Made by a program: the position numbers and the translations under genes. Shown piece after piece: positions 1 to 64,000 of a stretch of 64,000 nt of DNA (position 1 is the stretch's first letter; each line of letters begins with the position of its first letter). The stretch lies in contig NZ_SLWR01000001.1 of NCBI RefSeq assembly GCF_004345665.1, positions 620,001-684,000 of the forward strand, written 5' to 3'. This DNA is from Kribbella antiqua (lineage in GTDB: Bacteria > Actinomycetota > Actinomycetes > Propionibacteriales > Kribbellaceae). The notes beneath the pieces were generated by a model. It did not search any database, had not been told where the DNA came from, and saw nothing but the letters and a program-made list of their open reading frames with translations.

Positions 1-120
1 GTCGAAGACCACCGCCGTACCACCTGAAGCCGTGACAGCCCGAGCCAGCGCCGCACCGATGCCCTGCGCACCGCCTGTGATCAGCACGACCTCACCGGTC
101 GCGTCGAAGCTCACCTTCAT
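1..120 (-). CDS. SDR family oxidoreductase, N-terminal fragment
   Basis: Only the first 40 codons are inside the window; the gene continues past base 1. The translation starts MKVSFDATGEVVLITGGAQG and contains the TGGAQGIG glycine-rich loop that binds NAD(P) in short-chain dehydrogenases, at about residues 15-22. The ATG shares four bases (ATGA) with the stop of the GntR gene upstream, so it is the last visible gene of the operon that begins at the binding protein near 4940. With the Ldh2-type dehydrogenase and RidA it probably oxidises an intermediate of the imported compound. The substrate cannot be told from this fragment. Confidence 0.85.
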   Translation of the reverse strand, partial: MKVSFDATGEVVLITGGAQGIGAALARAVTASGGTAVVFD

Positions 121-848
121 GACGTCTCCTTCTGTTTCGACGTCATCGTCTCGGTGATCCGCTGCACCGCACCAGCGAGGTGGTTGCGCAACGCCTGCTC
201 GGCCGCGTCCGGGTCGCGCGCCACACACGCGTCCAGGATGGCCTGGTGCTCCGCCCGGTTCCGCTCGATCAGAAAAGCAGTAGGCCGGCTCCCGAACCTG
301 TACCGCTCGCTGTTCTGCCACACCGGTTCGATCGCCCTGGCCAGCCACTGGGACCCACCAGCCCGGTAGATGGCGAAGTGGAAGTCCGCATGCGCCTGCC
401 GGGCGCCGACGTAATCCTCAGCCCGGGACAGCCTCAGGTGATCGGCCAGCGCGGCCGCTGCCTTCTCGAGGTCCTCCTCGCTGAAGCGCTCCGCCGCAGC
501 CCGTACGGCGAGGGACTCCAGCGCCAGCCGAGTCTCATGCGTGTCACGCAAGTCCTCCAGCGAGAGCTCACGGACCCACGCGCCGCGGTGCGGGATGATG
601 TCGACCAGACCGAGCGCCTCCAGCCGGCGGAGCCCTTCCCGGACCGGCATCTGGCTCATCTCCAGCCGACTCGCCAGCTCCACCAGCCGCAACGGCGTAC
701 CACTCGGAAGCTCGCCCGACAGGATCAGCTGGTGCAGCTCCGCCGCGGCATGCTCCGCCAACGTACGACGTCCACCCCGGCCCCCGCCCGGCAGCAACTC
801 CATCGAACCGCTCACGTCAGACCCACTCGACGCCACGCATCGAATCAC
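117..848 (-). CDS. GntR-family transcriptional regulator, FCD type
   Basis: A 243-residue regulator with a winged helix-turn-helix at about residues 28-95 (motif MPVREGLRRLEALGLV) followed by an all-helical FCD effector domain, including DLRDTHETRLALESLAVRAA and the His-containing segment HADFHFAIYRAGG. FCD regulators usually bind an organic acid, often with a metal, and repress the adjacent catabolic operon. It lies inside that operon, 6 bp after ridA and overlapping the SDR start by 4 bp, so autoregulation through the inverted repeat at 4959-4981 is a reasonable inference. The GTG at 848 gives a non-conserved N-terminus of about 25 residues; ATG at 803 is an alternative start. The ligand is unknown. 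Confidence 0.9.
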   Translation of the reverse strand: MIRCVASSGSDVSGSMELLPGGGRGGRRTLAEHAAAELHQLILSGELPSGTPLRLVELASRLEMSQMPVREGLRRLEALGLVDIIPHRGAWVRELSLEDLRDTHETRLALESLAVRAAAERFSEEDLEKAAAALADHLRLSRAEDYVGARQAHADFHFAIYRAGGSQWLARAIEPVWQNSERYRFGSRPTAFLIERNRAEHQAILDACVARDPDAAEQALRNHLAGAVQRITETMTSKQKETS

Positions 849-854
849 CCCCGG

Positions 855-1250
855 TCATGAGATCACCGCGATCGCGTTGATCTCGATCAGATAGTCAGGG
901 TGCGCGAGCTTGCTGACCTCGACCATGGTCGAGGCCGGCAGCGGCTCCGTGAAGTACTGCGCCCGGATCTCGTGGATCTTGGCGAAGTCCTCCATGTTGC
1001 GCACGTACACATCCACCCGGCAGACGTCCGCGAGCGTGCCGCCCGCCGCGACGACCGCCGAGCGCACGTTCTCGCACACCTGCCGGGTCTGCTCCCGGAT
1101 GTCGCCGACGCCGGCGATGCTGCCGTCCGGACGGCGCGCGGTCATCCCGGAGACGAACACCAACCGCCCACTCGCCTCCACCGTGGTCGCCTGCGAGAAG
1201 ACTCCGTTCGGAGTGTGCAGAGCGGTCGTCGAAACCTGTGTCTTGGCCAT
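855..1250 (-). CDS. RidA/YjgF/YER057c/UK114 family protein
   Basis: A 131-residue single-domain protein of normal RidA length. Family hallmarks are LVFVSGMTARRPDGSI near the N-terminus, the conserved Arg in VDVYVRNMEDF, and the C-terminal segment ending PDYLIEINAIAVIS. RidA proteins are trimeric and hydrolyse reactive enamine/imine intermediates; many catabolic operons carry a specialised member. The ATG (1248-1250) shares one base with the TGA of the Ldh2-type dehydrogenase before it, indicating translational coupling. Its presence suggests that the pathway passes through an imine or enamine, but the substrate is not identifiable. A much longer reading of the same frame upstream is only the shadow of the dehydrogenase gene. 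Confidence 0.92.
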   Translation of the reverse strand: MAKTQVSTTALHTPNGVFSQATTVEASGRLVFVSGMTARRPDGSIAGVGDIREQTRQVCENVRSAVVAAGGTLADVCRVDVYVRNMEDFAKIHEIRAQYFTEPLPASTMVEVSKLAHPDYLIEINAIAVIS

Positions 1251-2338
1251 CAGTTCAGCGCCCCTCCCGCCGGCACGACAGCGCCGACAGCCCGTGCCGC
1301 CGCGAGCAGCCCGTCCAGCCCCGACCTCTCGATCAGTACGCCGTGAAGCCGCTGCTGCGTGGCTCGCTCCGCCTCGATCTCCCCTGGCAGGTACAGCCGG
1401 TCCACGCCGGGTGCAGTCGCACTCTCGCGAACCCGCGCGGCCAGCCCGGACGCCCGGCGCCGGAAGTTCTCGACGCCCCCGAGCAGCTCCGGATCGATCG
1501 CCAGGAACAGATGCGCGCAGTCGTTCGGCTGGTCCGGCTCCCGGTACAGCGGCCGCACCTGGTCTCCCCAGCCACCACCACTCAGTACGCCGGTCAGTAC
1601 GTCGATCATCAGCGCCAACCCGAAGCCCTTGTGACCGGCGGCCGGCAGCAGCATCCCGACGACGGCCTCCTCCGGATCGGTGGTCGGCGTACCGGTCGGG
1701 TCGGTGGCCCAGGTGTCCGGGATCGGCCGCCCGGCCGACGCCGCCAGCCGGATCTTGCCCAGGGCAACGGCCGAGAGCGCCATGTCCAGCACGATCTCGA
1801 CCCCGGCCGAGGTCGGTACCGCGATCGCCAGCGGATTGTTGCCGACGATCCGTTCGGCCCCGCCCGGCGCCGGCATCAGCGGGGTGGTGTTCGACATCGC
1901 GACGCCGATACAGCCGGCCTGCCCGGCCTGCATGGCCCACCGGCTGGCCGCACCGAAGTGGTGGGCGTTGCGGACCGACACCAGGCCGATGCCGTACCGG
2001 CCGGCCCGCTCGATCGCGTGCCCCATCGCCTGCGGGCTGGACAGCTGGCCCATCCCGCCGCGCGCGTCCACGACCACCGCCGCGCCGGCGTCGTACAGGA
2101 TGTCGAGCTCGCGTTCCCTGGTCACGCCGCCGGCGTTGAGGCGTTCGACGTACATCGGGACGAGCATGACGCCGTGCGAGCTGACGCCGCGCAGGTCCGC
2201 CTCGACCAGCGCGCTCGCGATCCGGGCCGAGTCGGACGGGTCGAAGCCGAGCGCGCTGAAGACGGCCGTTACGGTGGCTTCCAGCCAGGCAGGCCGTACC
2301 AGCACCCGGCGGTCGGCATCGGAGGCTTGTGCAGTCAC
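1250..2338 (-). CDS. Ldh2-family (malate/L-lactate/ureidoglycolate-type) dehydrogenase
   Basis: A 362-residue NAD(P)-dependent oxidoreductase of the Ldh2 fold, which is unrelated to Rossmann dehydrogenases. Seen are the N-terminal helical motif ADLRGVSSHGV, the catalytic-region motif VRNAHHFGAASRWA, NNPLAIAVPT and the late AAGHKGFGLALMIDVLTG. Members reduce or oxidise 2-oxo/2-hydroxy acids, imino acids (delta-1-piperideine-2-carboxylate) or ureidoglycolate. The GTG start at 2338 overlaps the permease stop in a GTGA junction, matching the other junctions in this operon. Pairing with RidA makes an imino-acid substrate possible, but this is inference. Confidence 0.92.
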   Translation of the reverse strand: MTAQASDADRRVLVRPAWLEATVTAVFSALGFDPSDSARIASALVEADLRGVSSHGVMLVPMYVERLNAGGVTRERELDILYDAGAAVVVDARGGMGQLSSPQAMGHAIERAGRYGIGLVSVRNAHHFGAASRWAMQAGQAGCIGVAMSNTTPLMPAPGGAERIVGNNPLAIAVPTSAGVEIVLDMALSAVALGKIRLAASAGRPIPDTWATDPTGTPTTDPEEAVVGMLLPAAGHKGFGLALMIDVLTGVLSGGGWGDQVRPLYREPDQPNDCAHLFLAIDPELLGGVENFRRRASGLAARVRESATAPGVDRLYLPGEIEAERATQQRLHGVLIERSGLDGLLAAARAVGAVVPAGGALN

Positions 2339-3120
2339 CGCGTCTCCTGGGCCCAAGGCAGCAAGAGGTGCTCGAGCAGGACGAGGCCGTAGAACAAGAC
2401 GATGCTCATGATGCTGAGCAGCGTGATCGCGGCGAACGCCAGGGAGGTGTCTGCACTCGCGCCGGACTGCTGGATCACATAGCCAAGCCCCTGGGTGGCG
2501 CCGACGAACTCGGCGATCACCGAACCGATCACGGCCAGCGAGATCGCCACCTTGAGACCGGTGAAGATCTGCGGCATCGCGTAGCGCAGCCGGAGCTTGA
2601 AGAACTCCTGGATCCGGCTCGCGTTCAGGGACCGGAGCAGCTCGACCAGCTCGACCGGCGTCGACTTCATCCCCTGCGCGGTCGAGATCACGATCGGGAA
2701 GAAGCAGACCAGCAGCACCATGACGACCTTCGGCCACTGACCGAAACCCATCCAGACCACCAGCAGCGGTGCGATCGCGATCTTCGGGATCGCGTTCACC
2801 ATCAGCAGCAGCGGGTAGACCAGCCGCTCCAGGATCACTGAGCGGACGATCAGCACCGCGATCGGGACTCCGAGCACGATCGCGAGCAAGAAACCTTCGA
2901 CCGTCTCGATCATCGACGTACCCGTCTCCTTGAGCAGGTACGCCGGTTGGTCGAGGAAGGTGCTGACGACGTCTTGCGGACCGGGCAGCAGGTACGAGTC
3001 GATGCCGAAGACAACAGTCGCCAGCCACCACAGCGCGATCGCGCCGATCAGGCCGACAACCGGCAGCAGCACCGCCGCGACCGGCGAAGTGGTCAGCCAG
3101 GACCGCTTGGTGTCCGTCAT
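2335..3120 (-). CDS. ABC transporter permease, SsuC/TauC/ThiX-like
   Basis: A 261-residue inner-membrane permease with about six hydrophobic segments and the cytoplasmic EAA-type loop around LLRSLNASRIQEFFKLRLRY that docks on the ATPase. The fold is that of importers for sulfonates, nitrate, taurine or pyrimidine precursors. It overlaps the ATPase start/stop region by 4 bp (ATGA) and precedes the dehydrogenase, so binding protein, ATPase and permease are one transcription unit. The sequence alone does not fix the substrate. Confidence 0.93.
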   Translation of the reverse strand: MTDTKRSWLTTSPVAAVLLPVVGLIGAIALWWLATVVFGIDSYLLPGPQDVVSTFLDQPAYLLKETGTSMIETVEGFLLAIVLGVPIAVLIVRSVILERLVYPLLLMVNAIPKIAIAPLLVVWMGFGQWPKVVMVLLVCFFPIVISTAQGMKSTPVELVELLRSLNASRIQEFFKLRLRYAMPQIFTGLKVAISLAVIGSVIAEFVGATQGLGYVIQQSGASADTSLAFAAITLLSIMSIVLFYGLVLLEHLLLPWAQETR

Positions 3121-3902
3121 GGGCGCACCTCGTCGACCGGCCTGGCCTCCTTCTCGGCGAGGAGGCCGTGCAGCAAACCGCTGATCTCGGCGACCTCGGT
3201 CAGGTGTGCGTTCCGGCCGAGACTGCGCGGCCGCGGGATGTCGATGTCGACCACCTCGCGCACCCGGCCGGGCCGCGGGGTCAGCACGACCACCCGGTCC
3301 GCCAGTACGACGGCTTCCTCGATCGAATGCGTGACGAACACGATCGTGGTGGACAGCTCCATCTTGATCCGCTGCAGTTCCCCGGACAGCTCGGTCCGGG
3401 TGAGCGCGTCGAGCGCGGAGAACGGCTCGTCCATCAGCATCACCTGCGGGTCACGGATCAGCGACCGGCACAACGACACCCGCTGCTGCATCCCGCCGGA
3501 CAGCTCATGCGGGAGCCGGCCCTCGAACCCCTTCAGGCCGACCAGCTCCAGCAGCTCGTGGGCACGGTCGCGGTACGCGGCCCGGCCCTTGTCTCCCTCG
3601 ATCTCGACCGGCAGCATCACGTTGGACAGCACCGACCGCCACGGCAGCAGGGCCGGCCGCTGGAACATGAACGACACGTCCCGGCGCGGCCGGGTGACGG
3701 GCTCGTCCGCCACCCGGACCTCGCCGTACGTCGGTGGGAGCAGTCCCGCGATCAGCCGGAGCAGGGTGGACTTGCCACACCCGGACCGGCCGATCAGCGT
3801 GACGAACTCACCCGGCCGGACGTGCAGGTCGATCTCCTCGAGGGCCGTGACCTGGCCCTCGCGTCCGTCGAAGACCTGACCCACACCGTCCAGCCGGATC
3901 AT
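3117..3902 (-). CDS. ABC transporter ATP-binding protein, SsuB/TauB/NrtD-like
   Basis: A 261-residue ATPase with Walker A GRSGCGKST at about residues 37-45, signature LSGGM, Walker B VMLMDEPFSALD and the switch His in FVTHSIEEAV. These all place it in the nitrate/sulfonate/taurine importer subfamily. It energises the permease encoded directly after it, and starts 9 bp after the stop of the binding protein. The C-terminal tail is short, without an obvious regulatory domain. Confidence 0.95.
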   Translation of the reverse strand: MIRLDGVGQVFDGREGQVTALEEIDLHVRPGEFVTLIGRSGCGKSTLLRLIAGLLPPTYGEVRVADEPVTRPRRDVSFMFQRPALLPWRSVLSNVMLPVEIEGDKGRAAYRDRAHELLELVGLKGFEGRLPHELSGGMQQRVSLCRSLIRDPQVMLMDEPFSALDALTRTELSGELQRIKMELSTTIVFVTHSIEEAVVLADRVVVLTPRPGRVREVVDIDIPRPRSLGRNAHLTEVAEISGLLHGLLAEKEARPVDEVRP

Positions 3903-3911
3903 CGGTGCGGC

Positions 3912-4940
3912 TCAGCCCTTCGGTGCGAGGTCGATGGTGACCACGTCGGCGGGCTTGATCGTCCCGGCCGGCTCGATCGCACCGGCCTGGTCGAGCGTGG
4001 TCAGGATCTTCTGCACCCGGGTCGGGTCGACCGCGCCGAGCGGCTCGTTGAAGCCGTCCGGCTTCACGTACGGCTTCATCAGCTCGAGTTCCTTGGTGGC
4101 CACGCCGACGTCGGTCTGCGGGACGTACTTCTTCAGGATCTCCGCCGCGGCGGCCGGGTCGTCGATGGTGTCCTGCAGGCCCTTGAGCAGCGCGCCGGTG
4201 AACTTCTTCACCTGGTCCGGGTGGTCCTTGGCCAGGTCGGAGCGGGTGATGATCGCGTTGCCGTAGAGATCCGGCAGCTTGTCGCCGTACGGGAGGACGA
4301 CGGCCTTCTTCTTCGCCGCCTTCTCCACCAGCGGTATGCCGACCACGAACTGGCCGATGCCCTGGACCTTGCCCGCGGCCAGCAGGTTCGGCAGGCCGGC
4401 CGGCGGCGACGGGATGAACTGGGTCTTGTCCGCCGGGATGCCGGCCGCCTTGGCGTAGACCGGGAACATCACCGTGTTGGTCGAACCCGGCTGGTCACCG
4501 ATCCGCTTGCCGATCAGGTCCTCGGGCTTGGTGATGCCGTAGCCCTCGAGCGAGACGATCGCGGCCAGCGAGCGCTGGTGGATCATGCCGACCGTGGTGA
4601 CCGGCAGCTTCTGCTTGCCCAAGGTGATGGCGAAGGCGGTGAAGTCGCCGATGCCGTAGTCGGCCTGGCCGCCGGCGACCAGCTTCATCACGTCCACGGT
4701 GCCGGAGCCCGGGCTGATGGTGACGTCGAATCCGGCGTCCTTGAAATAGCCCTTCTCCAGGGCGACATAGGCGTAGGCCTCACGGCCGAAGGTATTGAAC
4801 GAAGTCAGGTAGCTGACCTTCTGCAGGCCCTGGCTGTCTTTGTCGCCCGAGCCCTCGTTGTCGCTGCTGTTGTTACACGCACTGACCAGGGCGAGCCCCA
4901 GGACCGCCATCAGGGCGACGGCGGAACGCCTCAACCTCAT
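3912..4940 (-). CDS. NMT1/THI5-like ABC substrate-binding lipoprotein
   Basis: A 342-residue exported binding protein. The start is set at the ATG at 4938-4940, which is preceded by GGAGAGAGG; the N-terminus MRLRRSAVALMAVLGLALVS is followed by a lipobox Cys (SAC) for lipid anchoring. The mature part has the NMT1/SsuA-like signature: YVALEKGYFKDAGFDVTI, GGQADYGIGD and the phosphate-loop-like DQPGSTNTVM. Relatives bind hydroxymethylpyrimidine, riboflavin, aliphatic sulfonates or aromatic acids. It is the promoter-proximal gene of the operon, downstream of the inverted repeat at 4959-4981. The accompanying dehydrogenases and RidA suggest carbon/nitrogen scavenging rather than sulfur supply. Confidence 0.92.
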   Translation of the reverse strand: MRLRRSAVALMAVLGLALVSACNNSSDNEGSGDKDSQGLQKVSYLTSFNTFGREAYAYVALEKGYFKDAGFDVTISPGSGTVDVMKLVAGGQADYGIGDFTAFAITLGKQKLPVTTVGMIHQRSLAAIVSLEGYGITKPEDLIGKRIGDQPGSTNTVMFPVYAKAAGIPADKTQFIPSPPAGLPNLLAAGKVQGIGQFVVGIPLVEKAAKKKAVVLPYGDKLPDLYGNAIITRSDLAKDHPDQVKKFTGALLKGLQDTIDDPAAAAEILKKYVPQTDVGVATKELELMKPYVKPDGFNEPLGAVDPTRVQKILTTLDQAGAIEPAGTIKPADVVTIDLAPKG

Positions 4941-5308
4941 ATCGACCTCTCTCCTCCGATATTTGATCAAACATCAAATATGGAAGGGTGGTCAATCGGC
5001 CCTCCGGGGACTTCACAGCGACTTTACGTCCGCCGTGCCGGGTCCCCGCAGAACCCGCTTGCCACCCGTCCTGGAGCCGTTCCCCATACCTGTCCGCAGC
5101 CGGACGGGCATCCCGCCCCGACCACAGACCGTACCTGCCCGGACAGCAGATCGCGACGCCCGCCCGGCTCCGAACCCCTCACTACCCCGACAAATTTGTG
5201 TAAACCCTCAGTACTGAGTGATCCACCCCACGTGTCTGAATCAAACGCAAGGGTTAACCCGCTTCCCTCTGGGGAGGGAGGTGGCCCGAGGTGGCTGTTT
5301 GACACGAT
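4941..5308. other. Divergent intergenic region between ABC operon and sensor kinase
   Basis: About 370 bp without a convincing gene. Besides the operator at 4959-4981 it contains three short perfect palindromes near the kinase side: ACAAATTTGT (5190-5199), CTCAGTACTGAG (5207-5218) and GGGTTAACCC (5251-5260). These may be binding sites controlling the two-component genes, possibly including autoregulation; no direct evidence links them to a regulator. Confidence 0.5.
4959..4981. promoter_or_regulatory. Perfect 9-bp inverted repeat, candidate GntR operator over promoter
   Basis: Arms ATATTTGAT (4959-4967) and ATCAAATAT (4973-4981) are exact reverse complements separated by CAAAC. It is strikingly AT-rich for this genome and lies 19 bp upstream of the binding-protein ATG. 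On the minus strand, TTGACC (4995-4990) and TTTGAT (4971-4966) are 18 bp apart and could be -35 and -10, so the repeat would cover the -10 box. The FCD regulator encoded in the operon is the obvious candidate to bind it (inference). Confidence 0.65.
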
Positions 5309-6553
5309 GTGAGGGTGCTGAACCGGGCGTCGACGTACCTGCGATGGGTCTACCTGTTGCTGGGTGCTGCCCTGGTGCTGGCGTTCGTCCTGGTGGACAG
5401 TGCGCTCGGCGCGCTCGCGCAGGAGCTGAAGCTGCCGAACGTTGTGACCGGCATCATTGTCGCGATCCTGGTGGCCGGCCCGCCGCTCGCGGTCGGCCTC
5501 CTGCCCGCGGTCCGCGAGGTGGAGGGCATCGCGGTCGAGTCGCTGCTCGGCGTGCGGTTCGAGGAGCGCCCCCTGGGTCCGGCCCGGACGTGGCCGCAAC
5601 GCCGTCGTACGACGATCTGGTTCTGCCTGCACCTGGTCGCCGGTGGCGTCGTCGGGGTTCTCACCACGATGGTGTTCGGCGTCGGCGCGGTGTTGCTGGC
5701 GGCACCGTTCCGCGCCACCGGCCGGCACGAGGTGGTGCCGGGCGTGTCGTACGAGATCACCGGTCGCTGGACCGACGTGTGGATGCCCGCGGCCGCGCTC
5801 GCCGGGATCGTCGGGCTGTTCCTGCTCTCCTCCGCGACCGGCGCGCTGCTCGCCTACCTGGCGCCACGCGTGCTCGGCCCGACCCCGGCGGAGCGGATCG
5901 AGCTGCTCGAGCGCCGTACGGCGACGCTTGCCGAACGCAACCGTTTGGCCCGGGAGCTGCACGACAGCGTCGGGCACACGCTCAGCCTCGTCACTATCCA
6001 GGCGGCCGCGGCGCGCCGGGTGCTGGCGACCGATCCGGAGTTCGCGGAGACGGCTCTGGCCGCGATGGAGACGTCCGCCCGGGCTGCGCTCGAGGATCTC
6101 GACCACGTGCTTGGCCTGTTGCGCGATGACGGCCGCTCCGGGACGTCCCCGCAGGCGACGCTTGGCGACCTGGACCGGCTCGTCGACACAACCCGGGCCG
6201 GTGGCATCACGGTCGACGTACGGAAGGCCGGCGAGCTGGATCGGCTGCCCGCGGCGGTCTCGCGGGAGGCTTACCGGATCGTCCAGGAAGGTCTCACCAA
6301 CGCGATCCGGCACGCGGGCCGCCCGGCCGGTGAGCTGGCGGTCGACCTGTCGATCCGCCTCGACGGCGCCGGCCTGCGCCTCGAACTGACCAACCCGGTC
6401 ACCGGTGGAACGGACACCGCGGGCGGCGGACGCGGTCTGGCCGGCATCCGTGAAAGGGTCGCCGTACTGCGCGGCACTGTGGATGCCGGCCTGGATGGCA
6501 CCGCATGGCGGCTCGCAGTGACCTTGCCGATCGCCGTGACGACGAAGGGATGA
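5309..6553 (+). CDS. Two-component sensor histidine kinase, HisKA_3 (NarL/DesK-type)
   Basis: A 414-residue membrane kinase. The N-terminal about 190 residues hold four to five hydrophobic segments with little extracytoplasmic sequence, so it probably senses a signal in or at the membrane. The dimerisation/phosphoacceptor motif ARELHDSVGHTLSLV places the phosphorylated His at about residue 218. The GHKL ATPase part has the N-box EGLTNAIRHAG and a GGGRGLAGIRERV glycine lid. The GTG at 5309 is the first start; a GTG two codons on is possible. The response-regulator ATG follows one base after the stop, a typical pair. Confidence 0.93.
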   Translation: MRVLNRASTYLRWVYLLLGAALVLAFVLVDSALGALAQELKLPNVVTGIIVAILVAGPPLAVGLLPAVREVEGIAVESLLGVRFEERPLGPARTWPQRRRTTIWFCLHLVAGGVVGVLTTMVFGVGAVLLAAPFRATGRHEVVPGVSYEITGRWTDVWMPAAALAGIVGLFLLSSATGALLAYLAPRVLGPTPAERIELLERRTATLAERNRLARELHDSVGHTLSLVTIQAAAARRVLATDPEFAETALAAMETSARAALEDLDHVLGLLRDDGRSGTSPQATLGDLDRLVDTTRAGGITVDVRKAGELDRLPAAVSREAYRIVQEGLTNAIRHAGRPAGELAVDLSIRLDGAGLRLELTNPVTGGTDTAGGGRGLAGIRERVAVLRGTVDAGLDGTAWRLAVTLPIAVTTKG

Positions 6554-6554
6554 G

Positions 6555-7205
6555 ATGAAGCTGTCAGTGGTCGTTGTCGACGATGAGCCGCTGATCCGGA
6601 GTGGGCTGCGCGCAATCATCAACGCCGAGGACGACCTGACTGTGGTCGGCGAGGCCGGTGACGGTGCGGAGGTGCTGCCGATCGTCCGTCGTACCCGGCC
6701 AGACGTCGTACTGATGGATGTCCGGATGCCCTCGGTCGATGGGATCCAGGCGACCCGGCTGCTGCTGGAGAACCTCGACCCGGCGCCGCGCGTGCTGGTC
6801 GTGACGACGTTCGAGAACGACGACTACGTGTACGACGCTCTGCGCGCCGGCGCGTCCGGTTTCCTGCTGAAGCGGACGCCGCCGGACGACATCATCGCGG
6901 CCATCCGCACGGTGGCCGGGAGCGAGTCGCTGCTGTTCCCGGAGGCGATCCGGGCGCTGGCGCTGGCTCACGCACCGACGTTCAAGCCGACTGGGCTCGA
7001 CGAGTACCAGCTGACCGAACGAGAGCAGGAGGTCCTGCGGCTGATGGCTCGGGGGTTGTCGAACGCGGAGATCGCGACGGAGCTGATTCTCGGGCTGCAG
7101 ACGGTCAAGACCCACGTCGCGAACGTGCTCGGCAAGCTGAATGCCCGGGACCGCACCCAGGCGGTGATCCGGGCGTACGAGTCAGGATTCGTGCCGCTGC
7201 ACTAG
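6555..7205 (+). CDS. NarL/FixJ-family response regulator
   Basis: A 216-residue protein: receiver domain with acidic pocket D9-D10, phosphoacceptor D55 in VVLMDVRMPS and the conserved Lys in FLLKRTPPDD; then a LuxR-type DNA-binding domain from about residue 150 (LTEREQEVLRLMARGLSNAEIA). It is the cognate regulator of the kinase immediately upstream. Its TAG and that of the convergent MarR gene share the CTAG at 7202-7205, leaving no room for a terminator. Target genes are unknown; relatives often control efflux ABC genes or cell-envelope stress. Confidence 0.95.
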   Translation: MKLSVVVVDDEPLIRSGLRAIINAEDDLTVVGEAGDGAEVLPIVRRTRPDVVLMDVRMPSVDGIQATRLLLENLDPAPRVLVVTTFENDDYVYDALRAGASGFLLKRTPPDDIIAAIRTVAGSESLLFPEAIRALALAHAPTFKPTGLDEYQLTEREQEVLRLMARGLSNAEIATELILGLQTVKTHVANVLGKLNARDRTQAVIRAYESGFVPLH

Positions 7206-7753
7206 GGCGATACGCCCTCAGCCTCGCCGAGGGTCTCCTCGGCGAGGTCGCAGGCATTGTGCACAGGGTCGACGGCCTGCGCCTGGACGGCGACGCGCTG
7301 GAGGAGCAGGCGGAAGGCCGAGCGCTCGGTGTCCTCGAGGCTGCCCAGGACCTCGTCCTCGGCGGCAGTCAGCCGGCGCTCGATGTCGCACAGGGCCTCT
7401 CGGCTCTGCTCGGTCGGCACGATCAGCCGGGCTCGCCGGTCGGCCGGATCCGCCTGCCGCTGAACCAGGCCGGCCTTCTCCAGGTCGTCCAGCAGGTAGG
7501 TCATCACGGTCCGGTCGACATCGAGTTGCGCGGCCAGGTCGAGCTGCCGCCGCGGACCCTCGGCCGTCACCGTCGCGAGCACCTGATATCCCCGCGGTCC
7601 GCCCGGTACGTCGGCCAGCGCGGCGGCCGCGGCTTTGGCGTAGCGGCGGAACACGACACCCAGCGCCCAGCCCAGGTCGGACTCGACCGGGGCGCCACTC
7701 GGCTCGAGCCCGCGGATGCGCCGCGTCTCGACGTCAGGCGGACTACTGGTCAT
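7202..7753 (-). CDS. MarR-family transcriptional regulator
   Basis: A 183-residue winged-helix regulator. The core runs YQVLATVTAEGPRRQLDLAAQLDVDRTVMTYLLDDLEKAGLVQRQADPADRRA, with the recognition helix and a DRR-type wing. The ATG at 7753 lies just after a GGGGGA run; ATG at 7762 would add three residues. It is transcribed divergently from the azoreductase gene across 114 bp, the usual arrangement for a MarR repressor of a quinone or azo reductase induced by electrophiles. I see no unambiguous perfect operator palindrome in the gap. Confidence 0.9.
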   Translation of the reverse strand: MTSSPPDVETRRIRGLEPSGAPVESDLGWALGVVFRRYAKAAAAALADVPGGPRGYQVLATVTAEGPRRQLDLAAQLDVDRTVMTYLLDDLEKAGLVQRQADPADRRARLIVPTEQSREALCDIERRLTAAEDEVLGSLEDTERSAFRLLLQRVAVQAQAVDPVHNACDLAEETLGEAEGVSP

Positions 7754-7798
7754 GTCCCCCATGGTACGTGGTGTACGCCACTCGAAATACGATCTGAC

Positions 7799-7828
7799 TT
7801 GAATATGTTCTGCTTCACAGATTATCTT
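7799..7828 (+). promoter_or_regulatory. Candidate promoter of the azoreductase gene
   Basis: TTGAAT (7799-7804) and TATCTT (7823-7828) are separated by 18 bp, close to the sigma-A pattern, and lie 40 bp before the ATG at 7868. This is the only AT-rich stretch of the gap. A MarR protein bound here would block transcription (inference). Confidence 0.5.
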
Positions 7829-7867
7829 CGTGACAGCTGAACCCCTCACGTGATGGAGACAACGAAC

Positions 7868-8536
7868 ATGACCACCCTGCTACGCGTCGACGCCAGCATC
7901 CGGGTCGAAGGATCGGTGAGCCGCGCCCTGGCGGACAGTGCCGAGGCAGCCTGGAAGGCGGAACACCCGGACGGCGTCGTGGTCCGGCGAGACCTCGGCC
8001 GCAACCCACTGCCGTCGACGGCCTGGCCGGCTCTCGCCGGCGCGCGCCTCGGCCGCGAATCCGGCTCTGACGTCGAGCGGGCCCAGCTCACCGAGGCGAC
8101 CGCTCTGTTCGAGGAGTTGCTCGCCGAGCTGAAGAACGCCGACGCGATCCTGCTCGCCGTCCCGCTGTACAACTACGGCATCGCCCAGAACCTGAAGACC
8201 TGGATCGACCTGCTGATGCTGGACCGATCGTTCGTCACGGGCGCCAGCCCGGTCGCCGGCCGACCGGCCATCTTCGCCCTGGCCCGCGGCGGCGGTTACA
8301 GCGAGGGCACCCCGAAGCACGGCTGGGACCACGCCACGCCGTACCTGGAGCGCATCTTCGGTGACGTCTTCGGCATGAAGATCCACGCCGCCGTCGCCGA
8401 GCTCACCCTCGCCCCGGTCACCCCCGGCATGGAGGGGCTCATCGACGCTTCCAAGGTGTCCGAGTCCGAGGCCCACGTCGTCGCTGAGAAGCACGGCACC
8501 GTCGTCGCCCGAGAGCTCACCGCCAAGGCTGCCTGA
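7868..8536 (+). CDS. FMN-dependent NADH-azoreductase / NAD(P)H quinone reductase
   Basis: A 222-residue flavodoxin-fold protein of the AzoR family. Seen are the FMN phosphate loop near DASIRVEGSVSRAL, the strand-loop PLYNYGIAQNLKTWIDLL that contacts flavin and the conserved GGGYSEG loop. Such enzymes reduce quinones and azo bonds with two electrons and protect against thiol-reactive quinones. The ATG at 7868 is chosen because GGAGAC stands 7 bp before it; a GTG/ATG at 7850-7853 overlaps that site and lacks one. The divergent MarR gene is the likely repressor. Confidence 0.93.
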   Translation: MTTLLRVDASIRVEGSVSRALADSAEAAWKAEHPDGVVVRRDLGRNPLPSTAWPALAGARLGRESGSDVERAQLTEATALFEELLAELKNADAILLAVPLYNYGIAQNLKTWIDLLMLDRSFVTGASPVAGRPAIFALARGGGYSEGTPKHGWDHATPYLERIFGDVFGMKIHAAVAELTLAPVTPGMEGLIDASKVSESEAHVVAEKHGTVVARELTAKAA

Positions 8537-8547
8537 CCAGGCTCAAC

Positions 8548-8576
8548 AGTGGTGCCGAGCTCGAGCCGGCATCACT
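8548..8576. terminator. Bidirectional hairpin between convergent genes
   Basis: AGTGGTGCCG (8548-8557) pairs with CGGCATCACT (8567-8576) around a 9-nt loop, with a single G-T position. It fills most of the 49-bp gap between the convergent azoreductase and RlmA-like genes and has no long T-run, as is common in high-GC actinobacteria. Confidence 0.6.
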
Positions 8577-8585
8577 CCCGCCGGT

Positions 8586-9422
8586 TTACTGGGGCGCACG
8601 CCAGGTGGAGAGCGTGACCGACAGCGTGACGATCGCAGGTTCCGGCAGTACGGCGATCTGGTGCGCCAGCTCGCGGTGATTCAGATGACGCGCGCTCGGC
8701 GTCATCATCACCAACTGCTCGACCGCGGTCCGGTCGAGCCGCATCGTCTCCTCGACGACCTCACTACCGGTCTGGACGAACTCGCCGGACAACGACTCCT
8801 GCAGCCGGCGCTCCTTCTGCTCATCGACCTTGACCAGCCCGAGTACGTCGACCAGTTGCGCCAGGTGCTGCTGATTCGGCGTCACCACGATCAGCGAACC
8901 GCCGGGCGCGAGTACGCGGGCCATCTCGGCGGCATTGCGCGGGGCGAAGACGTTCAGCATCAACTGCGCCGAATCGTCCAGCAACGGCAGCTCTCGCCAC
9001 GCGTCGCAGACCACGGATCCGATGCGTGGGTCCACCTTGGCTGCCCGGCGAGCGGCGTACCGGGAAACATCCAGGGCGATTCCGCGGCGGCCGGCCGCGG
9101 TCCCGAGGACGCCGGCCAGGTAGTACCCGGTGCCGGCTCCGACTTCGACGACGACGTCGTCTTCCCGGAGGCCCGCGGCGGCGAGGATCAAGGCGTCGCG
9201 GATCGGCGCATAGTGGCCGCCGCCGAGGAAGACGGTCCGGGCGCCGATCATGGCGGCCGAGTCGCCGTCGATCCCAGTGGATGCCGAGGGCAACAGGTTG
9301 AGGTAGCCCTGCTTGGCCAGGTCGTAGGAGTGGCCGCTCGCGCACTTCGCCGTACGGTCGATCAGGGTGAGACCGCGCCGGCACGCGGGGCAGCGAAGTA
9401 CGGCGACCAGGTCGGCATCCAC
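8586..9422 (-). CDS. RlmA-like 23S rRNA (guanine-N1)-methyltransferase
   Basis: A 278-residue SAM methyltransferase with the N-terminal zinc site typical of RlmA(I/II): C11-x2-C14 and C27-x3-H31, in front of SYDLAKQGYLNLL. The Rossmann SAM motif is VVEVGAGTGYY and a later motif is VLAPGGSLIVVTPNQQHL. RlmA(II) methylates G748 in 23S rRNA helix 35 and can influence tylosin resistance; RlmA(I) acts on G745. Which position is targeted here cannot be read from the sequence. The start is GTG at 9420-9422. It stands alone, convergent with the azoreductase. Confidence 0.85.
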   Translation of the reverse strand: MDADLVAVLRCPACRRGLTLIDRTAKCASGHSYDLAKQGYLNLLPSASTGIDGDSAAMIGARTVFLGGGHYAPIRDALILAAAGLREDDVVVEVGAGTGYYLAGVLGTAAGRRGIALDVSRYAARRAAKVDPRIGSVVCDAWRELPLLDDSAQLMLNVFAPRNAAEMARVLAPGGSLIVVTPNQQHLAQLVDVLGLVKVDEQKERRLQESLSGEFVQTGSEVVEETMRLDRTAVEQLVMMTPSARHLNHRELAHQIAVLPEPAIVTLSVTLSTWRAPQ

Positions 9423-9445
9423 CCGGCCCAGTCTCCCAGAGCGCG

Positions 9446-10303
9446 TCAGCCGTTGATGTCGCGGCTGGTGATGCGGGCCCAGGCGGCGGCGTAGAAGACG
9501 GCCAGGTACCCGGCTTGCAGCAACAGGTTGCGCCCGATCGCATCCCAGTACGGCGGATCGCGCATCAGGTCGGCGAACGACAACCAGCCGTACATCAGCA
9601 GCCAGGGGTGGATCACGTCGATCTGCGGGATCGCGCTGAGGATCCCGAGGACGACGAAGGTGCCGAAGGTGGCCGCCATCGCTGCCAACGGGGTCGAGGT
9701 CAGCGACGAGACGAACAGCCCGATGCCGGCCAGCCCGAGCAGCGAGGCCGCGATCAGCACGGCGATACCGAGTGCGCGGAGCAGGCCGTCGCCCAGCGAG
9801 ACCGTCGTACCGGAGAGCAGCAGGACGTCGCCGACCGGGAACAGGACGAAGCCGACGATCAGGCCGGAGATCCAGATCGTCATCGTCGCGGCCAGGCAGA
9901 ACAGAGCGAGCGAGACCATCTTCGCGGCCAGCAGACGAGAGCGGCCGGCCGGAGCGGTCAGCAGATTGCGGAACGTGCCAAGGCTGGCCTCACCGGCAAG
10001 CGACTCCCCCGACATGACCGTGACGGCGGTCGGCAGGAAGAACGGCAGCGACAGGGCCAGGCTGGCCACAATCAAAAAGAACCCGTTCCCGGCCACCTGC
10101 CCGAGGAACCCTTCCGCGTCCCCGCCGCCGCCGGCGAACCTGATTGCGCTGCCGATCAGAATCGGCACCGCCGCGAGCACACCGAGCAGTGCCCAACTCC
10201 GCGCCCGCCCGAAGACGAGATGCAACTCGGACCGGAACAGCGCCAAGGGATATCGCTTGGTCCTCAGCCTCGGTCCCACCGTGACTGCTTCACTGGGCGA
10301 CAT
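9446..10303 (-). CDS. ABC-2 type exporter permease
   Basis: A 285-residue protein with about six hydrophobic segments and a cytoplasmic N-terminal stretch (PRLRTKRYPLALFRSELHL), the topology of ABC-2 exporter subunits. The segment around ESLAGEASLGTFRNLLTAPAGRSRLLAAK is typical of the NatB/DrrB-like group. Its ATG overlaps the ATPase 3' end by 14 bp, so the two are co-translated and form one exporter. The substrate is unknown; drugs, lipids or peptides are all possible. Confidence 0.88.
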   Translation of the reverse strand: MSPSEAVTVGPRLRTKRYPLALFRSELHLVFGRARSWALLGVLAAVPILIGSAIRFAGGGGDAEGFLGQVAGNGFFLIVASLALSLPFFLPTAVTVMSGESLAGEASLGTFRNLLTAPAGRSRLLAAKMVSLALFCLAATMTIWISGLIVGFVLFPVGDVLLLSGTTVSLGDGLLRALGIAVLIAASLLGLAGIGLFVSSLTSTPLAAMAATFGTFVVLGILSAIPQIDVIHPWLLMYGWLSFADLMRDPPYWDAIGRNLLLQAGYLAVFYAAAWARITSRDING

Positions 10304-11234
10304 CGAAGCCCTCCCCGGTGAGGGCCACGAAGGCTTCTTCGAGGCTGGGGCGTTCCAGGCCGAAGCCGTGGATGCGGACGTCGGCGGCGACCAGGGCGGC
10401 GGCGAACTTCTCGATGGGGAGCTCGCCGGCGTCGCCCTCGACCGTCTCTGCTGTGGTCTTCAGGTCGGTGACTCCCAGGCTCTTCAGGGTTTCGGCGGCT
10501 TGACCGAGATCCGGCGTACGGACGACCAGGCGTGGGCGGAGCTCGGCGCGGAGGTCGGCGACCGTGGACTGGCGGACCAGGCGGCCAAGGCTCATCACGG
10601 CGGCGTGTGTGCAGACCTGCTCGACCTCGGCCAGCAGATGGGTCGAAGTGAAGATGGTGGTGCCGTCGGCCGCGAGTTCGCGGAGGAGGTGACGGACTTC
10701 GCGGGTGCCCTGCGGGTCGAGGCCGTTGGTCGGCTCGTCGAGGACGAGCAACTCGCGTCGCTGCATCAGGGCGACCGCGATCGCCAGCCGCTGCCGCATG
10801 CCGAGCGAGTACGCGCGTACCTTCTTACGCGCGGCGTTGGACAAGCCAACCCGCTCGAGCGCCTCGCCCGCCCGGGCCTTCCGGGTACGCGGGTCGGCCG
10901 TCCGGTCGGCCGCGTCGAACCTGAGCAGGTTCGCCTGGCCGGACCAGAACGGGTAGAACGCCGGCCCTTCGACCAGAGCCCCGACTCGCGGCAGCACCCG
11001 CAGCTGGGCCTTCGGCATCGACTCCCCCAGCAGCTCGACCGATCCCGCGGTCGGCGCGATCAGCCCAAGCAGCATCCGGATGGTCGTGGTCTTCCCGGAC
11101 CCGTTCGGCCCGAGGAACCCGAACACACTCCCCGCCGGCACCTCCAGGTCGATCGCATTCACGGCCACCTGCCCGCCGCGAAACCGCTTGGTCAAACCAT
11201 GAGTGACGACGGGAGGTTCCGACAGAGTGCTCAC
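10290..11234 (-). CDS. ABC exporter ATP-binding protein (CcmA/DrrA-like)
   Basis: A 314-residue ATPase with Walker A LGPNGSGKTT, signature YSLGMRQRL, Walker B LLVLDEPTNGLDPQGT and switch His in IFTSTHLLAEV. A C-terminal about 90-residue extension is usual for ABC-2 ATPases. GTG at 11234 is chosen because it begins directly after the stop of the LolA-like gene (TGA at 11238-11236); a start further upstream would overlap that gene by 29 bp. It pairs with the permease that follows. Confidence 0.92.
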   Translation of the reverse strand: MSTLSEPPVVTHGLTKRFRGGQVAVNAIDLEVPAGSVFGFLGPNGSGKTTTIRMLLGLIAPTAGSVELLGESMPKAQLRVLPRVGALVEGPAFYPFWSGQANLLRFDAADRTADPRTRKARAGEALERVGLSNAARKKVRAYSLGMRQRLAIAVALMQRRELLVLDEPTNGLDPQGTREVRHLLRELAADGTTIFTSTHLLAEVEQVCTHAAVMSLGRLVRQSTVADLRAELRPRLVVRTPDLGQAAETLKSLGVTDLKTTAETVEGDAGELPIEKFAAALVAADVRIHGFGLERPSLEEAFVALTGEGFDVAQ

Positions 11235-11235
11235 C

Positions 11236-12336
11236 TCAGCGAGGTGCCTTGGGTGCGGCGGCAACCAGCGTGTCCGGGGTGACCAGGCCGACCAGGACCC
11301 GGCCGTCGTCGGTGATCAGAGCGCTGACCATCTTGCTGGTGATGATCTTGCCCTTGCCCCAGGATCCCTGGACCGTACGAGCGTTCGCCAGGAGCTGGTC
11401 GAGCGGCCCGTTGCCGGTGGCCTTGACACCCTTGAGCGCGACCACGGTCGCCCAGCCCTCACCGATCAACGTCGGACGGTCACCACTCGGCTTGACCGGC
11501 TTCTCTGGCTTCAGGGTCTTGGGTGGCTGCGCAGGCGTCTTGCGCGCCGGCACCTTCTCTTCGGTCACCTTCACGCCCTTCGGCGGAGTGAACGCGAACG
11601 TGCTCGCCGCCGGTACGCCGAACGACACCGAGGAGAAGCCGACCTGGATCGCCGGGTCGTTCCCGGTGCGTGGCATGACCGTCACCTCGAGCGGGACCCA
11701 CGTCTTCGAGTCGACCGCGAGGGTCACGGAGCCGACGGTCGTCTGGTCCGTCTTCGGCACCAGCCGCAGCTTGTAGGCGTCCCGGCCGGCGACCTCCTCG
11801 GTCCCGCTCACCTCGACCTTGGTGGTCGGGTCGATCGCGTCCAGGAACTGCTTCGCCACCGCCTGCGGGTCGTACGACTCGGGCTTGGCGGCCTCGGGCT
11901 GGCTCTGATGGGCGGGCAGCGTCAGCTTGACCGCCTCGCGGTCGGAGGAGCTGTAGGCCCACGCGGTCTTGCCGTCGGTGGTCCAGACCCGCTCGGCCAT
12001 CTGGTCGAGCACGGAGACCCGGGCCTTGTCCGGGGCGGCGAACGCGACGCGCGCGGTGTGCTCGCCGCTGAGCAGGTCCGTGATCTGGTTACCGCCGCCC
12101 TCGCCGCCCTGCAGACCTGGGATCACGGGCAGGCCGAGATCGGCGGAGGACCGCACGGTCCCGCTCAGGCCGTCGACCTTCGCGGTCTGAACCTTGGCCA
12201 GCAGCTCCTGCGCGGTGATGTCGGGCAGGTTCGGCGTGGCGTCGGCCACCATTGGCCCGAGCCCCCCGATACCTGCCACCACTGCGACTGCCGTGACCGG
12301 AACCAACCACCGTCGACCGCGCTGCGCTACTCCCAT
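11236..12336 (-). CDS. LolA-like exported protein (outer-membrane-lipoprotein-sorting fold)
   Basis: A 366-residue secreted or anchored protein. The ATG at 12336 gives MGVAQRGRRWLVPVTAVAVV, a basic stretch and a hydrophobic helix, followed by export-site-like residues. The middle (LTAQELLAKV-like start, repeated VTLAVDSKTWVPLEVTV) fits the LolA/RseB-like beta fold found in actinobacteria that lack an outer membrane. A Pro/Lys-rich linker at about residues 265-295 joins a C-terminal part of about 70 residues. It is the first gene of an operon with the ABC-2 ATPase and permease, so a role in delivering or sensing a lipophilic exporter substrate is plausible but unproven. Confidence 0.75.
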   Translation of the reverse strand: MGVAQRGRRWLVPVTAVAVVAGIGGLGPMVADATPNLPDITAQELLAKVQTAKVDGLSGTVRSSADLGLPVIPGLQGGEGGGNQITDLLSGEHTARVAFAAPDKARVSVLDQMAERVWTTDGKTAWAYSSSDREAVKLTLPAHQSQPEAAKPESYDPQAVAKQFLDAIDPTTKVEVSGTEEVAGRDAYKLRLVPKTDQTTVGSVTLAVDSKTWVPLEVTVMPRTGNDPAIQVGFSSVSFGVPAASTFAFTPPKGVKVTEEKVPARKTPAQPPKTLKPEKPVKPSGDRPTLIGEGWATVVALKGVKATGNGPLDQLLANARTVQGSWGKGKIITSKMVSALITDDGRVLVGLVTPDTLVAAAPKAPR

Positions 12337-12404
12337 GTGACAAGGTTCGCACCGGTCCAGGCCCGAACCAAGTCTTCTCAGGGTCGGTTCACCCAAAAGA
12401 GTGA

Positions 12405-12434
12405 CCCGCCGTACGACGAGAGTCGTACGGCGGG
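12405..12434 (-). terminator. Strong intrinsic-type hairpin after LURP-one-like gene
   Basis: A perfect 13-bp stem, CCCGCCGTACGAC (12405-12417) with GTCGTACGGCGGG (12422-12434), closes a 4-nt loop. It starts 28 bp beyond the stop of the minus-strand gene at 12463, and the minus strand shows TCTTTT a few bases later, so it should terminate that transcript before the LolA-like gene. Confidence 0.8.
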
Positions 12435-12462
12435 CCTCCGTGGTACCGACTGGGGTCGCTCG

Positions 12463-13077
12463 TCAGCGGCTCTGCAGGGCGTCCAAGGCGACGGTCATCG
12501 CCGCCGCGACACGGAAGTCGAGGCGCTGGTCCTGGACGGTGATCCGGTAGCGGTCACGGACCGAGATCTTGCGCTCCACCGACAGTACCGGCTGGGAGGT
12601 TTCGTGGTCGGTGAAGTCGAAGTGGAAGATGAACGGCAGCGGGATCTCGCCGACGAACGGGACGAACTCCCAGACCCGGCGGACGATCGCGATCGTCGCG
12701 TTCCGCTCGGTGCCGGCCGCGTGCAGGTGGCCGCTCGACAGGAGCCAGCTGGACCGCAGCAGGCTCTTGCCGAACTCCTTCTTGAACCAGCCGATCGGCT
12801 GCGCGTTCGCGTCGAACACGTCGTACCCGGAGCCGAGGTCGATCGCCTTGCGGGCCTTGAACGAGAACACCGGCTGCGACTTGGTGTCGTCGGTGTAGAA
12901 GGTGACCTGCTCCTTGAACGCCATCCGCTTCTGCTGCGCGAACGCCAGCAGCGCGCCGTCGGAGCCGTCCGGGTTGGTGGCGATCAGTTCGTACTTGTTC
13001 GCCATGAGGGTGACCCGCTGCTTCATCGAGAACGCGGGCACGTACATGGGCGCTGGGCCTTCTGGTGGAACGGTCAT
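12463..13077 (-). CDS. LURP-one-related / tubby-like C-terminal-fold protein
   Basis: A 204-residue cytoplasmic protein without membrane segments. It has the repeated beta-strand pattern of LURP-one-related proteins (LANKYELIATNPDGS, KQRMAFKEQVTFYTDD, GSGYDVFDANAQPIGWFKKEF, HLHAAGTERNATIAIVRRVWEFVP, FHFDFTDHETSQPVLSVERKISVRDRY). These are twelve-stranded barrels related to phospholipid scramblases and tubby, with no established bacterial function. The ATG at 13077 is followed 13 bp upstream by the stop of the CobE-BluB gene, so it could be read at the end of the cobalamin operon. No catalytic residues can be assigned. Confidence 0.7.
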   Translation of the reverse strand: MTVPPEGPAPMYVPAFSMKQRVTLMANKYELIATNPDGSDGALLAFAQQKRMAFKEQVTFYTDDTKSQPVFSFKARKAIDLGSGYDVFDANAQPIGWFKKEFGKSLLRSSWLLSSGHLHAAGTERNATIAIVRRVWEFVPFVGEIPLPFIFHFDFTDHETSQPVLSVERKISVRDRYRITVQDQRLDFRVAAAMTVALDALQSR

Positions 13078-13090
13078 GCGGCCGAGTCTG

Positions 13091-14449
13091 TCACCCCGAC
13101 CAGGCCACTCCACACGCAAGTGCGCCCGCCCGTAGCCCTCGTGCCAGTCCGTCAGCCAACTCCGACTGCTCCACTACCTGTACGACGAGTTCCCCGACCC
13201 CCTGCAGCGCCAGGTCCCGGGCAACCTCCACACCGAGCTCTACCGCTTCCACCGGCGTACGCGCGGGCCGCCAGAGCACCCCGAAGTCTGCGACCGGCTT
13301 CTCAGACCCCAGGTGTACGACGAGTGCGTCCGCTAGCTCCAGGTGCTCTGCTGCGTCGCCGCCGACAACAACTCGCACACTCTGCTTGCCGACAGCTTGA
13401 GCCTTTCCAGCCTGTGCTGCGTCGTCCTCGATCGACGTGGTGCCTCGCTGACCCCACTGGTCGTAGTGAACGGCCCACGCGAGTGGTCGCCTCGCAGCCC
13501 AGCCTGATCGGACCAGCTCAGGTGCAGGTGCGAACTCCTCCACATGCCCGACGCAGAGGTAGCCGACGAGCTCTATGTGAGCCGGCAGGTCCAGTACCGC
13601 CGCGACTTCGCCCGGTTCGAAGAAGGAGACCCAGCCGACGCCGAGCCCTTCGGCGCGTGCGGCAAGCCAAAGGTTCTGGATGGCGATGGCCGCCGAGAAC
13701 CAGGTGGTCCGTGGATCGGCGTGACGGCCCAGCACGTGCCTTCCGCCGCGGCCGGGGTCGCAGGTCACCGCGATGTTCAGTGGAGTGTCGAGGATGGCCT
13801 CGATCTTCAGCCCGTCGAACGCCTGCCGCCGATCCGGCGGCAGCGACGCGGCGAAAGCGTCCCGCTGCGCAGTGGCGAGGTCATGCACCTTCCGCCGCGT
13901 GGCGATGTCGCGGATCAGCAGGAAATCCCACGGCTGGCTGAGCCCCACACTCGGTGCACGGTGTGCGGACTCCAGCACCCTCATCAGCAGGTCGTCGTCG
14001 ATCGGCCGGTCGATGAACCCCCTGCGCACGTCACGCCGCTCGGCGAGCACCCGGTGCACTACCTCCCGCTCTCCCGCTGTGTAAGCCGGTGCAGGCAGCC
14101 GACCGACGGCCGCGGTTGCATTCGGCGAGCGGCGCTTCGGCACCAGCAGATCAGCACCCGCCACGAGGACAGCTGCCTCCGCAACGCTTGGAGTGCCGGC
14201 CAGCAGCTCGACCTGCTCACTCGGAGTCGGCGCGGGCAGGCGGGACAACTCCGCAGCGGGCACAGTGTGGAGTTCGGCGCCTAAAGCGGCCGCCAGCCGT
14301 TGCAAGCCCGGCTCAGCCTCACGGCCTTCCACCGTGACCACCACGCGCACGACTCCCCCGCCCGCCTCGGCCACCACGTCGTTCACCAAGTCGCGCAGTT
14401 CCCGGTACGACGTGCCGCCGCGCAGCCCGACACCGACGACCAGATTCAC
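13091..14449 (-). CDS. bluB: CobE/CbiG-C domain fused to BluB (DMB synthase), with C-terminal extension
   Basis: A 452-residue protein with three parts. Residues 1-120 match the CobE/CbiG C-terminal domain (NLVVGVGLRGGTS at the start, LLAGTPSVAEAAVLVAGADLL). Residues about 123-335 are BluB, the O2-dependent flavoenzyme that fragments FMNH2 to 5,6-dimethylbenzimidazole, the lower ligand of B12. It shows RRDVRRGF, SAHRAPSVGLSQPWDF and GLGVGWVSFFEPGEV. Residues 340-452 are an unassigned tail; the stretch VELGVEVARDLALQGVGELVV faintly resembles CobT. The GTG at 14449 overlaps the cobB stop by 4 bp (GTGA). Both functional domains serve cobalamin synthesis, which supports a genuine fusion. Confidence 0.85.
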   Translation of the reverse strand: MNLVVGVGLRGGTSYRELRDLVNDVVAEAGGGVVRVVVTVEGREAEPGLQRLAAALGAELHTVPAAELSRLPAPTPSEQVELLAGTPSVAEAAVLVAGADLLVPKRRSPNATAAVGRLPAPAYTAGEREVVHRVLAERRDVRRGFIDRPIDDDLLMRVLESAHRAPSVGLSQPWDFLLIRDIATRRKVHDLATAQRDAFAASLPPDRRQAFDGLKIEAILDTPLNIAVTCDPGRGGRHVLGRHADPRTTWFSAAIAIQNLWLAARAEGLGVGWVSFFEPGEVAAVLDLPAHIELVGYLCVGHVEEFAPAPELVRSGWAARRPLAWAVHYDQWGQRGTTSIEDDAAQAGKAQAVGKQSVRVVVGGDAAEHLELADALVVHLGSEKPVADFGVLWRPARTPVEAVELGVEVARDLALQGVGELVVQVVEQSELADGLARGLRAGALACGVAWSG

Positions 14450-15798
14450 TTCTCCAGCCCCGCATGGACGCGCGCCGCGGCGACGAAGCGGGCTGGGACA
14501 TCCGGACTCGCCGTCCAGTGCAGATGCAGGTACGACGCATGCACACGCGGCTGAGCGATTCCTTCGACTCCACCCGGGAGGTGCCACGCCGGATTCACCT
14601 CAGCGGCGACGTCGACCGTCGTACGGTGGAACTCGTGGCCGCGGACGCGGCGGCCTTCGTCGAAGAACGCGGTCGTGGTCGCGGCGATCGCCGTACGGTA
14701 GCCCAGCGTCAGGCGGCTGGTCATCCGGGCCGTGGCGGGGAGTACGCCGGTCATCGGGTGGCCGTCGAGTTCGCGGCAGAGGTACAGCAGGCCGGCGCAT
14801 TCGGCGATGACGGGAAGACCTGCCGCCACCTCGGTCGCCACCTGACGGCGGAGCTCGACGTTCGCGGACAACGCCTCGGCGTGCAGTTCGGGGAAGCCGC
14901 CGCCGAGGTAGAGCGCCGAGGTTGCTTCCGGCAATGGATCGTGCAGGGGGTCGAAGGCAACGACATCGGCGCCGGCGGCAACGAGCAGCTCGGCCGTCTC
15001 GGTGTAGCGGAATGAGAAGACCGGGCCGCCGGCAACGGCAATCACGGGACGCCCTTCCTCGGCGGGCACCACTTCGGCGGCGGGATCCCAGGCCTCGGCA
15101 TCCAGCGGGGGCGCCGTCCGGGCGGCGGCAACGAAGGCTTCCAGGTCGACACCCTGGCGGACGAGTTCGGCGGCCGCTTCGACCGCAGCTGAGGCTTGTT
15201 CTCGCTGTTCGTCAGCCGGCACCAGACCTAGGTGCCGGCTGGGCACGCTGAGCCGCGTGTCCCGCCGCAGTACGCCGAGGACCGGTACGCCGGTCGGCGC
15301 GACACCGGCTCGCACCTCGGCCTCGTGGCGGTCCGAGCCGACCTTGTTCAGGATCACCCCGACGATCCGGACCTCGGTGTCGAAGGCAACGAAGCCGTTG
15401 ACCACGGCACCGACACTGCGACCGGCCGCAGAGGCGTCGACGACCAAGACGACGGGTGCCTTCAGCAACTTGGCGACATGCGCGGTGGAGGCGAAGCCTT
15501 CGGTGCCGAGGGCGCCGTCGTACAGGCCCATCACGCCTTCGATCACGGCCAGGTCCGCGCCTACTAAGCCGTGCGCGAACAGCGGCGCGACGCGTTCTTC
15601 GCCTTGCAGCATAGGGTCGAGGTTTCGCCCGGGCCGACCGGTCGCGACGGCGTGGAAGCCAGGGTCGATGTAGTCGGGGCCGACCTTGAAGCCCGCGACC
15701 GTGTGCCCGGCTTGCCGGAGCGCCGCCATCAGACCGACGGCGACAGTTGTCTTCCCGGCTCCCGAGGCGGGGGCGGCGATCACCAGGCGCGGGATCAC
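14446..15798 (-). CDS. cobB: Cobyrinic acid / hydrogenobyrinic acid a,c-diamide synthase
   Basis: A 450-residue CobB/CbiA. The N-terminal dethiobiotin-synthetase-like ATPase has the P-loop APASGAGKTTVAVGL at about residues 8-22 and the substrate loop KVGPDYIDPGFH. The C-terminal class I glutamine amidotransferase has the catalytic Cys in IAECAGLLYLCREL and a His in the closing segment HASYLHLHW. It amidates the a and c side chains using glutamine and ATP. The GTG at 15798 forms a GTGA junction with the cobO stop; a second GTG one codon upstream is possible. It belongs to the riboswitch-controlled operon. Confidence 0.95.
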   Translation of the reverse strand: MIPRLVIAAPASGAGKTTVAVGLMAALRQAGHTVAGFKVGPDYIDPGFHAVATGRPGRNLDPMLQGEERVAPLFAHGLVGADLAVIEGVMGLYDGALGTEGFASTAHVAKLLKAPVVLVVDASAAGRSVGAVVNGFVAFDTEVRIVGVILNKVGSDRHEAEVRAGVAPTGVPVLGVLRRDTRLSVPSRHLGLVPADEQREQASAAVEAAAELVRQGVDLEAFVAAARTAPPLDAEAWDPAAEVVPAEEGRPVIAVAGGPVFSFRYTETAELLVAAGADVVAFDPLHDPLPEATSALYLGGGFPELHAEALSANVELRRQVATEVAAGLPVIAECAGLLYLCRELDGHPMTGVLPATARMTSRLTLGYRTAIAATTTAFFDEGRRVRGHEFHRTTVDVAAEVNPAWHLPGGVEGIAQPRVHASYLHLHWTASPDVPARFVAAARVHAGLEK

Positions 15799-16409
15799 CA
15801 CTCGATGCCTTTCTGGCCCTTCTGGCCGGCGTCCATCGGGTGCTTGACCTTCGTCATCTCGGTGACCAGGTCGGCCGCGTCGAGCAGGCGCTGATCGGCG
15901 TTGCGGCCGGTGATGACGACGTACTGGTGACCTGGCCGATTCGTCAGTGTCTCGACTACCTCGTCGACGTCGACCCAGCCCCACTTCATCGGGTACGTGA
16001 ATTCGTCCAGCACATACAGGTCGTGTGTCTCGGCCTGGATCCGGCGCTGGATCTCGCGCCAGCCCTCGAGCGCGTCGGCGGCGTGGTCCTCCTCGGTGCC
16101 GGCCTTACGCGACCAGCTCCAGCCCTCGCCCATCTTGTGCCACTCGACCGGGCCGCCCTGACCTGTTGCCTCATGCAACTGCCCCAGGGCCTTGAAGGCG
16201 CTCTCCTCGCCGACCTTCCATTTCGCGCTTTTGACGAACTGGAAGACGCCGATGTTCCAGCCTTGGTTCCAGCCGCGCAGCGCCATCCCGAAGGCGGCCG
16301 TCGACTTCCCCTTCATCTCACCGGTGTGCACCATCAGCAACGGCCGGTTCCGCCGCTGCCGGGTGGTCAGTCCGTCCTGCGGGACGACGCTCGGCTGCCC
16401 CTTCGGCAT
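15795..16409 (-). CDS. cobO: Cob(I)yrinic acid a,c-diamide adenosyltransferase
   Basis: A 204-residue CobA/CobO/BtuR-type corrinoid adenosyltransferase. It carries a P-loop variant VHTGEMKGKSTAAFG at about residues 27-41 and the conserved segments FQFVKSAKWKVGEES and LYVLDEFTYPMKWGWV. It transfers the 5'-deoxyadenosyl group of ATP to Co(I) corrinoids to make the coenzyme form. The ATG shares one base with the stop of the chelatase-like gene upstream, and its own stop overlaps cobB by 4 bp, so the whole set is translationally coupled. Confidence 0.96.
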   Translation of the reverse strand: MPKGQPSVVPQDGLTTRQRRNRPLLMVHTGEMKGKSTAAFGMALRGWNQGWNIGVFQFVKSAKWKVGEESAFKALGQLHEATGQGGPVEWHKMGEGWSWSRKAGTEEDHAADALEGWREIQRRIQAETHDLYVLDEFTYPMKWGWVDVDEVVETLTNRPGHQYVVITGRNADQRLLDAADLVTEMTKVKHPMDAGQKGQKGIEW

Positions 16410-18433
16410 CAGGCCGCCCTCCGCTCGGTGACGGTCCGGATGAGGTTGCCAGCGGCAACTTCACCGAGATCGAGGTACTCCGCCGACATCGCAGCGGCGA
16501 GCTCCGCGGCCAGCCCCAGCCGGACTCCGCGGCGCGGTTCGCAGTCGACCACGACGGTGGCGATCCCTTGCTGGGCAAGCCATCCGGCCGCCTGCTTGGC
16601 GCGGGCGAACGCATTGTCCCCGTGGGTCGCGCGCCCGTCGGTGACGAGGACGAGGAGCGGCCGTCTCCGCGGGTCGCGGATCGCGGCGATCCGCAGTACT
16701 TCTGCTGTTTGGAGGAGACCCTCAGCGAGCGGGGTTCGACCACCGGTGGGGAGCGACTCGAGACGTCGTACGGCGGTCTCGACGCTGCCGGTAGGTGGCA
16801 ACGCGACCGTCGCGTCAGCGCCGGCGAAGGTGACGAGGCCGACGGTGTCGCGGCGCTGGTACGCGTCGAGGAGGAGCGAGACGATGGCCGTCTTCACCTC
16901 ACCCATCCGCTTCTTGGTGCCCATCGAGCCGGACGCGTCGACGCAGAACAGGACGAGGTTGCCTTCACGGCCTTCACGTACGGCGAGCCGCACGTCGGAC
17001 GTTCGTACGGCGAGACCCGGGCCCGAGCGACCTCGGCTGTGCTGATGAGGCGCGGCAGCCTTAAGAGTCGCCAGCAGGTGCGGGCGGCCCGAGCGCCCTG
17101 CGCGGGGACGGTCGCCGACGACCCGGCCGACATCGGTGATCGCTCGTGAGCGGCGGCCGGCGACGCCGGCACCGGCGGACTGGACGCTCAGCAGACGGGC
17201 CTTGTAGGGCTCGGAACTGCCGACGACCTCACCTTCGGGCACCGGGCGCTTGTTCGCCGACGCGTCGGGGCCGGCGGGGTCAGATTCGGCGCCGTCGGCG
17301 GGATCGGTCGAGCTGCCTGCGTCGGGACCGGCCGGATCGGCGCCATCCGGCTCATCGCCACCAGAATCGGGACTGCCCCCACCCGGTCCATCTGGGTCGT
17401 CATCGGGGTCCGGTGGAGGCGTGCTGTTGTTGATCGCCTCTTCGAGTTGCTCGTCGTCGAGGCCGGGCGCGTCGAACGGGTTGCGCCGACGGCGGTGTGG
17501 GAGGGCGAGCTTCGCGGCCGCGCGTACGTCGTCCACCTCGACGACCGTGCGACCGGACCAGGCCGCGTGCGCGACCGCCGTACGAGCGGTTACCAGGTCG
17601 GCGCGCATGCCGTCGACGTCGAAGGACGCGCAGATCTCGGCGATCTGGCGGAGCGCGGCGTCGGTGAGGATGACCTGAGACAGCAGGTCGCGCGCCTTCA
17701 CGATGCGCTCGGCCAGCTCGCGCTGCGCACCGTCGTACCGGCTGATGAAGCTCGAAGGGTCGGCCTCGTAGGCCAGGCGGGCGCGCATCACCTCGACGCG
17801 TACGGCGGGATCGCGGCTGGCGACGACGTCGACGGTGAGGCCGAAGCGGTCGAGCAACTGCGGCCGGAGCTCGCCCTCCTCCGGGTTCATGGTGCCGACG
17901 AGGACGAACCGGGCCGGGTGGGTGACGGAGACGCCGTCACGCTCGACGGTCGCGCGGCCCATCGCGGCGGCGTCGAGCAGGACGTCGACCAGGTGATCGT
18001 GCAGCAGGTTGACCTCGTCGACGTACAACAGGCCACGATGCGCGGCAGCCAGCAGACCTGGTTCGTACGCCGTGATGCCCTCGGCGAGGGCCTTTTCCAG
18101 GTGCAGTGAGCCAAGCACGCGGTCTTCGGTCGCACCCACCGGCAGCTCGACCAGCCGGGCGGGGCGGAGGGCACGCTCCCCGTGATGTGAGCCGTCGGGA
18201 CAGGTCGGCTCAGGGTCGTCGGGGTCGCAGGAGAAGCGGCACCCGGCTACGACGTCCACCGGCGGGAGGATCTCGGTCAGCGCCCGGACGGCGGTGGACT
18301 TAGCGGTGCCCTTCTCGCCGCGGATCAGGACGCCGCCGATGGCGGGTGAGATGGCGGACAGGATCAGCGCCAGTTGGAGATCTTCCATGCCGACCACGGC
18401 GGTGAACGGGAAGCTCTGAACTGCAGGCCGCAT
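16409..18433 (-). CDS. Cobalt/magnesium chelatase-like ChlI-ChlD fusion subunit
   Basis: A 674-residue protein. Residues about 1-330 form an AAA+ ATPase (Walker [11 protein letters not shown]; Walker B-like [10 protein letters not shown], followed by [14 protein letters not shown]). A Pro/Asp/Gly-rich linker at about 340-430 ([15 protein letters not shown]) leads to a C-terminal VWA domain with a MIDAS motif DASGSMG. In actinobacteria this protein is thought to power CobN in cobalt insertion instead of CobS/CobT. The ATG at 18433 is chosen because the upstream in-frame sequence is the riboswitch. It is the first gene after that riboswitch; cobN has its own riboswitch at 26.7 kb, consistent with joint regulation. 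Confidence 0.9.
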
Positions 18434-18453
18434 CGGCGGGGTCCCTTCGTCGA

Positions 18454-18471
18454 GCGGGTGTCCACGCCCGC
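18454..18471 (-). other. Hairpin between riboswitch and chelatase start, possible P13/expression platform
   Basis: On the minus strand, GCGGG and CCCGC close a loop containing CGTGGACA. An almost identical element (GGGGCGTGGACACCCC) occurs at the same relative place before cobN (26637-26652). GGAC in the loop can pair with GUCC in the conserved aptamer core, as in the L5-L13 kissing interaction of cobalamin riboswitches. The hairpin lies 20 bp before the ATG, suitable for masking translation initiation (inference). Confidence 0.5.
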
Positions 18472-18514
18472 TACGGCTGGTACGCCGTACCCACGGTGCT
18501 CGCAGGCCGACGGA

Positions 18515-18625
18515 CGACTGCAGATGTCCTGGCTTCCGGGCCGTAACAACTCCAGCTGGCCCGGTCACAGTGGCGGGACCGCCCCGGACTCACACCGGGT
18601 TCCTCCACAACCGTCCGCCCGATAA
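18515..18625 (-). promoter_or_regulatory. Cobalamin riboswitch upstream of chelatase-cobO-cobB-bluB operon
   Basis: The minus strand shows the diagnostic core at 18605-18567: GAGGAACCCGGTGTGAGTCC followed by GGGGCGGTCCCGCCACTGTG. The B12 box follows at 18537-18520 (GGAAGCCAGGACATCTGC). Order and spacing match the cobalamin (AdoCbl) riboswitch consensus. It lies about 85 nt from the ATG at 18433. Binding of coenzyme B12 is expected to reduce expression of the operon. Confidence 0.93.
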
Positions 18626-18777
18626 TTGCACACCTCGCCCCCGCCTTCAGCGACCAGGTTCACACCACCCACCCCGCCACCTGTGAACGCAGGGTGGCCG
18701 GCAACACGCGCCGAGGCGATGAGGGTGTGTATGACGGGTCTGCCGTTGGGGCGGTTGAGGGTGTTGACTGGGCTCCT
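18626..18777. other. Upstream region of the riboswitch transcript and the LAL gene
   Basis: This is the remainder of the 344-bp gap between divergent genes. The AT-rich CAATTATC on the minus strand (near 18626-18633) is the likely -10 region for the riboswitch transcript. On the plus strand I see no convincing promoter or ribosome site for the LAL regulator. Confidence 0.4.
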
Positions 18778-21735
18778 ATGGGGGGTCTTCGGGCCGATCA
18801 TCGATTTGCTGGGCGGGATGCCGAGCGGCGGCTGCTTGGCGATGTTGTGCGGGGTCCCGTGGGCGGGGTGCCGGGTGCGGTGGTCATTCATGGTGAGGCG
18901 GGCATCGGCAAGACCCGGCTGGCGCGTGAGGTCTGCGCGGATCCGCGGGTGAACGCACTCTGGGCCTCATGTGTGCACTTCGGTGGTGCTTCGGTTCCGT
19001 TCGCGCCGATCACCGGGATCCTGCAGGACTGGCTGGCCCGGGCCGATGCCGACGAGAGGGCCGAGATCCTCGCCGGGACAGACGGACTGGCCACCTTACT
19101 GCCCTCGCTCGGCAGCCTCAGCGGCGATGCGACTGGTGCGGGCGATACGACTCGGTTGCCGGTGCTGGTTGATCTGGTGGTGAACCGGATTGCGGTGCGG
19201 CGGCCGACAGTGGTGGTTGTCGATGACCTGCAGTGGGCCGATGTCGCGTCCCTCGATGTCTTGTCGTACCTGATTGCCGGATTCCGGGACCAGCCACTGG
19301 TACTGATCGCGACGTGCCGGACCGAGGAACGACCTGAGGGGCATCCGCTGCACGGCTGGCTGGCAGATATGCGGCGGATGCCGTTGTTCAGCGAAATCAC
19401 GTTGAATCCGTTGGATTTCGATGCGGTCAGTTGCCAGATCGAAGGGCTGCTCGGCAAACCACCTGACATCGAGCTCGTCAGCGAGGTGCTGGCCAGGTCG
19501 GACGGCAGCCCCTACTTGATCGAACTGATGGTCCGCGACCTCACGGGCACGGAGCATGCGCTCCCCATGACTGTCCCGGCCGCACTCCGCGAGGCCCTGC
19601 TCGCGGCCTGGCACAGCCTGTCCGAACAGGCCCGCCTGGTCACCAGAATCCTCGCCGTCGGCGGCCGCCCGACATCCTCCGCCGTACTGACTGAGGTCGC
19701 GTCCGCGGTCGGACTCGAGGGGGCCGTGATCGTCCCATGCCTGTCAGAGGCTCAGAACCGCGGCGTTGTCACCAGAGCAGGTGGCGACATCTGGTGGTTC
19801 CGTCACCCGCTACTGGCCGAGGTCCTGTACGACGGCCTGCCACCAGCCCAGGCGGCGGAGCTACACGCCGACTACATCCGCGTACTCGACGCGCCCGGCG
19901 TGACCGACGCGCCGGCCGCCGACCTGGCGGTCCACCACGAGAAGGCCGGGAACATCGACGCGACCTACCGCTGGTCGCTCGTCGCCGCGGACCAGGCGGC
20001 GGGTCTGCGGGCTCCGGCCGAGGAAGCAATCCAGCTCCGCCGAGCTTGTGCTCTCTGGGAGACGGTGTCACCGGCTGTCCGCGGAACGCGAGAGGAGAGG
20101 ATAGACCTGCTGCGACGGACGGCGGCAGTCGGTCTCAGGGCCGGCTGGCCCGACATGGTGATGACGCTCCTCACGCAGGCGCTGAGTCTGGTCGACAGGC
20201 AGCAGGAACCGCTGCTGGCCTGCGATCTGCTCGTCACGAGGGCGGACTCCCGCTGGCAATTGACGTCGCCGGGCATTGCTGACGTCGCCGAGATCCTCGA
20301 GGCGATCGCGCTGACCGAGGATTTCCCCGATGCTGCGGAGCGCGCCGTCGCGTTCGCCGAGCTTGCTGAGCTCGAGTCGCTGCACGGCCTGCCGGAGGAC
20401 TCGGTCCACGCTGAGGAGGCCGTCCGGATTGCACGCAGGTCCGGCTCGAAGCAGGCCCTCGGGCGAGCTCTCGGAGCACGCGCGGCCGTATCGGACTATC
20501 CGGCGCCCCTGGCTTCGCTCGCCGACGTGGAATTGTCGGAGCAGTTGGCGCGGTCGTGTGGAGATGTGGACACCGCCACGAACGCCGCCATCTGGCGCTT
20601 CAACGCCCTCCACGCGCTCGGCCGGCGAGCCGACGCCGTGGACGTCACCCACGCGGCTTACGACGACGCCGTCACCGCCGGCGCGGGCGCCTGGGCCTAC
20701 TTCCTCGCCTTCCAGACCGCCAGTGAGCTGATCGACCTCGGCCGCTGGGAGGAGTGCCGCGCGATACTGCGGTCGGCGTTGGCCGCACGCTGCACCGGCA
20801 TCCCAGGAGCAGGTGTCAGGCTGACCGCAAGCCTGCTGGCCGTGAGGTCCGGACGGACGGAGGAGGCACGGCAGCACTTCGACCGGGCGTTGGAATTGAT
20901 CTCCCACGACTTCAACCCGCTTCGTCCAGTCGTGACCGGCGCGGGCATCGAGCTGCTGATCGCCGAAGGCAGAGCCGCGGACGCCATGACCTGGGCCCGC
21001 CCACGTCTGCTCGTTCCGGATCATCCTGAGGCGGAAGACGATGGGGTGCTCCCGGTCTACGCCCGGGCAGCGGCCGAGACCGCCGGTTCCGCTCGGGACA
21101 GGGGTGATGAGGGCGTCGCGTCCGCGACAGTGGAAACGGTCGAGAAAGTCATCGGCGAATGGCCATGGGAGCCTTTCGTCCACGCCTTGGGTGGCATGGA
21201 CGTGCAAGCCATGAATCGGTCGCGCCTCGCGGCCGAGCTCGCCCGCTGCCGGAATGCTCCCGATCAAACCTCGCACTGGCACCGCGCCGTCGAAGCCTGC
21301 GGTGTCGCTGGAAATCGCTGGGACCAGGCGGTTGCCCAGTGGCGCTGCGCTGAGGCAGGCCTGACCGGCGGCTGGACCCCGTCGAAAGCGCGCGATCTCC
21401 TGCGTAAGGCGCATCACTGCGCGGTCGAACTCGGTGCGCGGCCCTTGCAGAACGATGTGGAATCGCTGGCCCGGCGGGCGAAGATCGATCTCCGTACGCC
21501 AATTCCGGTCGCTCCGGTGGCCGACGACCCTCGGCTGGCGGCACTCACCGACCGCGAGCGGGAGGTGCTGGCTTTCCTGGTGGCGGGCCGGTCCAACGGT
21601 GAGATCGCGAAGGAGCTCTTCATCAGTGACAAGACGGTCAGCGTCCATGTCTCGAACATCCTTCGGAAGACCGGCACCACGAGCCGGGTGGCGGCCGCCG
21701 CCCTGGCCGAACGGCGGCTGCTTCCGGATCAGTGA
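18778..21735 (+). CDS. LAL-type LuxR-family regulator with AAA ATPase and TPR-like repeats
   Basis: A 985-residue regulator starting at MGGLRADHRFAGRDAERRLL, the usual beginning of this family; an earlier in-frame GTG at 18694 would add 28 unusual residues. Walker A is HGEAGIGKTRL at about residues 38-48 and Walker B is VVVVDDLQWAD. A long helical, TPR-like middle (about 300-850) follows. The C-terminus has a LuxR HTH (LTDREREVLAFLVAGRSNGEIAKEL, DKTVSVHVSNIL). LALs switch on large pathways in response to a small ligand. It is divergent from the cobalamin operon and convergent with a small exported-protein gene; its targets are not evident. Confidence 0.9.
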   Translation: MGGLRADHRFAGRDAERRLLGDVVRGPVGGVPGAVVIHGEAGIGKTRLAREVCADPRVNALWASCVHFGGASVPFAPITGILQDWLARADADERAEILAGTDGLATLLPSLGSLSGDATGAGDTTRLPVLVDLVVNRIAVRRPTVVVVDDLQWADVASLDVLSYLIAGFRDQPLVLIATCRTEERPEGHPLHGWLADMRRMPLFSEITLNPLDFDAVSCQIEGLLGKPPDIELVSEVLARSDGSPYLIELMVRDLTGTEHALPMTVPAALREALLAAWHSLSEQARLVTRILAVGGRPTSSAVLTEVASAVGLEGAVIVPCLSEAQNRGVVTRAGGDIWWFRHPLLAEVLYDGLPPAQAAELHADYIRVLDAPGVTDAPAADLAVHHEKAGNIDATYRWSLVAADQAAGLRAPAEEAIQLRRACALWETVSPAVRGTREERIDLLRRTAAVGLRAGWPDMVMTLLTQALSLVDRQQEPLLACDLLVTRADSRWQLTSPGIADVAEILEAIALTEDFPDAAERAVAFAELAELESLHGLPEDSVHAEEAVRIARRSGSKQALGRALGARAAVSDYPAPLASLADVELSEQLARSCGDVDTATNAAIWRFNALHALGRRADAVDVTHAAYDDAVTAGAGAWAYFLAFQTASELIDLGRWEECRAILRSALAARCTGIPGAGVRLTASLLAVRSGRTEEARQHFDRALELISHDFNPLRPVVTGAGIELLIAEGRAADAMTWARPRLLVPDHPEAEDDGVLPVYARAAAETAGSARDRGDEGVASATVETVEKVIGEWPWEPFVHALGGMDVQAMNRSRLAAELARCRNAPDQTSHWHRAVEACGVAGNRWDQAVAQWRCAEAGLTGGWTPSKARDLLRKAHHCAVELGARPLQNDVESLARRAKIDLRTPIPVAPVADDPRLAALTDREREVLAFLVAGRSNGEIAKELFISDKTVSVHVSNILRKTGTTSRVAAAALAERRLLPDQ

Positions 21736-21998
21736 GCGCCGAGTGGATGGCGACGCCGATAGGCCCAGAGAGCTGCCATGGTGATGCCGGCCCCACCGAG
21801 GGCGGCTGCTCCTGCTTGCAGTCCTTCGGCGACGTTGTCGTCGACCTGGACCGTCGGACCCGGGTCGTGGACGACCACGACACCCGGCCCAACGGACCCG
21901 TCCGGAGGAGGTTCTTTCGCCGAGGCCGAGTCGGACACGGCCATGACGACCCCACAGGTCAGGATGGGCAAGGCCACGAGTGTACAAATGTGCTTCAT
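21729..21998 (-). CDS. Small exported, C-terminally anchored protein of unknown function
   Basis: An 89-residue protein with a strong ribosome site (GAGGAGG, 4-5 bp before the ATG at 21998). Residues 1-27 form a signal peptide (MKHICTLVALPILTCGVVMA, then SDSASA before the predicted cut). A short Pro/Gly/Val-rich extracellular part follows, then a hydrophobic helix at about 62-80 (GAAALGGAGITMAALWAY) with a basic end RRRHP. I do not recognise a family. Its last 7 bp overlap the end of the convergent LAL gene. A small surface or membrane-associated role is likely. Confidence 0.75.
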   Translation of the reverse strand: MKHICTLVALPILTCGVVMAVSDSASAKEPPPDGSVGPGVVVVHDPGPTVQVDDNVAEGLQAGAAALGGAGITMAALWAYRRRHPLGAH

Positions 21999-22112
21999 GA
22001 TTCCTCCTCACGGCGGGGATCGCCGTCTGCATCCACCGTGCGTCGAGGTCCGCGACCACCACATGAGGCGCTCCCCCTCAGATTCGCGGCGTACCCCCTT
22101 AGATGGCGGGCT

Positions 22113-22877
22113 TCAGCGGAGGCGTTTGGCGAGGGCGGTGGCGGCGGAGTCGTCGTTGACCTCGCGGATGCCGATGATCGGGGTCACAGTGACGAAACCG
22201 GACGACAGGAGGACTTCGTCGGAGTCGGCGACTGGGTTGGCGGCGGGTGGTTCGAGTTCGATCATGGGTTCGCCGGTCGGGGCGGTGGTGCCGACGATGC
22301 GGGAGCGTTTGATCGGGGCCAGCGAGGCGTGGCGGACGCCGGCCAATTGATCGAGTGGGCGGTCTGGGACGTTGATGGTCAGGACTGTTCCGGTCGGCTC
22401 CGGCACGATCCAGGTGAGGGCTTCGCCGGCGACCGTGGCGGCGGTGCCCCAATAAGAAGGGTCCTCGGAGTCGATGCTGACGGCAACGGCCGAGGTGCCT
22501 TGGCCGGCTGCGGTGAGGGCCGCGGCGACGGTGCCGGAGTGGAAGATCGGTACGCCGACGTTGTGGCCGCGGTTGATGCCGGAGACGACCAGGTCGGGCG
22601 CTGCCCCGAACGCCCCGACGGACGCCAGCGTCACCGCGAGGGCCGGCGTACCGTCGATGCCTGTGTAGGTGATCCCGCCGAAATCCTCGGTCGCAGTCCG
22701 GATCGGGCGGCCGACCATCCCGGCCCGCGCGGAGCCGACGCCGCTCTGATCGTCCAGCGGTGCGACGACCAGGACGTCGTACCCGAGCTCGGCGATCGCC
22801 GGTGCGAGCGCCCGGATCCCCGGAGCCTGGTAGCCGTCGTCGTTGGTGATCAGGACTCTCAGCTGCTCGGGCGCCAT
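22113..22877 (-). CDS. surE: SurE-family 5'/3'-nucleotidase
   Basis: A 254-residue SurE phosphatase. The N-terminal metal-binding NDDG motif (VLITNDDGYQAPG), the VVAPLDDQSGVG loop, and the conserved SGINRGHNVG and HSGTVAAA motifs are all present. SurE dephosphorylates nucleoside 5'- and 3'-monophosphates in the cytoplasm. The ATG at 22877 is 12 bp after the cobN stop, so it probably shares the cobN riboswitch transcript; a TTG at 22889 is an alternative start. Why a nucleotidase is tied to cobalamin is unclear. Dephosphorylation of a pathway phosphate such as alpha-ribazole phosphate is only a thought. Confidence 0.92.
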   Translation of the reverse strand: MAPEQLRVLITNDDGYQAPGIRALAPAIAELGYDVLVVAPLDDQSGVGSARAGMVGRPIRTATEDFGGITYTGIDGTPALAVTLASVGAFGAAPDLVVSGINRGHNVGVPIFHSGTVAAALTAAGQGTSAVAVSIDSEDPSYWGTAATVAGEALTWIVPEPTGTVLTINVPDRPLDQLAGVRHASLAPIKRSRIVGTTAPTGEPMIELEPPAANPVADSDEVLLSSGFVTVTPIIGIREVNDDSAATALAKRLR

Positions 22878-22889
22878 GTTGCTACCCAA

Positions 22890-25800
22890 TCAGCCGCGGT
22901 CCTCGATGTCACCCTCCGTCTCAAGCACAGCGTTCCGTAGCGTCTCAAGTGCTTCGTCGGAAGGCGCAGACCACAGGCCGCGTTGCGCCGCTTCAAGCAG
23001 TCGCTCGGCGATCCCGTGGCGTGCCCACGGGTTGGACTTGCGGAAGAACTCCGCCATCTCCGGATCGGCGACGTACTCCGTGGTGAGCGTCTCGTACATC
23101 CAGTCGTCGACCACACCCGCGGTCGCGTCGTACCCGAAGAGGTAGTCGACCGTCGCCGCCATCTCGAAGGCGCCCTTGTACCCGTGCCGCCGCATCGCCG
23201 CCATCCAGCGCGGGTTCACCACCCGGGCCCGGAAGACCCGCTTGGTCTCCTCCTCGAGCGTCCGCGTCTTGACCTGCGCCGGCACGGCGGAATCCCCGAC
23301 GTACGCCTTGGGGTTCGAACCGGTCAGGTGGCGGACCATCGCGATCATGCCGCCGTGGTACTGGAAGTAGTCGTCGGAGTCCATGATGTCGTGCTCCCGG
23401 GTATCCGCGTTCTTCGCCGCCACCTGGATCCGGGCGTACGCGCGTTCCATCGACCCGCGCGCCTCGGCTCCGTCGAGGTCCTTGCCGTACGCGTAGCCAC
23501 CCCAGACCGCGTACACCTCGGCCAGCTCCGCGTCCGTCCGCCAGTTGCGCGCGTCCACCAGCGGCAGCAGCCCGGCGCCGTACGAGCCGGGCTTGGAGCC
23601 GAAGATCCGGGCCGTCGACGACCGGGCGTCGTTGCCTGCCGCAACATCAGCCTGAACGTGTTCGCGCAGATAGTTGCCAGGTTCATCCAACGCGGCGACC
23701 GTACGCACGGCCTCGTCAAGCAGGGCCACCACATGCGGGAAGGCGTCCCGGAAGAAGCCCGAGATCCGCACGGTCACGTCGATCCGCGGCCGGCCGAGTT
23801 CCTCGACCGACACCACCTCGAACCCGGTCACCCGGCGGGACGCCTCGTCCCATACCGGGCGGCAGCCGAGCAGCCACAACACCTCGGCCAGGTCGTCGCC
23901 CTGGGTACGCATCGCCGACGTACCCCACACTGTCAGCCCAACCGACCGCGGCCACTCCCCTGTCTCGGCCTTGTGGCGAGCCAACAGCGAGTCGGCGAGG
24001 GCGACACCGACATCCCAGGCGTTGCGGCTCGGGATCGCCTTCGGGTCGACGGCGTAGAAGTTCCGGCCGGTCGGCAGCACGTTCACCAGACCGCGGGTCG
24101 GTGAACCCGACGGCCCAGCCTCGACGAAGCGGCCGTCCAACGCGCGCAGTACGTTCGTCAGCTCGTCGCCGGTCCGCGCGAGCCGCGGCACGACTTCAAG
24201 CGCGGCGAAGCTCAGCGACGCCTCGACCCCAGCGGATGACCGCCCGAGCACCTCAGCCACCACGACCGGGACCTTCGCCGCGTCCCAGCTCAGCGTCTCC
24301 ATCCCGACGACGAGCTTCCGCGCGACCGCCTCGAGCAGGTCGACGCCATCGGCAGCGGTCACCGCCGGCAAATCCGCCAACGTCGCCAGGTCCTTCAGAT
24401 CCCCCACGTGACCTGCCAGCAAGGCCGCCTCGTCGACACCGAACGTCTCCCCCAGCGCGGTCCGCAGCCCAGGGATCGAATACGAACCGCCCCACAGCTG
24501 ACGAGCCCGCAGTACGGCGAGCACCAGGTTGATGCGGGCTTCGCCGGCCGGCACACCACCGAGGATGTGCAGACCGTCGCGGATCTGCACGTCCTTGATC
24601 TCGCACAGGTAGCCGTCGAGATGCAGCACGAACTCGTCGAAGGCCTCGTCCTCAGGCTTCTCGGACGTGTGCAGATCGTGATGCAGTTGCGCGGCCTGGA
24701 TCAGCGTCCAGATCTGCGCCCGCAGCGTCGGCACCTTGTCCGGGTCCAGCGCCTGCACGGTCGCGTACTCGTCGAGCAGATACTCCAGCTTGGCCATGTC
24801 GCCATACGTCTCAGCTCTGGCCATCGGCGGCACCAGGTGGTCGACGACAGTCGCGTGCGCCCGCCGCTTGGCCTGCGTACCTTCACCGGGGTCGTTGACG
24901 ATGAACGGGTAGACCATCGGCAGGTTCCCGAGTACGGCGTCCGGCGCACAGTCAGCCGCCATCCCGATGCCCTTACCTGGCAGCCATTCAAGCGTCCCAT
25001 GCTTCCCCAGATGTACGACGGCGTGCGCCCCGAAACCACCATCTGACGGCGCAGCCTCCAGCCAGCGATACGCGGTCAGGTAGTGATGCGACGGCGCCAT
25101 GTCCGGGTCGTGATAGATCGCCACCGGGTTCTCCCCGAACCCGCGCGGCGGCTGGATCATCAGTACGACGTTCCCGAACCGCAGCGCGGCCAGCGCGATC
25201 GCCGGCTCGTCTCCGGATGTGTCGACGTACAGCTCACCCGGCGCCTCACCCCACGCCCCGGTCATTGCCTCGCGCAACGATTCCGGGACCCGCCCGAACC
25301 ATTGCGAATAAACCGACAGCGGGACCTTCGCGACCGCGTTCGCCAACTGCTCGTCGGTCAGCCAGTCGACATCGTGACCACCAGCCGCGATCAGCCGGTG
25401 GATCAACCCGTCGGCACCATCCGGCCCCTGCAACTCGCTGAGATCCAGACCGCCGAGGTCGTAGCCGGCTTCCTGCAACTGACCGAGCAGAACCACCGCC
25501 GAGGCCGGCGTATCCAGGCCGACCGCGTTCCCGATCCGCGCATGCTTAGTCGGGTACGACGACAACACGAGCGCCAGCCGCTTGTCCGCAGCGGGCACGT
25601 GGCGGAGACGGGCATGCGCGACCGCGATCCCGGCCAGCCGCGCGCATCGCTCCGGGTCCGGCGCATACCGGGCCAAGCCGTCCGCGTCGTACGACTTGAA
25701 GGAGAACGGGATCGTGATCAGCCGCCCGTCGAACTCGGGGATCGCCACCTGGGTCGCAGCATCGAGTGGGCTGATCGCGGCGTCGCTGGCCAGCCACTGC

Positions 25801-26618
25801 TCGCGAGTCGAGGTCAGGGCGAGTCCCTGGATCAACGGGATGTCGAGCGACGCAAGCGCACCGGCGTCCCACGCGTCGTCCGAACCGCCCGCGCTCGCTT
25901 GAGCCGCCACGGTGCCGCCGGCCGCGAGCAGAGTGGTGACCAGAACGTCGCACTTGCGGAGCAGGTCGAAGAGGCCGGCGTTCTCGGCCGAGGTCGGATC
26001 GAGTCCGCGCAGTGTCCCGCAGTACACCGGAAGCGGCTGCGCACCCGCCTCGGAGACCGCGGCGGCCAGCGCGTCGACGAACGCGGTGTTCCCGGAGATC
26101 TCGTGCGCGCGGTAATAGACGATCCCGACCACCGGCCGCTCGTCCTGCTGGAAGTCACCGCGTACGCCGTACGCCGGGAGCGCACGCGGCGGGTCAAAGG
26201 CGTCCCCGGTCAGCAGCAGGGTGTCCCGCAGGAAGCCGGCGAGGTTGCGCAGGTTCTCCGAGCCGCCTTCGCGCAGGTAGGCGAGCGCCTCGGTCACCGC
26301 GCCGGCGGGCACGGTCGACAGGGACATGAGCTCGGCATCGGGCGCGGCCTCGCCGCTGACCACCACGGCCGGCTTGCCCGAGGCGAGGACGGCATCGAGG
26401 CCCTCTTCCCAGGCGCGGCGACCGCCGAGCAGGCGGACCACGACGACCTCGGCGTCATCGAGTAGTGGCGTGAGGTCGGCGAGGTCGAGCCGGGCGGGGT
26501 TGGCGACCTTCCAGCCCGCGTCGGCCTCGGCGGCGGCGAGCAGATCGGTGTCGGCGGTGGAGAGCAGCAGGAGGTTCGCGCGGCTCTGCTTGACGGTGAA
26601 CTCGCTGCGCTCGTCCAC
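22890..26618 (-). CDS. cobN: Cobaltochelatase large subunit CobN
   Basis: A 1242-residue CobN, within the usual 1100-1400 range. Recognisable blocks are YYRAHEISGNTAFVDAL, ALVLSSYPTKHARIGNAVGLDTPAS, HLGKHGTLEWLPGKG, LGGVPAGEARINLVLAVL, GCRPVWDEASRRVTGFE and KAYVGDSAVPAQVKTRTLEEE. It inserts cobalt into hydrogenobyrinic acid a,c-diamide with the ATPase/VWA partner. The partner is likely the fused subunit at 16.4-18.4 kb; no CobS or CobT is in the window. The GTG start at 26618 has GGAAGGA about 10 bp upstream; longer in-frame sequence is riboswitch. surE follows 12 bp after the stop. Confidence 0.96.
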   Translation of the reverse strand: MDERSEFTVKQSRANLLLLSTADTDLLAAAEADAGWKVANPARLDLADLTPLLDDAEVVVVRLLGGRRAWEEGLDAVLASGKPAVVVSGEAAPDAELMSLSTVPAGAVTEALAYLREGGSENLRNLAGFLRDTLLLTGDAFDPPRALPAYGVRGDFQQDERPVVGIVYYRAHEISGNTAFVDALAAAVSEAGAQPLPVYCGTLRGLDPTSAENAGLFDLLRKCDVLVTTLLAAGGTVAAQASAGGSDDAWDAGALASLDIPLIQGLALTSTREQWLASDAAISPLDAATQVAIPEFDGRLITIPFSFKSYDADGLARYAPDPERCARLAGIAVAHARLRHVPAADKRLALVLSSYPTKHARIGNAVGLDTPASAVVLLGQLQEAGYDLGGLDLSELQGPDGADGLIHRLIAAGGHDVDWLTDEQLANAVAKVPLSVYSQWFGRVPESLREAMTGAWGEAPGELYVDTSGDEPAIALAALRFGNVVLMIQPPRGFGENPVAIYHDPDMAPSHHYLTAYRWLEAAPSDGGFGAHAVVHLGKHGTLEWLPGKGIGMAADCAPDAVLGNLPMVYPFIVNDPGEGTQAKRRAHATVVDHLVPPMARAETYGDMAKLEYLLDEYATVQALDPDKVPTLRAQIWTLIQAAQLHHDLHTSEKPEDEAFDEFVLHLDGYLCEIKDVQIRDGLHILGGVPAGEARINLVLAVLRARQLWGGSYSIPGLRTALGETFGVDEAALLAGHVGDLKDLATLADLPAVTAADGVDLLEAVARKLVVGMETLSWDAAKVPVVVAEVLGRSSAGVEASLSFAALEVVPRLARTGDELTNVLRALDGRFVEAGPSGSPTRGLVNVLPTGRNFYAVDPKAIPSRNAWDVGVALADSLLARHKAETGEWPRSVGLTVWGTSAMRTQGDDLAEVLWLLGCRPVWDEASRRVTGFEVVSVEELGRPRIDVTVRISGFFRDAFPHVVALLDEAVRTVAALDEPGNYLREHVQADVAAGNDARSSTARIFGSKPGSYGAGLLPLVDARNWRTDAELAEVYAVWGGYAYGKDLDGAEARGSMERAYARIQVAAKNADTREHDIMDSDDYFQYHGGMIAMVRHLTGSNPKAYVGDSAVPAQVKTRTLEEETKRVFRARVVNPRWMAAMRRHGYKGAFEMAATVDYLFGYDATAGVVDDWMYETLTTEYVADPEMAEFFRKSNPWARHGIAERLLEAAQRGLWSAPSDEALETLRNAVLETEGDIEDRG

Positions 26619-26636
26619 AGGCGACCGTCCTTCCTC

Positions 26637-26652
26637 GGGGTGTCCACGCCCC
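26637..26652 (-). other. Hairpin between cobN riboswitch and start codon
   Basis: On the minus strand GGGG-CGTGGACA-CCCC forms a short stem-loop 18 bp before the GTG and just before the ribosome site. It repeats the GGCGTGGACACCC core seen before the chelatase gene at 18454-18471. The matching position makes it the likely expression-platform or P13 element. Confidence 0.5.
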
Positions 26653-26659
26653 GTCCGGA

Positions 26660-26760
26660 GGTTCGACGGCGGCAGTTCCTGACTCCCCGCTCGGTGGCGG
26701 GTCACAGTGGCGGGACCGCCCCGGACTTTCACCGGGTTCCTGCTGATGCCGTCGGTTGAC
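26660..26760 (-). promoter_or_regulatory. Cobalamin riboswitch upstream of cobN
   Basis: The minus strand carries the conserved core at 26742-26704 (AGGAACCCGGTGAAAGTCC, GGGGCGGTCCCGCCACTGTG). The B12 box GAGTCAGGAACTGCCGCC is at 26685-26668. It is very similar to the riboswitch at 18.5-18.6 kb. A TAGAGT (26771-26766) just upstream fits a -10 box for a transcript starting near 26758. High coenzyme B12 should lower cobN-surE expression. Confidence 0.93.
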
Positions 26761-26801
26761 CCAGCGACTCTATCCGACCGCCGCGTCTGCCCGCGGAGCC
26801 G

Positions 26802-27779
26802 TCACCTGTGCATGGCGTAGTGGGCGGCGAGGAGGTCGGTGCCCCAGTCGTTGCGGAGGTCGCGCCAGACGGAGTGGATGTGGTTGGCGTTGTCCTGGGT
26901 GTTGTCGTACTCGGCGAGGAACGTGGGTCCGGCGATGGAGTAGTAGTGCGGATGGCCCTCGCCGGGCTGGGTCTGGCCGGCCCAGGCGAAGGTGAGGCGC
27001 TCGATGCCCTGATCGGTGATGTCCTGCCAGGTCTGCAACCCGATCGGGCCGGCCGCGCGTCCGACGTACTGGCCGATGAGGAGGCTGAGGAGTTGCCGCT
27101 GGTCCGCGTTCATGTCGCCGTACGGGAGGCCCCGGTGGAGACGGGACGGATCGGCGACCGGGTCGTGCCGGGTGAGTATGTCGTCCGGCGCCTCGTCCGA
27201 TACGACGGCTATCTCCAGCTGACCGGGTTCGAGCGCGTGCAGCAGTTGGAAGCCGAGGTCCTGCTCGGCGGCGAGGAAGCGGCGGCCGGCGTTCGGGCCG
27301 GTGCGGACCTCAGCCGGGTTCGAGCCGAAGAACTGCGGGGTGAACGAGATGGCGCCGTCGACGAGCGTGACGTGCAGCGCGAGGTGGTGGCCGTTGAGCC
27401 GCCAGGCCCAGGGCTCGTCCCCGGCCGGGTCGCCGAGCACACGGAAGTAGTAGCGATCGCCGACCGTCGACCCCTCCCATCCACCGGTCTCCGCGACCTG
27501 CAGAGGATCCTTGAGACCACGGACGATGATCTCGGCCACCATCACCCCGCGGAAATCGGCCAGGCCGCGCTCGCTGTAGACGAGTTCGAGCAGGCGCACC
27601 GCCAGGGCCTCCTGCGCCGCGGACAACTCGTGCAGCGGCAGACCGGGAACAGCGCCGGGCAGGTAGGTCCAGACCTGGTGATCGGGTGTGTCGAAGGGCG
27701 CCGAGATCTTCTTGAGTTGCTCCGGCGTCAGTGCGGCCAGCAGGTCCTGAGTTGCCGCGCGGATCTGGTCCACCACCAT
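26802..27779 (-). CDS. DUF3500 domain protein
   Basis: A 325-residue protein matching the DUF3500 pattern: DTPDHQVWTYLPG near the N-terminus, GWRLNGHHLALH-like WAWRLNGHHLALHVTLV in the middle, FFGSNPAEV, and the end motif FAWAGQTQPGEGHPHYYSIAGPTFLAEYDNTQDNANHIHSVWRD. No signal peptide or membrane segment is visible. The clustered His residues (GHH, HPHYY, HIHS) suggest a metal site, but no activity is established. It ends just upstream of the cobN promoter and seems monocistronic. Confidence 0.8.
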   Translation of the reverse strand: MVVDQIRAATQDLLAALTPEQLKKISAPFDTPDHQVWTYLPGAVPGLPLHELSAAQEALAVRLLELVYSERGLADFRGVMVAEIIVRGLKDPLQVAETGGWEGSTVGDRYYFRVLGDPAGDEPWAWRLNGHHLALHVTLVDGAISFTPQFFGSNPAEVRTGPNAGRRFLAAEQDLGFQLLHALEPGQLEIAVVSDEAPDDILTRHDPVADPSRLHRGLPYGDMNADQRQLLSLLIGQYVGRAAGPIGLQTWQDITDQGIERLTFAWAGQTQPGEGHPHYYSIAGPTFLAEYDNTQDNANHIHSVWRDLRNDWGTDLLAAHYAMHR

Positions 27780-27899
27780 GCGATCGCTCCCGTCGGGTTG
27801 CCCTCTTCTCAGGACCCTACCCGCCGCTCGCTTTCAACGCTCAGGCTTTCGCGGTGGCGGCCACGCGGGCGTACGGCCAAAAACGGGCTGGCAGAATCC

Positions 27900-28580
27900 C
27901 TACAACCAGGCCGATCGCTCGCGTTCGGTCGGCTCGTACGGCGTCCACTGTTCGAACGGCCGGTCGAGCTTGTACCGGAAATCCGGCTGCCGCAGCAGGA
28001 CCCGGGTCTCCGCGTTGTCCGGGTTCCGCAGCGTCTCGAAGAAGCGGACCGACCAGTGGAACCAGCGCATGCAGAACAGCCGCATGGTCAGGCCGTGTGA
28101 CACCAGTAACACGTTGCGCGGCGCATCGGGCGTCTCGAAGTCGCGATGCATCGTCTCCAGGAAGGTCGAGACCCGGTCATAGACGTCGGATCCGGACTCG
28201 CCGTGGGTGAAGCGATAGAAGAAGTGGCCGTACGAGTCGCGCAGTACCTTCTGCCGCTCGATGTCCTCGGTGTCCTGGTAGTTCGCCCAGTCCTGTTCGC
28301 GCAGCCGCGGTTCCTCCCGGGGTACGCCGATCAGATCGTCCAGGCCGAGCGAGTCGAGTGTCTGGTGGGCCCGCAGGTACGGCGAGACGTACACGCGGAC
28401 CGGCTCATTCTCGAACAGCTCCCGGAGCCGCTTGCCCGCCGCTGCCGCCTGCTCGTGTCCGTGTGGGGTGAGTGGGATCGCGTGGTCGGGGACGCGCTCG
28501 AAGATCGTCTTGTCCAGGTTCGCCTCGGACTCGGCGTGACGGATCAGGGCGATCCGCAACGGTCGCCGGCTCAGATCCAT
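27900..28580 (-). CDS. Histidine-phosphatase (phosphoglycerate-mutase-like) protein, possible CobC role
   Basis: A 226-residue member of the two-histidine phosphatase superfamily with the catalytic motif LIRHAESEAN at about residues 11-20 and the second His in VLLVSHGLTMRL. It is reached from cobD: the cobD stop overlaps an alternative GTG start (28586) by 4 bp, and the ATG at 28580 has AGAGG six bases before it. In cobalamin clusters a phosphatase of this fold can be CobC, which dephosphorylates alpha-ribazole phosphate. The sequence itself (NYQDTEDIERQKVLRDSYGHFFYRF) looks like the general PGM-like group, so the CobC role rests on context only. Confidence 0.8.
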   Translation of the reverse strand: MDLSRRPLRIALIRHAESEANLDKTIFERVPDHAIPLTPHGHEQAAAAGKRLRELFENEPVRVYVSPYLRAHQTLDSLGLDDLIGVPREEPRLREQDWANYQDTEDIERQKVLRDSYGHFFYRFTHGESGSDVYDRVSTFLETMHRDFETPDAPRNVLLVSHGLTMRLFCMRWFHWSVRFFETLRNPDNAETRVLLRQPDFRYKLDRPFEQWTPYEPTERERSAWL

Positions 28581-28582
28581 CG

Positions 28583-29503
28583 TCACCTCTTCCGGGTTGC
28601 CACAGCCAGGATCGCGGCGATTCCGGCGGCTGCCAGCCCGACGCGCCGGGCCAAGGCGGCAGTACGCCGTACGTCGGCGACCGTCGGGGTGGGTCCGTCG
28701 CCGAGGGTGCCGCGGTCTTCCCGGTAGTCGCCGTACGAGTTGGTGCCGCCGAGCTGAAGGTCGAGCGCGCCGGCGAACGCGGCCTCGACCGGGCCGGCGT
28801 TGGGGCTGGGATGCTTGGGCGCGTCGCGCTTCCAGACGCTGATGGCTTCCCGCGGACGCCCCGCCACCAGCCCGGTCAGCAGCGCGCAGACTCGGGCGGG
28901 CAGCAGGTTCAGTACGTCGTCCAGCCGGGCGGAGGCCCAGCCGAAGTTGAGGTACTTCGCGGACTTGTAGCCGACCATCGCGTCGAGGGTGTTGGCGGCG
29001 CGGTAGCCGAGCAACCCCGGTACACCAAGTACGCCGCCCCAGAGCAGCGGTGCGACGCAGGCGTCGGAGGTGTTCTCGGCGAGCGACTCCACTGTCGCGC
29101 GGGCGAGGTCGTCGGCTTCCAGATTGGTCGCGTCCCGCGCGCAGAGGTGGCTCAGGCGTTCACGGGCCTCCGGAATGTCCTTCTCCTCGAGCAGCCCGGC
29201 CATCGCCTCGGCCTCGCGGTCCAGGCTGCGAGCGCCGAGCACGGTCCAGGTCGCGGCCGCGGTGACCAGGGTGTGCGCGACGGGGTGATTCCTGGTCAGG
29301 CGCTCGGCCGCCAGCCCGGCGACTGTCGCCGTACCGACAAGGGTTGCGGTGTACGACGCTCCGGCCGCGCGCGTGTCGTCGTACCAGCGAGCCTCGACGC
29401 GTGATGCGACCTGGCCGAAGCCTGCGACCGGGTGGAACCGGCGCGGATCGCCGAGAACGCGGTCGGCGGCGAAGCCGAGGAGGAGACCCAAAGCTCTGGA
29501 CAC
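28583..29503 (-). CDS. cobD: Adenosylcobinamide-phosphate synthase CobD/CbiB
   Basis: A 306-residue membrane enzyme. Family motifs are DRVLGDPRRFHPVAGFG near the N-terminus, LEADDLARATVESLAENTSDACVAPLLW, GYRAANTLDAMVGYKS and DAPKHPSPNAGPVEAAFAGALDLQLGG. It attaches aminopropanol or its phosphate to adenosylcobyric acid. The start is GTG at 29503; the in-frame region beyond is antisense to the hydrolase gene, which begins divergently at 29546. No riboswitch is visible in the 42-bp gap, so cobD is apparently controlled separately from the two riboswitch operons. Confidence 0.95.
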   Translation of the reverse strand: MSRALGLLLGFAADRVLGDPRRFHPVAGFGQVASRVEARWYDDTRAAGASYTATLVGTATVAGLAAERLTRNHPVAHTLVTAAATWTVLGARSLDREAEAMAGLLEEKDIPEARERLSHLCARDATNLEADDLARATVESLAENTSDACVAPLLWGGVLGVPGLLGYRAANTLDAMVGYKSAKYLNFGWASARLDDVLNLLPARVCALLTGLVAGRPREAISVWKRDAPKHPSPNAGPVEAAFAGALDLQLGGTNSYGDYREDRGTLGDGPTPTVADVRRTAALARRVGLAAAGIAAILAVATRKR

Positions 29504-29545
29504 CCTGGGAAGTCTGCCAGTCGGGCGTGTGGAAGGGTGAGCGGC

Positions 29546-30349
29546 ATGGGAATCGCGGATTTGCTCCGGGAGGTCGACGGGAGCGGCGAGTTCGGGGTGT
29601 GCTTGGGGCGGCTGGACGGCGTACCGGTGTTCGAGCATGACGCCGAGCGGACGCACTACTCCGCTAGCACGATGAAGTTGCCGGTGGCGATGGCGATGAT
29701 GCGCAAGGTCGAGGCCGGTGAGCTCGCGCTCGATCAGCCGGTGACCGTGCACAACGACTTCACGTCGGCTGCCGGTGGGCGATTCGGGGTGAATCCGGCC
29801 GAAGACGAGGCGCCGGCGACGTGGAAGCAGATGGGTCAGCAAGTTTCGCTGGGTTGGCTCGCGACCGAGATGATCACGCGGTCGAGCAATCTCGCGACCG
29901 ATCTGGTGCTCGAGCTGGTCGGTGTCGAGGCGGCTGATGCGGAGCTGGGTGGTGGGCCTAGCGCGATCCGGCGTGGCATCGACGACGCGGCGGCGCAGCG
30001 GGCCGGGATCAGCAACGAGATGAGCCCGGCCGGGCTGGCGCGCGTACTGGTTGCTGTCGGCAATCAGAAGGATGCCTCCGGCGACTATCTGCGGGACCTG
30101 CTGGCCGGCAACCAGTGGAACGGCGAGATCCCGGCAATGCTGCCGGAGGGGACTCGCGTGGAGCACAAGAACGGCTGGGACACCCGGATCCGGCACGACG
30201 GCGGCATCATCCGGCCATCAGACGCATCTCCGTTCGTACTCGCGGTCTGTACGACGTCCGACCTACCGGACGCGGAGGCGCAGAAGCTGATCGCCTCGAT
30301 CGCCCTGGAAGCCTGGAACCACCGGCACGACCTGGAGGCGATCCGATGA
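29546..30349 (+). CDS. Class A beta-lactamase-like serine hydrolase
   Basis: A 267-residue PF13354-type serine hydrolase. SxxK is STMK (about residues 41-44), the second motif is SSN in ITRSSNLATD (SDN in true class A enzymes) and the third is KNG in VEHKNGWDT (KTG equivalent). It has no signal peptide, so it is probably cytoplasmic and not a resistance enzyme. The ATG at 29546 follows GGAAGGGTGAG. It overlaps the epimerase by 4 bp and forms an operon with that gene and an NlpC/P60 peptidase, which suggests hydrolysis of a peptidoglycan-derived peptide or amide. Confidence 0.88.
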   Translation: MGIADLLREVDGSGEFGVCLGRLDGVPVFEHDAERTHYSASTMKLPVAMAMMRKVEAGELALDQPVTVHNDFTSAAGGRFGVNPAEDEAPATWKQMGQQVSLGWLATEMITRSSNLATDLVLELVGVEAADAELGGGPSAIRRGIDDAAAQRAGISNEMSPAGLARVLVAVGNQKDASGDYLRDLLAGNQWNGEIPAMLPEGTRVEHKNGWDTRIRHDGGIIRPSDASPFVLAVCTTSDLPDAEAQKLIASIALEAWNHRHDLEAIR

Positions 30350-31407
30350 AGATCACCACGCATCTGGTGTCTTCGCCGCTGCACACACCGTTCGTGACCG
30401 CCTTGCGTACGGCGACGCATGCCGAGTCGTTGCTGGTCGAGATCAGCGACGGCTCGGTCAGCGGTTGGGGCGAGTCGCCGCAGGTCTGGAAGGTGACTGG
30501 CGAATCGCTGGCCGGCGGGCAGGCGTGCGTCGAGGGACCGATCAGCGCGGCGCTGAACGGGCTCGGCCCGGACGACCTGACCGAGGCGTTGCGCCGAGTC
30601 CAGAACGCTGCCGCCGGCAACTACGGCGCCAAGGCCGCTGTCGACGTTGCGCTGCACGACCTTGCCGCGCGTCGTCGCGGCCAGACGCTGCACGGGTTCC
30701 TCGGCTCGACAGTCGACACCGTGCCGACCGATGTGACGCTGTCCGCCGGTGACGCCGACGCGTTGGCGGCTGCTGGCCGCGAGCGGGTCGCCGACGGGTT
30801 CGACGTACTGAAGGTGAAGGTCGGCACCGGTGATGCGGCCGCGGATGTCGAGCGAGTCCGGCGGATCCGGTCCGCGATCGGGCCTGGTACTCGGCTGCGC
30901 CTTGATGCGAACCAGGGCTGGACGCGCCGCGACGCGGTGGCCGCGATCCGGGCACTGGAGGACTGCGACATCGAGCTGGTCGAGCAGCCGGTGCCGGCGG
31001 CCGATCTCGAGGGGATGGCGTGGATCACCGATCGCGTCAGTACGCCGATCCTCGCCGACGAGTCCGTGTACGACGTACGGGATCTGGTGGCGGTGATCCG
31101 GCATGGTGCCGCTGACATGGTGAACGTGAAGCTGGCCAAGTGCGGCGGTCTCGCGACGGCCCGGACGCTGCTCGAGCTCGCGCGGGAGCACGGAGTGGGA
31201 ACGATCGTCGGGTCGATGATGGAGTGCCAGGTCGGCGTGGGTGCCGCGGCTGCGCTGGTATCGGCGTACCCGACCTCGGCGGTGAACGATCTCGACGCCG
31301 CGTGGTGGCTGGCGGAGTCGCCGGTGACCGGCGGGATCCGGTACGACGGCTCGCTGATCCACCTGCCTCCGGCTCCTGGGCTCGGCGTGACAGGCTTGTC
31401 GGCATGA
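30346..31407 (+). CDS. Enolase-superfamily dipeptide (L-Ala-D/L-Glu) epimerase
   Basis: A 353-residue muconate-lactonizing-type enzyme. The catalytic pair is supplied by LKVKV (KxK) in the barrel and by the Lys in NVKLAKCGG. Metal ligands lie in LDANQGW (Asp), ELVEQPV (Glu) and LADESV (Asp). This combination is typical of Ala-Glu epimerases such as YcjG and YkfB, which invert the Glu of the dipeptide released from murein tripeptide. The ATG overlaps the hydrolase stop (ATGA), and its own stop overlaps the NlpC/P60 start. The neighbouring peptidase, which would release L-Ala-D-Glu, supports the assignment. Confidence 0.9.
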   Translation: MKITTHLVSSPLHTPFVTALRTATHAESLLVEISDGSVSGWGESPQVWKVTGESLAGGQACVEGPISAALNGLGPDDLTEALRRVQNAAAGNYGAKAAVDVALHDLAARRRGQTLHGFLGSTVDTVPTDVTLSAGDADALAAAGRERVADGFDVLKVKVGTGDAAADVERVRRIRSAIGPGTRLRLDANQGWTRRDAVAAIRALEDCDIELVEQPVPAADLEGMAWITDRVSTPILADESVYDVRDLVAVIRHGAADMVNVKLAKCGGLATARTLLELAREHGVGTIVGSMMECQVGVGAAAALVSAYPTSAVNDLDAAWWLAESPVTGGIRYDGSLIHLPPAPGLGVTGLSA

Positions 31408-32273
31408 AGCTTGTGGCAGCCAAAGTCCCGGTCAGCACGGTGTGGACCTCACCGGACGCGCCGCGGGACATCGACGCTCCGGCGATCGCCGAGCAACCTG
31501 ACGTGGCGGCGTGGGCGAAGGCGATGGACACCGAGACCCGCCTCGGTCTGCATGGGCGGACGCTGACCCAGTTGCTGTTCGCGGAGCCCGTGCTGGTGCG
31601 GTCGGAGCGGGACGGGTGGTCGGAGATCGTCGCGCCGTGGCAACCGTCGTCGCAGGATGCGCTGGGGTATCCGGGGTGGGTGCCGTCCAGTCACCTCGGT
31701 GAGCTGCCGGGAAGTGCTTCCGCGCCGGTGGCGATCGCCGTACCTACTGCGTCGCTTCTCGCTGAGCCTGGTGCTGGGGCGGCGGTGGCGGAGTTGTCGT
31801 TCGGTACCGTGCTGGCGTCGGTTGAGCACGTCGACGGTTACACGCGAGTGGCGACGCCGGATGGTGGGTCCGGGTGGCTTTCTGAAGACGTACTGCGTTC
31901 TGTGGAGCAGCCGTCTGGTGCCGAAGACCGGCTCCGGCTGGGGGCGCTGTTCCTGGGGCTGGAGTACCTCTGGGGTGGGACTTCGGCGTACGGGCTGGAC
32001 TGCTCAGGTCTCATCCACACGGTCAGCCGGGTGCTGGGCGTGAGGATCCCCCGTGATGCCCACGACCAGGCGGACATGCTGGAGAACATCCCCGTCGACG
32101 AGGCCCAGCCCGGCGACCTCTACTTCTTCGCGCGCCCCGACAAGCCCATCCACCACGTCGGCTTCGTCTCCCCCGAGGGCATGCTCCACGCCTCCGAAAC
32201 CGGCAAGAAGCTGGAAGACGCCGCCCTCACGGACGACCGCCGCTCGACCTTGGTCACCGCCGCCCGCCTCTGA
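31404..32273 (+). CDS. NlpC/P60 (C40) gamma-D-glutamyl peptidase with SH3-like domains, YkfC-like
   Basis: A 289-residue protein without a signal peptide. Two SH3b-like beta domains at about residues 20-165 (GWSEIVAPWQPS, GYPGWVPSSHL, GYTRVATPDGGSGWLSEDVL) precede the C40 papain-like domain. The catalytic Cys is in YGLDCSGLIHTV, the His is in HHVGFV and a further polar residue in MLHASE. This architecture is that of YkfC, which releases L-Ala-D-Glu from recycled stem peptides. The start overlaps the epimerase stop (ATGA). With the epimerase it should let the cell use cell-wall peptides. Confidence 0.92.
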   Translation: MKLVAAKVPVSTVWTSPDAPRDIDAPAIAEQPDVAAWAKAMDTETRLGLHGRTLTQLLFAEPVLVRSERDGWSEIVAPWQPSSQDALGYPGWVPSSHLGELPGSASAPVAIAVPTASLLAEPGAGAAVAELSFGTVLASVEHVDGYTRVATPDGGSGWLSEDVLRSVEQPSGAEDRLRLGALFLGLEYLWGGTSAYGLDCSGLIHTVSRVLGVRIPRDAHDQADMLENIPVDEAQPGDLYFFARPDKPIHHVGFVSPEGMLHASETGKKLEDAALTDDRRSTLVTAARL

Positions 32274-32281
32274 ACACCATG

Positions 32282-32313
32282 CGTCGCCCCGAACCGTGGG
32301 GTCCGGGGCGACG
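32282..32313. terminator. Bidirectional hairpin between convergent genes
   Basis: CGTCGCCCCG (32282-32291) is the exact complement of CGGGGCGACG (32304-32313), a 10-bp stem with a 12-nt loop, in the 51-bp gap between the NlpC/P60 and TerC genes. No T-run follows on either strand. Confidence 0.65.
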
Positions 32314-32324
32314 TGATGTTCAGG

Positions 32325-33431
32325 TCAGGACTTCTTGGCGTCTGACTGCTCGGGCTCGCGGATGGCGTCGAGCTCGGCCTTGGTCTTGGGGTCGAGGTCC
32401 GGGGTGGGGTTGTCCACCGGGACGGACTCGTCCAACTCGCCGCCGCCGGCGGAGTCCGGCTTCGGCATGTCGCGGGACTTGCGGAGGCTCGCGATCGTGG
32501 TGATGCCGAGGGTGATGATGATGAAGCCGAGGGAGACCCAGATCGGGATCTCCGGAGCCCACTCGATGTGGTGACCGCCGTTGATGAACGGCAACTCGTT
32601 CTCGTGCATCGCGTGCAGGATCAGCTTCACGCCGATGAACGCCAGTACGACGGACAGCCCGATCGACAGGTACACCAGCCGCTTCAGCAGGTCGCCGAGC
32701 AGGAAGTACAGCTGCCGCAGACCCATCAGCGCGAACACGTTCGCGGTGAAGACCAGGAACGGCTCCTGGGTCAGACCATAAATCGCCGGGATCGAGTCCA
32801 GCGCGAACAGCAGGTCGGTGGTGCCGAGCGCGATGATGACGATCGCCATCGGGGTGACCAGGCGCTTGCCGTTCTTGAGGATGGTGAGCTTGACGCCGTT
32901 GTACTCGTCGGTGGCGTTCAGCCGCTTCTTGGCGAACCGGATGACCGCGTTCTCCTTGTAGTCCTCATCGTCGTTCTCACCCTGCATGGCAAGGTGGACC
33001 GCGGTGTAGACCAGGAACGCGCCGAACAGGTAAAAGATCCAGGAAAAGTTGTTGATCGCGGCCGCGCCGACGGCGATGAAGATGCCGCGGAAGACCAGCG
33101 CCAGGATGATGCCGACCAGCAGCGCTGTCTGCTGATACTTCCTCGGCACCCCGAACCTGGACATGATGATCAGGAAGATGAACAGGTTGTCGACGCTGAG
33201 GCTGTATTCGGTCAGCCAGCCGGCGAAGAACTCTCCTGCGTACTGGCCGCCGGAGAACACCCAGACCCCGAGGCCGAAGACCACCGCCAGACCGACGTAG
33301 AACGCGATCGCGGTCGCTGACTCGCGGGTGGTCGGCTCGTGCGGGCGCCGTCCGATGATGAAGACGTCGAAAGCGAGCAGCGCCAGCAGCACGCCGACGG
33401 TGATGTACCAAACGTAGTCAGCAACGTGCAC
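32325..33431 (-). CDS. TerC/Alx-family integral membrane protein (probable Mn2+ exporter)
   Basis: A 368-residue protein with about eight to nine membrane segments and the family motifs EYSLSVDNLFIF and GTTDLLFALDSIPA, whose Asp residues lie in the membrane. Named after tellurite resistance, many members (Alx, MeeF/MeeY) act in manganese homeostasis and metalation of exported proteins. A C-terminal charged tail of about 60 residues is extra-membranous. GTG at 33431 has GGAGG seven bases upstream. The leader contains a probable yybP-ykoY riboswitch, which argues for Mn2+ rather than tellurite. Confidence 0.92.
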   Translation of the reverse strand: MHVADYVWYITVGVLLALLAFDVFIIGRRPHEPTTRESATAIAFYVGLAVVFGLGVWVFSGGQYAGEFFAGWLTEYSLSVDNLFIFLIIMSRFGVPRKYQQTALLVGIILALVFRGIFIAVGAAAINNFSWIFYLFGAFLVYTAVHLAMQGENDDEDYKENAVIRFAKKRLNATDEYNGVKLTILKNGKRLVTPMAIVIIALGTTDLLFALDSIPAIYGLTQEPFLVFTANVFALMGLRQLYFLLGDLLKRLVYLSIGLSVVLAFIGVKLILHAMHENELPFINGGHHIEWAPEIPIWVSLGFIIITLGITTIASLRKSRDMPKPDSAGGGELDESVPVDNPTPDLDPKTKAELDAIREPEQSDAKKS

Positions 33432-33461
33432 AGGAAACCTCCGGAGCGCAGAACGAAACAG

Positions 33462-33592
33462 GACTCCGAAGGTCTCTTCCGCCTGGCTCTCTTACAGAGA
33501 AGAGCCTGGCCGGCGGCACCGGGCGCAGGGACAGGGCCCTATGACCGTGATGACGGCACCACCGCGAAGGAATACTCCCCTTCCGTACCCCA
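33462..33592 (-). promoter_or_regulatory. yybP-ykoY (Mn2+) riboswitch in the terC leader
   Basis: On the minus strand, the conserved GGGGAGTA (33580-33573) is followed by TTCC and a helical region, and the 3' conserved segment AGAGACCTTCG (33477-33467) closes the element. A GC-rich hairpin with CCAGGCTC and GAGCCAGGC arms lies between. This order and the position in front of terC are typical of the family, in which Mn2+ binding turns expression on. The ribosome site GGAGG lies directly downstream at about 33443. Confidence 0.82.
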
Positions 33593-33688
33593 TTCTGGCG
33601 GGTCGGTGTCCAAGACGCCAAATCCGGAGCGCCGAATCCACTTGTCGGGATGATCACAAGCCCGTCAGGGAATAGTCGCGCTGTGTGA

Positions 33689-34048
33689 TCAGTTGGTACT
33701 GACCGGACGTTTGCTCTTCGGCAGTTTGGCCACGATCGTCTCGTACGACGTGTCGATCAGCTCCAGGAGCTCGTCGTCCGGCACGGCCCCGCCGAGGCGG
33801 ACGGTGTTCCATCCCGACCGCCCGATGTAGGCCGACTTGCTGACGTCCCCGGGGTAGGTGCCGACCAGTTCGTCGGCTTCCTCCCGGTTGGCTCCGCACT
33901 TGATCCCGACCGACTCGCCACCGCCGAGGAACGCGAAGATCTTGTCCCCGACCTTCGCGACCACGTCCCCTTCCCACGGCTCGTCCTGCCACGCCCCGGG
34001 TTTCGCCAGGCAGTGCTCCAGCACGTCCGCCCCGGTCAGCCTCGCCAT
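33689..34048 (-). CDS. MmcQ/YjbR family protein
   Basis: A 119-residue YjbR/CyaY-like protein, recognised by FAFLGGGESVGIKCGANREEADEL, SKSAYIGRSGWNTVRLGG and the closing helix ELLELIDTSYETIVAKLPK. Members have a double-wing fold proposed to bind DNA, with no defined function. It starts one base after the VOC gene and probably shares the uvrB transcript. Confidence 0.88.
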   Translation of the reverse strand: MARLTGADVLEHCLAKPGAWQDEPWEGDVVAKVGDKIFAFLGGGESVGIKCGANREEADELVGTYPGDVSKSAYIGRSGWNTVRLGGAVPDDELLELIDTSYETIVAKLPKSKRPVSTN

Positions 34049-34049
34049 C

Positions 34050-34421
34050 TCACCCTCCGTGGCTCACGGCCTCGACGTTGTTGCCGTCGGGATCGCGGAC
34101 GAAGACGGCGTAGTAGCCGGGGTGGTACTCGGGCCACTCCCGTGGCTCGTGCAGGATCTCTACTCCCAGCTCTTGGGCAGCGGCGTACACAGCGTCCACC
34201 GTGGCGCGGTCAGCGGCGGTGAAAGCAACGTGGATCTCCCGCTGCGGCCCGCCTGTCGTCGTCTTCCCGAGCCAGAACTTCGGGAAGCCGTCCGGGCCGG
34301 CCAGGCCGAGGGTGTCACCGAAGTCCATCGCCACCTTGATGCCGAGCGGCGCCAGTAACGTTTCGTAGAAGCTCCGGCTCGCGGGCAGGTCGTCGCATTG
34401 CACCGAGAGGTGATCGAGCAT
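34050..34421 (-). CDS. VOC (glyoxalase/bleomycin-resistance) superfamily protein
   Basis: A 123-residue vicinal-oxygen-chelate protein with two beta-alpha-beta-beta-beta units. The N-terminal metal-ligand position is MLDHLSVQCDDL, and EIHVAFTA and YYAVFVRDPDGNNVEAV mark the second half, where the Glu of VEAV is the usual last ligand. A good ribosome site (AGGAG) stands nine bases before the ATG. It follows uvrB by 13 bp. The substrate is unknown; a detoxification or dioxygenase-like role is possible. Confidence 0.88.
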   Translation of the reverse strand: MLDHLSVQCDDLPASRSFYETLLAPLGIKVAMDFGDTLGLAGPDGFPKFWLGKTTTGGPQREIHVAFTAADRATVDAVYAAAQELGVEILHEPREWPEYHPGYYAVFVRDPDGNNVEAVSHGG

Positions 34422-34434
34422 CCCCTGGCTCCTT

Positions 34435-36540
34435 CTACTTGGCGCCGGCGGCGGTCATCTGGCGGAGTTCCTTCTTCAGCTCGGAGATCTCGTCGCGGTA
34501 GCGCGCGGCGACCTCGAACTGGAGCTCGGCGGCCGCGTTGTGCATCTGGTCGGTGAGCTGCTGAATGAGGTCGGCCAGGTCCGACGACGGCAGGCCGCCG
34601 GCCAGTTCCTTCGCCTTCTCGCCGGCCTTCGCCTTGCCGCCGCCTGGGACCGGAGCCTTGCCACGCGACTGCGTCCGGCCGGAGCCGAGCAGCTCGGCGG
34701 TGTCGGCGTCCTCGCGGGCGAGCATGTCGGTGATGTCGGCGATCTTCTTCCGCAGCGGCTGTGGGTCGACCCCGTTCGCCACGTTGTACGCGATCTGCTT
34801 CGCCCGGCGCCGGTTCGTCTCGTCGATCGCCTGCTCCATCGACGGGGTGATCTTGTCGGCGTACATGAACACCTGGCCGGACACGTTCCGGGCCGCGCGG
34901 CCGATGGTCTGGATCAGCGACCGGCCCGACCGCAGGAAGCCTTCCTTGTCCGCGTCCAGGATCGCGACCAGCGACACCTCCGGCAGGTCGAGGCCTTCCC
35001 GCAACAGGTTGATGCCGACGAGTACGTCGTACTCGCCCATGCGCAGCTCGCGGAGGAGCTCGACCCGGCGGAGGGTGTCCACCTCGCTGTGCAGGTACCT
35101 GGTCCGGATGCCCATCTCCAGCAGGTAGTCGGTCAGGTCCTCGGACATCTTCTTGGTCAGCGTGGTGACCAGGACCCGCTCGTCCCGCTCGACCCGGATC
35201 CGGATCTCGTGGATCAGGTCGTCGATCTGGCCCTTGGTCGGCTTCACGATGACCTCGGGGTCGACCAGGCCGGTCGGCCGGATCAGCTGCTCCACGAAGC
35301 CGTCCGACTTGTCCTGCTCGTACTGGCCCGGGGTCGCGGACAGGTAGACGGTCTGGCCGATCCGCTCCAGGAACTCCTCCCAGCGCAGCGGCCGGTTGTC
35401 CATCGCCGACGGCAGCCGGAAGCCGTGCTCGACCAGGGTCCGCTTGCGGGACATGTCGCCCTCGTACATCCCGCCGATCTGCGGCACGGTGACATGCGAC
35501 TCGTCGATGACCAGCACGAAGTCCTCTGGGAAGTAGTCCAGCAGGCAGTGCGGCGCCGACCCCGGCTCGCGGCCGTCGGTGTGCCGCGAGTAGTTCTCGA
35601 TGCCGGAGCACGTCCCGATCTGGCGCATCATCTCGATGTCGTACGTCGTCCGCATCCGCAACCGCTGCGCTTCCAGCAACTGACCGTTGCGCTCGAGCTC
35701 GGCCAGCCGCTCGGCCAGCTCGGCCTCGATCGACTGGATCGCCCGCTCCATCCGCTCCGGCGCGGTCACGTAGTGCGTGGCGGCGCCGATGTAGACCTCG
35801 TCCTCCTCGCTCAGCACCTCGCCGGTCAGCGGGTGCAGCGTCATCACCCGCTCGATCTCGTCGCCGAAGAACTCCACCCGGACGGCAAGCTCCTGGTACA
35901 CCGGGAACACCTCGAGGGTGTCGCCCCGGACCCGGAAGGTGCCGCGGGTGCCGGCCAGGTCGTTCCGCGCGTACTGCACTCCGACCAGCTTGCGGAGCAG
36001 GCCGTCGCGGTCCATCTCGGTGCCGACCTTCACGTGGATCATGCGGTTCAGGTACTCATCGGCGGAGCCCAGACCGTAGATGCAGGAGACGGTCGCGACC
36101 ACGATCACGTCGCGGCGGGTCAGCAGCGACCAGGTCGCCGAGTGCCGCAGCCGCTCGACCTCCTCGTTGATCGAGGAGTCCTTCTCGATGTAGGTGTCCG
36201 TCTGCGGGACATACGCCTCGGGCTGGTAGTAGTCGTAGTACGAGACGAAGTACTCGACGGCGTTCGCCGGGAAGAACTGGCGCAGCTCGTTCGCGAACTG
36301 GGCGGCGAGCGTCTTGTTCGGCTGGAGGATCAGCATCGGGCGCTGGATCCGCTCGGCCAGCCAGGCGATGGTGGCCGTCTTGCCGGTGCCCGTCGCACCG
36401 AGCAGCACGACGTCCTGCTCGCCGGCGTTGATCCGCCGCTCGAGGTCGGCGATCGCGGCCGGCTGGTCACCGGCCGGCTCGAAGTCGGACACGACCTTGA
36501 GCGGCGCGACCATACGCTGAAGATCCGAGACCTGTCTCAT
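34435..36540 (-). CDS. uvrB: Excinuclease ABC subunit B
   Basis: A 701-residue UvrB, full length. It starts with [20 protein letters not shown], has Walker [10 protein letters not shown], the beta-hairpin region [21 protein letters not shown], the helicase motif VIDESH, motif [11 protein letters not shown] and the C-terminal UVR domain ([26 protein letters not shown]) that contacts UvrC. UvrB verifies DNA damage in nucleotide-excision repair. I see no clear LexA box upstream; TACCGT seven bases before the ATG could be a leaderless -10. The VOC and YjbR genes follow closely. Confidence 0.98.
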
Positions 36541-36627
36541 GCCCTACACGGTACGTCGGCCCGCCGACAGTTTCCGAAAAACGGGAAAAGCAACCGCCTC
36601 GCTACGCTCGGCGGGCTGAGGTGGGAG

Positions 36628-36663
36628 CCGCCCCGCCTTGTCGGGAGCGCCGACGCGGGGCGG
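36628..36663 (-). terminator. GC-rich hairpin after the Pro-rich membrane-anchored gene
   Basis: CCGCCCCG (36628-36635) and CGGGGCGG (36656-36663) pair exactly around a 20-nt loop that holds a further small stem. It lies 20 bp after the stop of the minus-strand gene at 36683 and upstream of uvrB, a sensible place for termination. There is no T-run. Confidence 0.5.
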
Positions 36664-36682
36664 TGGGTCAGGGGCTACGTGA

Positions 36683-37558
36683 TCACAGGCTGTCGACGAC
36701 CGACTTCTTCATCGGTGCGGCGTCCGCCTCGGCCTTCGGCGCGTAGTCGACCCGGGTCCGGAAGTCCAAGGCGGTGACCACCTTGTCCTTCCGCCGGTAC
36801 GCCTCCACCCAGCCCTGGACCTTGACCTCGAGGCCGTTCTTGTCCTTCGTGGTGGAGGTATAGCTGATCGCGACGCACTCCTCCAGGACGTCCTTGGGGC
36901 ACGGGAGATTCCGTACGCTGCCGAGCTTGGCGATCTCGTTCTCCGTCTCGCCCTCGACGATCGCGACCAGGTACGCCTGCGCCGTCACGTTCTCCTTCTG
37001 CCGGACCCAGAAGAACGCCCGCGCCTCACCGTTCGGCGCGTACGTCACCAGTTCCTTGCCGCGCTTCTCCGCCTCCAGCACACTCCAGCCCTGCACCGGT
37101 ACGACGGACACGCCGTACCCGACCTGGACTGCATTAGCCGGCGGGGTGTACGACGTGGTCGGCGTACTCGCGGTCGGCGTCGGACTCGGCGACGGAGTGG
37201 GAGTCTGGCCTCCGGTGTCGTCGCCACCACCCGACAGCAGGACGAGCGCGACCGCGACCAGGGCAACCACAACCAGGCCGGCGCCGATCGGGAGCAGGAT
37301 CGGCGGGATCCGCGGCTTCTTCTTCTGCGGCGGCGGCCGGCGCAGCGACGGCGGCCCAACGTTGTCGCCCCACGGCGAGCTCGTCTCCTGCGCCGGACCG
37401 TCGCTGCCGCTGTTGGTCCACGGGGAGGGCGGAGGTGGTACTTCGAGGTTCCACGGGGACGGCGGCAGCTCCGGTTCGGCCGGAGCCGCCGCGTCCTCGT
37501 CCTGGTCCTTGTTGACCCAGGGGTTGCCGCTGGAACCCTTGTCGCGCTTACCAGTCAC
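36683..37558 (-). CDS. Membrane-anchored protein with Pro-rich cytoplasmic head (paralogue of next gene)
   Basis: A 291-residue protein. Residues 1-85 are hydrophilic and Pro/Ser/Trp-rich with repeated SPW motifs (PPSPWNLEV, PPPSPWTN, SSPWGDN). A single membrane helix follows (PPILLPIGAGLVVVALVAVA, about 88-112), then an STP-rich spacer and an extracytoplasmic domain of about 150 residues. That domain resembles the one in the upstream gene (VGYGVSVVPVQGWSVLEAEKRGKELVTY, compared with VAQGVYVKPAPGYVRKSLEKFTGVYLL). The GTG at 37558 overlaps the stop of the upstream gene by 4 bp. The function is unknown. Confidence 0.82.
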   Translation of the reverse strand: MTGKRDKGSSGNPWVNKDQDEDAAAPAEPELPPSPWNLEVPPPPSPWTNSGSDGPAQETSSPWGDNVGPPSLRRPPPQKKKPRIPPILLPIGAGLVVVALVAVALVLLSGGGDDTGGQTPTPSPSPTPTASTPTTSYTPPANAVQVGYGVSVVPVQGWSVLEAEKRGKELVTYAPNGEARAFFWVRQKENVTAQAYLVAIVEGETENEIAKLGSVRNLPCPKDVLEECVAISYTSTTKDKNGLEVKVQGWVEAYRRKDKVVTALDFRTRVDYAPKAEADAAPMKKSVVDSL

Positions 37559-38574
37559 TGACTCTTGACCACCGACTGCAGCATCGAGGTGGTCGCCGTC
37601 TGCACGGCGGCCGCCTTGTCCTGACGCCCGTACACCCGGATCATCGTGATCACGCCGTCCTCGCGCTCGATCACGCCGACGAACCCGATCACCGGCAGGC
37701 TCCCGTTCTGCGTGGTCGCCACGCCGGAGTAGCTCTGGGTGGTGACGACCTTGACCGGCGTGTTGTCGTCCTCGCCCGGCTTGGTCACCTTCTCGTCGTT
37801 CGTCTTGACCGACGACAGGCCCTTGGTCTCCAGCTTCAGCAGCTCGGGCAGCAGGGTCGAGGTGTTCTCGCCCTCCTCGGCCTTCCACGCGTTCACCATG
37901 AAGTACGCCTCGCCCTGCTTGAGCAGGTAGACGCCGGTGAACTTCTCCAGGCTCTTGCGGACGTACCCAGGCGCAGGCTTCACGTAGACGCCCTGGGCGA
38001 CCTCGATGCCCTCGTCGACGTTGGTCGGCTCGGTGCTCTGGCTGTTGGTCGGGGTCGGGGTCGGGCTCGGATCGGCCTTCTTGTCGTCGCCGCCGAAGAT
38101 CAGCGCCAGGACGATGCCGATCACCACGACGATGGCGAGTCCGCCGCCAGCCAGGAGCACGATCTTGTTGCCGCCCTTGCCGCGCGGCGACTGACCGCCG
38201 TACTGGCCCCACTGCTGCTGACCGCCGTACTGCTGTTGCTGGCCCGGGTACCCCTGCTGCTGCGGGTAGCCCGGCTGCTGCTGACCCGGGTACTGCTGCT
38301 GGCCTGGGTACTGCGGCTGCTGCGGCTGCTGCTGGCCTGGGTAGGGCGGCTGACCTCCCTGGTACGGCGGCTGGCCGTAGCCCGGAGGCGCCTGCGGCGG
38401 ACGCTGCTGCCCGTACCCCGGCGGAGCCTGAGGCGGCTGCTGGCCATACCCCGGCTGGCCTTGCGGCGGCTGGCCTTGCGGCGGCTGCTGGCCGTAGCCC
38501 GGCTGGCCGCCGTACGGCTGCTGCGGCGCCTGGCCACCCTGTCCTGATCCGTAGGGCGGTTGCTGGTTGCTCAT
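37555..38574 (-). CDS. Membrane-anchored protein with PGYGQQP-repeat head
   Basis: A 339-residue protein. Residues 1-135 are a low-complexity Pro/Gly/Gln/Tyr region with repeated PPGYGQQ and YPGQQQ units. Then come RGKGGNK and one membrane helix (IVLLAGGGLAIVVVIGIVLALIF), an STP-rich linker (PSPTPTPTNSQS) and an extracytoplasmic domain of about 165 residues similar to that of the next gene. Such Tyr/Pro/Gln heads are common in actinobacterial proteins and may interact with cytoplasmic partners. The ATG overlaps the stop of the PrsW-like gene (ATGA), so the three genes are one operon. No enzymatic motif is visible. Confidence 0.85.
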   Translation of the reverse strand: MSNQQPPYGSGQGGQAPQQPYGGQPGYGQQPPQGQPPQGQPGYGQQPPQAPPGYGQQRPPQAPPGYGQPPYQGGQPPYPGQQQPQQPQYPGQQQYPGQQQPGYPQQQGYPGQQQQYGGQQQWGQYGGQSPRGKGGNKIVLLAGGGLAIVVVIGIVLALIFGGDDKKADPSPTPTPTNSQSTEPTNVDEGIEVAQGVYVKPAPGYVRKSLEKFTGVYLLKQGEAYFMVNAWKAEEGENTSTLLPELLKLETKGLSSVKTNDEKVTKPGEDDNTPVKVVTTQSYSGVATTQNGSLPVIGFVGVIEREDGVITMIRVYGRQDKAAAVQTATTSMLQSVVKSQ

Positions 38575-39776
38575 GCCTGCGTCTCCCCGGTCGTCGCGTC
38601 GTAGCCAGTGGCAGCAGCCGGTACCGCCGTACCTCTGGCGGACTTCGGCACGGATCGCACCGAGTTGCCACAGGCGGAGCAGAAGTCGGAGTGCGGCAGC
38701 AGCGGCATCTCGCAGCGCGAGCAGAAGGCCTGGTCACCGGACGCGTGGTTCGAACCGCCTCGCGCGGCCGCTTCCAGGGCTGCCTCGAGGAGACCCTTGT
38801 GCAGCACCGTGCGGACCCGGATGATCAGCGCGCCGAGCAGTAGCAGACCCCAGACCACGCCGAGGATCGAGCCGATGGTCGAGCCGTGCCCGCCGACGAA
38901 CCCGAGCAGGTAGACACCGCCCTGGAACAGCGCGTTCACCGCCATCGCCTGGATCAGACCGGCCACCCAGCGTGGGGTGAACCCGTCGTAGCCCTCGCCC
39001 AGCCCGGAGAACTCCGCACCCGCGAGTCCGGTCGCCGAGCCGTAGACCAGCGGCTTGATGAACCCGTGCAGCACGACCACCGAGATCCAGGTGCCGACGC
39101 TGCTGCCCGGACCGGCGAAGCCGCCGCTGATCCAGCCCCAGAACAGCACCAGGGTCTCGAAGCACGCGTAGCCGACACCGGCCACCACGCCGAAGGTGAA
39201 GCCGTCCATCAGGTCGTCGTACCGCGGCCGCGAGGCCAGGATGAGCGGGCCGACCTGCCGGATCAGCTCCGACACCACCGGCACGAGCAGGAGCAGGAGC
39301 AGCAGGTCCCGGCCGGCCGGGCTGCCGTCGTTGCCGCCGAAGGTGCTCGTCGACAGCTGGATCTTGTCCGACCACAGCCAGGTGAACACCGCGGCCAGTA
39401 CGCCGGTCAGCACGAAGGCCGCGGCGACCACCGGGATCGGCTCGTCCTCCCAGAGGTTCACGTCGTACAGGTAGAGGATGTAGACGATCGGGATGGAGAA
39501 GGCGGCCACCATGATCGCCACCGGCAACGCGCCGAGGGCCGCCGTCACGACGGTCAGCAGCAGCGCGATCCCCAGGGCGACCTTGTACGTGTAGGGCTGC
39601 CTACCCGAGCCCTGCGGCATGATCGTCGAGACCAGCCGGAACGACGCCACCGGCTCATCCGGCCTGGCGGCGTACGCCTTCTTCCGCTCGGCGTCCCCGG
39701 AGCGCACGTCGTTGCCACAGTGGTGGCAGAAGTGCGACACCTCGGGGACGTCTGAGTTGCAGCGCGGACAGACCAC
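38571..39776 (-). CDS. PrsW-like intramembrane metalloprotease flanked by zinc ribbons
   Basis: A 401-residue protein with about eight membrane segments. A zinc ribbon begins the protein (CPRCNSDVPEVSHFCHHCG) and a second ends it (FCSRCEMPLLPHSDFCSACG). The core resembles PrsW (PF13367): YDVNLWEDEP, the GFTFGVVAGVGYACFETLV helix and VVLHGFIKPLVYG with His. The first motif, normally EExxK, reads SELIRQ here, so one catalytic Glu looks replaced. PrsW cuts anti-sigma factors; here the two co-operonic single-pass proteins could be substrates or partners. Activity is uncertain. Confidence 0.82.
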   Translation of the reverse strand: MVCPRCNSDVPEVSHFCHHCGNDVRSGDAERKKAYAARPDEPVASFRLVSTIMPQGSGRQPYTYKVALGIALLLTVVTAALGALPVAIMVAAFSIPIVYILYLYDVNLWEDEPIPVVAAAFVLTGVLAAVFTWLWSDKIQLSTSTFGGNDGSPAGRDLLLLLLLVPVVSELIRQVGPLILASRPRYDDLMDGFTFGVVAGVGYACFETLVLFWGWISGGFAGPGSSVGTWISVVVLHGFIKPLVYGSATGLAGAEFSGLGEGYDGFTPRWVAGLIQAMAVNALFQGGVYLLGFVGGHGSTIGSILGVVWGLLLLGALIIRVRTVLHKGLLEAALEAAARGGSNHASGDQAFCSRCEMPLLPHSDFCSACGNSVRSVPKSARGTAVPAAATGYDATTGETQA

Positions 39777-39908
39777 GCCATCCTCCCAACCTCGGACGTC
39801 CTGGCCGGCGCGGGGCGCGCCGGCCGGGGTGGCGACCCAGTCACCTGGGCCGGACCGGGACAGATTCTCGTACAGCCCGCCCGGGATTCATCATTTACCG
39901 CGCAGGGG

Positions 39909-40526
39909 TCACCTTTTCGTGTCCTGACCGTGCCCTGCACGCTTCTGGAGCGTGGCCCATATCTCGTCCACGCGGCGATCCAGGTCTGCCAGCGAGCCGG
40001 AGTTGTCCACCACCAGCCCTGCCACCGCGAGCCGATCCTCCCGCGACGCCTGGCTCGCGATCCGCTGTTTCGCTTCCGCCTCAGTCATCCCGCGCTGCGC
40101 GGTGAGCCGCTCGAGCTGTACGTCAACCGGCACATCGACCACCAGTACGACGTCGAACCGGTCCGCCTGACCGGTCTCGACCAGCAGCGGGATGTCGTGC
40201 ACCACGACCGCGTCGGCCGGTGCCGCCGCCTCGAGCTCGGTCGCCCGGGCCCGGACCCGCGGGTGAATGATCGCCTCCAGCTTCCGCCGGGCAGCCTCGT
40301 CGCCGAACACGATCCGGCCGACCGCCGGCCGGTCCAGCTCCCCGTCAGGCGTCAGTACGTCGTCCCCGAACGCCTTCACCACCTCGGCAAGCCCGTCGGT
40401 CCCCGCCGCGACGACCTCCCGCGCCAGTACGTCGGAGTCGATCACCAGCGCACCCCGCGCCGCCAACCGCGCCGACACCGCACTCTTCCCGGACCCAATC
40501 CCCCCGGTCAGTCCCACTCTCAGCAC
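39909..40526 (-). CDS. coaE: Dephospho-CoA kinase
   Basis: A 205-residue CoaE with P-loop LTGGIGSGKSAVS at about residues 6-18, the substrate motif VIDSDVLAREVV and the lid region around QRGMTEAEAKQRIASQ. It phosphorylates the 3'-hydroxyl of dephospho-CoA, the last step of CoA synthesis. Its start is GTG at 40526. Its place between uvrB and rpsA is the arrangement seen in many actinobacteria. The 294 bp upstream hold palindromic repeats and the rpsA terminator. Confidence 0.96.
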   Translation of the reverse strand: MLRVGLTGGIGSGKSAVSARLAARGALVIDSDVLAREVVAAGTDGLAEVVKAFGDDVLTPDGELDRPAVGRIVFGDEAARRKLEAIIHPRVRARATELEAAAPADAVVVHDIPLLVETGQADRFDVVLVVDVPVDVQLERLTAQRGMTEAEAKQRIASQASREDRLAVAGLVVDNSGSLADLDRRVDEIWATLQKRAGHGQDTKR

Positions 40527-40820
40527 CCCAGCACCCTACCCACCCCACCCCAGCCCGGCTCCGCCGGTCAGCGAGCGGATCTGGGGAGCGCTACGCGGCG
40601 AACGACCGGCTCCTGGTGACCTTGTGCACACCCGGCACGAGAGCCACATTTGGTGGGTTCACCTACCAAATGGGGGGTTTGCCCACCGGATGCGGGCGGT
40701 GAACCCACAAGGTGGTGGGTGAACCCACCAAATGGCTCGGCGCGGGGCGAGGGGGGCCGGACGTGCGAGACCCCCGCATCCAGTACGGGGATGCGGGGGT
40801 CTCGAGCGTTACGGAACAGC
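40527..40820. repeat. coaE-rpsA intergenic region with palindromic repeat cluster
   Basis: The 17-bp word GGTGAACCCACCAAATG occurs exactly twice in opposite orientation: on the minus strand at 40663-40647 and on the plus strand at 40719-40735. The first lies in a 26-bp near-palindrome (CATTTGGT at 40647-40654, ACCAAATG at 40665-40672). The second overlaps a perfect 8-bp-arm palindrome TGGTGGGT-GA-ACCCACCA (40713-40730). Degenerate units (GGGTTTGCCCACCGGATG at 40676-40693, GGTGAACCCAC at 40698-40708) fill the space between. It looks like a REP-type cluster. Confidence 0.75.
40766..40804 (-). terminator. rpsA terminator hairpin
   Basis: CGAGACCCCCGCATCC (40766-40781) pairs perfectly with GGATGCGGGGGTCTCG (40789-40804), a 16-bp stem with a 7-nt loop, 16 bp after the rpsA stop. 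It is the strongest hairpin in the window. No T-run follows. Confidence 0.85.
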
Positions 40821-42299
40821 TCAGCCCTGGCCGGTCAGCTTCTCGCGGAGAGCCTGCAGCGCCTCGTCGGAAGCGAGCGCGCCCTCGACGGGAGCGTCGT
40901 CCTTCGGAGCCGCGGCCGAGGAGTACGTCGACGCCTCGCCGGCCTCGACGTCCGCCGTCTTGGCGTCCTCGATCTGCTTCTTGTGGGCCTCCCAGCGCGC
41001 GTGGGCCTCGGCGTACTGCCGCTCCCACTCCTCACGCTGCTTGTCGAAGCCCTCGAGCCACTCGCCGGTCTCCGGGTCGAAGCCCTCGGGGTAGACGTAG
41101 TTGCCCTGCTCGTCGTACGTCGCGGCCATGCCGTACAGCGTCGGGTCGAAGTCGTCCGAGACCGGGTCGACACCCTCGTTGGCCTGCTTCAGCGACAGCG
41201 AGATCCGGCGCCGCTCCAGGTCGATGTCGATGATCTTGACCATGACGTCGTCGTTGACCTGGACGACCTGCTCCGGGATCTCGACGTGCCGCTCGGCCAG
41301 CTCGGAGATGTGCACCAGACCCTCGATGCCCTCCTCCACCCGGACGAACGCACCGAACGGAACCAGCTTGGTGACCTTGCCGGGCACGATCTGACCCATC
41401 TGGTGGGTCCGGGCGAACTGCTGCCACGGGTCTTCCTGGGTCGCCTTCAGCGACAGCGAGACTCGCTCGCGGTCCATGTCGACGTCCAGCACCTCGACGG
41501 TGACCTCCTGGCCGACCTCGACCACCTCGGTCGGGTGGTCGATGTGCTTCCAGGACAGCTCCGACACGTGCACCAGACCGTCGACGCCGCCGAGGTCCAC
41601 GAACGCACCGAAGTTGACGATCGAGGAGACGACACCCTTGCGGATCTGGCCCTTCTGCAGCTGGGTGAGGAAGTTCATCCGCACCTCGGACTGCGTCTGC
41701 TCCAGCCACGCCCGGCGGGACAGGACCACGTTGTTGCGGTTCTTGTCCAGCTCGATGATCTTGGCCTCGATCTCCTGGCCGACGTACGGCTGGAGGTCGC
41801 GGACCCGGCGCATCTCGACGAGCGAGGCCGGCAGGAAGCCGCGGAGGCCGATGTCGAGGATGAGACCACCCTTGACGACCTCGATGACGGTGCCGGTGAC
41901 GACGCCGTCCTCTTCCTTGATCTTCTCGATGGTGCCCCAGGCCTTCTCGTACTGGGCGCGCTTCTTCGAGAGGATCAGACGGCCTTCCTTGTCCTCCTTC
42001 TGGAGAACGAGGGCCTCGACGTGGTCGCCGACGTTGACGACCTCGTTCGGGTCGACGTCGTGCTTGATCGACAGCTCGCGGGAGGGGATGACGCCTTCGG
42101 TCTTGTAGCCGATGTCGAGCAGGACCTCGTCCCGGTCGACCTTGACGATGGTGCCCTCGACGATGTCGCCGTCGTTGAAGTACTTGATGGTCTGATCGAT
42201 CGCCGCGAGGAAGTCTTCCTCCGACCCGATGTCATTGACCGCTACCTGCGGGGTGTTGCGCACTGCGGGGTCGAGAGGTGCCTCGATGCTGGCCGTCAT
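40821..42299 (-). CDS. rpsA: 30S ribosomal protein S1
   Basis: A 492-residue S1 with four S1/OB repeats at about residues 40-110, 125-195, 205-280 and 290-365. The first begins GDIVEGTIVKVDRDEVLLDIGYKTEGVIP and the third reads GVVSSIVNFGAFVDLGGVDGLVHVSELSW. The C-terminal 120 residues are acidic and Ala-rich without a domain, the usual actinobacterial form shorter than E. coli S1. S1 helps 30S subunits bind structured mRNA. It is probably monocistronic, bounded by its own upstream region and the terminator at 40766-40804. Confidence 0.98.
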   Translation of the reverse strand: MTASIEAPLDPAVRNTPQVAVNDIGSEEDFLAAIDQTIKYFNDGDIVEGTIVKVDRDEVLLDIGYKTEGVIPSRELSIKHDVDPNEVVNVGDHVEALVLQKEDKEGRLILSKKRAQYEKAWGTIEKIKEEDGVVTGTVIEVVKGGLILDIGLRGFLPASLVEMRRVRDLQPYVGQEIEAKIIELDKNRNNVVLSRRAWLEQTQSEVRMNFLTQLQKGQIRKGVVSSIVNFGAFVDLGGVDGLVHVSELSWKHIDHPTEVVEVGQEVTVEVLDVDMDRERVSLSLKATQEDPWQQFARTHQMGQIVPGKVTKLVPFGAFVRVEEGIEGLVHISELAERHVEIPEQVVQVNDDVMVKIIDIDLERRRISLSLKQANEGVDPVSDDFDPTLYGMAATYDEQGNYVYPEGFDPETGEWLEGFDKQREEWERQYAEAHARWEAHKKQIEDAKTADVEAGEASTYSSAAAPKDDAPVEGALASDEALQALREKLTGQG

Positions 42300-42551
42300 G
42301 TGGTGGGTTGCTCCGTGGACTGGTGGTGTCGTGCGGTCGCGTCATGAACCGTTGGATCGCACCAAACCGCTGGATTGCCTGAAGAGGACAGATTCACCAC
42401 CGACTGCTGCGAGCACGAGCCTGCTCCGTCCGAGGTCGCGCGGGCCCATAGCGCATCTCACAGGATACGGGTATCGACGAAGGCAGAGCAACCCGGGGCA
42501 CCCGGCCCTACCGGCTGCCCGCCGAGTGCTTTCCCGACGTGCCATCTGATC

Positions 42552-43445
42552 TCAATGTACGACGTCCAGCTTGGGTCGTCCTGCTGCGAGGGTCCCGGTG
42601 TCCGCCATTCGAGAGACCACCGAGTGCGCCTCCGCCGCGACCTCGTGCTCGGTCCACCTCGCGGCCAAGTCCAGCAGTGCCCACAGATCCGCCGCCCGCC
42701 CGAGTTCCACCAGCGGCTCCCCGAGGTCCAGCCCACTCCCCCGTACGACGCTCAGCACGGCGCCGGCGAGCACCGGATCCTGGCAGAACCGGAAAAGGTT
42801 TCCCAGGTCCGAGTACGGCGACCCGGCATGGGCGAACTCCCAGTCGATCAGCCCGGTGATCCGCGCGGTCGCCGGGTCCACCAGCAAGTTCTTCGGATTG
42901 AAGTCGCTGTGCACCAGGCAGACCCGGTCGGTGCCTCCCGCCAGGTCGTCCTCGGCGCTCGCGATCACCTCGAGGAGGCTCCCCGCTTGTCCCGGACCGA
43001 ACCCGAGATCCGGGATCAGGCTCTCGAAGAAGTCTCCCAGCTCACCGAGCCCGAACGGCTCGATCGTCAGCTCGCTGCCGCGGAACATCCCGGACGTGAG
43101 AAACGGCATCCCGCTCAGCCGCACCAACAGCTCACCGAGCTGCGCCCCGACCTTCCGTCGCTCGTCCTCCCCCGCGGTGTCCAAGAACACCTGCAGATTG
43201 ATCCCGGGCAGCCGCTCGGTCAGCAAGTACGGCGGATCCTCCACCGACCCGTCGCGCTTCAGATCTAGAATCCGTGGCACCGGCAACAGCCCATGCACCA
43301 ACCGCAGCAACGCCGCATCCACCGCGGCCCGCTCCGGATCCTTCACATACATCTTCAGTACGGCGTCCTCGCCGCCGGCGCTGACCGCATACGTCTGACC
43401 GCCGTACCCGCCGCTCAAGGGGACCGCACTGGCGAAATCGCTCAT
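42552..43445 (-). CDS. Aminoglycoside-phosphotransferase-fold (APH/ChoK) kinase
   Basis: A 297-residue APH-family protein. The N-lobe has GGYGGQTYAVSAG and the nucleotide Lys in AVLKMYVK. The catalytic loop is LVHSDFNPKNLLVD (Brenner motif HxDxxxxN) and the metal Asp is in ITGLIDWEFAHAGSPYSDLG. The family phosphorylates antibiotics, choline, homoserine or sugars; nothing here fixes the substrate. The ATG at 43445 is preferred, since an ATG at 43463 would overlap the divergent methyltransferase start. The starts of the two genes lie 17 bp apart. Confidence 0.88.
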   Translation of the reverse strand: MSDFASAVPLSGGYGGQTYAVSAGGEDAVLKMYVKDPERAAVDAALLRLVHGLLPVPRILDLKRDGSVEDPPYLLTERLPGINLQVFLDTAGEDERRKVGAQLGELLVRLSGMPFLTSGMFRGSELTIEPFGLGELGDFFESLIPDLGFGPGQAGSLLEVIASAEDDLAGGTDRVCLVHSDFNPKNLLVDPATARITGLIDWEFAHAGSPYSDLGNLFRFCQDPVLAGAVLSVVRGSGLDLGEPLVELGRAADLWALLDLAARWTEHEVAAEAHSVVSRMADTGTLAAGRPKLDVVH

Positions 43446-43448
43446 CCG

Positions 43449-43454
43449 TAGAGT
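43449..43454 (+). promoter_or_regulatory. Candidate -10 box of a leaderless methyltransferase transcript
   Basis: TAGAGT stands seven bases before the ATG at 43462 and there is no ribosome site, so transcription would start at or next to the A of the start codon. No good -35 is visible. Confidence 0.45.
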
Positions 43455-43461
43455 GTGCGCC

Positions 43462-44253
43462 ATGACAGGGCCGGTGCGGGTGGAGCTGACCGAAGCTCAG
43501 TCGTCACGAGCCAGCCGGACTTACTGGGATTCGGCAGCCGGCGAGTACCTCGCGGAGCATGGTGAGTTTCTCGGGGACGACCGGTTCATCTGGTGCCCTG
43601 AGGGTGTCGACGAGGAGCACGCCCAGCTGCTCGGGCCGGTCCGAGGTAGACGCGTCCTCGAGGTCGGGTGTGGCGCGGCGCAATGCGCGCGCTGGCTGAC
43701 CAAGCAGGGCGCGAACGTGGTTGCCTTTGACATCTCGGTCGAGCAGCTCCGGCTCGCACGACAGCTCGATGCCCGGACCGGCACCTCCGTTCGGACCGTC
43801 GCGGCGGATGCGACAGCGTTGCCGTACAAGAACGCCACCTTCGACATCGTCTGCTCGGCGTTCGGCGCGCTGCCGTTCGTGGCCGACGCCGGGGTCGCTC
43901 TCGGCGAGATCGGCCGGACATTGAAGCCGGGCGGGCTGCTCGTCTTCTCGGTGACGCACCCGATCCGCTGGGCCCTGCCGGACGACCCGACCCCGGCCGG
44001 CCTGCGGATCACGCACTCGTACTTCGACCGGACGCCGTACGTCGAAGTGGACGACGCCGGTACGCCGGTCTACGTCGAGCACCACCGCACCACCGGCGAC
44101 TGGATCCGCGAACTCACCAGCGCCGGCTTCGTCATCGACGACCTGCTCGAGCCGGAGTGGCCGGCCGGACACGACCTCGTCTGGGGCGGGTGGGGACCCG
44201 CCCGCGGCCGCCTAGTCCCCGGCACCGCCATCTGGTCTGCGCACAAGGCTTGA
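43462..44253 (+). CDS. Class I SAM-dependent methyltransferase
   Basis: A 263-residue methyltransferase with the SAM loop VLEVGCGAAQCARWL at about residues 65-79, the acidic strand end VVAFDIS, and the post-motifs VAADATALPYKNATFDIVCS and IGRTLKPGGLLVFSVTHP. The target may be a small molecule. The C-terminal part (WIRELTSAGFVIDDLLEPEW) is typical of ubiE-like enzymes. Its last 42 bp overlap the end of the convergent DUF3068 gene. A similar methyltransferase is found near rpsA/polA in other actinobacteria, as far as I recall. Confidence 0.9.
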   Translation: MTGPVRVELTEAQSSRASRTYWDSAAGEYLAEHGEFLGDDRFIWCPEGVDEEHAQLLGPVRGRRVLEVGCGAAQCARWLTKQGANVVAFDISVEQLRLARQLDARTGTSVRTVAADATALPYKNATFDIVCSAFGALPFVADAGVALGEIGRTLKPGGLLVFSVTHPIRWALPDDPTPAGLRITHSYFDRTPYVEVDDAGTPVYVEHHRTTGDWIRELTSAGFVIDDLLEPEWPAGHDLVWGGWGPARGRLVPGTAIWSAHKA

Positions 44254-45300
44254 CCGCACCGCGACGAACGCGAGCAGGAGCAGGCCGAGGATCAGCGAGA
44301 CCAGCGGAATCCAGAAGCCGATCAGGTTCAGCTGCGCCGCCTTCGACTGGTAGCCGCCCTCGGCGACGCCGTTCACGGTCGCGCCCTTGACGTTCTTGGT
44401 CACGGTCGCGTCGTCGTACTCGATGGTGACCTGAGTCGCCGTCAGCTTGTCCTCGCCGTCGTACGCGATGGTGGCGAGCTGCTGTTCCTTGCCCTTGATG
44501 ATGGCGCCGGTGACCGGCTCGACCCACAGCGTCCGGGTGTTCTTGTAGGTGCGCTGCACCTCGACCGAGTCACGGCCGGGCTCGTTGATCACGCTGCCCG
44601 GCACGATCAGCGGCTTCGCCAGCGGCACGTCCTGCTTGGGCACCTCCTGCTCGAACACGTACACCTTGAGCCCTTGCAGCGTGGCCTCTTCCTTGAACTG
44701 GATCGGGAACGCCTTGCGCAGGGTGGTGTCCCAGAAGTCGTAGGTCTTCTTCTCGGTGCCGAACGGGAACTTCAGCACCAGACCCTCGTGTCCCTTGAAG
44801 AGCGGGCTGGTCTGATCGGGCTTGAGCCGGTCCGCCTTCTCCAGCGTGGTGGCGATGTACTCGCCGCTGTTGTCGTCGCCGGACGGATTCCAGCGCACCG
44901 CCTCGCCGGTGTGTGCGTCGAGTACGACGCGTTCCTGTACGAAGCTCAGCGGCAGTTCGGCGGTCAGCGTCGAGTCCTTGGGGAACTGGTAGTTCTTCGA
45001 GTCGTCGGTCACCACCGCGGTGTCGAACACGACGACCTTGCGATTCAGCGCCTTGCTGATCTTCTCTGCCGCCACCACATCGCCGCGGACGGTCCGGCGT
45101 GCTTCGAGCTCGACGCCGCCCTTCTCCTTCAGCTCCGCGATGCTGAAGATGGTGGCGTCCTTGCCGGTCGACACCGTGTGCGCTTTCTGGTCCGCGGGCG
45201 CCACCGCCAGCGCCGGATACGCGTAGAACCTGGCCAGCGCCGCGACAGCGACGAAGAACACCCCGAGCCCGATCACGAGCACGCGACTACGAGTCCCCAC
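44212..45300 (-). CDS. DUF3068 membrane-anchored envelope protein (porin PorA-like family)
   Basis: A 362-residue protein with an N-terminal membrane helix (VLVIGLGVFFVAVAALARFY) and a C-terminal one (IGFWIPLVSLILGLLLLAFVAV), so a roughly 290-residue domain lies outside the membrane. Motifs VSTGKDATIF, RTYKNTRTLWVEPVTGAIIKGKEQQ and the repeated beta pattern fit DUF3068, to which M. tuberculosis Rv0227c belongs. The GTG at 45300 has GGGAGGGG about nine bases upstream. Its position beside the glycan genes matches the mycobacterial cluster. Function is unknown. It overlaps the convergent methyltransferase by 42 bp. Confidence 0.88.
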   Translation of the reverse strand: MGTRSRVLVIGLGVFFVAVAALARFYAYPALAVAPADQKAHTVSTGKDATIFSIAELKEKGGVELEARRTVRGDVVAAEKISKALNRKVVVFDTAVVTDDSKNYQFPKDSTLTAELPLSFVQERVVLDAHTGEAVRWNPSGDDNSGEYIATTLEKADRLKPDQTSPLFKGHEGLVLKFPFGTEKKTYDFWDTTLRKAFPIQFKEEATLQGLKVYVFEQEVPKQDVPLAKPLIVPGSVINEPGRDSVEVQRTYKNTRTLWVEPVTGAIIKGKEQQLATIAYDGEDKLTATQVTIEYDDATVTKNVKGATVNGVAEGGYQSKAAQLNLIGFWIPLVSLILGLLLLAFVAVRSSLVRRPDGGAGD

Positions 45301-45386
45301 AACATCCCCTCCCGGTCTGTCCGCGGGACGCTACCAGCGGGTAGCCACCTTGAACAGACGAGGAGAACAACAAATTCGCGCTGGCA

Positions 45387-45392
45387 TATAGT
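45387..45392 (+). promoter_or_regulatory. Candidate -10 box of a leaderless transcript
   Basis: TATAGT in an AT-richer stretch ends eight bases before the ATG at 45401 and no ribosome site intervenes, which fits a leaderless mRNA for the two-gene plus-strand unit that follows. No matching -35 is clear. Confidence 0.5.
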
Positions 45393-45400
45393 CGCGCCAC

Positions 45401-47155
45401 ATGAGGGGGAACTCAGGACTGCCAGCGACACCGGATTCATCGGTGCTCCGGGCGGTCGTGGTGGCGATCGCTGTCGTCCAGTCGACCGTTCTCGGGCTGC
45501 TCGCGCGGCGTGGTTCGTGGCTCAGCGACGACCTCGACTTCCTGGTCCAGGGCGCTCGCGGGTTCGCGCCGGCGGAGCTGCTGACGCCGGTGAACGACCA
45601 CATCGCGCCAGGTCTGCGCTTCGTGTACGCCGGGTTCGTCTGGATCGCGCCGTTCAATCACGACGCCACGGTCGCGTGGCGGATGCTGATGCAGGCCGCG
45701 GCCATCACACTGATGGGACTGTTGCTCCTCCGCCTGCTCGGCTCGAACTGGTGGGTGGTCGCCGGCACGCTGTTCTACGCGATCACGCCGCTGAGCATGC
45801 CGTCGTTCATGTCGCTGTCGAGCGGCGTGAACAACCTGTGCGCGCACGTCTTCGGCCTGCTGTTGCTGCACGCAACCATCGACTGGTACGACGGCCGCCG
45901 TCGCCGAGCAGTTGCCTACGGCCCACTCTCGCTGCTCATCTCCTTGGCCTGCTGGGAGAAGTCGGCTTTGATCGTGGTGACGGTCGTTGCACTGGCTCTC
46001 TATCTGCGAGATCGGCCGATCCGCTATTGGATCCAGTACTTCGTTGCCTTGGCTGTCGGTGTAGTTGTCTTCGGCATCCTCTACTTCGTGTACGGCAACC
46101 CGTCGCAGGGTCACCTGCCTGGACCTCGTCAGCTGTTCACGGCCCTGGCTCGCGGCTTCGCCGTACCAATCGGTGCGCTCGTGGGTGGGCCGTGGCGGTG
46201 GCAGAACTTCACCATCATGGGCACGGCGGCGGCACCGGCCGCGGCGGTCATCCTCGGCGGTCTCGTGTTTGCGCTGATCATTGCGATCGCGTGGCGGCGG
46301 GAGCGGCGGGCCTTGCTGCTGTGGGGTTCGGTCCTGGTCTATGTCGTGGTGACGGTCGTCCTGGTGGCGTACGGGCGATTCACGTTGTTCGGTGATCTCT
46401 TCACCTCGCATTACCACTATTGGTCCGATCTCTCGGTGCCGTTGACGTTGGCCGTCGTACTGTCGCTTCGCACGGTGCGGATGCGATGGGCCGTCGTACC
46501 GATGGCAGCGCTGTGCTGTCTGGTGGCCGTGTCGGATGCCGGGTTTGCCCGGACTTGGGCGAAGAACCCGGCCAAGGAGTACTTCGCGACGGTCACCGCT
46601 GAGCTCGAGCAAGCCGGGCCGAACGTCAATCTGTGGGACACGGCGATGCCGCAGCCGATCGTGAACGCGCTGACGAACGACCTCAGACTCTCGCCGGTAC
46701 TGCGGATGGCGCACATCCCGTTCCGGTTGCAGGAACCGGGCAGCGAGCCGTTGATGGTCGACGAGCAAGGACACCTCCGGCCGGCTCAACTGGCGGTGTG
46801 GTCGCGCGGCGAGCCGCCGTCCAGGACCAACCCGTTCTGCAATCTGCTCCTGCATGGGACCGAGCCATTGACGGCGCGGCTCAAGTCGACCCAGCCGGAG
46901 GTGGCGACCGCGAACTGGTTCGTCAAGGCCGCGTACTTCTCCAACCGGCAGAACCGGGTGTCGATCGAGTTGGCCGATGACGACGGGAACGTCGCCGCGC
47001 TGCCGGCGGCCGACTGGCCCGCTGGAGTCGGCAGCATGTACTTCGGCCCGTCGCAGCGGATCAAAGCCACCCAGCTTCGGCTACGCTCCTCCGATCCCGC
47101 GACGAACCTGTGCGTGGAGAACTTCGACATCGGACTGCCAAGGGTGAACGGATGA
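45401..47155 (+). CDS. Multi-pass membrane protein with GT-C-like topology
   Basis: A 584-residue protein with about ten to eleven hydrophobic segments in residues 15-390 and a C-terminal soluble region of about 190 residues. An acidic pair in the first loop (SWLSDDLDFLVQG) resembles the DD/ED motif that binds polyprenyl-phosphate sugars in GT-C glycosyltransferases, and an aromatic loop GPWRWQNF follows later. It is translationally coupled to the acyltransferase (ATGA). The neighbours suggest transfer or decoration of a surface glycan. I cannot assign a named family with certainty. Confidence 0.75.
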   Translation: MRGNSGLPATPDSSVLRAVVVAIAVVQSTVLGLLARRGSWLSDDLDFLVQGARGFAPAELLTPVNDHIAPGLRFVYAGFVWIAPFNHDATVAWRMLMQAAAITLMGLLLLRLLGSNWWVVAGTLFYAITPLSMPSFMSLSSGVNNLCAHVFGLLLLHATIDWYDGRRRRAVAYGPLSLLISLACWEKSALIVVTVVALALYLRDRPIRYWIQYFVALAVGVVVFGILYFVYGNPSQGHLPGPRQLFTALARGFAVPIGALVGGPWRWQNFTIMGTAAAPAAAVILGGLVFALIIAIAWRRERRALLLWGSVLVYVVVTVVLVAYGRFTLFGDLFTSHYHYWSDLSVPLTLAVVLSLRTVRMRWAVVPMAALCCLVAVSDAGFARTWAKNPAKEYFATVTAELEQAGPNVNLWDTAMPQPIVNALTNDLRLSPVLRMAHIPFRLQEPGSEPLMVDEQGHLRPAQLAVWSRGEPPSRTNPFCNLLLHGTEPLTARLKSTQPEVATANWFVKAAYFSNRQNRVSIELADDDGNVAALPAADWPAGVGSMYFGPSQRIKATQLRLRSSDPATNLCVENFDIGLPRVNG

Positions 47156-48375
47156 CACGGACGAGATTCCCGGCGCTCGACGGGTTGCGGGCGATCGGCG
47201 CGCTCGCCGTGCTGACGACGCATGCCGGGTTTCACAGCGGCGCCTCGTTGAACGGCCCTTTCGCCGGCGTGCTGTCCAGGCTCGACGTCGGCGTGGCGAT
47301 CTTCTTCGCGATCTCCGGCTTCCTGCTGTACCGGCCCCATGTGGTCGCGTGGTTCGACGGCACCCTGCCTCCACTGACGTTGCCGTACCTGCGCAACCGT
47401 GCGCTGCGGATCCTGCCGGCGTTGTGGGTCGCCGTACTGCTGGCTGTGCTGTTGGTCCCGCACAAGGCTGAGGTGAGCTGGGCGACCTACCTGCAACACG
47501 CGACCCTTACCCAGATCTACTTCGGTGGGCTGGCTGCGGACGGGCTCACGCAGCTGTGGAGTCTGGCGACGGAGGTCGCGTTCTACCTGCTGCTGCCGTT
47601 CCTGGCGAAGCTTCTCACCGGCTATGACCGTCCGACTCGTCGCAGCGTGCGCTGGCGGCTCGCCGTACTGGGTGCGTTCACTCTGCTCGGGCCGGTGTGG
47701 ATGGCAGGTGTCAACGCGACCGGGCACCCACAGGCGGGGCTCTGGCTTCCTGGGTACGTCGGCTGGTTCGCGGTCGGCATGGGGTTCGCGCTGTGGCAGG
47801 TGGCTCGCAGCAGCGGCCGGCTCGGGCCGTCCGCGCTCGACACCCTGACCAAGGTCCCCGCCACGGTGTGGGGTGTCGCCGTCGCGCTGCTGCTCATCGC
47901 GGCGAGCCCAGTGGCAGGCCCGTACAACCTGACTGCGGCCTCACCGGGCCAGGCGTTCGTCAAGAGCCTCCTGTACACCGGCATCGCCGCCTGCGTGCTC
48001 TTCCCGGCCCTGACTCCGACAGCCCGGATCACCAGAGTGCTCGGCGGCCGAGTCGCCCACGTCGCCGGCGACATCTCGTACGGCGTCTTCGCGTACCACC
48101 TGATCGTGTTGAGCCTGGTCGAGCGGATTGCCGGGTACGAGGTATTCACAGGGCAGTTCGCGCTGCTGTTCTTCCCGACGCTGGCGCTGTCAGGCGCTGT
48201 CGCCGCGGCGAGCTACTACGGGATGGAGCGGCCGATCATGCGGCTAGGCCGACGCGACCGGGACTACGACGTCTCGCCGGCCGACCGTGACAAGAGGGCC
48301 AGCGCACAGCCGAACAAGATCGATGCCTGGACCACTCCGGAAGTCAGCCCGGCTCCCCCGTCCGGCCAGGGCTGA
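47152..48375 (+). CDS. Acyltransferase 3 (OafA/YrhL family) membrane protein
   Basis: A 407-residue protein with about ten membrane helices. Motifs are FPALDGLRAIGALAVLTTHAGF with the catalytic His, and FFAISGFLLYRPH, RNRALRILPALWV and LWSLATEVAFYLLLP. Such enzymes O-acetylate or O-succinylate surface glycans; M. tuberculosis Rv0228 has the same position. Its last 37 codons (after MERPIMRLGRRDRDYD) form a hydrophilic tail lying entirely over the antisense end of the arabinosyltransferase gene, a 112-bp overlap. The tail is probably not part of the conserved fold. Confidence 0.93.
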   Translation: MTRTRFPALDGLRAIGALAVLTTHAGFHSGASLNGPFAGVLSRLDVGVAIFFAISGFLLYRPHVVAWFDGTLPPLTLPYLRNRALRILPALWVAVLLAVLLVPHKAEVSWATYLQHATLTQIYFGGLAADGLTQLWSLATEVAFYLLLPFLAKLLTGYDRPTRRSVRWRLAVLGAFTLLGPVWMAGVNATGHPQAGLWLPGYVGWFAVGMGFALWQVARSSGRLGPSALDTLTKVPATVWGVAVALLLIAASPVAGPYNLTAASPGQAFVKSLLYTGIAACVLFPALTPTARITRVLGGRVAHVAGDISYGVFAYHLIVLSLVERIAGYEVFTGQFALLFFPTLALSGAVAAASYYGMERPIMRLGRRDRDYDVSPADRDKRASAQPNKIDAWTTPEVSPAPPSGQG

Positions 48376-51300
48376 ACCACCGCGATCAGCGTTCCCACCG
48401 TCACCACCGCGGCAAGTACGGCTAGCAGCACGCGCGTCGACAGGAACCAAGCGCACACCGCAGCGACAGCCACTGCGGCAAAGCCGATCCAGCCGGACAT
48501 GAACGTCCCTGCCGCCAGGCCGAGGCCCAACGCAACCCACGGCCCGACGCTGCGCCCTTCACGCAGGCGGTGCCTGGAGTGCCGCGACCTACGCCGGAAG
48601 AACACCGCTGCTGCGATCACGACCAGCAGACCGAGCAGTCCAACGAGCAGCCCGGCACGGTACATGCGGTCAGGCATGAAGCGCGCGGTGACCACCTGCT
48701 CCGGTCCAACCGGCAGTATCCAGCCCTGCTGCCAGCCATCGACGCGAATCGGCGTCAGCTTGCGCCCGCTGCTGTCGTACGCCTCCCAGCCCTCGTTGTA
48801 GTTCTGGGCGACAGTCAGGACCGACCGCTCGTCGGCAGCGGGCACCTCGACAGACAGCTCGGCTGGATTTGGCCGCCAGACGTCGACACCTTGCACTGGC
48901 GTCTGGGAGACGTTGCCGTAGCCCGCCTTGGTGAAGGTCGCTTCAACCGGTACGAACGCACCTGTGGACAGGACATCCAGGTTGTGGCGCCCGGCCTGCA
49001 GCGGCACGTTCTCACAGGTCGTGTAGGTGACCGGACGCCGCTGCAGCAGGTCCCCAATCGTCGCCTTCAGCTGTGTGTCAGCCGGTACGCCGTCAACGCG
49101 CACGCCCGGGCCATAGCCGCAGTACGCGCCCGTCTCGCTGTCCGGGTCGAGGGCCTTGCGCAGGTCGTCAGCACCGAGCACCCGCACCTCGGCGATACCA
49201 ACCGGCGCTGTCTGCGCGTAGCCGGTCGCGGAGTCGAAGTCGACCAGCGGCTTGATGCCGGTGAAGGTCAGCTCGATCGTCCGTGCCTTCCGCACACCGA
49301 ACCGGACATAGCCCTCAGCATCGACCATGCGACGGACTGGAGTGCCGCCGTCGAAGCTCAGAGCGACCTCGGCCGGCTGGGACGCGGCCAGGTACGGATC
49401 GGTGAGGAACTGCAGCCCGCTGAGCTTCCGTGCCTCGGGCAACTTCAGGGTCAGGGTTGGATGCAGATCGCTGGAACTCGCGACCCACCCGGTGCCCTGA
49501 TCACGGTCGACCGCTGCGCCGGGCCGACCCTCCGGTGCGGTGATGGCGCGGGACGAGGCCGACGCCGTGATGGCACCGGGCACTGTCAGCATGCCTTCAA
49601 GCGCCGCACCGTCCTTGGGTAGCGCGGTCCCCTGCAGCTGGTACGACGCGGCCTGCGGCAGCTCCACACTTCGCAGGAGGCCGGTTGGCTCTTCGGAGTC
49701 CTTGGCGAAGACTTGCCTGCAGAGCGGACGGGTGCCGGCGTGCAGGCAGGCAGAGCGGCCGACCTGCTGGTTCCTGAACACCAGAGCACTTGGCTGACGA
49801 TCCTCCGACGGCACCAGTAGCCGGCTGACCGGTCGCAGGCCGGGCAGAGTGATCTCCGCGATCGAGACACCGTTCGGGTTCTTGCCGTCCGTCACCCCGA
49901 CGCTCAGCCGCAGCCGCTGCGTCTTTCCGGGTGGGGTCGGGATGTTCTGCGGATCGTTCGTACCCGCGACCACGCTGGTCAGCGAGCCTGCGTCCGTCTC
50001 CACCTGCAACGTGCGCACTGGCTCGGTGGTCGGCGCTGCCAGCGAGAACTGGACCTTCAGGCCGTCCACAGTCCGCGGCGACGCGAAGGTCAGCTCCAGC
50101 CATTCGCCACTGCTGCGTCCGAAGGTTCCCGAGATCCAGCGACTCGACGGATCGCCATCTACAGCTGCTGCCGGCCCGTTGCCAGGCCCGGTCCGCAGGG
50201 TGGCGTTCGCGTCCGAGGCCGACGACGACGCCCGTACGTCGACAACGCCGCCACTCCAGGTCCGCGTCGTACTGGACCCGTCGACGTCGTACCCGAGGGT
50301 GCGGCGGCCTTGACGTCCGGCTTCGGTTGCGGTCAGCACGGGCGAGTAGTTCTCGGCTGGGCGGCCGACCGACACCTCGCGGCGTTGCGTGCCGTCCGTC
50401 TGGATCAGCGGCAGTCCAGTGAGTCGCCCTGCGACGTCAGAGCTGGTCACGGCCTCGCGGTCGCCGCCAAGGGCGGTCAGAGCGGCCGGCACGTCTTCAG
50501 CCGCGCCCCGGACTTCCATGAGCTTCGACTGCGGGATCAGCCGGCCCGCGCTCGTGTCGCCGACGTCGTAGATCTCCACGCTCGGATAGGGCAAGCGGGT
50601 GTGGCCGTCGAGGGTGACTCCCGGCTGCTCGATGGTGCTGCCGGTGCTCGGGCCGAAGTACGCGACTCGCTCGATACCTGACTCGGCCAGGCTCTCGTGG
50701 ACTGCCAGAGTCGGAGTCACCTGTGCGTCGTACCGGAGGTCGTTGCGTACGACGACGTACCTGACTCCGGCACGGCTGAGTGCCTGCTGCAGAGTGCTGT
50801 CGCCGACGCCAGAGCCGAGGCGCCGCTCCACCTCGTCGAGCCACCGCGTCGTCCCAGCAGACCCCAGCGGTACGGCGTCCCGCACGGCCATCGGGCGCTT
50901 CAGGAGCGCCTGGAACGGCTCGTCCTTGGTGGAGCCCCAGGTGAAGTCAGCAAATGACGCAGCGGGTACGACGAGGACGCTGCCGCTGGTCGTCTGGCTG
51001 TCGAGCCAGGCCGCGGCTTCCAGCCAGTGCGAGGGGATGGCGTCGTACCCCTCATGCCTCGGCAGCTGACCGAAGATGGCCGGCGTTGCGACGGACACGA
51101 CCAGGCAAGCAGCAAGGACGGGCACTACCCGGTGATGTAGCCCTCGGACTGTCGACCACACCCTAAGTCGGCTCAGTGCGTGGGCTGCGGCCAAGACCAG
51201 CGGTAGCCGTACGACGAGCTCGAACTTGTGGGTGTTGCGGAGCGCCGCAAGCGGTCCGTCGAGCAAGTCCTGCAGCTGCGGAGCCAGGGGTGAGCCGGCG

Positions 51301-52322
51301 GAACCTGCATGGCCGAGTGTCACCAGCAGCAGGCCAACGACTAGTGAGAGTCGCAGGAAGCCGCGGTGCTTCAGTGAGCCCATTGCCAAGCCTGCAAGGC
51401 CCAGCAGTGCGACCACGGCGGTGGTGAGGATCAGCATCGGCTGAGTCACATACAGCCAGCCGGCAGGCCAACTTGGCCCGTTGCCTCCGGAGAGGAAGTT
51501 CAGCCACTGCGACGTACCGCGGAACGACTCGAACACACTGGCCGAGCCGGTCGTGACCGCCGCATCCTCGATCCAATCAAGGAACGGCGGACTGTAGCGG
51601 CCGAGCAGCATGAGCGGGACGAGCCACCAGACCGACACAGCGGCCACACACCCGAGCCAGCCGACGGCCACCTTGAGAGTGGACCTGTCCAGCCGTCGGG
51701 TGATCAGCCAGAGCGCGGGCAGCACCAACGTCGCACCTGTCGCGACTGCGTTGACTCCACCGACCAGTGCGAAGGCGACTGCGGACCAGCCGACTCGCCA
51801 CCAGCCTGAACGGGCGCGTGGTGTCACCAACGGCAACAGCACCCAAGGAGCCATCGCCATCGGCCACACCTCGATCGAGGTGATGGACACCTCGCCCAGC
51901 ATGCGTGGGCTCAGTGCGTAGAGCAGCGCGGCGGCGAAGCGGGTCCAGGGCACTCCTAGGTCGAGGGCATTGCACAGCTTCCACACACCGAGGAAGGCGA
52001 CGCAGAGCACGACCGACCACCACAGTCGTTGCGTCACCCAGTCCGGCACCGACAGGCTGTCCAGCAGCCAGTGGAACGGACCCATTGGCAGCAGGTAGCC
52101 GTACGCCTGGTTCTGCAGCTGGCCGAAGGCTCCCTGCGGGTCCCACAGGTGCATAGCGCGGGCGAGGAAGCCACCGGGCCCTGCGGTGAGGTCGAGCTTG
52201 GTGTCCGGCACGATCTTGCCGGGCGCCTGGTGGAAGCACAGGGCAATCAGGATGAGGCAGCCCAGCACGAGTCTTGCTCGCCAGACCACCTGCTCGGAAC
52301 TTCCCGCCTTCAGTCTCCTCAT
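48264..52322 (-). CDS. aftD: AftD-like alpha-(1->3)-arabinofuranosyltransferase (DUF3367)
   Basis: A 1352-residue GT-C membrane enzyme. About eleven N-terminal helices contain the acidic motif PDTKLDLTAGPGGFL and PMGPFHWLLD. A large extracytoplasmic region of about 800 residues follows, with at least one discoidin/F5-8-type carbohydrate-binding part (VDGDPSSRWISGTFGRSSGEWLELTF), and four C-terminal helices close the protein. AftD adds branching arabinose from decaprenyl-phosphoryl arabinose in mycobacterial arabinogalactan and lipoarabinomannan. Length and architecture agree. It is coupled to the methyltransferase upstream (ATGA) and overlaps the convergent acyltransferase by 112 bp. Confidence 0.9.
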   Translation of the reverse strand: MRRLKAGSSEQVVWRARLVLGCLILIALCFHQAPGKIVPDTKLDLTAGPGGFLARAMHLWDPQGAFGQLQNQAYGYLLPMGPFHWLLDSLSVPDWVTQRLWWSVVLCVAFLGVWKLCNALDLGVPWTRFAAALLYALSPRMLGEVSITSIEVWPMAMAPWVLLPLVTPRARSGWWRVGWSAVAFALVGGVNAVATGATLVLPALWLITRRLDRSTLKVAVGWLGCVAAVSVWWLVPLMLLGRYSPPFLDWIEDAAVTTGSASVFESFRGTSQWLNFLSGGNGPSWPAGWLYVTQPMLILTTAVVALLGLAGLAMGSLKHRGFLRLSLVVGLLLVTLGHAGSAGSPLAPQLQDLLDGPLAALRNTHKFELVVRLPLVLAAAHALSRLRVWSTVRGLHHRVVPVLAACLVVSVATPAIFGQLPRHEGYDAIPSHWLEAAAWLDSQTTSGSVLVVPAASFADFTWGSTKDEPFQALLKRPMAVRDAVPLGSAGTTRWLDEVERRLGSGVGDSTLQQALSRAGVRYVVVRNDLRYDAQVTPTLAVHESLAESGIERVAYFGPSTGSTIEQPGVTLDGHTRLPYPSVEIYDVGDTSAGRLIPQSKLMEVRGAAEDVPAALTALGGDREAVTSSDVAGRLTGLPLIQTDGTQRREVSVGRPAENYSPVLTATEAGRQGRRTLGYDVDGSSTTRTWSGGVVDVRASSSASDANATLRTGPGNGPAAAVDGDPSSRWISGTFGRSSGEWLELTFASPRTVDGLKVQFSLAAPTTEPVRTLQVETDAGSLTSVVAGTNDPQNIPTPPGKTQRLRLSVGVTDGKNPNGVSIAEITLPGLRPVSRLLVPSEDRQPSALVFRNQQVGRSACLHAGTRPLCRQVFAKDSEEPTGLLRSVELPQAASYQLQGTALPKDGAALEGMLTVPGAITASASSRAITAPEGRPGAAVDRDQGTGWVASSSDLHPTLTLKLPEARKLSGLQFLTDPYLAASQPAEVALSFDGGTPVRRMVDAEGYVRFGVRKARTIELTFTGIKPLVDFDSATGYAQTAPVGIAEVRVLGADDLRKALDPDSETGAYCGYGPGVRVDGVPADTQLKATIGDLLQRRPVTYTTCENVPLQAGRHNLDVLSTGAFVPVEATFTKAGYGNVSQTPVQGVDVWRPNPAELSVEVPAADERSVLTVAQNYNEGWEAYDSSGRKLTPIRVDGWQQGWILPVGPEQVVTARFMPDRMYRAGLLVGLLGLLVVIAAAVFFRRRSRHSRHRLREGRSVGPWVALGLGLAAGTFMSGWIGFAAVAVAAVCAWFLSTRVLLAVLAAVVTVGTLIAVVQPWPDGGAGLTSGVVQASILFGCALALLSRSAGETS

Positions 52323-53065
52323 CGGCGCCGCAGCACCAGGACGAGGTTCCAGGTCACGACCTCACGCAGGCCGGGCACGGCGAGTACGCCGTACGCCCAG
52401 CGCGGGTGATATCTCGGTACGGCGGCCACGAGATCCGCCTGCGTGCACTGACGAGCCCAGCGCAGCCCGCCGGCGACCGTGATCGGGAAGAGCGACTCGC
52501 CGAACCGATTCTTCGGCGGATGCGCTTGCCGTCGTTCGTAGCGGCGAGCGGCCCGGTGTCCGCCGAGGTAGTGCCAGGGCGCCGTCTCGTGGCCGCCGTG
52601 CGGTCCCCACCAGCCGGTGTACGACAGGAACACCGTGCCGCCTGGCCGGGTGACGCGGACCATCTCGTCGGCCATCAGCCAGGGGTCGGGCACGTGCTCC
52701 AACACGTTCGACGAGAGGCAGATGTCGACTGTGCTGTCAGCGACCGGAAGCGCCATACCGCTGCCGAGGACAGTGCCGGGTGCGGGTTCACCGCGACCAC
52801 TCAGCTCACCCAGGTCGGAGTCGATCGCGTAGTACGTCGCACCGGCCTGCCGGAACGCGTCCGCGAAGTACCCCGGTCCACCACCGACGTCCAGCATCAG
52901 CTTGCCGTTGAGATCGACGTACTGCCTGAGGTGGCCGACCGAGTCCGCGGCCAGCGTGCCGTAGAAGCGATCAGGGTCGGTCTGCTCGACGCCGAACGCC
53001 CGGAACAGCCGGACGGCACGGCCGAAGTCGGCCGTCCACTCCGGGTGCGTTGTGGGGTTCGTCAT
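52319..53065 (-). CDS. SAM-dependent methyltransferase of the envelope cluster (Rv0224c-like)
   Basis: A 248-residue methyltransferase starting MTNPTTHPEWTADFGRAVRL. The SAM loop is LMLDVGGGPGYFADAF at about residues 57-72, and other motifs are YAIDSD, DICLSSNVLEHVPDPW and VRVTRPGGTVFLSYTGWWGPHGGHETAPWHYLGG. The same arrangement with AftD and a divergent glycosyltransferase is known for Rv0224c in M. tuberculosis. It may methylate a glycan or lipid. Its ATG lies 115 bp from the glycosyltransferase start; GTG at 53074 is an alternative start. Confidence 0.9.
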   Translation of the reverse strand: MTNPTTHPEWTADFGRAVRLFRAFGVEQTDPDRFYGTLAADSVGHLRQYVDLNGKLMLDVGGGPGYFADAFRQAGATYYAIDSDLGELSGRGEPAPGTVLGSGMALPVADSTVDICLSSNVLEHVPDPWLMADEMVRVTRPGGTVFLSYTGWWGPHGGHETAPWHYLGGHRAARRYERRQAHPPKNRFGESLFPITVAGGLRWARQCTQADLVAAVPRYHPRWAYGVLAVPGLREVVTWNLVLVLRRR

Positions 53066-53114
53066 CACTGGCACAGGCGGGACATTAACGGATCTCGTGA
53101 GGTCTGGCGGACAT

Positions 53115-53132
53115 CGTTACTCCTTGGTAACG
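53115..53132. promoter_or_regulatory. Inverted repeat in the divergent promoter region of the glycan cluster
   Basis: CGTTAC (53115-53120) and GTAACG (53127-53132) are exact complements with a TCCTTG spacer. Two further TTACC-type half sites follow at about 53142-53163. It lies between the divergent methyltransferase and glycosyltransferase starts and could be a shared operator. The binding protein is unknown. Confidence 0.45.
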
Positions 53133-53180
53133 TCCCCGCCCATTACCTCGGGGGAGGTTACCGGAGGGGTGGGGCCATCA

Positions 53181-54365
53181 GTGCGTGCTCAGACCGTGCT
53201 GCTGTTGAACTGGCGGGACACGACAAACCCTGAGGGTGGGGGTTCGGAGCGGTACGTGGAGGAGGTAGCGAAAGGCCTTGCGGCATTGGGCTGGTCGGTG
53301 ACCGTGCTGTGCGCGGCCTACCCAGGCAGTCCGCGCGAGTCGCGTCGTGACGACGTGCGATACATCTACCGCGGCACCAAGGTCACGGTGTACCTGCGTG
53401 GCCTACTGCACACGCTGCTGCAGCGACCGGACCACGTGGTGGACGTGCAGAACGGCCTCCCATTCTTTACCCGGCTCGTACGTCGTACTGGCGTCATCGT
53501 ACTGGTGCATCACGTGCACCAAGAGCAGTGGCAGGTGGTGTACCCGGGCTGGCGCGGCCGGCTGGGCTGGTGGCTCGAGTCACGCGTCGCACCGCGCCTG
53601 TATGACGACTGCGCTTACGTGACGGTGTCGTCCGCCTCACGGGACGAGCTGACCGGACTGGGTGTCACTGACATCGAAGTGATCCACAACGGCACCGACC
53701 CGGCACCGCCACGGCAAACCCCGCAGGCGCCGGTCCCGACATTGGTGTGCGTGGGCAGGATCGTGCCGCACAAGCAGATCGAGCACGCCGTCGACGCGAT
53801 CGCAGAGGCCCGCAAGGTGCTGCCGCACGCGCGACTGGTCGTTGTCGGATCAGGCTGGTGGGAGGACTCACTCCGCGCGTACGTCGAGGAACGCGGACTG
53901 CTGGATGCAGTGGAGTTTCGCGGGCATGTCAGTGAGGACGACAAGCACGCGGCGTACGACGAGGCGTGGGTGCTGGCCCTGCCCAGCCTGAAGGAGGGCT
54001 GGGGGCTTGTCGTCGGTGAGGCCGCGGGTCACGGCGTACCCACTGTGGCCTATCGGAGTGCAGGTGGTCCGACGGAGTCCGTGCGCGACGGGGTGTCCGG
54101 TGTGCTTGTGGACAGTCCTGGTGACTTCACCGCGGCGATCATCGAGCTGCTGCAGGACGGAGAGCTCCGGCAGCGGTTGTCCGACGGGGCAGCCGCCAGT
54201 GCGGGCACTTTCACCTGGTGTGCGACCGCACTGGCTTTCGATCGGCTGCTGACTACTTCACGCCGTACCCGACCACCGGAACATCAGCCTGTCCCTGGGT
54301 CTGTCCCTGCGGCGGCTTCGGGTCGTCCCGCACCGATTGAACGACCCCGACAACCGTGGTCGTAG
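53181..54365 (+). CDS. GT4-family glycosyltransferase (Rv0225-like)
   Basis: A 394-residue GT-B enzyme with the N-terminal NPEGGGSERYVEEVAKGL acceptor-side motif, VDVQNGLPFF, and the nucleotide-sugar half containing VCVGRIVPHKQIEHAVDAI and LPSLKEGWGLVVGEAAGHGVP (the E-x7-E motif). It probably transfers a hexose to a lipid-linked glycan on the cytoplasmic side. GTG at 53181 has GGGG seven bases before it; GTG at 53169 is an alternative. The last 38 codons lie antisense over the DUF2613 gene and look like a non-conserved tail (RRTRPPEHQPVPGS). Confidence 0.9.
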   Translation: MRAQTVLLLNWRDTTNPEGGGSERYVEEVAKGLAALGWSVTVLCAAYPGSPRESRRDDVRYIYRGTKVTVYLRGLLHTLLQRPDHVVDVQNGLPFFTRLVRRTGVIVLVHHVHQEQWQVVYPGWRGRLGWWLESRVAPRLYDDCAYVTVSSASRDELTGLGVTDIEVIHNGTDPAPPRQTPQAPVPTLVCVGRIVPHKQIEHAVDAIAEARKVLPHARLVVVGSGWWEDSLRAYVEERGLLDAVEFRGHVSEDDKHAAYDEAWVLALPSLKEGWGLVVGEAAGHGVPTVAYRSAGGPTESVRDGVSGVLVDSPGDFTAAIIELLQDGELRQRLSDGAAASAGTFTWCATALAFDRLLTTSRRTRPPEHQPVPGSVPAAASGRPAPIERPRQPWS

Positions 54366-54417
54366 CCACCGCCAGCCCAGCGAGTACTGCGATGGCCGCA
54401 CCGATCAGTGATCCCAT
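54253..54417 (-). CDS. DUF2613-like single-pass micro-protein
   Basis: A 54-residue protein starting MGSLIGAAIAVLAGLAVATT and continuing TVVGVVQSVRDDPKPPQ: one hydrophobic helix followed by a Pro/Gln-rich tail. A ribosome site GGGAGGGG lies about nine bases before the ATG at 54417. M. tuberculosis Rv0236A, a DUF2613 small protein next to aftD, has the same size and layout. The gene is fully inside the 3' part of the opposite-strand glycosyltransferase region (113-bp overlap). It may assist AftD or the multi-TM protein encoded upstream. Confidence 0.8.
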   Translation of the reverse strand: MGSLIGAAIAVLAGLAVATTTVVGVVQSVRDDPKPPQGQTQGQADVPVVGYGVK

Positions 54418-54463
54418 GAAGCGTGTCCCCTCCCGGATAAGTGAACCGAAGAGTAACAACCGC

Positions 54464-56140
54464 TCAGCGACTCCGCCAGACCGTGGAACGCCGCATCACC
54501 GCACCGACGATCGCGGCCGCCAGAGTCGCCCCCGCGAGCGCCCACGCGGCCAGTACGGCGATCGTCCGCCAGAGCGGATTGCGCTGCGGCACAGGAGTTC
54601 CCGCGAGCCGGTACACGCTCACGGTCGGACCGGAGAACTCCTCCGTGAGCCCGGGCATCAGGTCACGCGGCGACGGGCCACCGGCTGGGCGATCGACGAC
54701 CAGCCAGCCGACGCCCTGCTGAAGCAGCGCCGTGGTCGGGTCGCCGCCACCGCGCAGCCCGGCACGGAGGGCGGACGCGACAGCCGCGGCTCGCGGGTCC
54801 TCACCGGCCAGACGATGCCCGTCCACGATCAACTCGTCAGGCACAACCGAGGACTGCGCGAAGTAGCGCGGCATCGGATCCAGCACCGGCCGCCGGCCGT
54901 TCCACGGCGGCGCACGGTACGACTCGAACGGCCAGGGAATGAAGGAGCCGGCCAACACTCGCCGCGCCTGCTCCCAGTCATCCGGATAGTGCGACACCTT
55001 CAGCCCAGGCCCACCGGACAGTGCAGGCAGAGCCGCAAGAGGCAGCAGTACGGCGGTCGCGCCGACCACTCGATGGAGTCGCACATGCCGAAGCAGAGCG
55101 ACGACGGCGACGCCGAAGCCCAGTGACTCGAGCAGCGCCAACGGAGCGAGGTAGCGCTGGCCGTCGCGGAACAGTCCGGCGCCTGGAACGTGCGCGACGA
55201 CCTGCGCGAACGCACCCGGCGCCACGACACCGACGAGGCCCAGCAACACGGCAACAACGGCTGCCACGACGAGAGCGCCAACCAGGCGGTCGCGCCGCCA
55301 CCAGATGACCACACCGGCCAGAGACATCAGCAGCATGAGAAACGCGATGATCAGCGGCAGCAGATCGCCTCTGTTGCCTGGCACAACGTCCGCGTTCCAG
55401 ACACCGCCCAAGGTGAGCAGAGTCGGCAGCACTCCCCCATAGCGTTCATCACGAGCCGCGAACGCAGTCACCGACGCGGGGTCGACCGTCGCGACCCCGC
55501 CGTGCACCAGGCCGGCCACCAGCCATGGCAAGTTCAGCAGCACTGCTCCGCCGAGCGGGACCAACCCCCGTCGCTCCCCCGGCCACAGGAGGATGAGCGC
55601 GGCGACGAGAAGGCCGGTGATCCCGCCCGAGGCGGTCAGCGCACAACCGGCTGACGCGAGGAGGAACCCAGGCCACCCCACACCGGACCTGCGCAGCCGG
55701 ATCGCTGACCGCACCAGCCACGGCAGAGCGGCGTACCCGAGCAGGAGCGCCCAGGCGCCGAGGCGGAGGCGTTCGGCGACGAACGGGTTCCACAGATATA
55801 GGGTCGCCGCTGCGGCGCCGGGCAGCGCGCCACCGAGACGCAGCTCACGCCACAGCGCGGTCAAGCCGAGCCCGGACAGCAGTGGGACGGTGATCAGGAC
55901 GACTTTATTGAGCAACTGGCCGCCGAGGACCTCGTCCAGGAGCGCGACGATCACATCCGACGGGACCGCTCGGGGCATGGCGGTTGTGAGACCGAACAGG
56001 TCTAGTCGTACGGTGAGGTCCGGCACGAACACCATGTCGTAGCCGACGACGTACCCCGGAGCGAGCAGCGGAGCAGTGATCAACAGGGTGAGCAGGACAG
56101 GCCACAGCCAGGGCAGGACGCGCACGGCACGTTCTGACAT
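54464..56140 (-). CDS. Multi-TM membrane protein of the envelope glycan cluster (Rv0226c-like)
   Basis: A 558-residue protein with about eleven to twelve hydrophobic segments. The first loop contains VGYDMVFVPDLTVRLDLFGL with acidic residues where GT-C enzymes bind the lipid donor. A soluble C-terminal domain (about 400-520) with WPFESYRAPPWNGRRPVLDP precedes a last helix. The ATG at 56140 is supported by GGGAGG six bases upstream; GTG at 56146 is an alternative. It sits next to the DUF2613 micro-protein and diverges from the flippase. It is likely a glycosyltransferase or glycan transporter; direct evidence is lacking. Confidence 0.82.
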   Translation of the reverse strand: MSERAVRVLPWLWPVLLTLLITAPLLAPGYVVGYDMVFVPDLTVRLDLFGLTTAMPRAVPSDVIVALLDEVLGGQLLNKVVLITVPLLSGLGLTALWRELRLGGALPGAAAATLYLWNPFVAERLRLGAWALLLGYAALPWLVRSAIRLRRSGVGWPGFLLASAGCALTASGGITGLLVAALILLWPGERRGLVPLGGAVLLNLPWLVAGLVHGGVATVDPASVTAFAARDERYGGVLPTLLTLGGVWNADVVPGNRGDLLPLIIAFLMLLMSLAGVVIWWRRDRLVGALVVAAVVAVLLGLVGVVAPGAFAQVVAHVPGAGLFRDGQRYLAPLALLESLGFGVAVVALLRHVRLHRVVGATAVLLPLAALPALSGGPGLKVSHYPDDWEQARRVLAGSFIPWPFESYRAPPWNGRRPVLDPMPRYFAQSSVVPDELIVDGHRLAGEDPRAAAVASALRAGLRGGGDPTTALLQQGVGWLVVDRPAGGPSPRDLMPGLTEEFSGPTVSVYRLAGTPVPQRNPLWRTIAVLAAWALAGATLAAAIVGAVMRRSTVWRSR

Positions 56141-56182
56141 GACCACCTCCCACCCGGTCCCCGCATCTCGAGGCAGTAGAGC

Positions 56183-57445
56183 ATGAGTTCACACACCACG
56201 CCTGAGCAAGAGCCCAGAGCACCTCGGTTGGCGTTCCTTCGCAGCGCCACCGTCGTCGCCGTCGGCATGGCCATCATGAATGCGGCCGCCTACGGTTTCA
56301 CCCTGGTTGGCGTCCACCGGCTCGTGCCGGAGCAGTTCGGCGCCATCACCGCACTGCTCGGCATCCTGCTGATCGGCAACGTCGCATCCCTCGGGCTGCA
56401 GGCGGCCGGCGCCCGCCGTATCGCCACGCACAGCGGAGCGGGCGCGTCCGAGCTGGCCGACGCCATGCTCAAGGCAGGTCGCCGGGCCGCTCTCGGCCTC
56501 GCTGCCATCACCCTGCTGGCCACGCCGCTGCTCGTATGGCTGCTGCACATCGACTCCGTCATCGCCGTACTCCTGATCGCGCCGACGCTCGGCTGTCTCA
56601 CGGTGATGGGCTCACAGCTCGGCGTCCTTCAAGGTGGTCAGCACTGGACCGAGCTGGCCGGCATCTACACCGCCGTCGGCGCCGGGCGTCTGGTGCTGGG
56701 CGGCGGTGCGCTGCTGATCCACCCGTCGCTCACCTCGGCTATGACCGGCATCGCGCTGGGTGCCGCCGTACCACCCTTGCTGGGCGCTTTCCTGCTGCGT
56801 GGTTCCACTGGAGCGACGGCAGCGCAGGTCAAGGAAGTACTGCGTGAGACGGTGCACGGGACGCACACGCTGCTCGCGTTCTTCGCCATCGCCAACGCGG
56901 ACGTGCTGTTCGCCCGCGCACTGCTCGATCAACGGCACAGCGGGTACTACGCCGCCGGTCTGATCGTGACGAAGGCCTGTCTGTTCCTGCCGCAGTTCGT
57001 CATCGTGATCGTGTTCCCGTCGCTGGCCAGCTCTCCCGGCGACACCGTGCGCCTCCGCCGGGCCATCCAGGCCGTCGCCGGGCTGGGCGTGTGCACCGTG
57101 CTCGGCACGCTGCTGCTGCCCGACCTGGTCCTCGCGGTGGTCGGTGGCAAGGAGGACTACGCGCCACTCGGTCCGTACACCTGGCTGTTCGCGATCTCCG
57201 GCTCGGCGTACGCCGTACTGCAACTCGTTGTCTATGCCGCGATCGCGCAGCAGGAGAAACGCGCCGCGCTGCTGATCTGGATCGGCCTGATCGCGCTCGC
57301 TGTCGGCGCGGGGATCGTGCTCGGCACCGACATCGCCACCGGTATGGCCGGCGTGAAGACGCTGGTCGCGATGACCAGCACTTGCGCCATCCTGCTGTCG
57401 ATCGGCCTGGCGACAGGACTGCACCGCCAGGCCGACAACAGCTAG
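56183..57445 (+). CDS. MOP-superfamily polysaccharide flippase (Wzx/MurJ-like)
   Basis: A 420-residue integral membrane protein with about twelve helices. Typical features are the start RSATVVAVGMAIMNAAAYGFTLVGVHRLVPEQFGAITALLG and the C-terminal repeat of the fold (YTWLFAISGSAYAVLQLVVYAAIAQ). Such proteins move lipid-linked glycans across the membrane. The start is 42 bp from the divergent multi-TM gene, linking it to the glycan cluster. Its stop lies one base from the convergent sugar permease gene, leaving no room for a terminator hairpin. Confidence 0.88.
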   Translation: MSSHTTPEQEPRAPRLAFLRSATVVAVGMAIMNAAAYGFTLVGVHRLVPEQFGAITALLGILLIGNVASLGLQAAGARRIATHSGAGASELADAMLKAGRRAALGLAAITLLATPLLVWLLHIDSVIAVLLIAPTLGCLTVMGSQLGVLQGGQHWTELAGIYTAVGAGRLVLGGGALLIHPSLTSAMTGIALGAAVPPLLGAFLLRGSTGATAAQVKEVLRETVHGTHTLLAFFAIANADVLFARALLDQRHSGYYAAGLIVTKACLFLPQFVIVIVFPSLASSPGDTVRLRRAIQAVAGLGVCTVLGTLLLPDLVLAVVGGKEDYAPLGPYTWLFAISGSAYAVLQLVVYAAIAQQEKRAALLIWIGLIALAVGAGIVLGTDIATGMAGVKTLVAMTSTCAILLSIGLATGLHRQADNS

Positions 57446-57446
57446 C

Positions 57447-58430
57447 TCACCAGAGGCTGGACTTGGCGAAGCGGCGGGCGATCGAGTTCGCCACCACCAG
57501 CAGCACGAGGCCGACGACCGACCGGAACAGCCCGATCGCGGTCGCGTAGCTGAACTGGGGTATCTGTGCCTCCAGACCCACCTTGTAGACGTAGGTGTCG
57601 ATCACCTCGGAGGCGTGCAGGTTGAGGTTGTTCTGCATCAACAGGACCTTCTCGAAGCCGACCGAGAGGATCGAGCCCATGTTGAGGATGAGCAACACGA
57701 CGGCGACCGGGCGGATCGCGGGCAGGTCGATGTGCCAGACTCGCCGCAGCCTCGAGGCGCCGTCGACCACGGCGGCCTCGTGGAGCTCGGGATCCACGCT
57801 GGTCAGCGCGGCGAGGTAGATGATCGCGCTGAACCCCATCGTCTGCCAGGCACCGGACCACACATACAGGTGCCGGAAGCTCCCCGGGTTGCCGAGCAGG
57901 TCGAACGTCGGCAACCCGAGCAGATCGGTCAGCCGGGTCACCACACCGGTCGTCGGATCGACCAGTACGACGATGATGCCGACGACCACCACTGTCGAGA
58001 TGAAGTGCGGCGCATAGGTGATGAGCTGCACCCAGCGGCTGAACCAGCGCCGGCGGACCATGTTGAGCGCCAGCGCCAGGATGATCGGCAGCGGGAACGT
58101 CGCCACCAGCTCATAGACGTGCAGCACCACGGTGTTCTTGATCAGGCGCCAGAACAGGTAGGAGTCGGTGAAGCGCTCGAAGTGCTTGAGGCCGACCCAC
58201 GGGCTGCCCCAGATGCCGTCGACGACGTTGAAGTCCTTGAAGGCGATGATCACGCCGTACATCGGCCAATAGGCGAAGATCGCCAGCCAGAGCAGCGGAA
58301 GCGCGAGCATCGCGTACATCTGCCAATGCCTGCGCAGCTTGGCCTTCAGACCGGGTCCGCTCTTGCGAGCCGGCGTCCGCGTGGCGGCAGGCGTCGTCGT
58401 ACTCGATGACGGTGAGCTCAGTGTCGTCAT
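57447..58430 (-). CDS. Sugar ABC transporter permease, LplB-like
   Basis: A 327-residue CUT1 permease. A 35-residue Ser/Thr/Pro-rich N-terminal tail precedes six helices, and the EAA loop is AAVVDGASRLRRVWHIDLPAI. The segment WPMYGVIIAFKDFNVVDGIWGSPWVGLKHFERF is characteristic of the LplB/PgaA subgroup that works with very large binding proteins. It is the last gene of the operon begun by the binding protein, 4 bp after its partner. Confidence 0.93.
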   Translation of the reverse strand: MTTLSSPSSSTTTPAATRTPARKSGPGLKAKLRRHWQMYAMLALPLLWLAIFAYWPMYGVIIAFKDFNVVDGIWGSPWVGLKHFERFTDSYLFWRLIKNTVVLHVYELVATFPLPIILALALNMVRRRWFSRWVQLITYAPHFISTVVVVGIIVVLVDPTTGVVTRLTDLLGLPTFDLLGNPGSFRHLYVWSGAWQTMGFSAIIYLAALTSVDPELHEAAVVDGASRLRRVWHIDLPAIRPVAVVLLILNMGSILSVGFEKVLLMQNNLNLHASEVIDTYVYKVGLEAQIPQFSYATAIGLFRSVVGLVLLVVANSIARRFAKSSLW

Positions 58431-58434
58431 CGCG

Positions 58435-59373
58435 TCACCCCTTCAGCGAACCGATCATCGCGCCCTTGACGAAGTGCTTCTGGACGAAGGGATAGATGAG
58501 CAACGGCGGGATCGCGGCGATCACGATCAGCGAGAACTTCAGCTGTTGCTGGAGTTCCTTGCGGCGCAGCAGTTCGGCGGCGTCCTGGATACCCGAGGCG
58601 TCGATCTTGTTCTGGATCAGGATCTGCCGCAGCATCAGCTGGAGCGGGAACAGGTGCTCGTTGGTCAGATAGATGAGGCCGTTGAACCACGAGTTCCACT
58701 GGCCGACGGCGTAGAAGAGCAGGTTCACTGCGATGATCGGCTTGCTGAGTGGCAACACGACCCGCCAGAAGAATCCGAAGTCGCTGCAGCCGTCCATCGT
58801 CGCGGCCTCGTGCAGTTCCTCGGGGATGCTGACCTGGAAGTACGTGCGGGTGATGATCACGTTCCACACCGCGAGCGCGCCCGGCACGATCATCGCCCAC
58901 CGGGTGTTGAGCATGTGGAGCTGCTCGACCACCAGGTACGTCGGGATCAGGCCGCCGTTGAACATCATCGTGAAGACGAACAGCGCCATGATGAGGCCCT
59001 TGCCCGGCAGGCCCTTGCGGGACAGCGGGAACCCGGCCAGCAGCGTCAGCGCGGTGGCGAGCAGCGCGCCACCGATCGCGTACACCACCGAGTTCCCGAA
59101 GCCTGTCAGGATCGACCGGTAGTCGAAGATCGCCTTGTAGGCATCGAGGCTGAAGCCGACCGGCCACAGCCAGACCTCGCCGGAGACGACGTTGCTCGGG
59201 TCACTCAGGGACGCGCTCAGCACATACACCAGCGGATACAGGACGGCGAAGGCGAAGAGCGCCAGCGCCGCGGAGACGCAGATCGTGACGATCTTGTCCT
59301 GGCGCGTGTCCTGGACAGCGACGGCCGCCGCCCCGATCCGGCGGTCGTCGGGTGCCATCTGGTCAGCCGTCAT
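58435..59373 (-). CDS. Sugar ABC transporter permease, LplC/YtcP-like
   Basis: A 312-residue permease with about six helices, the segment LYPLVYVLSASLSDPSNVVSGEVWLWPVGFSLDAYKAIF at the first outside loop, and the EAA loop EELHEAATMDGCSDFGFFWRVVLPL. It overlaps the stop of the binding protein by 4 bp. With the LplB-like permease it forms the membrane part of an oligosaccharide importer. No ATPase gene is visible, so a shared MsiK-type ATPase encoded elsewhere is likely, as in streptomycetes. Confidence 0.93.
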   Translation of the reverse strand: MTADQMAPDDRRIGAAAVAVQDTRQDKIVTICVSAALALFAFAVLYPLVYVLSASLSDPSNVVSGEVWLWPVGFSLDAYKAIFDYRSILTGFGNSVVYAIGGALLATALTLLAGFPLSRKGLPGKGLIMALFVFTMMFNGGLIPTYLVVEQLHMLNTRWAMIVPGALAVWNVIITRTYFQVSIPEELHEAATMDGCSDFGFFWRVVLPLSKPIIAVNLLFYAVGQWNSWFNGLIYLTNEHLFPLQLMLRQILIQNKIDASGIQDAAELLRRKELQQQLKFSLIVIAAIPPLLIYPFVQKHFVKGAMIGSLKG

Positions 59374-61130
59374 TTGCCGAAGGCCTCATAGCCGGACTGC
59401 TGGATCTCCAGGTACGACTTCAGGCCGATCTGGTCGATCCGGTTCAGGTAGTCCTTCCACTGGCCGTCGTCGTTCGGGTCGTACTGCCCGGTGACGAACT
59501 TCGCGAAGGATGCGCCGACCTCGGTGGTGAGGTTCGTGGCCAGCTCGGCTTCCTGGGCGGCCTGATCCTGGGTCAACGTGACCGGGGGGAACGTGGCGTC
59601 CTGCGGCTGCTTGTACGGGAACTGCCTTTGCTGCGTCTGTTCGTACAGCGGCGCTTCGAACGTGAGGTCGCTCGGGTTCACTCGCTCGCCCAGCCGGAAG
59701 TCCAGCGAGCGGTACATCGTGCCGTACTGTTCGGCACCGTTCCAGCCGGGATGCTGGTCGTTGACCGGTGCCGTGCCGAAGGCGTAGACGGCCTGCTTGC
59801 CGTTGATGCCCTTCTGTCCCGTCTTGGCGTACTGGAAGCCAGGCCCGCCATAGCAGCGCAGGATCGACTCGAGCTCCATCTGCGCGTCCGCCCACTGCAT
59901 CAGCAGCTCAGGCCTCGCACACTTCTTGGTGATCACGAGCGTGCCGACCTCGACGCCGATGCCGTAGTAGTCCCACGCCGTGAACCGGACGCCGTTCGGG
60001 CCCTGCAGCGGCTCCAGCAGTTCGTACTGACGCCAGCGCGCGTTCGGGTCCTTCTGGTCGATCTCCACGAATCCGCCCCAGGATCCGGACCGGGCGCCGC
60101 CGAGGAGCGGGTTCGGCTTCGCGTTGCCGAGCCGGGCGATCTGGTCACCGGCCGCGGTGAAGATGTCCTTGTTGAGCAAGCCCTCCTTGTAGAGGCCGTT
60201 GACGTACTTGAGCCCCTCGCGCCACTCGTCCTTGATGTAGGCCGCCGCGACCTTGCCGTCCTCGACGGCGAGGTATGGCTCCGGCGGGCTGTAGAGGAAC
60301 GCGTTCATGAAGAAGGTCGTGATCGGCTCGTCCTTGTATCCGGCGAACGGCACGGTCCGGCCGTTGCCACCGGGATCCGCCTTCTTGAACGCCCGCAGCA
60401 ACTCGGCGAACTCGTCCGTGGTCTTCGGCATCGCGAGTCCGACCTTCTTGATCCACTCGCTGTTGATCCAGCCCTTGGACTCGAACCCGCGGCAGTGGAA
60501 GCAGTCGTTGAAGTCGGGGAAGGCGTAGATCTTCTTGTCCGGCGACTGGCTCAGCTTGCGCGCGTCCGGGTAATCCTGCATGGCCTGCACCAGGTTCGGC
60601 GCGTAGCCGTCGATCAGCCCGTCGATCGACTGGAACAGTCCCTGCTGCCCGTACAGGTACAGCTGCGACCTGGTGAACTCCACGTTCATGAACGCGTCCG
60701 GGATGTCGCCGGCCGCGATCATCGCGTTGACCTTGGTCATCATGTCGTCGCCGCCGGCGACCTGCTTGTACTCGATGTGGATGCCGGTGCGCTGCTCGAG
60801 CCACTTGCTGAAAGTGTTGGTCTGCCAGTCCCCGACGCCGATGTCCTGCGGGACCACGATCGTGAAGCTCACCTTCTCGGTCGTGATCGGCTTGACCTCG
60901 CGGGCGACCGGGCCCTTGTAGCCGTCCGGGTAGAGCACGCCCGGGCTCTTCGGGCCGAGGGTGGCTTTGGGTCCGGTGGGCGTCGACGCCTTCGCCGACG
61001 CATCGTCGCCGGAGCCGCTGCAGCCGGCCAGCACCCCGCTGCCGGCCGCCGCCACGGTGGCGCCGACAGTGCCTCTGAGCAGTGATCGACGGCTCAGTCC
61101 GGCGCTTGCATTGACATCGTTGTTCCGCAC
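59370..61130 (-). CDS. LplA-type sugar-binding lipoprotein, Tat-type signal
   Basis: A 586-residue binding protein. The N-terminus has a twin-arginine motif SRRSLLRGTVGATVAAAG and a lipobox Cys (LAGCSGSG), so it is probably exported folded and lipid-anchored. LplA-type blocks such as TFSKWLEQRTGIHIEYKQVAGGDD, FDDCFHCRGFESKGWINSEWI-like sequence and TVPFAGYKDEPITTFFMNAF are present. The GTG at 61130 has GGAGGAACC just upstream. Relatives bind oligosaccharides such as rhamnogalacturonan or xylan fragments. No glycoside hydrolase is within the window to tell the sugar. Confidence 0.93.
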   Translation of the reverse strand: MRNNDVNASAGLSRRSLLRGTVGATVAAAGSGVLAGCSGSGDDASAKASTPTGPKATLGPKSPGVLYPDGYKGPVAREVKPITTEKVSFTIVVPQDIGVGDWQTNTFSKWLEQRTGIHIEYKQVAGGDDMMTKVNAMIAAGDIPDAFMNVEFTRSQLYLYGQQGLFQSIDGLIDGYAPNLVQAMQDYPDARKLSQSPDKKIYAFPDFNDCFHCRGFESKGWINSEWIKKVGLAMPKTTDEFAELLRAFKKADPGGNGRTVPFAGYKDEPITTFFMNAFLYSPPEPYLAVEDGKVAAAYIKDEWREGLKYVNGLYKEGLLNKDIFTAAGDQIARLGNAKPNPLLGGARSGSWGGFVEIDQKDPNARWRQYELLEPLQGPNGVRFTAWDYYGIGVEVGTLVITKKCARPELLMQWADAQMELESILRCYGGPGFQYAKTGQKGINGKQAVYAFGTAPVNDQHPGWNGAEQYGTMYRSLDFRLGERVNPSDLTFEAPLYEQTQQRQFPYKQPQDATFPPVTLTQDQAAQEAELATNLTTEVGASFAKFVTGQYDPNDDGQWKDYLNRIDQIGLKSYLEIQQSGYEAFGK

Positions 61131-61169
61131 GGTTCCTCCAGGGCGGGGGCACGAATCCGATAGGATCTA

Positions 61170-61193
61170 TGCAATTTCAACCTGCAATTGCAG
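61170..61193. promoter_or_regulatory. Palindromic operator candidate upstream of the sugar ABC operon
   Basis: A perfect 12-bp palindrome CTGCAATTGCAG (61182-61193) is preceded by a direct copy of TGCAATT (61170-61176). It is the most AT-rich stretch in the 205-bp gap, 50 bp upstream of the binding-protein start. A LacI- or GntR-type repressor encoded elsewhere is the likely binder. Confidence 0.6.
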
Positions 61194-61322
61194 AGGAGGA
61201 TGACATACGAAAGGTCGGAACGGAAGGGAAACAAGCACGCTAACGTTCTGTCACGTGACACTCGGTGGCCAAGCGTTCCGGCCTAACCGGTAAGAAACTG
61301 ACAACGTTATCGGGGCGTCGCA

Positions 61323-61328
61323 TAGGGT
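61323..61328 (+). promoter_or_regulatory. Candidate -10 box of a leaderless NUDIX transcript
   Basis: TAGGGT ends seven bases before the ATG at 61336, with CTGACA (61298-61303) 19 bp upstream as a possible -35. No ribosome site lies between, which suggests a leaderless mRNA. Confidence 0.45.
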
Positions 61329-61335
61329 TCACGTC

Positions 61336-61809
61336 ATGGCGACCCCGAAGTTCATCCTGGAGCTGCGCGAGAAGATCGGGCACGACCTGCTGTTCCTGAG
61401 CGGCATCACCGGCGTCGTCCTGGACAACGACCAGCGGGTTCTGCTGGTACGACGCGCCGACGACGGACACTGGTCGCTGGTCCCCGGCATCCTGGAGCCC
61501 GGCGAGCAGCCCGCGGTCGCCCTGCTCCGGGAGATCCAGGAGGAGACCGCGGTGAAGGCCGTGGTCGAGCGCCTGGTCAGCGTCGAGACGCTACCGCCGT
61601 CGAGCTACCCCAACGGCGACCAGGTCCAGTACCTCGATCTCACCTTCCGCTGCCGCTACGTCTCCGGCGAAGCCCGCGTGAACGACGACGAATCCCTCGA
61701 AGTCGCGTGGTTCCCGCTGGACAGCCTGCCCACGTTGACCGCGCGCGAGCAGGCGTCCATCATCAACGCCCTCTTCCCCGATCAGCTGCCGAGGTTCATC
61801 CGGGACTAG
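61336..61809 (+). CDS. NUDIX hydrolase
   Basis: A 157-residue NUDIX protein. The Nudix box is GILEPGEQPAVALLREIQEE with the metal-binding REIQEE at about residues 72-77. The N-terminal PKFILELREKIGHDLLFLSGITGVVLD and the WSLVPG segment before the box are common in an actinobacterial subgroup that acts on nucleoside diphosphate derivatives. The substrate cannot be told. It is divergent from the sugar operon and convergent with polA. Confidence 0.92.
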   Translation: MATPKFILELREKIGHDLLFLSGITGVVLDNDQRVLLVRRADDGHWSLVPGILEPGEQPAVALLREIQEETAVKAVVERLVSVETLPPSSYPNGDQVQYLDLTFRCRYVSGEARVNDDESLEVAWFPLDSLPTLTAREQASIINALFPDQLPRFIRD

Positions 61810-61814
61810 GTCGT

Positions 61815-61836
61815 GTCTGGTGATGGATTACCAGAC
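61815..61836. terminator. Short hairpin between NUDIX and polA genes
   Basis: GTCTGGT (61815-61821) pairs exactly with ACCAGAC (61830-61836) around an 8-nt loop in the 33-bp gap of the convergent genes. It is a possible bidirectional terminator, with a short 7-bp stem. Confidence 0.45.
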
Positions 61837-61842
61837 AGGGCC

Positions 61843-64000
61843 TCAGTGGGCGGCTTCGTGCCAGGTGCGGCCGACGCCGACGGACACATCGAGCGGGACG
61901 GTCATCTCGACCGCGTGGCCCATGTCGCGGCGGACCAGCGTCTCCAGCGGTTCGCGTTCGCCCGGGGCGATCTCGAAGACGAGTTCGTCGTGCACCTGCA
62001 GCAGCATCCTGGACTTCAGGCCGGACTCGCGCAGTGACGCCTCGACCTTGAGCATCGCCATCTTGATGACGTCGGCGGCCGAGCCCTGGATCGGCGCGTT
62101 CAGCGCCATCCGCTCGGCCATTTCGCGGCGCTGCCGGTTGTCGCTGGTCAGGTCCGGCAGGTAGCGGCGCCGGCCCAGGATCGTCTCGGTGTACCCGCTC
62201 TTGCCCGCGTCGAGAACGATGCTGCGCAGGTAGTCGCGCACGCCGCCGAACCGCTCGAAGTACTCGTCCATCAGGCCGCGCGCCTCGTCCACGCCGATCT
62301 TCAGCTGCTGACTCAGCCCGTACGCCGACAGGCCGTACGCCAGGCCGTAGTTCATCGCCTTGATCTTGGCCCGCTGCTCCTGCGTCACCTCGGCAGGCTC
62401 CACCGAGAACACCCGGGACGCGGTCACCGAGTGGAAGTCCATGCCCGAGTTGAACGCGGAGATCAGTCCCTCGTCCGCCGACACGTGCGCCATGATCCGC
62501 ATCTCGATCTGGCTGTAGTCGGCCGACATCAGCGACTCGTTGCCCTCGCCAACGATGAACGCCTGCCGGATCCGGCGGCCCTCTTCGGTCCGGATCGGGA
62601 TGTTCTGCAGGTTCGGGTCGGTCGAGCTGAGCCGCCCGGTCGCCGCGATGGTCTGGTTGAAGGTGGTGTGGATCCGGCCGTCCTTCGGGCTGATCGTCTT
62701 CAGCAGCCCCTCGACCGTCTGCCGCAGCCGGGTCGCGTCCCGATGCGCCAGCAGGTAGGCCAGGAACGGGTGCTCGGTCTTCTCGAACAATGCCTGCAGC
62801 GAATCCGCGTCGGTGGTGTACCCGGTCTTGGTCCGCTTCGTCTTCGGCATCTGCAGCTCGTCGAACAGCACCACCTGCAGCTGCTTGGGCGACCCGAGGT
62901 TGATCTCCTTCCCGATCACCTCGTACGCCGCCGTCGCCGCTTCCCGCACACCGGTCGCGAACCGCTCCTCCAGCTCCTCCAGGTACGGCCGGTCGACCGC
63001 GATGCCGTCCCGCTCCATCCCGGCGATCACGTCGATCAACGGCAGCTCGACGTCGGCGAGCAATGCCGTACCGGCCTGCTTCTCCAACTCGGCGTCGAGC
63101 GTGTCGGCGAGGTCGGCGATCGCGCGGGCGCGCAGCATCGTCGCGTCCGCGGCCGGACCACCCTCGACGTCGTCGAAGCTGAGCTGGCCGTTCTCGGCTT
63201 CCTCGTTGCGCAGCTCACGCTTCAGATACCGCACGGTCAGATCGGCCAAGTCGTACGAGCGCTGATCCGGGCGGGCCAGATACGCACTCAGCTGGGTGTC
63301 CGAGCTCAGCCCGGCCAGTGTCCAGCCACGCTCCAGGAAGCCGAGCAGCGGGCCCTTCGCGTCATGCAATGCCTTTGGCTGCTGGGGATCCGCGAGCCAG
63401 GCCTGCCAGGCCGCGTCGTCGTCGGCCGTGAGTACGGTCGGGTCGAACCAGGCCGCGGCACCGGAGGCGTTCGCCAGCGCCAGCCCGGTGATCTCTCCCG
63501 TGCCGCGACCCCAGCTGCCCTGGACCGCGACGCCGACGCGCTCGCCGCTGCTGACATGCTCCTTGATCCACGCGGCCACCTCGCCCGGCTTCAGCTGCAC
63601 GCCGTCCAGCTCGAACCCGTGGTCGACGGTCGCGTCGACCTCTTCGTGCTCGGCGACCAGCCGCTCGCGCAGCACCCGGAACTCGAGGCTGTCGAACAGT
63701 GTGTGCACCTTCTCCCGGTCCCACGGCGTCCGCACCAGATCGTCCACCGTGACATCGAGCGTCAGGTCCCGGACCAGTTCGTTGATCTGCCGGTTCCGGA
63801 TCACGTCGGCCAGGTGCTCGCGCAGCGACTCGCCGGCCTTGCCCTTGATCTCGTTGACCCGGTCGACCACATCGTTCAGCGAGCCGAACTGGTTCAGCCA
63901 CTTCGCCGCCGTCTTCGGCCCGACCCCGGGCACGCCCGGCAGGTTGTCACTCGACTCCCCCACCAGCGCCGCGAGATCCGGGTAGAGCCGCGGGGTGACG
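61843..64000 (-). CDS. polA: DNA polymerase I, C-terminal 719 codons (5' end outside window)
   Basis: The visible part starts inside the 5'-3' exonuclease helix-hairpin-helix (LVGESSDNLPGVPGVGPKTAAKWL). A middle 3'-5' exonuclease-like domain lacks the DxE motif (VGVAVQGSWGRG stands at its position), so proofreading is probably lost, as in other actinobacteria. The polymerase domain is complete: motif A MSADYSQIEMRIMAHVS, motif B QRAKIKAMNYGLAYGLSAYG and motif C LQVHDELVFE. It fills gaps in repair and Okazaki-fragment processing. The gene order polA-rpsA-coaE-uvrB is conserved but interrupted here by the envelope cluster. Confidence 0.97.
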   Translation of the reverse strand, partial: VTPRLYPDLAALVGESSDNLPGVPGVGPKTAAKWLNQFGSLNDVVDRVNEIKGKAGESLREHLADVIRNRQINELVRDLTLDVTVDDLVRTPWDREKVHTLFDSLEFRVLRERLVAEHEEVDATVDHGFELDGVQLKPGEVAAWIKEHVSSGERVGVAVQGSWGRGTGEITGLALANASGAAAWFDPTVLTADDDAAWQAWLADPQQPKALHDAKGPLLGFLERGWTLAGLSSDTQLSAYLARPDQRSYDLADLTVRYLKRELRNEEAENGQLSFDDVEGGPAADATMLRARAIADLADTLDAELEKQAGTALLADVELPLIDVIAGMERDGIAVDRPYLEELEERFATGVREAATAAYEVIGKEINLGSPKQLQVVLFDELQMPKTKRTKTGYTTDADSLQALFEKTEHPFLAYLLAHRDATRLRQTVEGLLKTISPKDGRIHTTFNQTIAATGRLSSTDPNLQNIPIRTEEGRRIRQAFIVGEGNESLMSADYSQIEMRIMAHVSADEGLISAFNSGMDFHSVTASRVFSVEPAEVTQEQRAKIKAMNYGLAYGLSAYGLSQQLKIGVDEARGLMDEYFERFGGVRDYLRSIVLDAGKSGYTETILGRRRYLPDLTSDNRQRREMAERMALNAPIQGSAADVIKMAMLKVEASLRESGLKSRMLLQVHDELVFEIAPGEREPLETLVRRDMGHAVEMTVPLDVSVGVGRTWHEAAH

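Follow-up and report, generated by a model that had tools for sequence, protein, structure and literature searches.

A probable Kribbella-specific rebuild of the actinobacterial BluB–CobT fusion, with a reduced CobT domain and CobE in front

What kind of protein is encoded at positions 13091–14449 of this DNA, and what is the tail that follows its two recognizable domains? The window—the whole stretch of 64,000 nucleotides of Kribbella antiqua that was analysed—had been predicted to hold here a single protein with a CobE-like front, a BluB flavin destructase, and a tail of about 110 residues. The reading frame and the domain matches bear out a single protein of 452 residues with these three parts. 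The coordinates are also correct, and the gene reads on the minus strand, from 14449 to 13091. We put a probability of about 0.82 on the reading that, in Kribbella alone, the actinobacterial BluB–CobT fusion was rebuilt into this gene: the CobT part would be a selected, noncatalytic relic, and a CobE domain would have been added in front. The locus features the following elements:

13091–14449, minus strand: gene for CobE, BluB, and the putative reduced CobT; 452 residues in one unbroken frame with a GTG start at 14449
14096–14449, minus strand: CobE/CbiG_C domain, residues ~1–118 (PF01890, 85.2 bits; PDB 2w6k/2w6l)
13445–14083, minus strand: BluB (5,6-dimethylbenzimidazole synthase) domain, residues ~123–335 (TIGR02476, 258 bits; PDB 2isj)
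13367–13450, minus strand: linker, residues 334–361, overlapping the end of the BluB match; its profile starts with HHExWGxRGxPG
13094–13366, minus strand: putative reduced CobT-like domain, residues 362–452, predicted alpha/beta fold, without the GEGxGA motif
13199–13246, minus strand: AVELGVEVARDLALQG, the apparent equivalent of the CobT helix preceding the GDMGIANTT loop
14446–15984, minus strand: cobB/cbiA, cobyrinate a,c-diamide synthase, directly upstream of the fusion (limits of the open reading frame; translation probably starts near 15.8 kb)
15795–16409, minus strand: cobO, corrinoid adenosyltransferase
16409–18568, minus strand: ChlI/ChlD-type AAA and VWA chelatase component (limits of the open reading frame)

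The minus-strand frame of 13091–14449 runs through 452 residues without a stop, and the plus-strand frame of the same interval contains stops. The stop of cobB overlaps the GTG start of the fusion gene by four bases (gtga). Directly downstream, the frame at 12463–13119 on the minus strand is without a Pfam match, yet it neighbours the fusion in 35 of the 37 Kribbella loci. On the plus strand, at 18694–21735, a large AAA/LuxR-type regulator of 1013 residues with Pfam AAA_16 and GerE is encoded divergently from the adjoining cobalamin operon.

The calls of CobE and BluB in the original prediction were right, as judged by matches in Pfam, NCBIfam, and the PDB. Residues 3–115 match CbiG_C (Pfam PF01890) at 85.2 bits, the cut-off being 27, and residues 3–118 match the CobE structures 2w6k and 2w6l. 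The genome has no match to CbiG_N (PF11760) in a search that is positive in 7 of 14 control genomes; hence, the front domain corresponds to CobE. The Nitroreductase family of Pfam covers residues 136–302. The BluB equivalog TIGR02476 of NCBIfam scores 258 bits, with a cut-off of 150, and is matched over profile positions 3–205 of 205. In addition, the BluB part aligns with PDB 2isj at 204 bits, over chain residues 15–230 of 230. From what is known of its family, the domain presumably makes 5,6-dimethylbenzimidazole (DMB) from reduced FMN.

In each of 37 Kribbella genomes, CbiG_C is present as a single copy, which lies in the fusion gene. Outside Kribbella, it occurs in 3 of 21 relatives, always at loci other than that of BluB. 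A profile of the Kribbella CobE gives no match above 3 bits in the BluB frames of the loci of the order, except in Kribbella L159, and nothing above 4 bits in the BluB frames of 20 longer BluB–CobT loci; at the 29 closest loci, it gives four matches only, all in non-BluB frames and at 4.5–5.5 bits. These three sets of loci overlap. The extensions upstream of BluB in 20 fusion frames appear, by eye, unlike real protein or of low complexity, and Pfam finds nothing in the upstream extensions of the six BluB–CobT frames scanned. Because CbiG_C elsewhere sits apart from BluB and the BluB–CobT loci show no CobE, the CobE–BluB fusion looks specific to Kribbella within the loci sampled. Four BluB–CobT frames of other actinomycetes (L205, L206, L208, and L215) carry several hundred Ala/Pro/Glu-rich low-complexity residues ahead of BluB. 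This front may be the N-terminal part of "unknown" kind that is reported for Streptomyces griseus in excerpts of PMC4657239.

A profile search of 58 related genomes finds the protein in K. antiqua and in all 36 other Kribbella genomes among them, and a 38th Kribbella genome (G450/L159) also carries all three parts. The parts are intact in 37 of these 38 genomes; in G015/L036, the gene runs off its contig inside the tail. Neither junction is broken in the 38 genomes—a frameshift or a stop between the domains, or homologues that are always separate genes, had been the conceivable objections to a true fusion. Among the loci examined, the architecture of CobE, BluB, and tail is confined to Kribbella; other members of the Propionibacteriales carry full BluB–CobT fusions or BluB without CobT. 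The record NZ_JAAGLV010000006.1 (L069), named Streptomyces sp. SID13031, has a Kribbella-type gene and is probably a misnamed Kribbella.

In a comparison of 18 disjoint pairs, dN/dS is lowest in BluB (0.08) and reaches 0.24 in the tail core, 0.25 in CobE, and 0.29 in the linker. In the same pairs, the tail core differs per codon by 0.144, 0.117, and 0.376 at positions 1 to 3, the third positions varying 2.6–3.2 times more than the first or second. Invariant columns make up 16 of the 86 of the tail core; the length of the linker varies among Kribbella proteins. The dN/dS values and the differences between codon positions establish the tail as real coding sequence under purifying selection, as strong as on CobE and weaker than on BluB.

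The tail (residues 336–452) has no Pfam or NCBIfam match beyond noise, be it in the K. antiqua protein or in the set of 36 tails, and neither PF02277 nor TIGR03160 (CobT/DBI_PRT) is listed for any of them. Scattered best hits with E-values of at least 0.03, for example, Nuc_deoxyrib_tr in 6 of 36 tails, were rejected as assignments to a known family. The tail profile matches no PDB sequence. An AlphaFold model computed from 36 tails reaches a pLDDT of 84.3 and a pTM of 0.76, and a second one, headed by the divergent member L035, reaches 80.6 and 0.70. For the first model, Foldseek returns a best E-value of 0.022, to phosphate acetyl/butyryl transferase, and CobT and ArsAB chains occupy much of the list. 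In VIA-align, the first 19 of the 50 rows listed for the first model are CobT/ArsAB chains, led by 4hdk_B with a Z of 8.9 and an rmsd of 2.2 over 102 residues—chain B of 4hdk is ArsB—and the next unrelated row is FtsZ with a Z of 7.3. For the second model, such chains fill the top 10 of 50, with a best Z of 8.8 and an rmsd of 2.5 over 108 residues, followed by Cam1 as the next unrelated row with a Z of 7.8; according to the tool's own note, a Z of 8–9 barely exceeds what unrelated models reach. The margins over unrelated folds are modest and, taken alone, provide only a lead. Still, CobT/ArsAB is the best structural match of both models by a small margin, and the tail is predicted to have the CobT-core fold. 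The earlier description of the tail as having no assigned fold is, hence, accurate for the family databases, which are indeed silent, but not for the predicted structure, which matches CobT/ArsAB best.

The kinship of the tail was followed through the closest relatives of its BluB. The search for BluB covered 394 genomes of the class with four candidates scored per genome, and the best 29 loci besides that of K. antiqua were retained. In all 29 of these closest non-Kribbella loci, BluB and CobT lie in one frame. The tail profile matches the linker behind BluB in 28 of the 29—HHExWGxRGxPG is common to the fusions—and the CobT part in 27, near CobT position 133–149. At this CobT helix, L132 has AVETGIELARDMVAAG and Kribbella has AVELGVEVARDLALQG. 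The 20 longer loci, mostly from the same genomes, again feature the BluB–CobT architecture, with CobT in 20 of 20, and Pfam DBI_PRT (CobT) follows the nitroreductase domain in all six fusions scanned.

In profile–profile comparisons, the tail including its linker matches fused CobT with a probability of 96–98%. Without the linker, the tail core scores 37.0 (probability 69%) against 36 fused CobT domains and 38.0 (73%) against 22 nearer fused CobTs. The match to 26 standalone CobTs, 25 of which are from Kribbella, is weak (30.4; 30%), and 14 divergent fusions of the order give no match (16.6; 0.5%). The background lies lower: 200 column shuffles of the tail core reach at most 23.7 and 5.1%; the reversed core reaches 21.2; and control alignments of CobB, CobO, chelatase, BluB, CobE, and CysG score 11.9–24.4, with probabilities of at most 3.8%. 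At the first strand, the hhalign path pairs a CobT helix with a tail strand, contrary to the model; because of this disagreement, residues in the first third of the tail core can be assigned to CobT positions only with uncertainty. As judged by the homology of linker and core, BluB appears to be followed in frame by a CobT-derived domain. The CobT-like stretch VELGVEVARDLALQGVGELVV occurs in the tail as originally quoted, and the faint likeness to CobT that had been noticed there seems to be one of descent: fold, profile, and gene context agree.

Run against the class, the tail profile finds 4 of 394 genomes at E-values below 0.001, namely K. antiqua and three weak ones. The match at L049 is attributed to chance, the opposite strand of its very long frame reading, by eye, like polynucleotide phosphorylase; similar matches in long frames at L050 and L051 are taken for chance as well. 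Beyond the class, a match at L072, from an alphaproteobacterial MAG, falls in a frame of 1336 residues opposite a long gene that is relaxase-like by eye; this match was set aside as well.

Compared with full CobT, the tail is markedly reduced. Counted from the common HHxxxWG point, the tails span 124–159 residues and the fused CobT parts at least 336 (median 373). The GEGxGA motif is present in 35 of 36 fused CobTs and in 30 of 30 of the standalone set, and in none of the 36 tails. We take the GEGxGA segment to be the site of the catalytic base E317 of Salmonella CobT; E174 and E317 of CobT are both named as mutated in PDB titles. GDMGxxNT is found in 0 of 36 tails and 20 of 36 fused CobTs, and ADHGV in 0 of 36 and 9 of 36; these absences weigh little because the patterns are too strict, missing 16 and 27 of the 36 fusions. 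The standalone set was chosen with a GDMGxxNT-type pattern, which renders its 30 of 30 for GDMGxxNT meaningless. The structural matches stop near CobT residue 248–268 of ~330–350 and leave more than 100 earlier residues unaligned, which suggests that the C-terminal quarter and, in addition, inner stretches are missing. With its short length and without GEGxGA, the tail does not appear to be an entire CobT that could activate DMB, and because the C-terminal region with this motif is missing from the tails, they are unlikely to add a third catalytic activity. The suggestion that the tail would join a third activity to the protein is, thus, not upheld: what stands here is a shortened CobT that lacks the C-terminal catalytic motif, and a complete CobT is encoded elsewhere in the genome.

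All 37 Kribbella genomes have this separate, complete CobT with a score above the curated cut-off; in K. antiqua, it lies at G000:C2:58164–59156. In a CobT tree with 9 of the 26 extracted Kribbella rows, it branches immediately outside a clade (85/94) that comprises 32 CobTs, 22 of them fused and 10 standalone. In a BluB tree with 9 of 36 Kribbella rows, Kribbella groups with the 22 nearer fused BluBs (91/75, not starred), beside the fused G207 (89/95); the 14 divergent fusions and 23 CobT-less BluBs branch in other parts of the tree. The Kribbella BluB is, with moderate confidence, placed inside the group of fused BluBs. Elsewhere in the order, the BluBs of G546 and G494 (L157/L161), genomes of different families, are nearly identical (branches 0.006 and 0), which reflects either recent transfer or contamination.

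The gene order is in keeping with the BluB tree. In Kribbella, CobB lies upstream of the fusion at all 37 loci; among the 22 non-Kribbella loci (stretches of up to 6.9 kb), it does so at 5. CysG lies downstream of BluB–CobT in 20 of 22 non-Kribbella loci—it is absent from the available stretches of L132 and L133—and downstream of the separate Kribbella CobT in all 26 loci examined (of 37 genomes). Near the Kribbella fusion, within flanks of 1.5 kb or little more, it occurs in 0 of 37. G046 (L115 and L165), a member of the same order, has an unfused CobT with CysG downstream and a BluB of another clade. As this genome features CobT–CysG without the fusion, the separate Kribbella CobT may either have been released from the fusion by duplication or have been there before.

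Several other readings of the tail have to be weighed against that of a selected, noncatalytic relic. In high-G+C DNA, either strand can hold long open frames, and the tail frame might be unreal, owing its existence to a gene on the opposite strand or to a sequencing error, but the conservation of 36 full tails as protein and the in-frame variation of third positions refute this. The CobT likeness could also come from a common fold only, the tail being an unrelated alpha/beta (Rossmann-like) domain: FtsZ and Cam1 lie within 1–1.6 Z units of the best row, and the Foldseek E-values exceed 0.02. We consider this improbable given that linker and CobT helix match in order and at a near-constant CobT position in 27 of 29 loci, that none of 200 shuffles or six control families reaches the profile score, and that the tail occupies the place of CobT in the closest BluB relatives.

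If CobT descent is granted, the tail might still be either dead or active. A decaying remnant with no function left would agree with the truncation of the domain, which the separate CobT makes redundant, and with the variable length of the linker. There is little likelihood of such decay, however, in a frame that is kept in all complete genomes, has a dN/dS the same as that of the CobE domain, holds its 16 invariant core columns, and yields a well-predicted fold (pLDDT 84 and 81). Conversely, an active minimal NaMN:DMB phosphoribosyltransferase would let the protein both make and activate DMB in the manner of BluB/CobT2, for which both steps are documented in excerpts of PMC4657239, and the CobT descent of the tail would fit. 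The odds of this are very low: GEGxGA is found in none of the tails, their 124–159 residues stand against at least 336 in the fusions, and an intact CobT is present elsewhere in 37 of 37 genomes.

For the rebuilt fusion with its selected, noncatalytic CobT relic, the following history is proposed. In the ancestor, cobB would have been followed by a BluB–CobT fusion. On the way to Kribbella, this fusion would have acquired a CobE (CbiG_C) domain at its front, and the CobT part would have shrunk from ~340 to ~90 residues; a compact core would have been retained, and the C-terminal quarter with GEGxGA, plus stretches inside the large domain, would have gone. The BluB domain would make DMB from reduced FMN, and the separate, intact CobT would activate it. 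Purifying selection maintains the relic, which would most likely be an inactive CobT relative with a structural or docking function: it may stabilise the BluB part or tether the complex to the neighbourhood of the separate CobT. That the tail is under this selection makes such a role probable. The data show the gene structure, the identities of the domains, their conservation, the homology of linker and core to BluB–CobT, the absence of GEGxGA, and the selection; the sequence of steps in this history, the choice of inner CobT segments that disappeared, the loss of activity, the role of the relic, and any coupling to CobE are inferences.

For metabolite channelling, the locus resembles a natural experiment: a selected core outlives the reduction of the fused second-step enzyme, and the separate CobT presumably does, or took over, the second step. 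In addition, the CobE part sets a poorly understood protein of the ring pathway physically beside lower-ligand synthesis. That lower-ligand supply might be coupled to corrin flux through this link, as proposed in the original prediction, is an idea. ArsB is a CobT relative that works beside a partner in a division of labour, and the pairing of ArsA and ArsB appears in PDB entries. By analogy, the shrunken CobT might be a pseudoenzyme that pairs with the separate CobT like ArsB with ArsA and passes on DMB inside a CobE–BluB–CobT complex, thereby tying lower-ligand supply to a CobE-bound corrin-ring intermediate; we regard this proposal as speculative and rather doubtful.

The BluB–CobT fusion as such is already known. 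Measurements on BluB/CobT2 of Propionibacterium freudenreichii demonstrated both activities along with efficient channelling, and BluB/CobT is called rather widespread among Actinobacteria (excerpts of PMC4657239); bluB/cobT fusion sequences in Actinobacteria are also noted in a review (excerpts of PMC8123684). In the literature on BluB–CobT fusions, on CobE/CbiG with BluB, and on Kribbella cobalamin, mostly at the level of abstracts, no description of the Kribbella gene was found. What is new is the reduced CobT part, with CobE in front.

Compared with CobE (2w6k and 2w6l) and CbiG_C, the Kribbella CobE is fused to BluB and is not free or joined to CbiG_N. The whole BluB domain aligns with 2isj, which is a single-domain protein. 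Like the CobT/ArsAB phosphoribosyltransferases (1l4b, 1j33, and 4hdk), the Kribbella tail is predicted to have the core fold and the helix before the catalytic loop; unlike them, it has ~90 instead of 330–350 residues and is without the C-terminal catalytic region. The closest counterparts in architecture are P. freudenreichii BluB/CobT2 and the other actinobacterial fusions, with which Kribbella shares BluB, the linker, what appears to be a CobT-derived domain, and, putatively, DMB synthesis; as in part of the actinobacterial BluB–CobT relatives (5 of 22 loci), the fusion lies behind cobB. Unlike BluB/CobT2, the Kribbella protein features CobE in front, about a quarter of CobT, and no GEGxGA; activation of DMB would have to come from the separate CobT.
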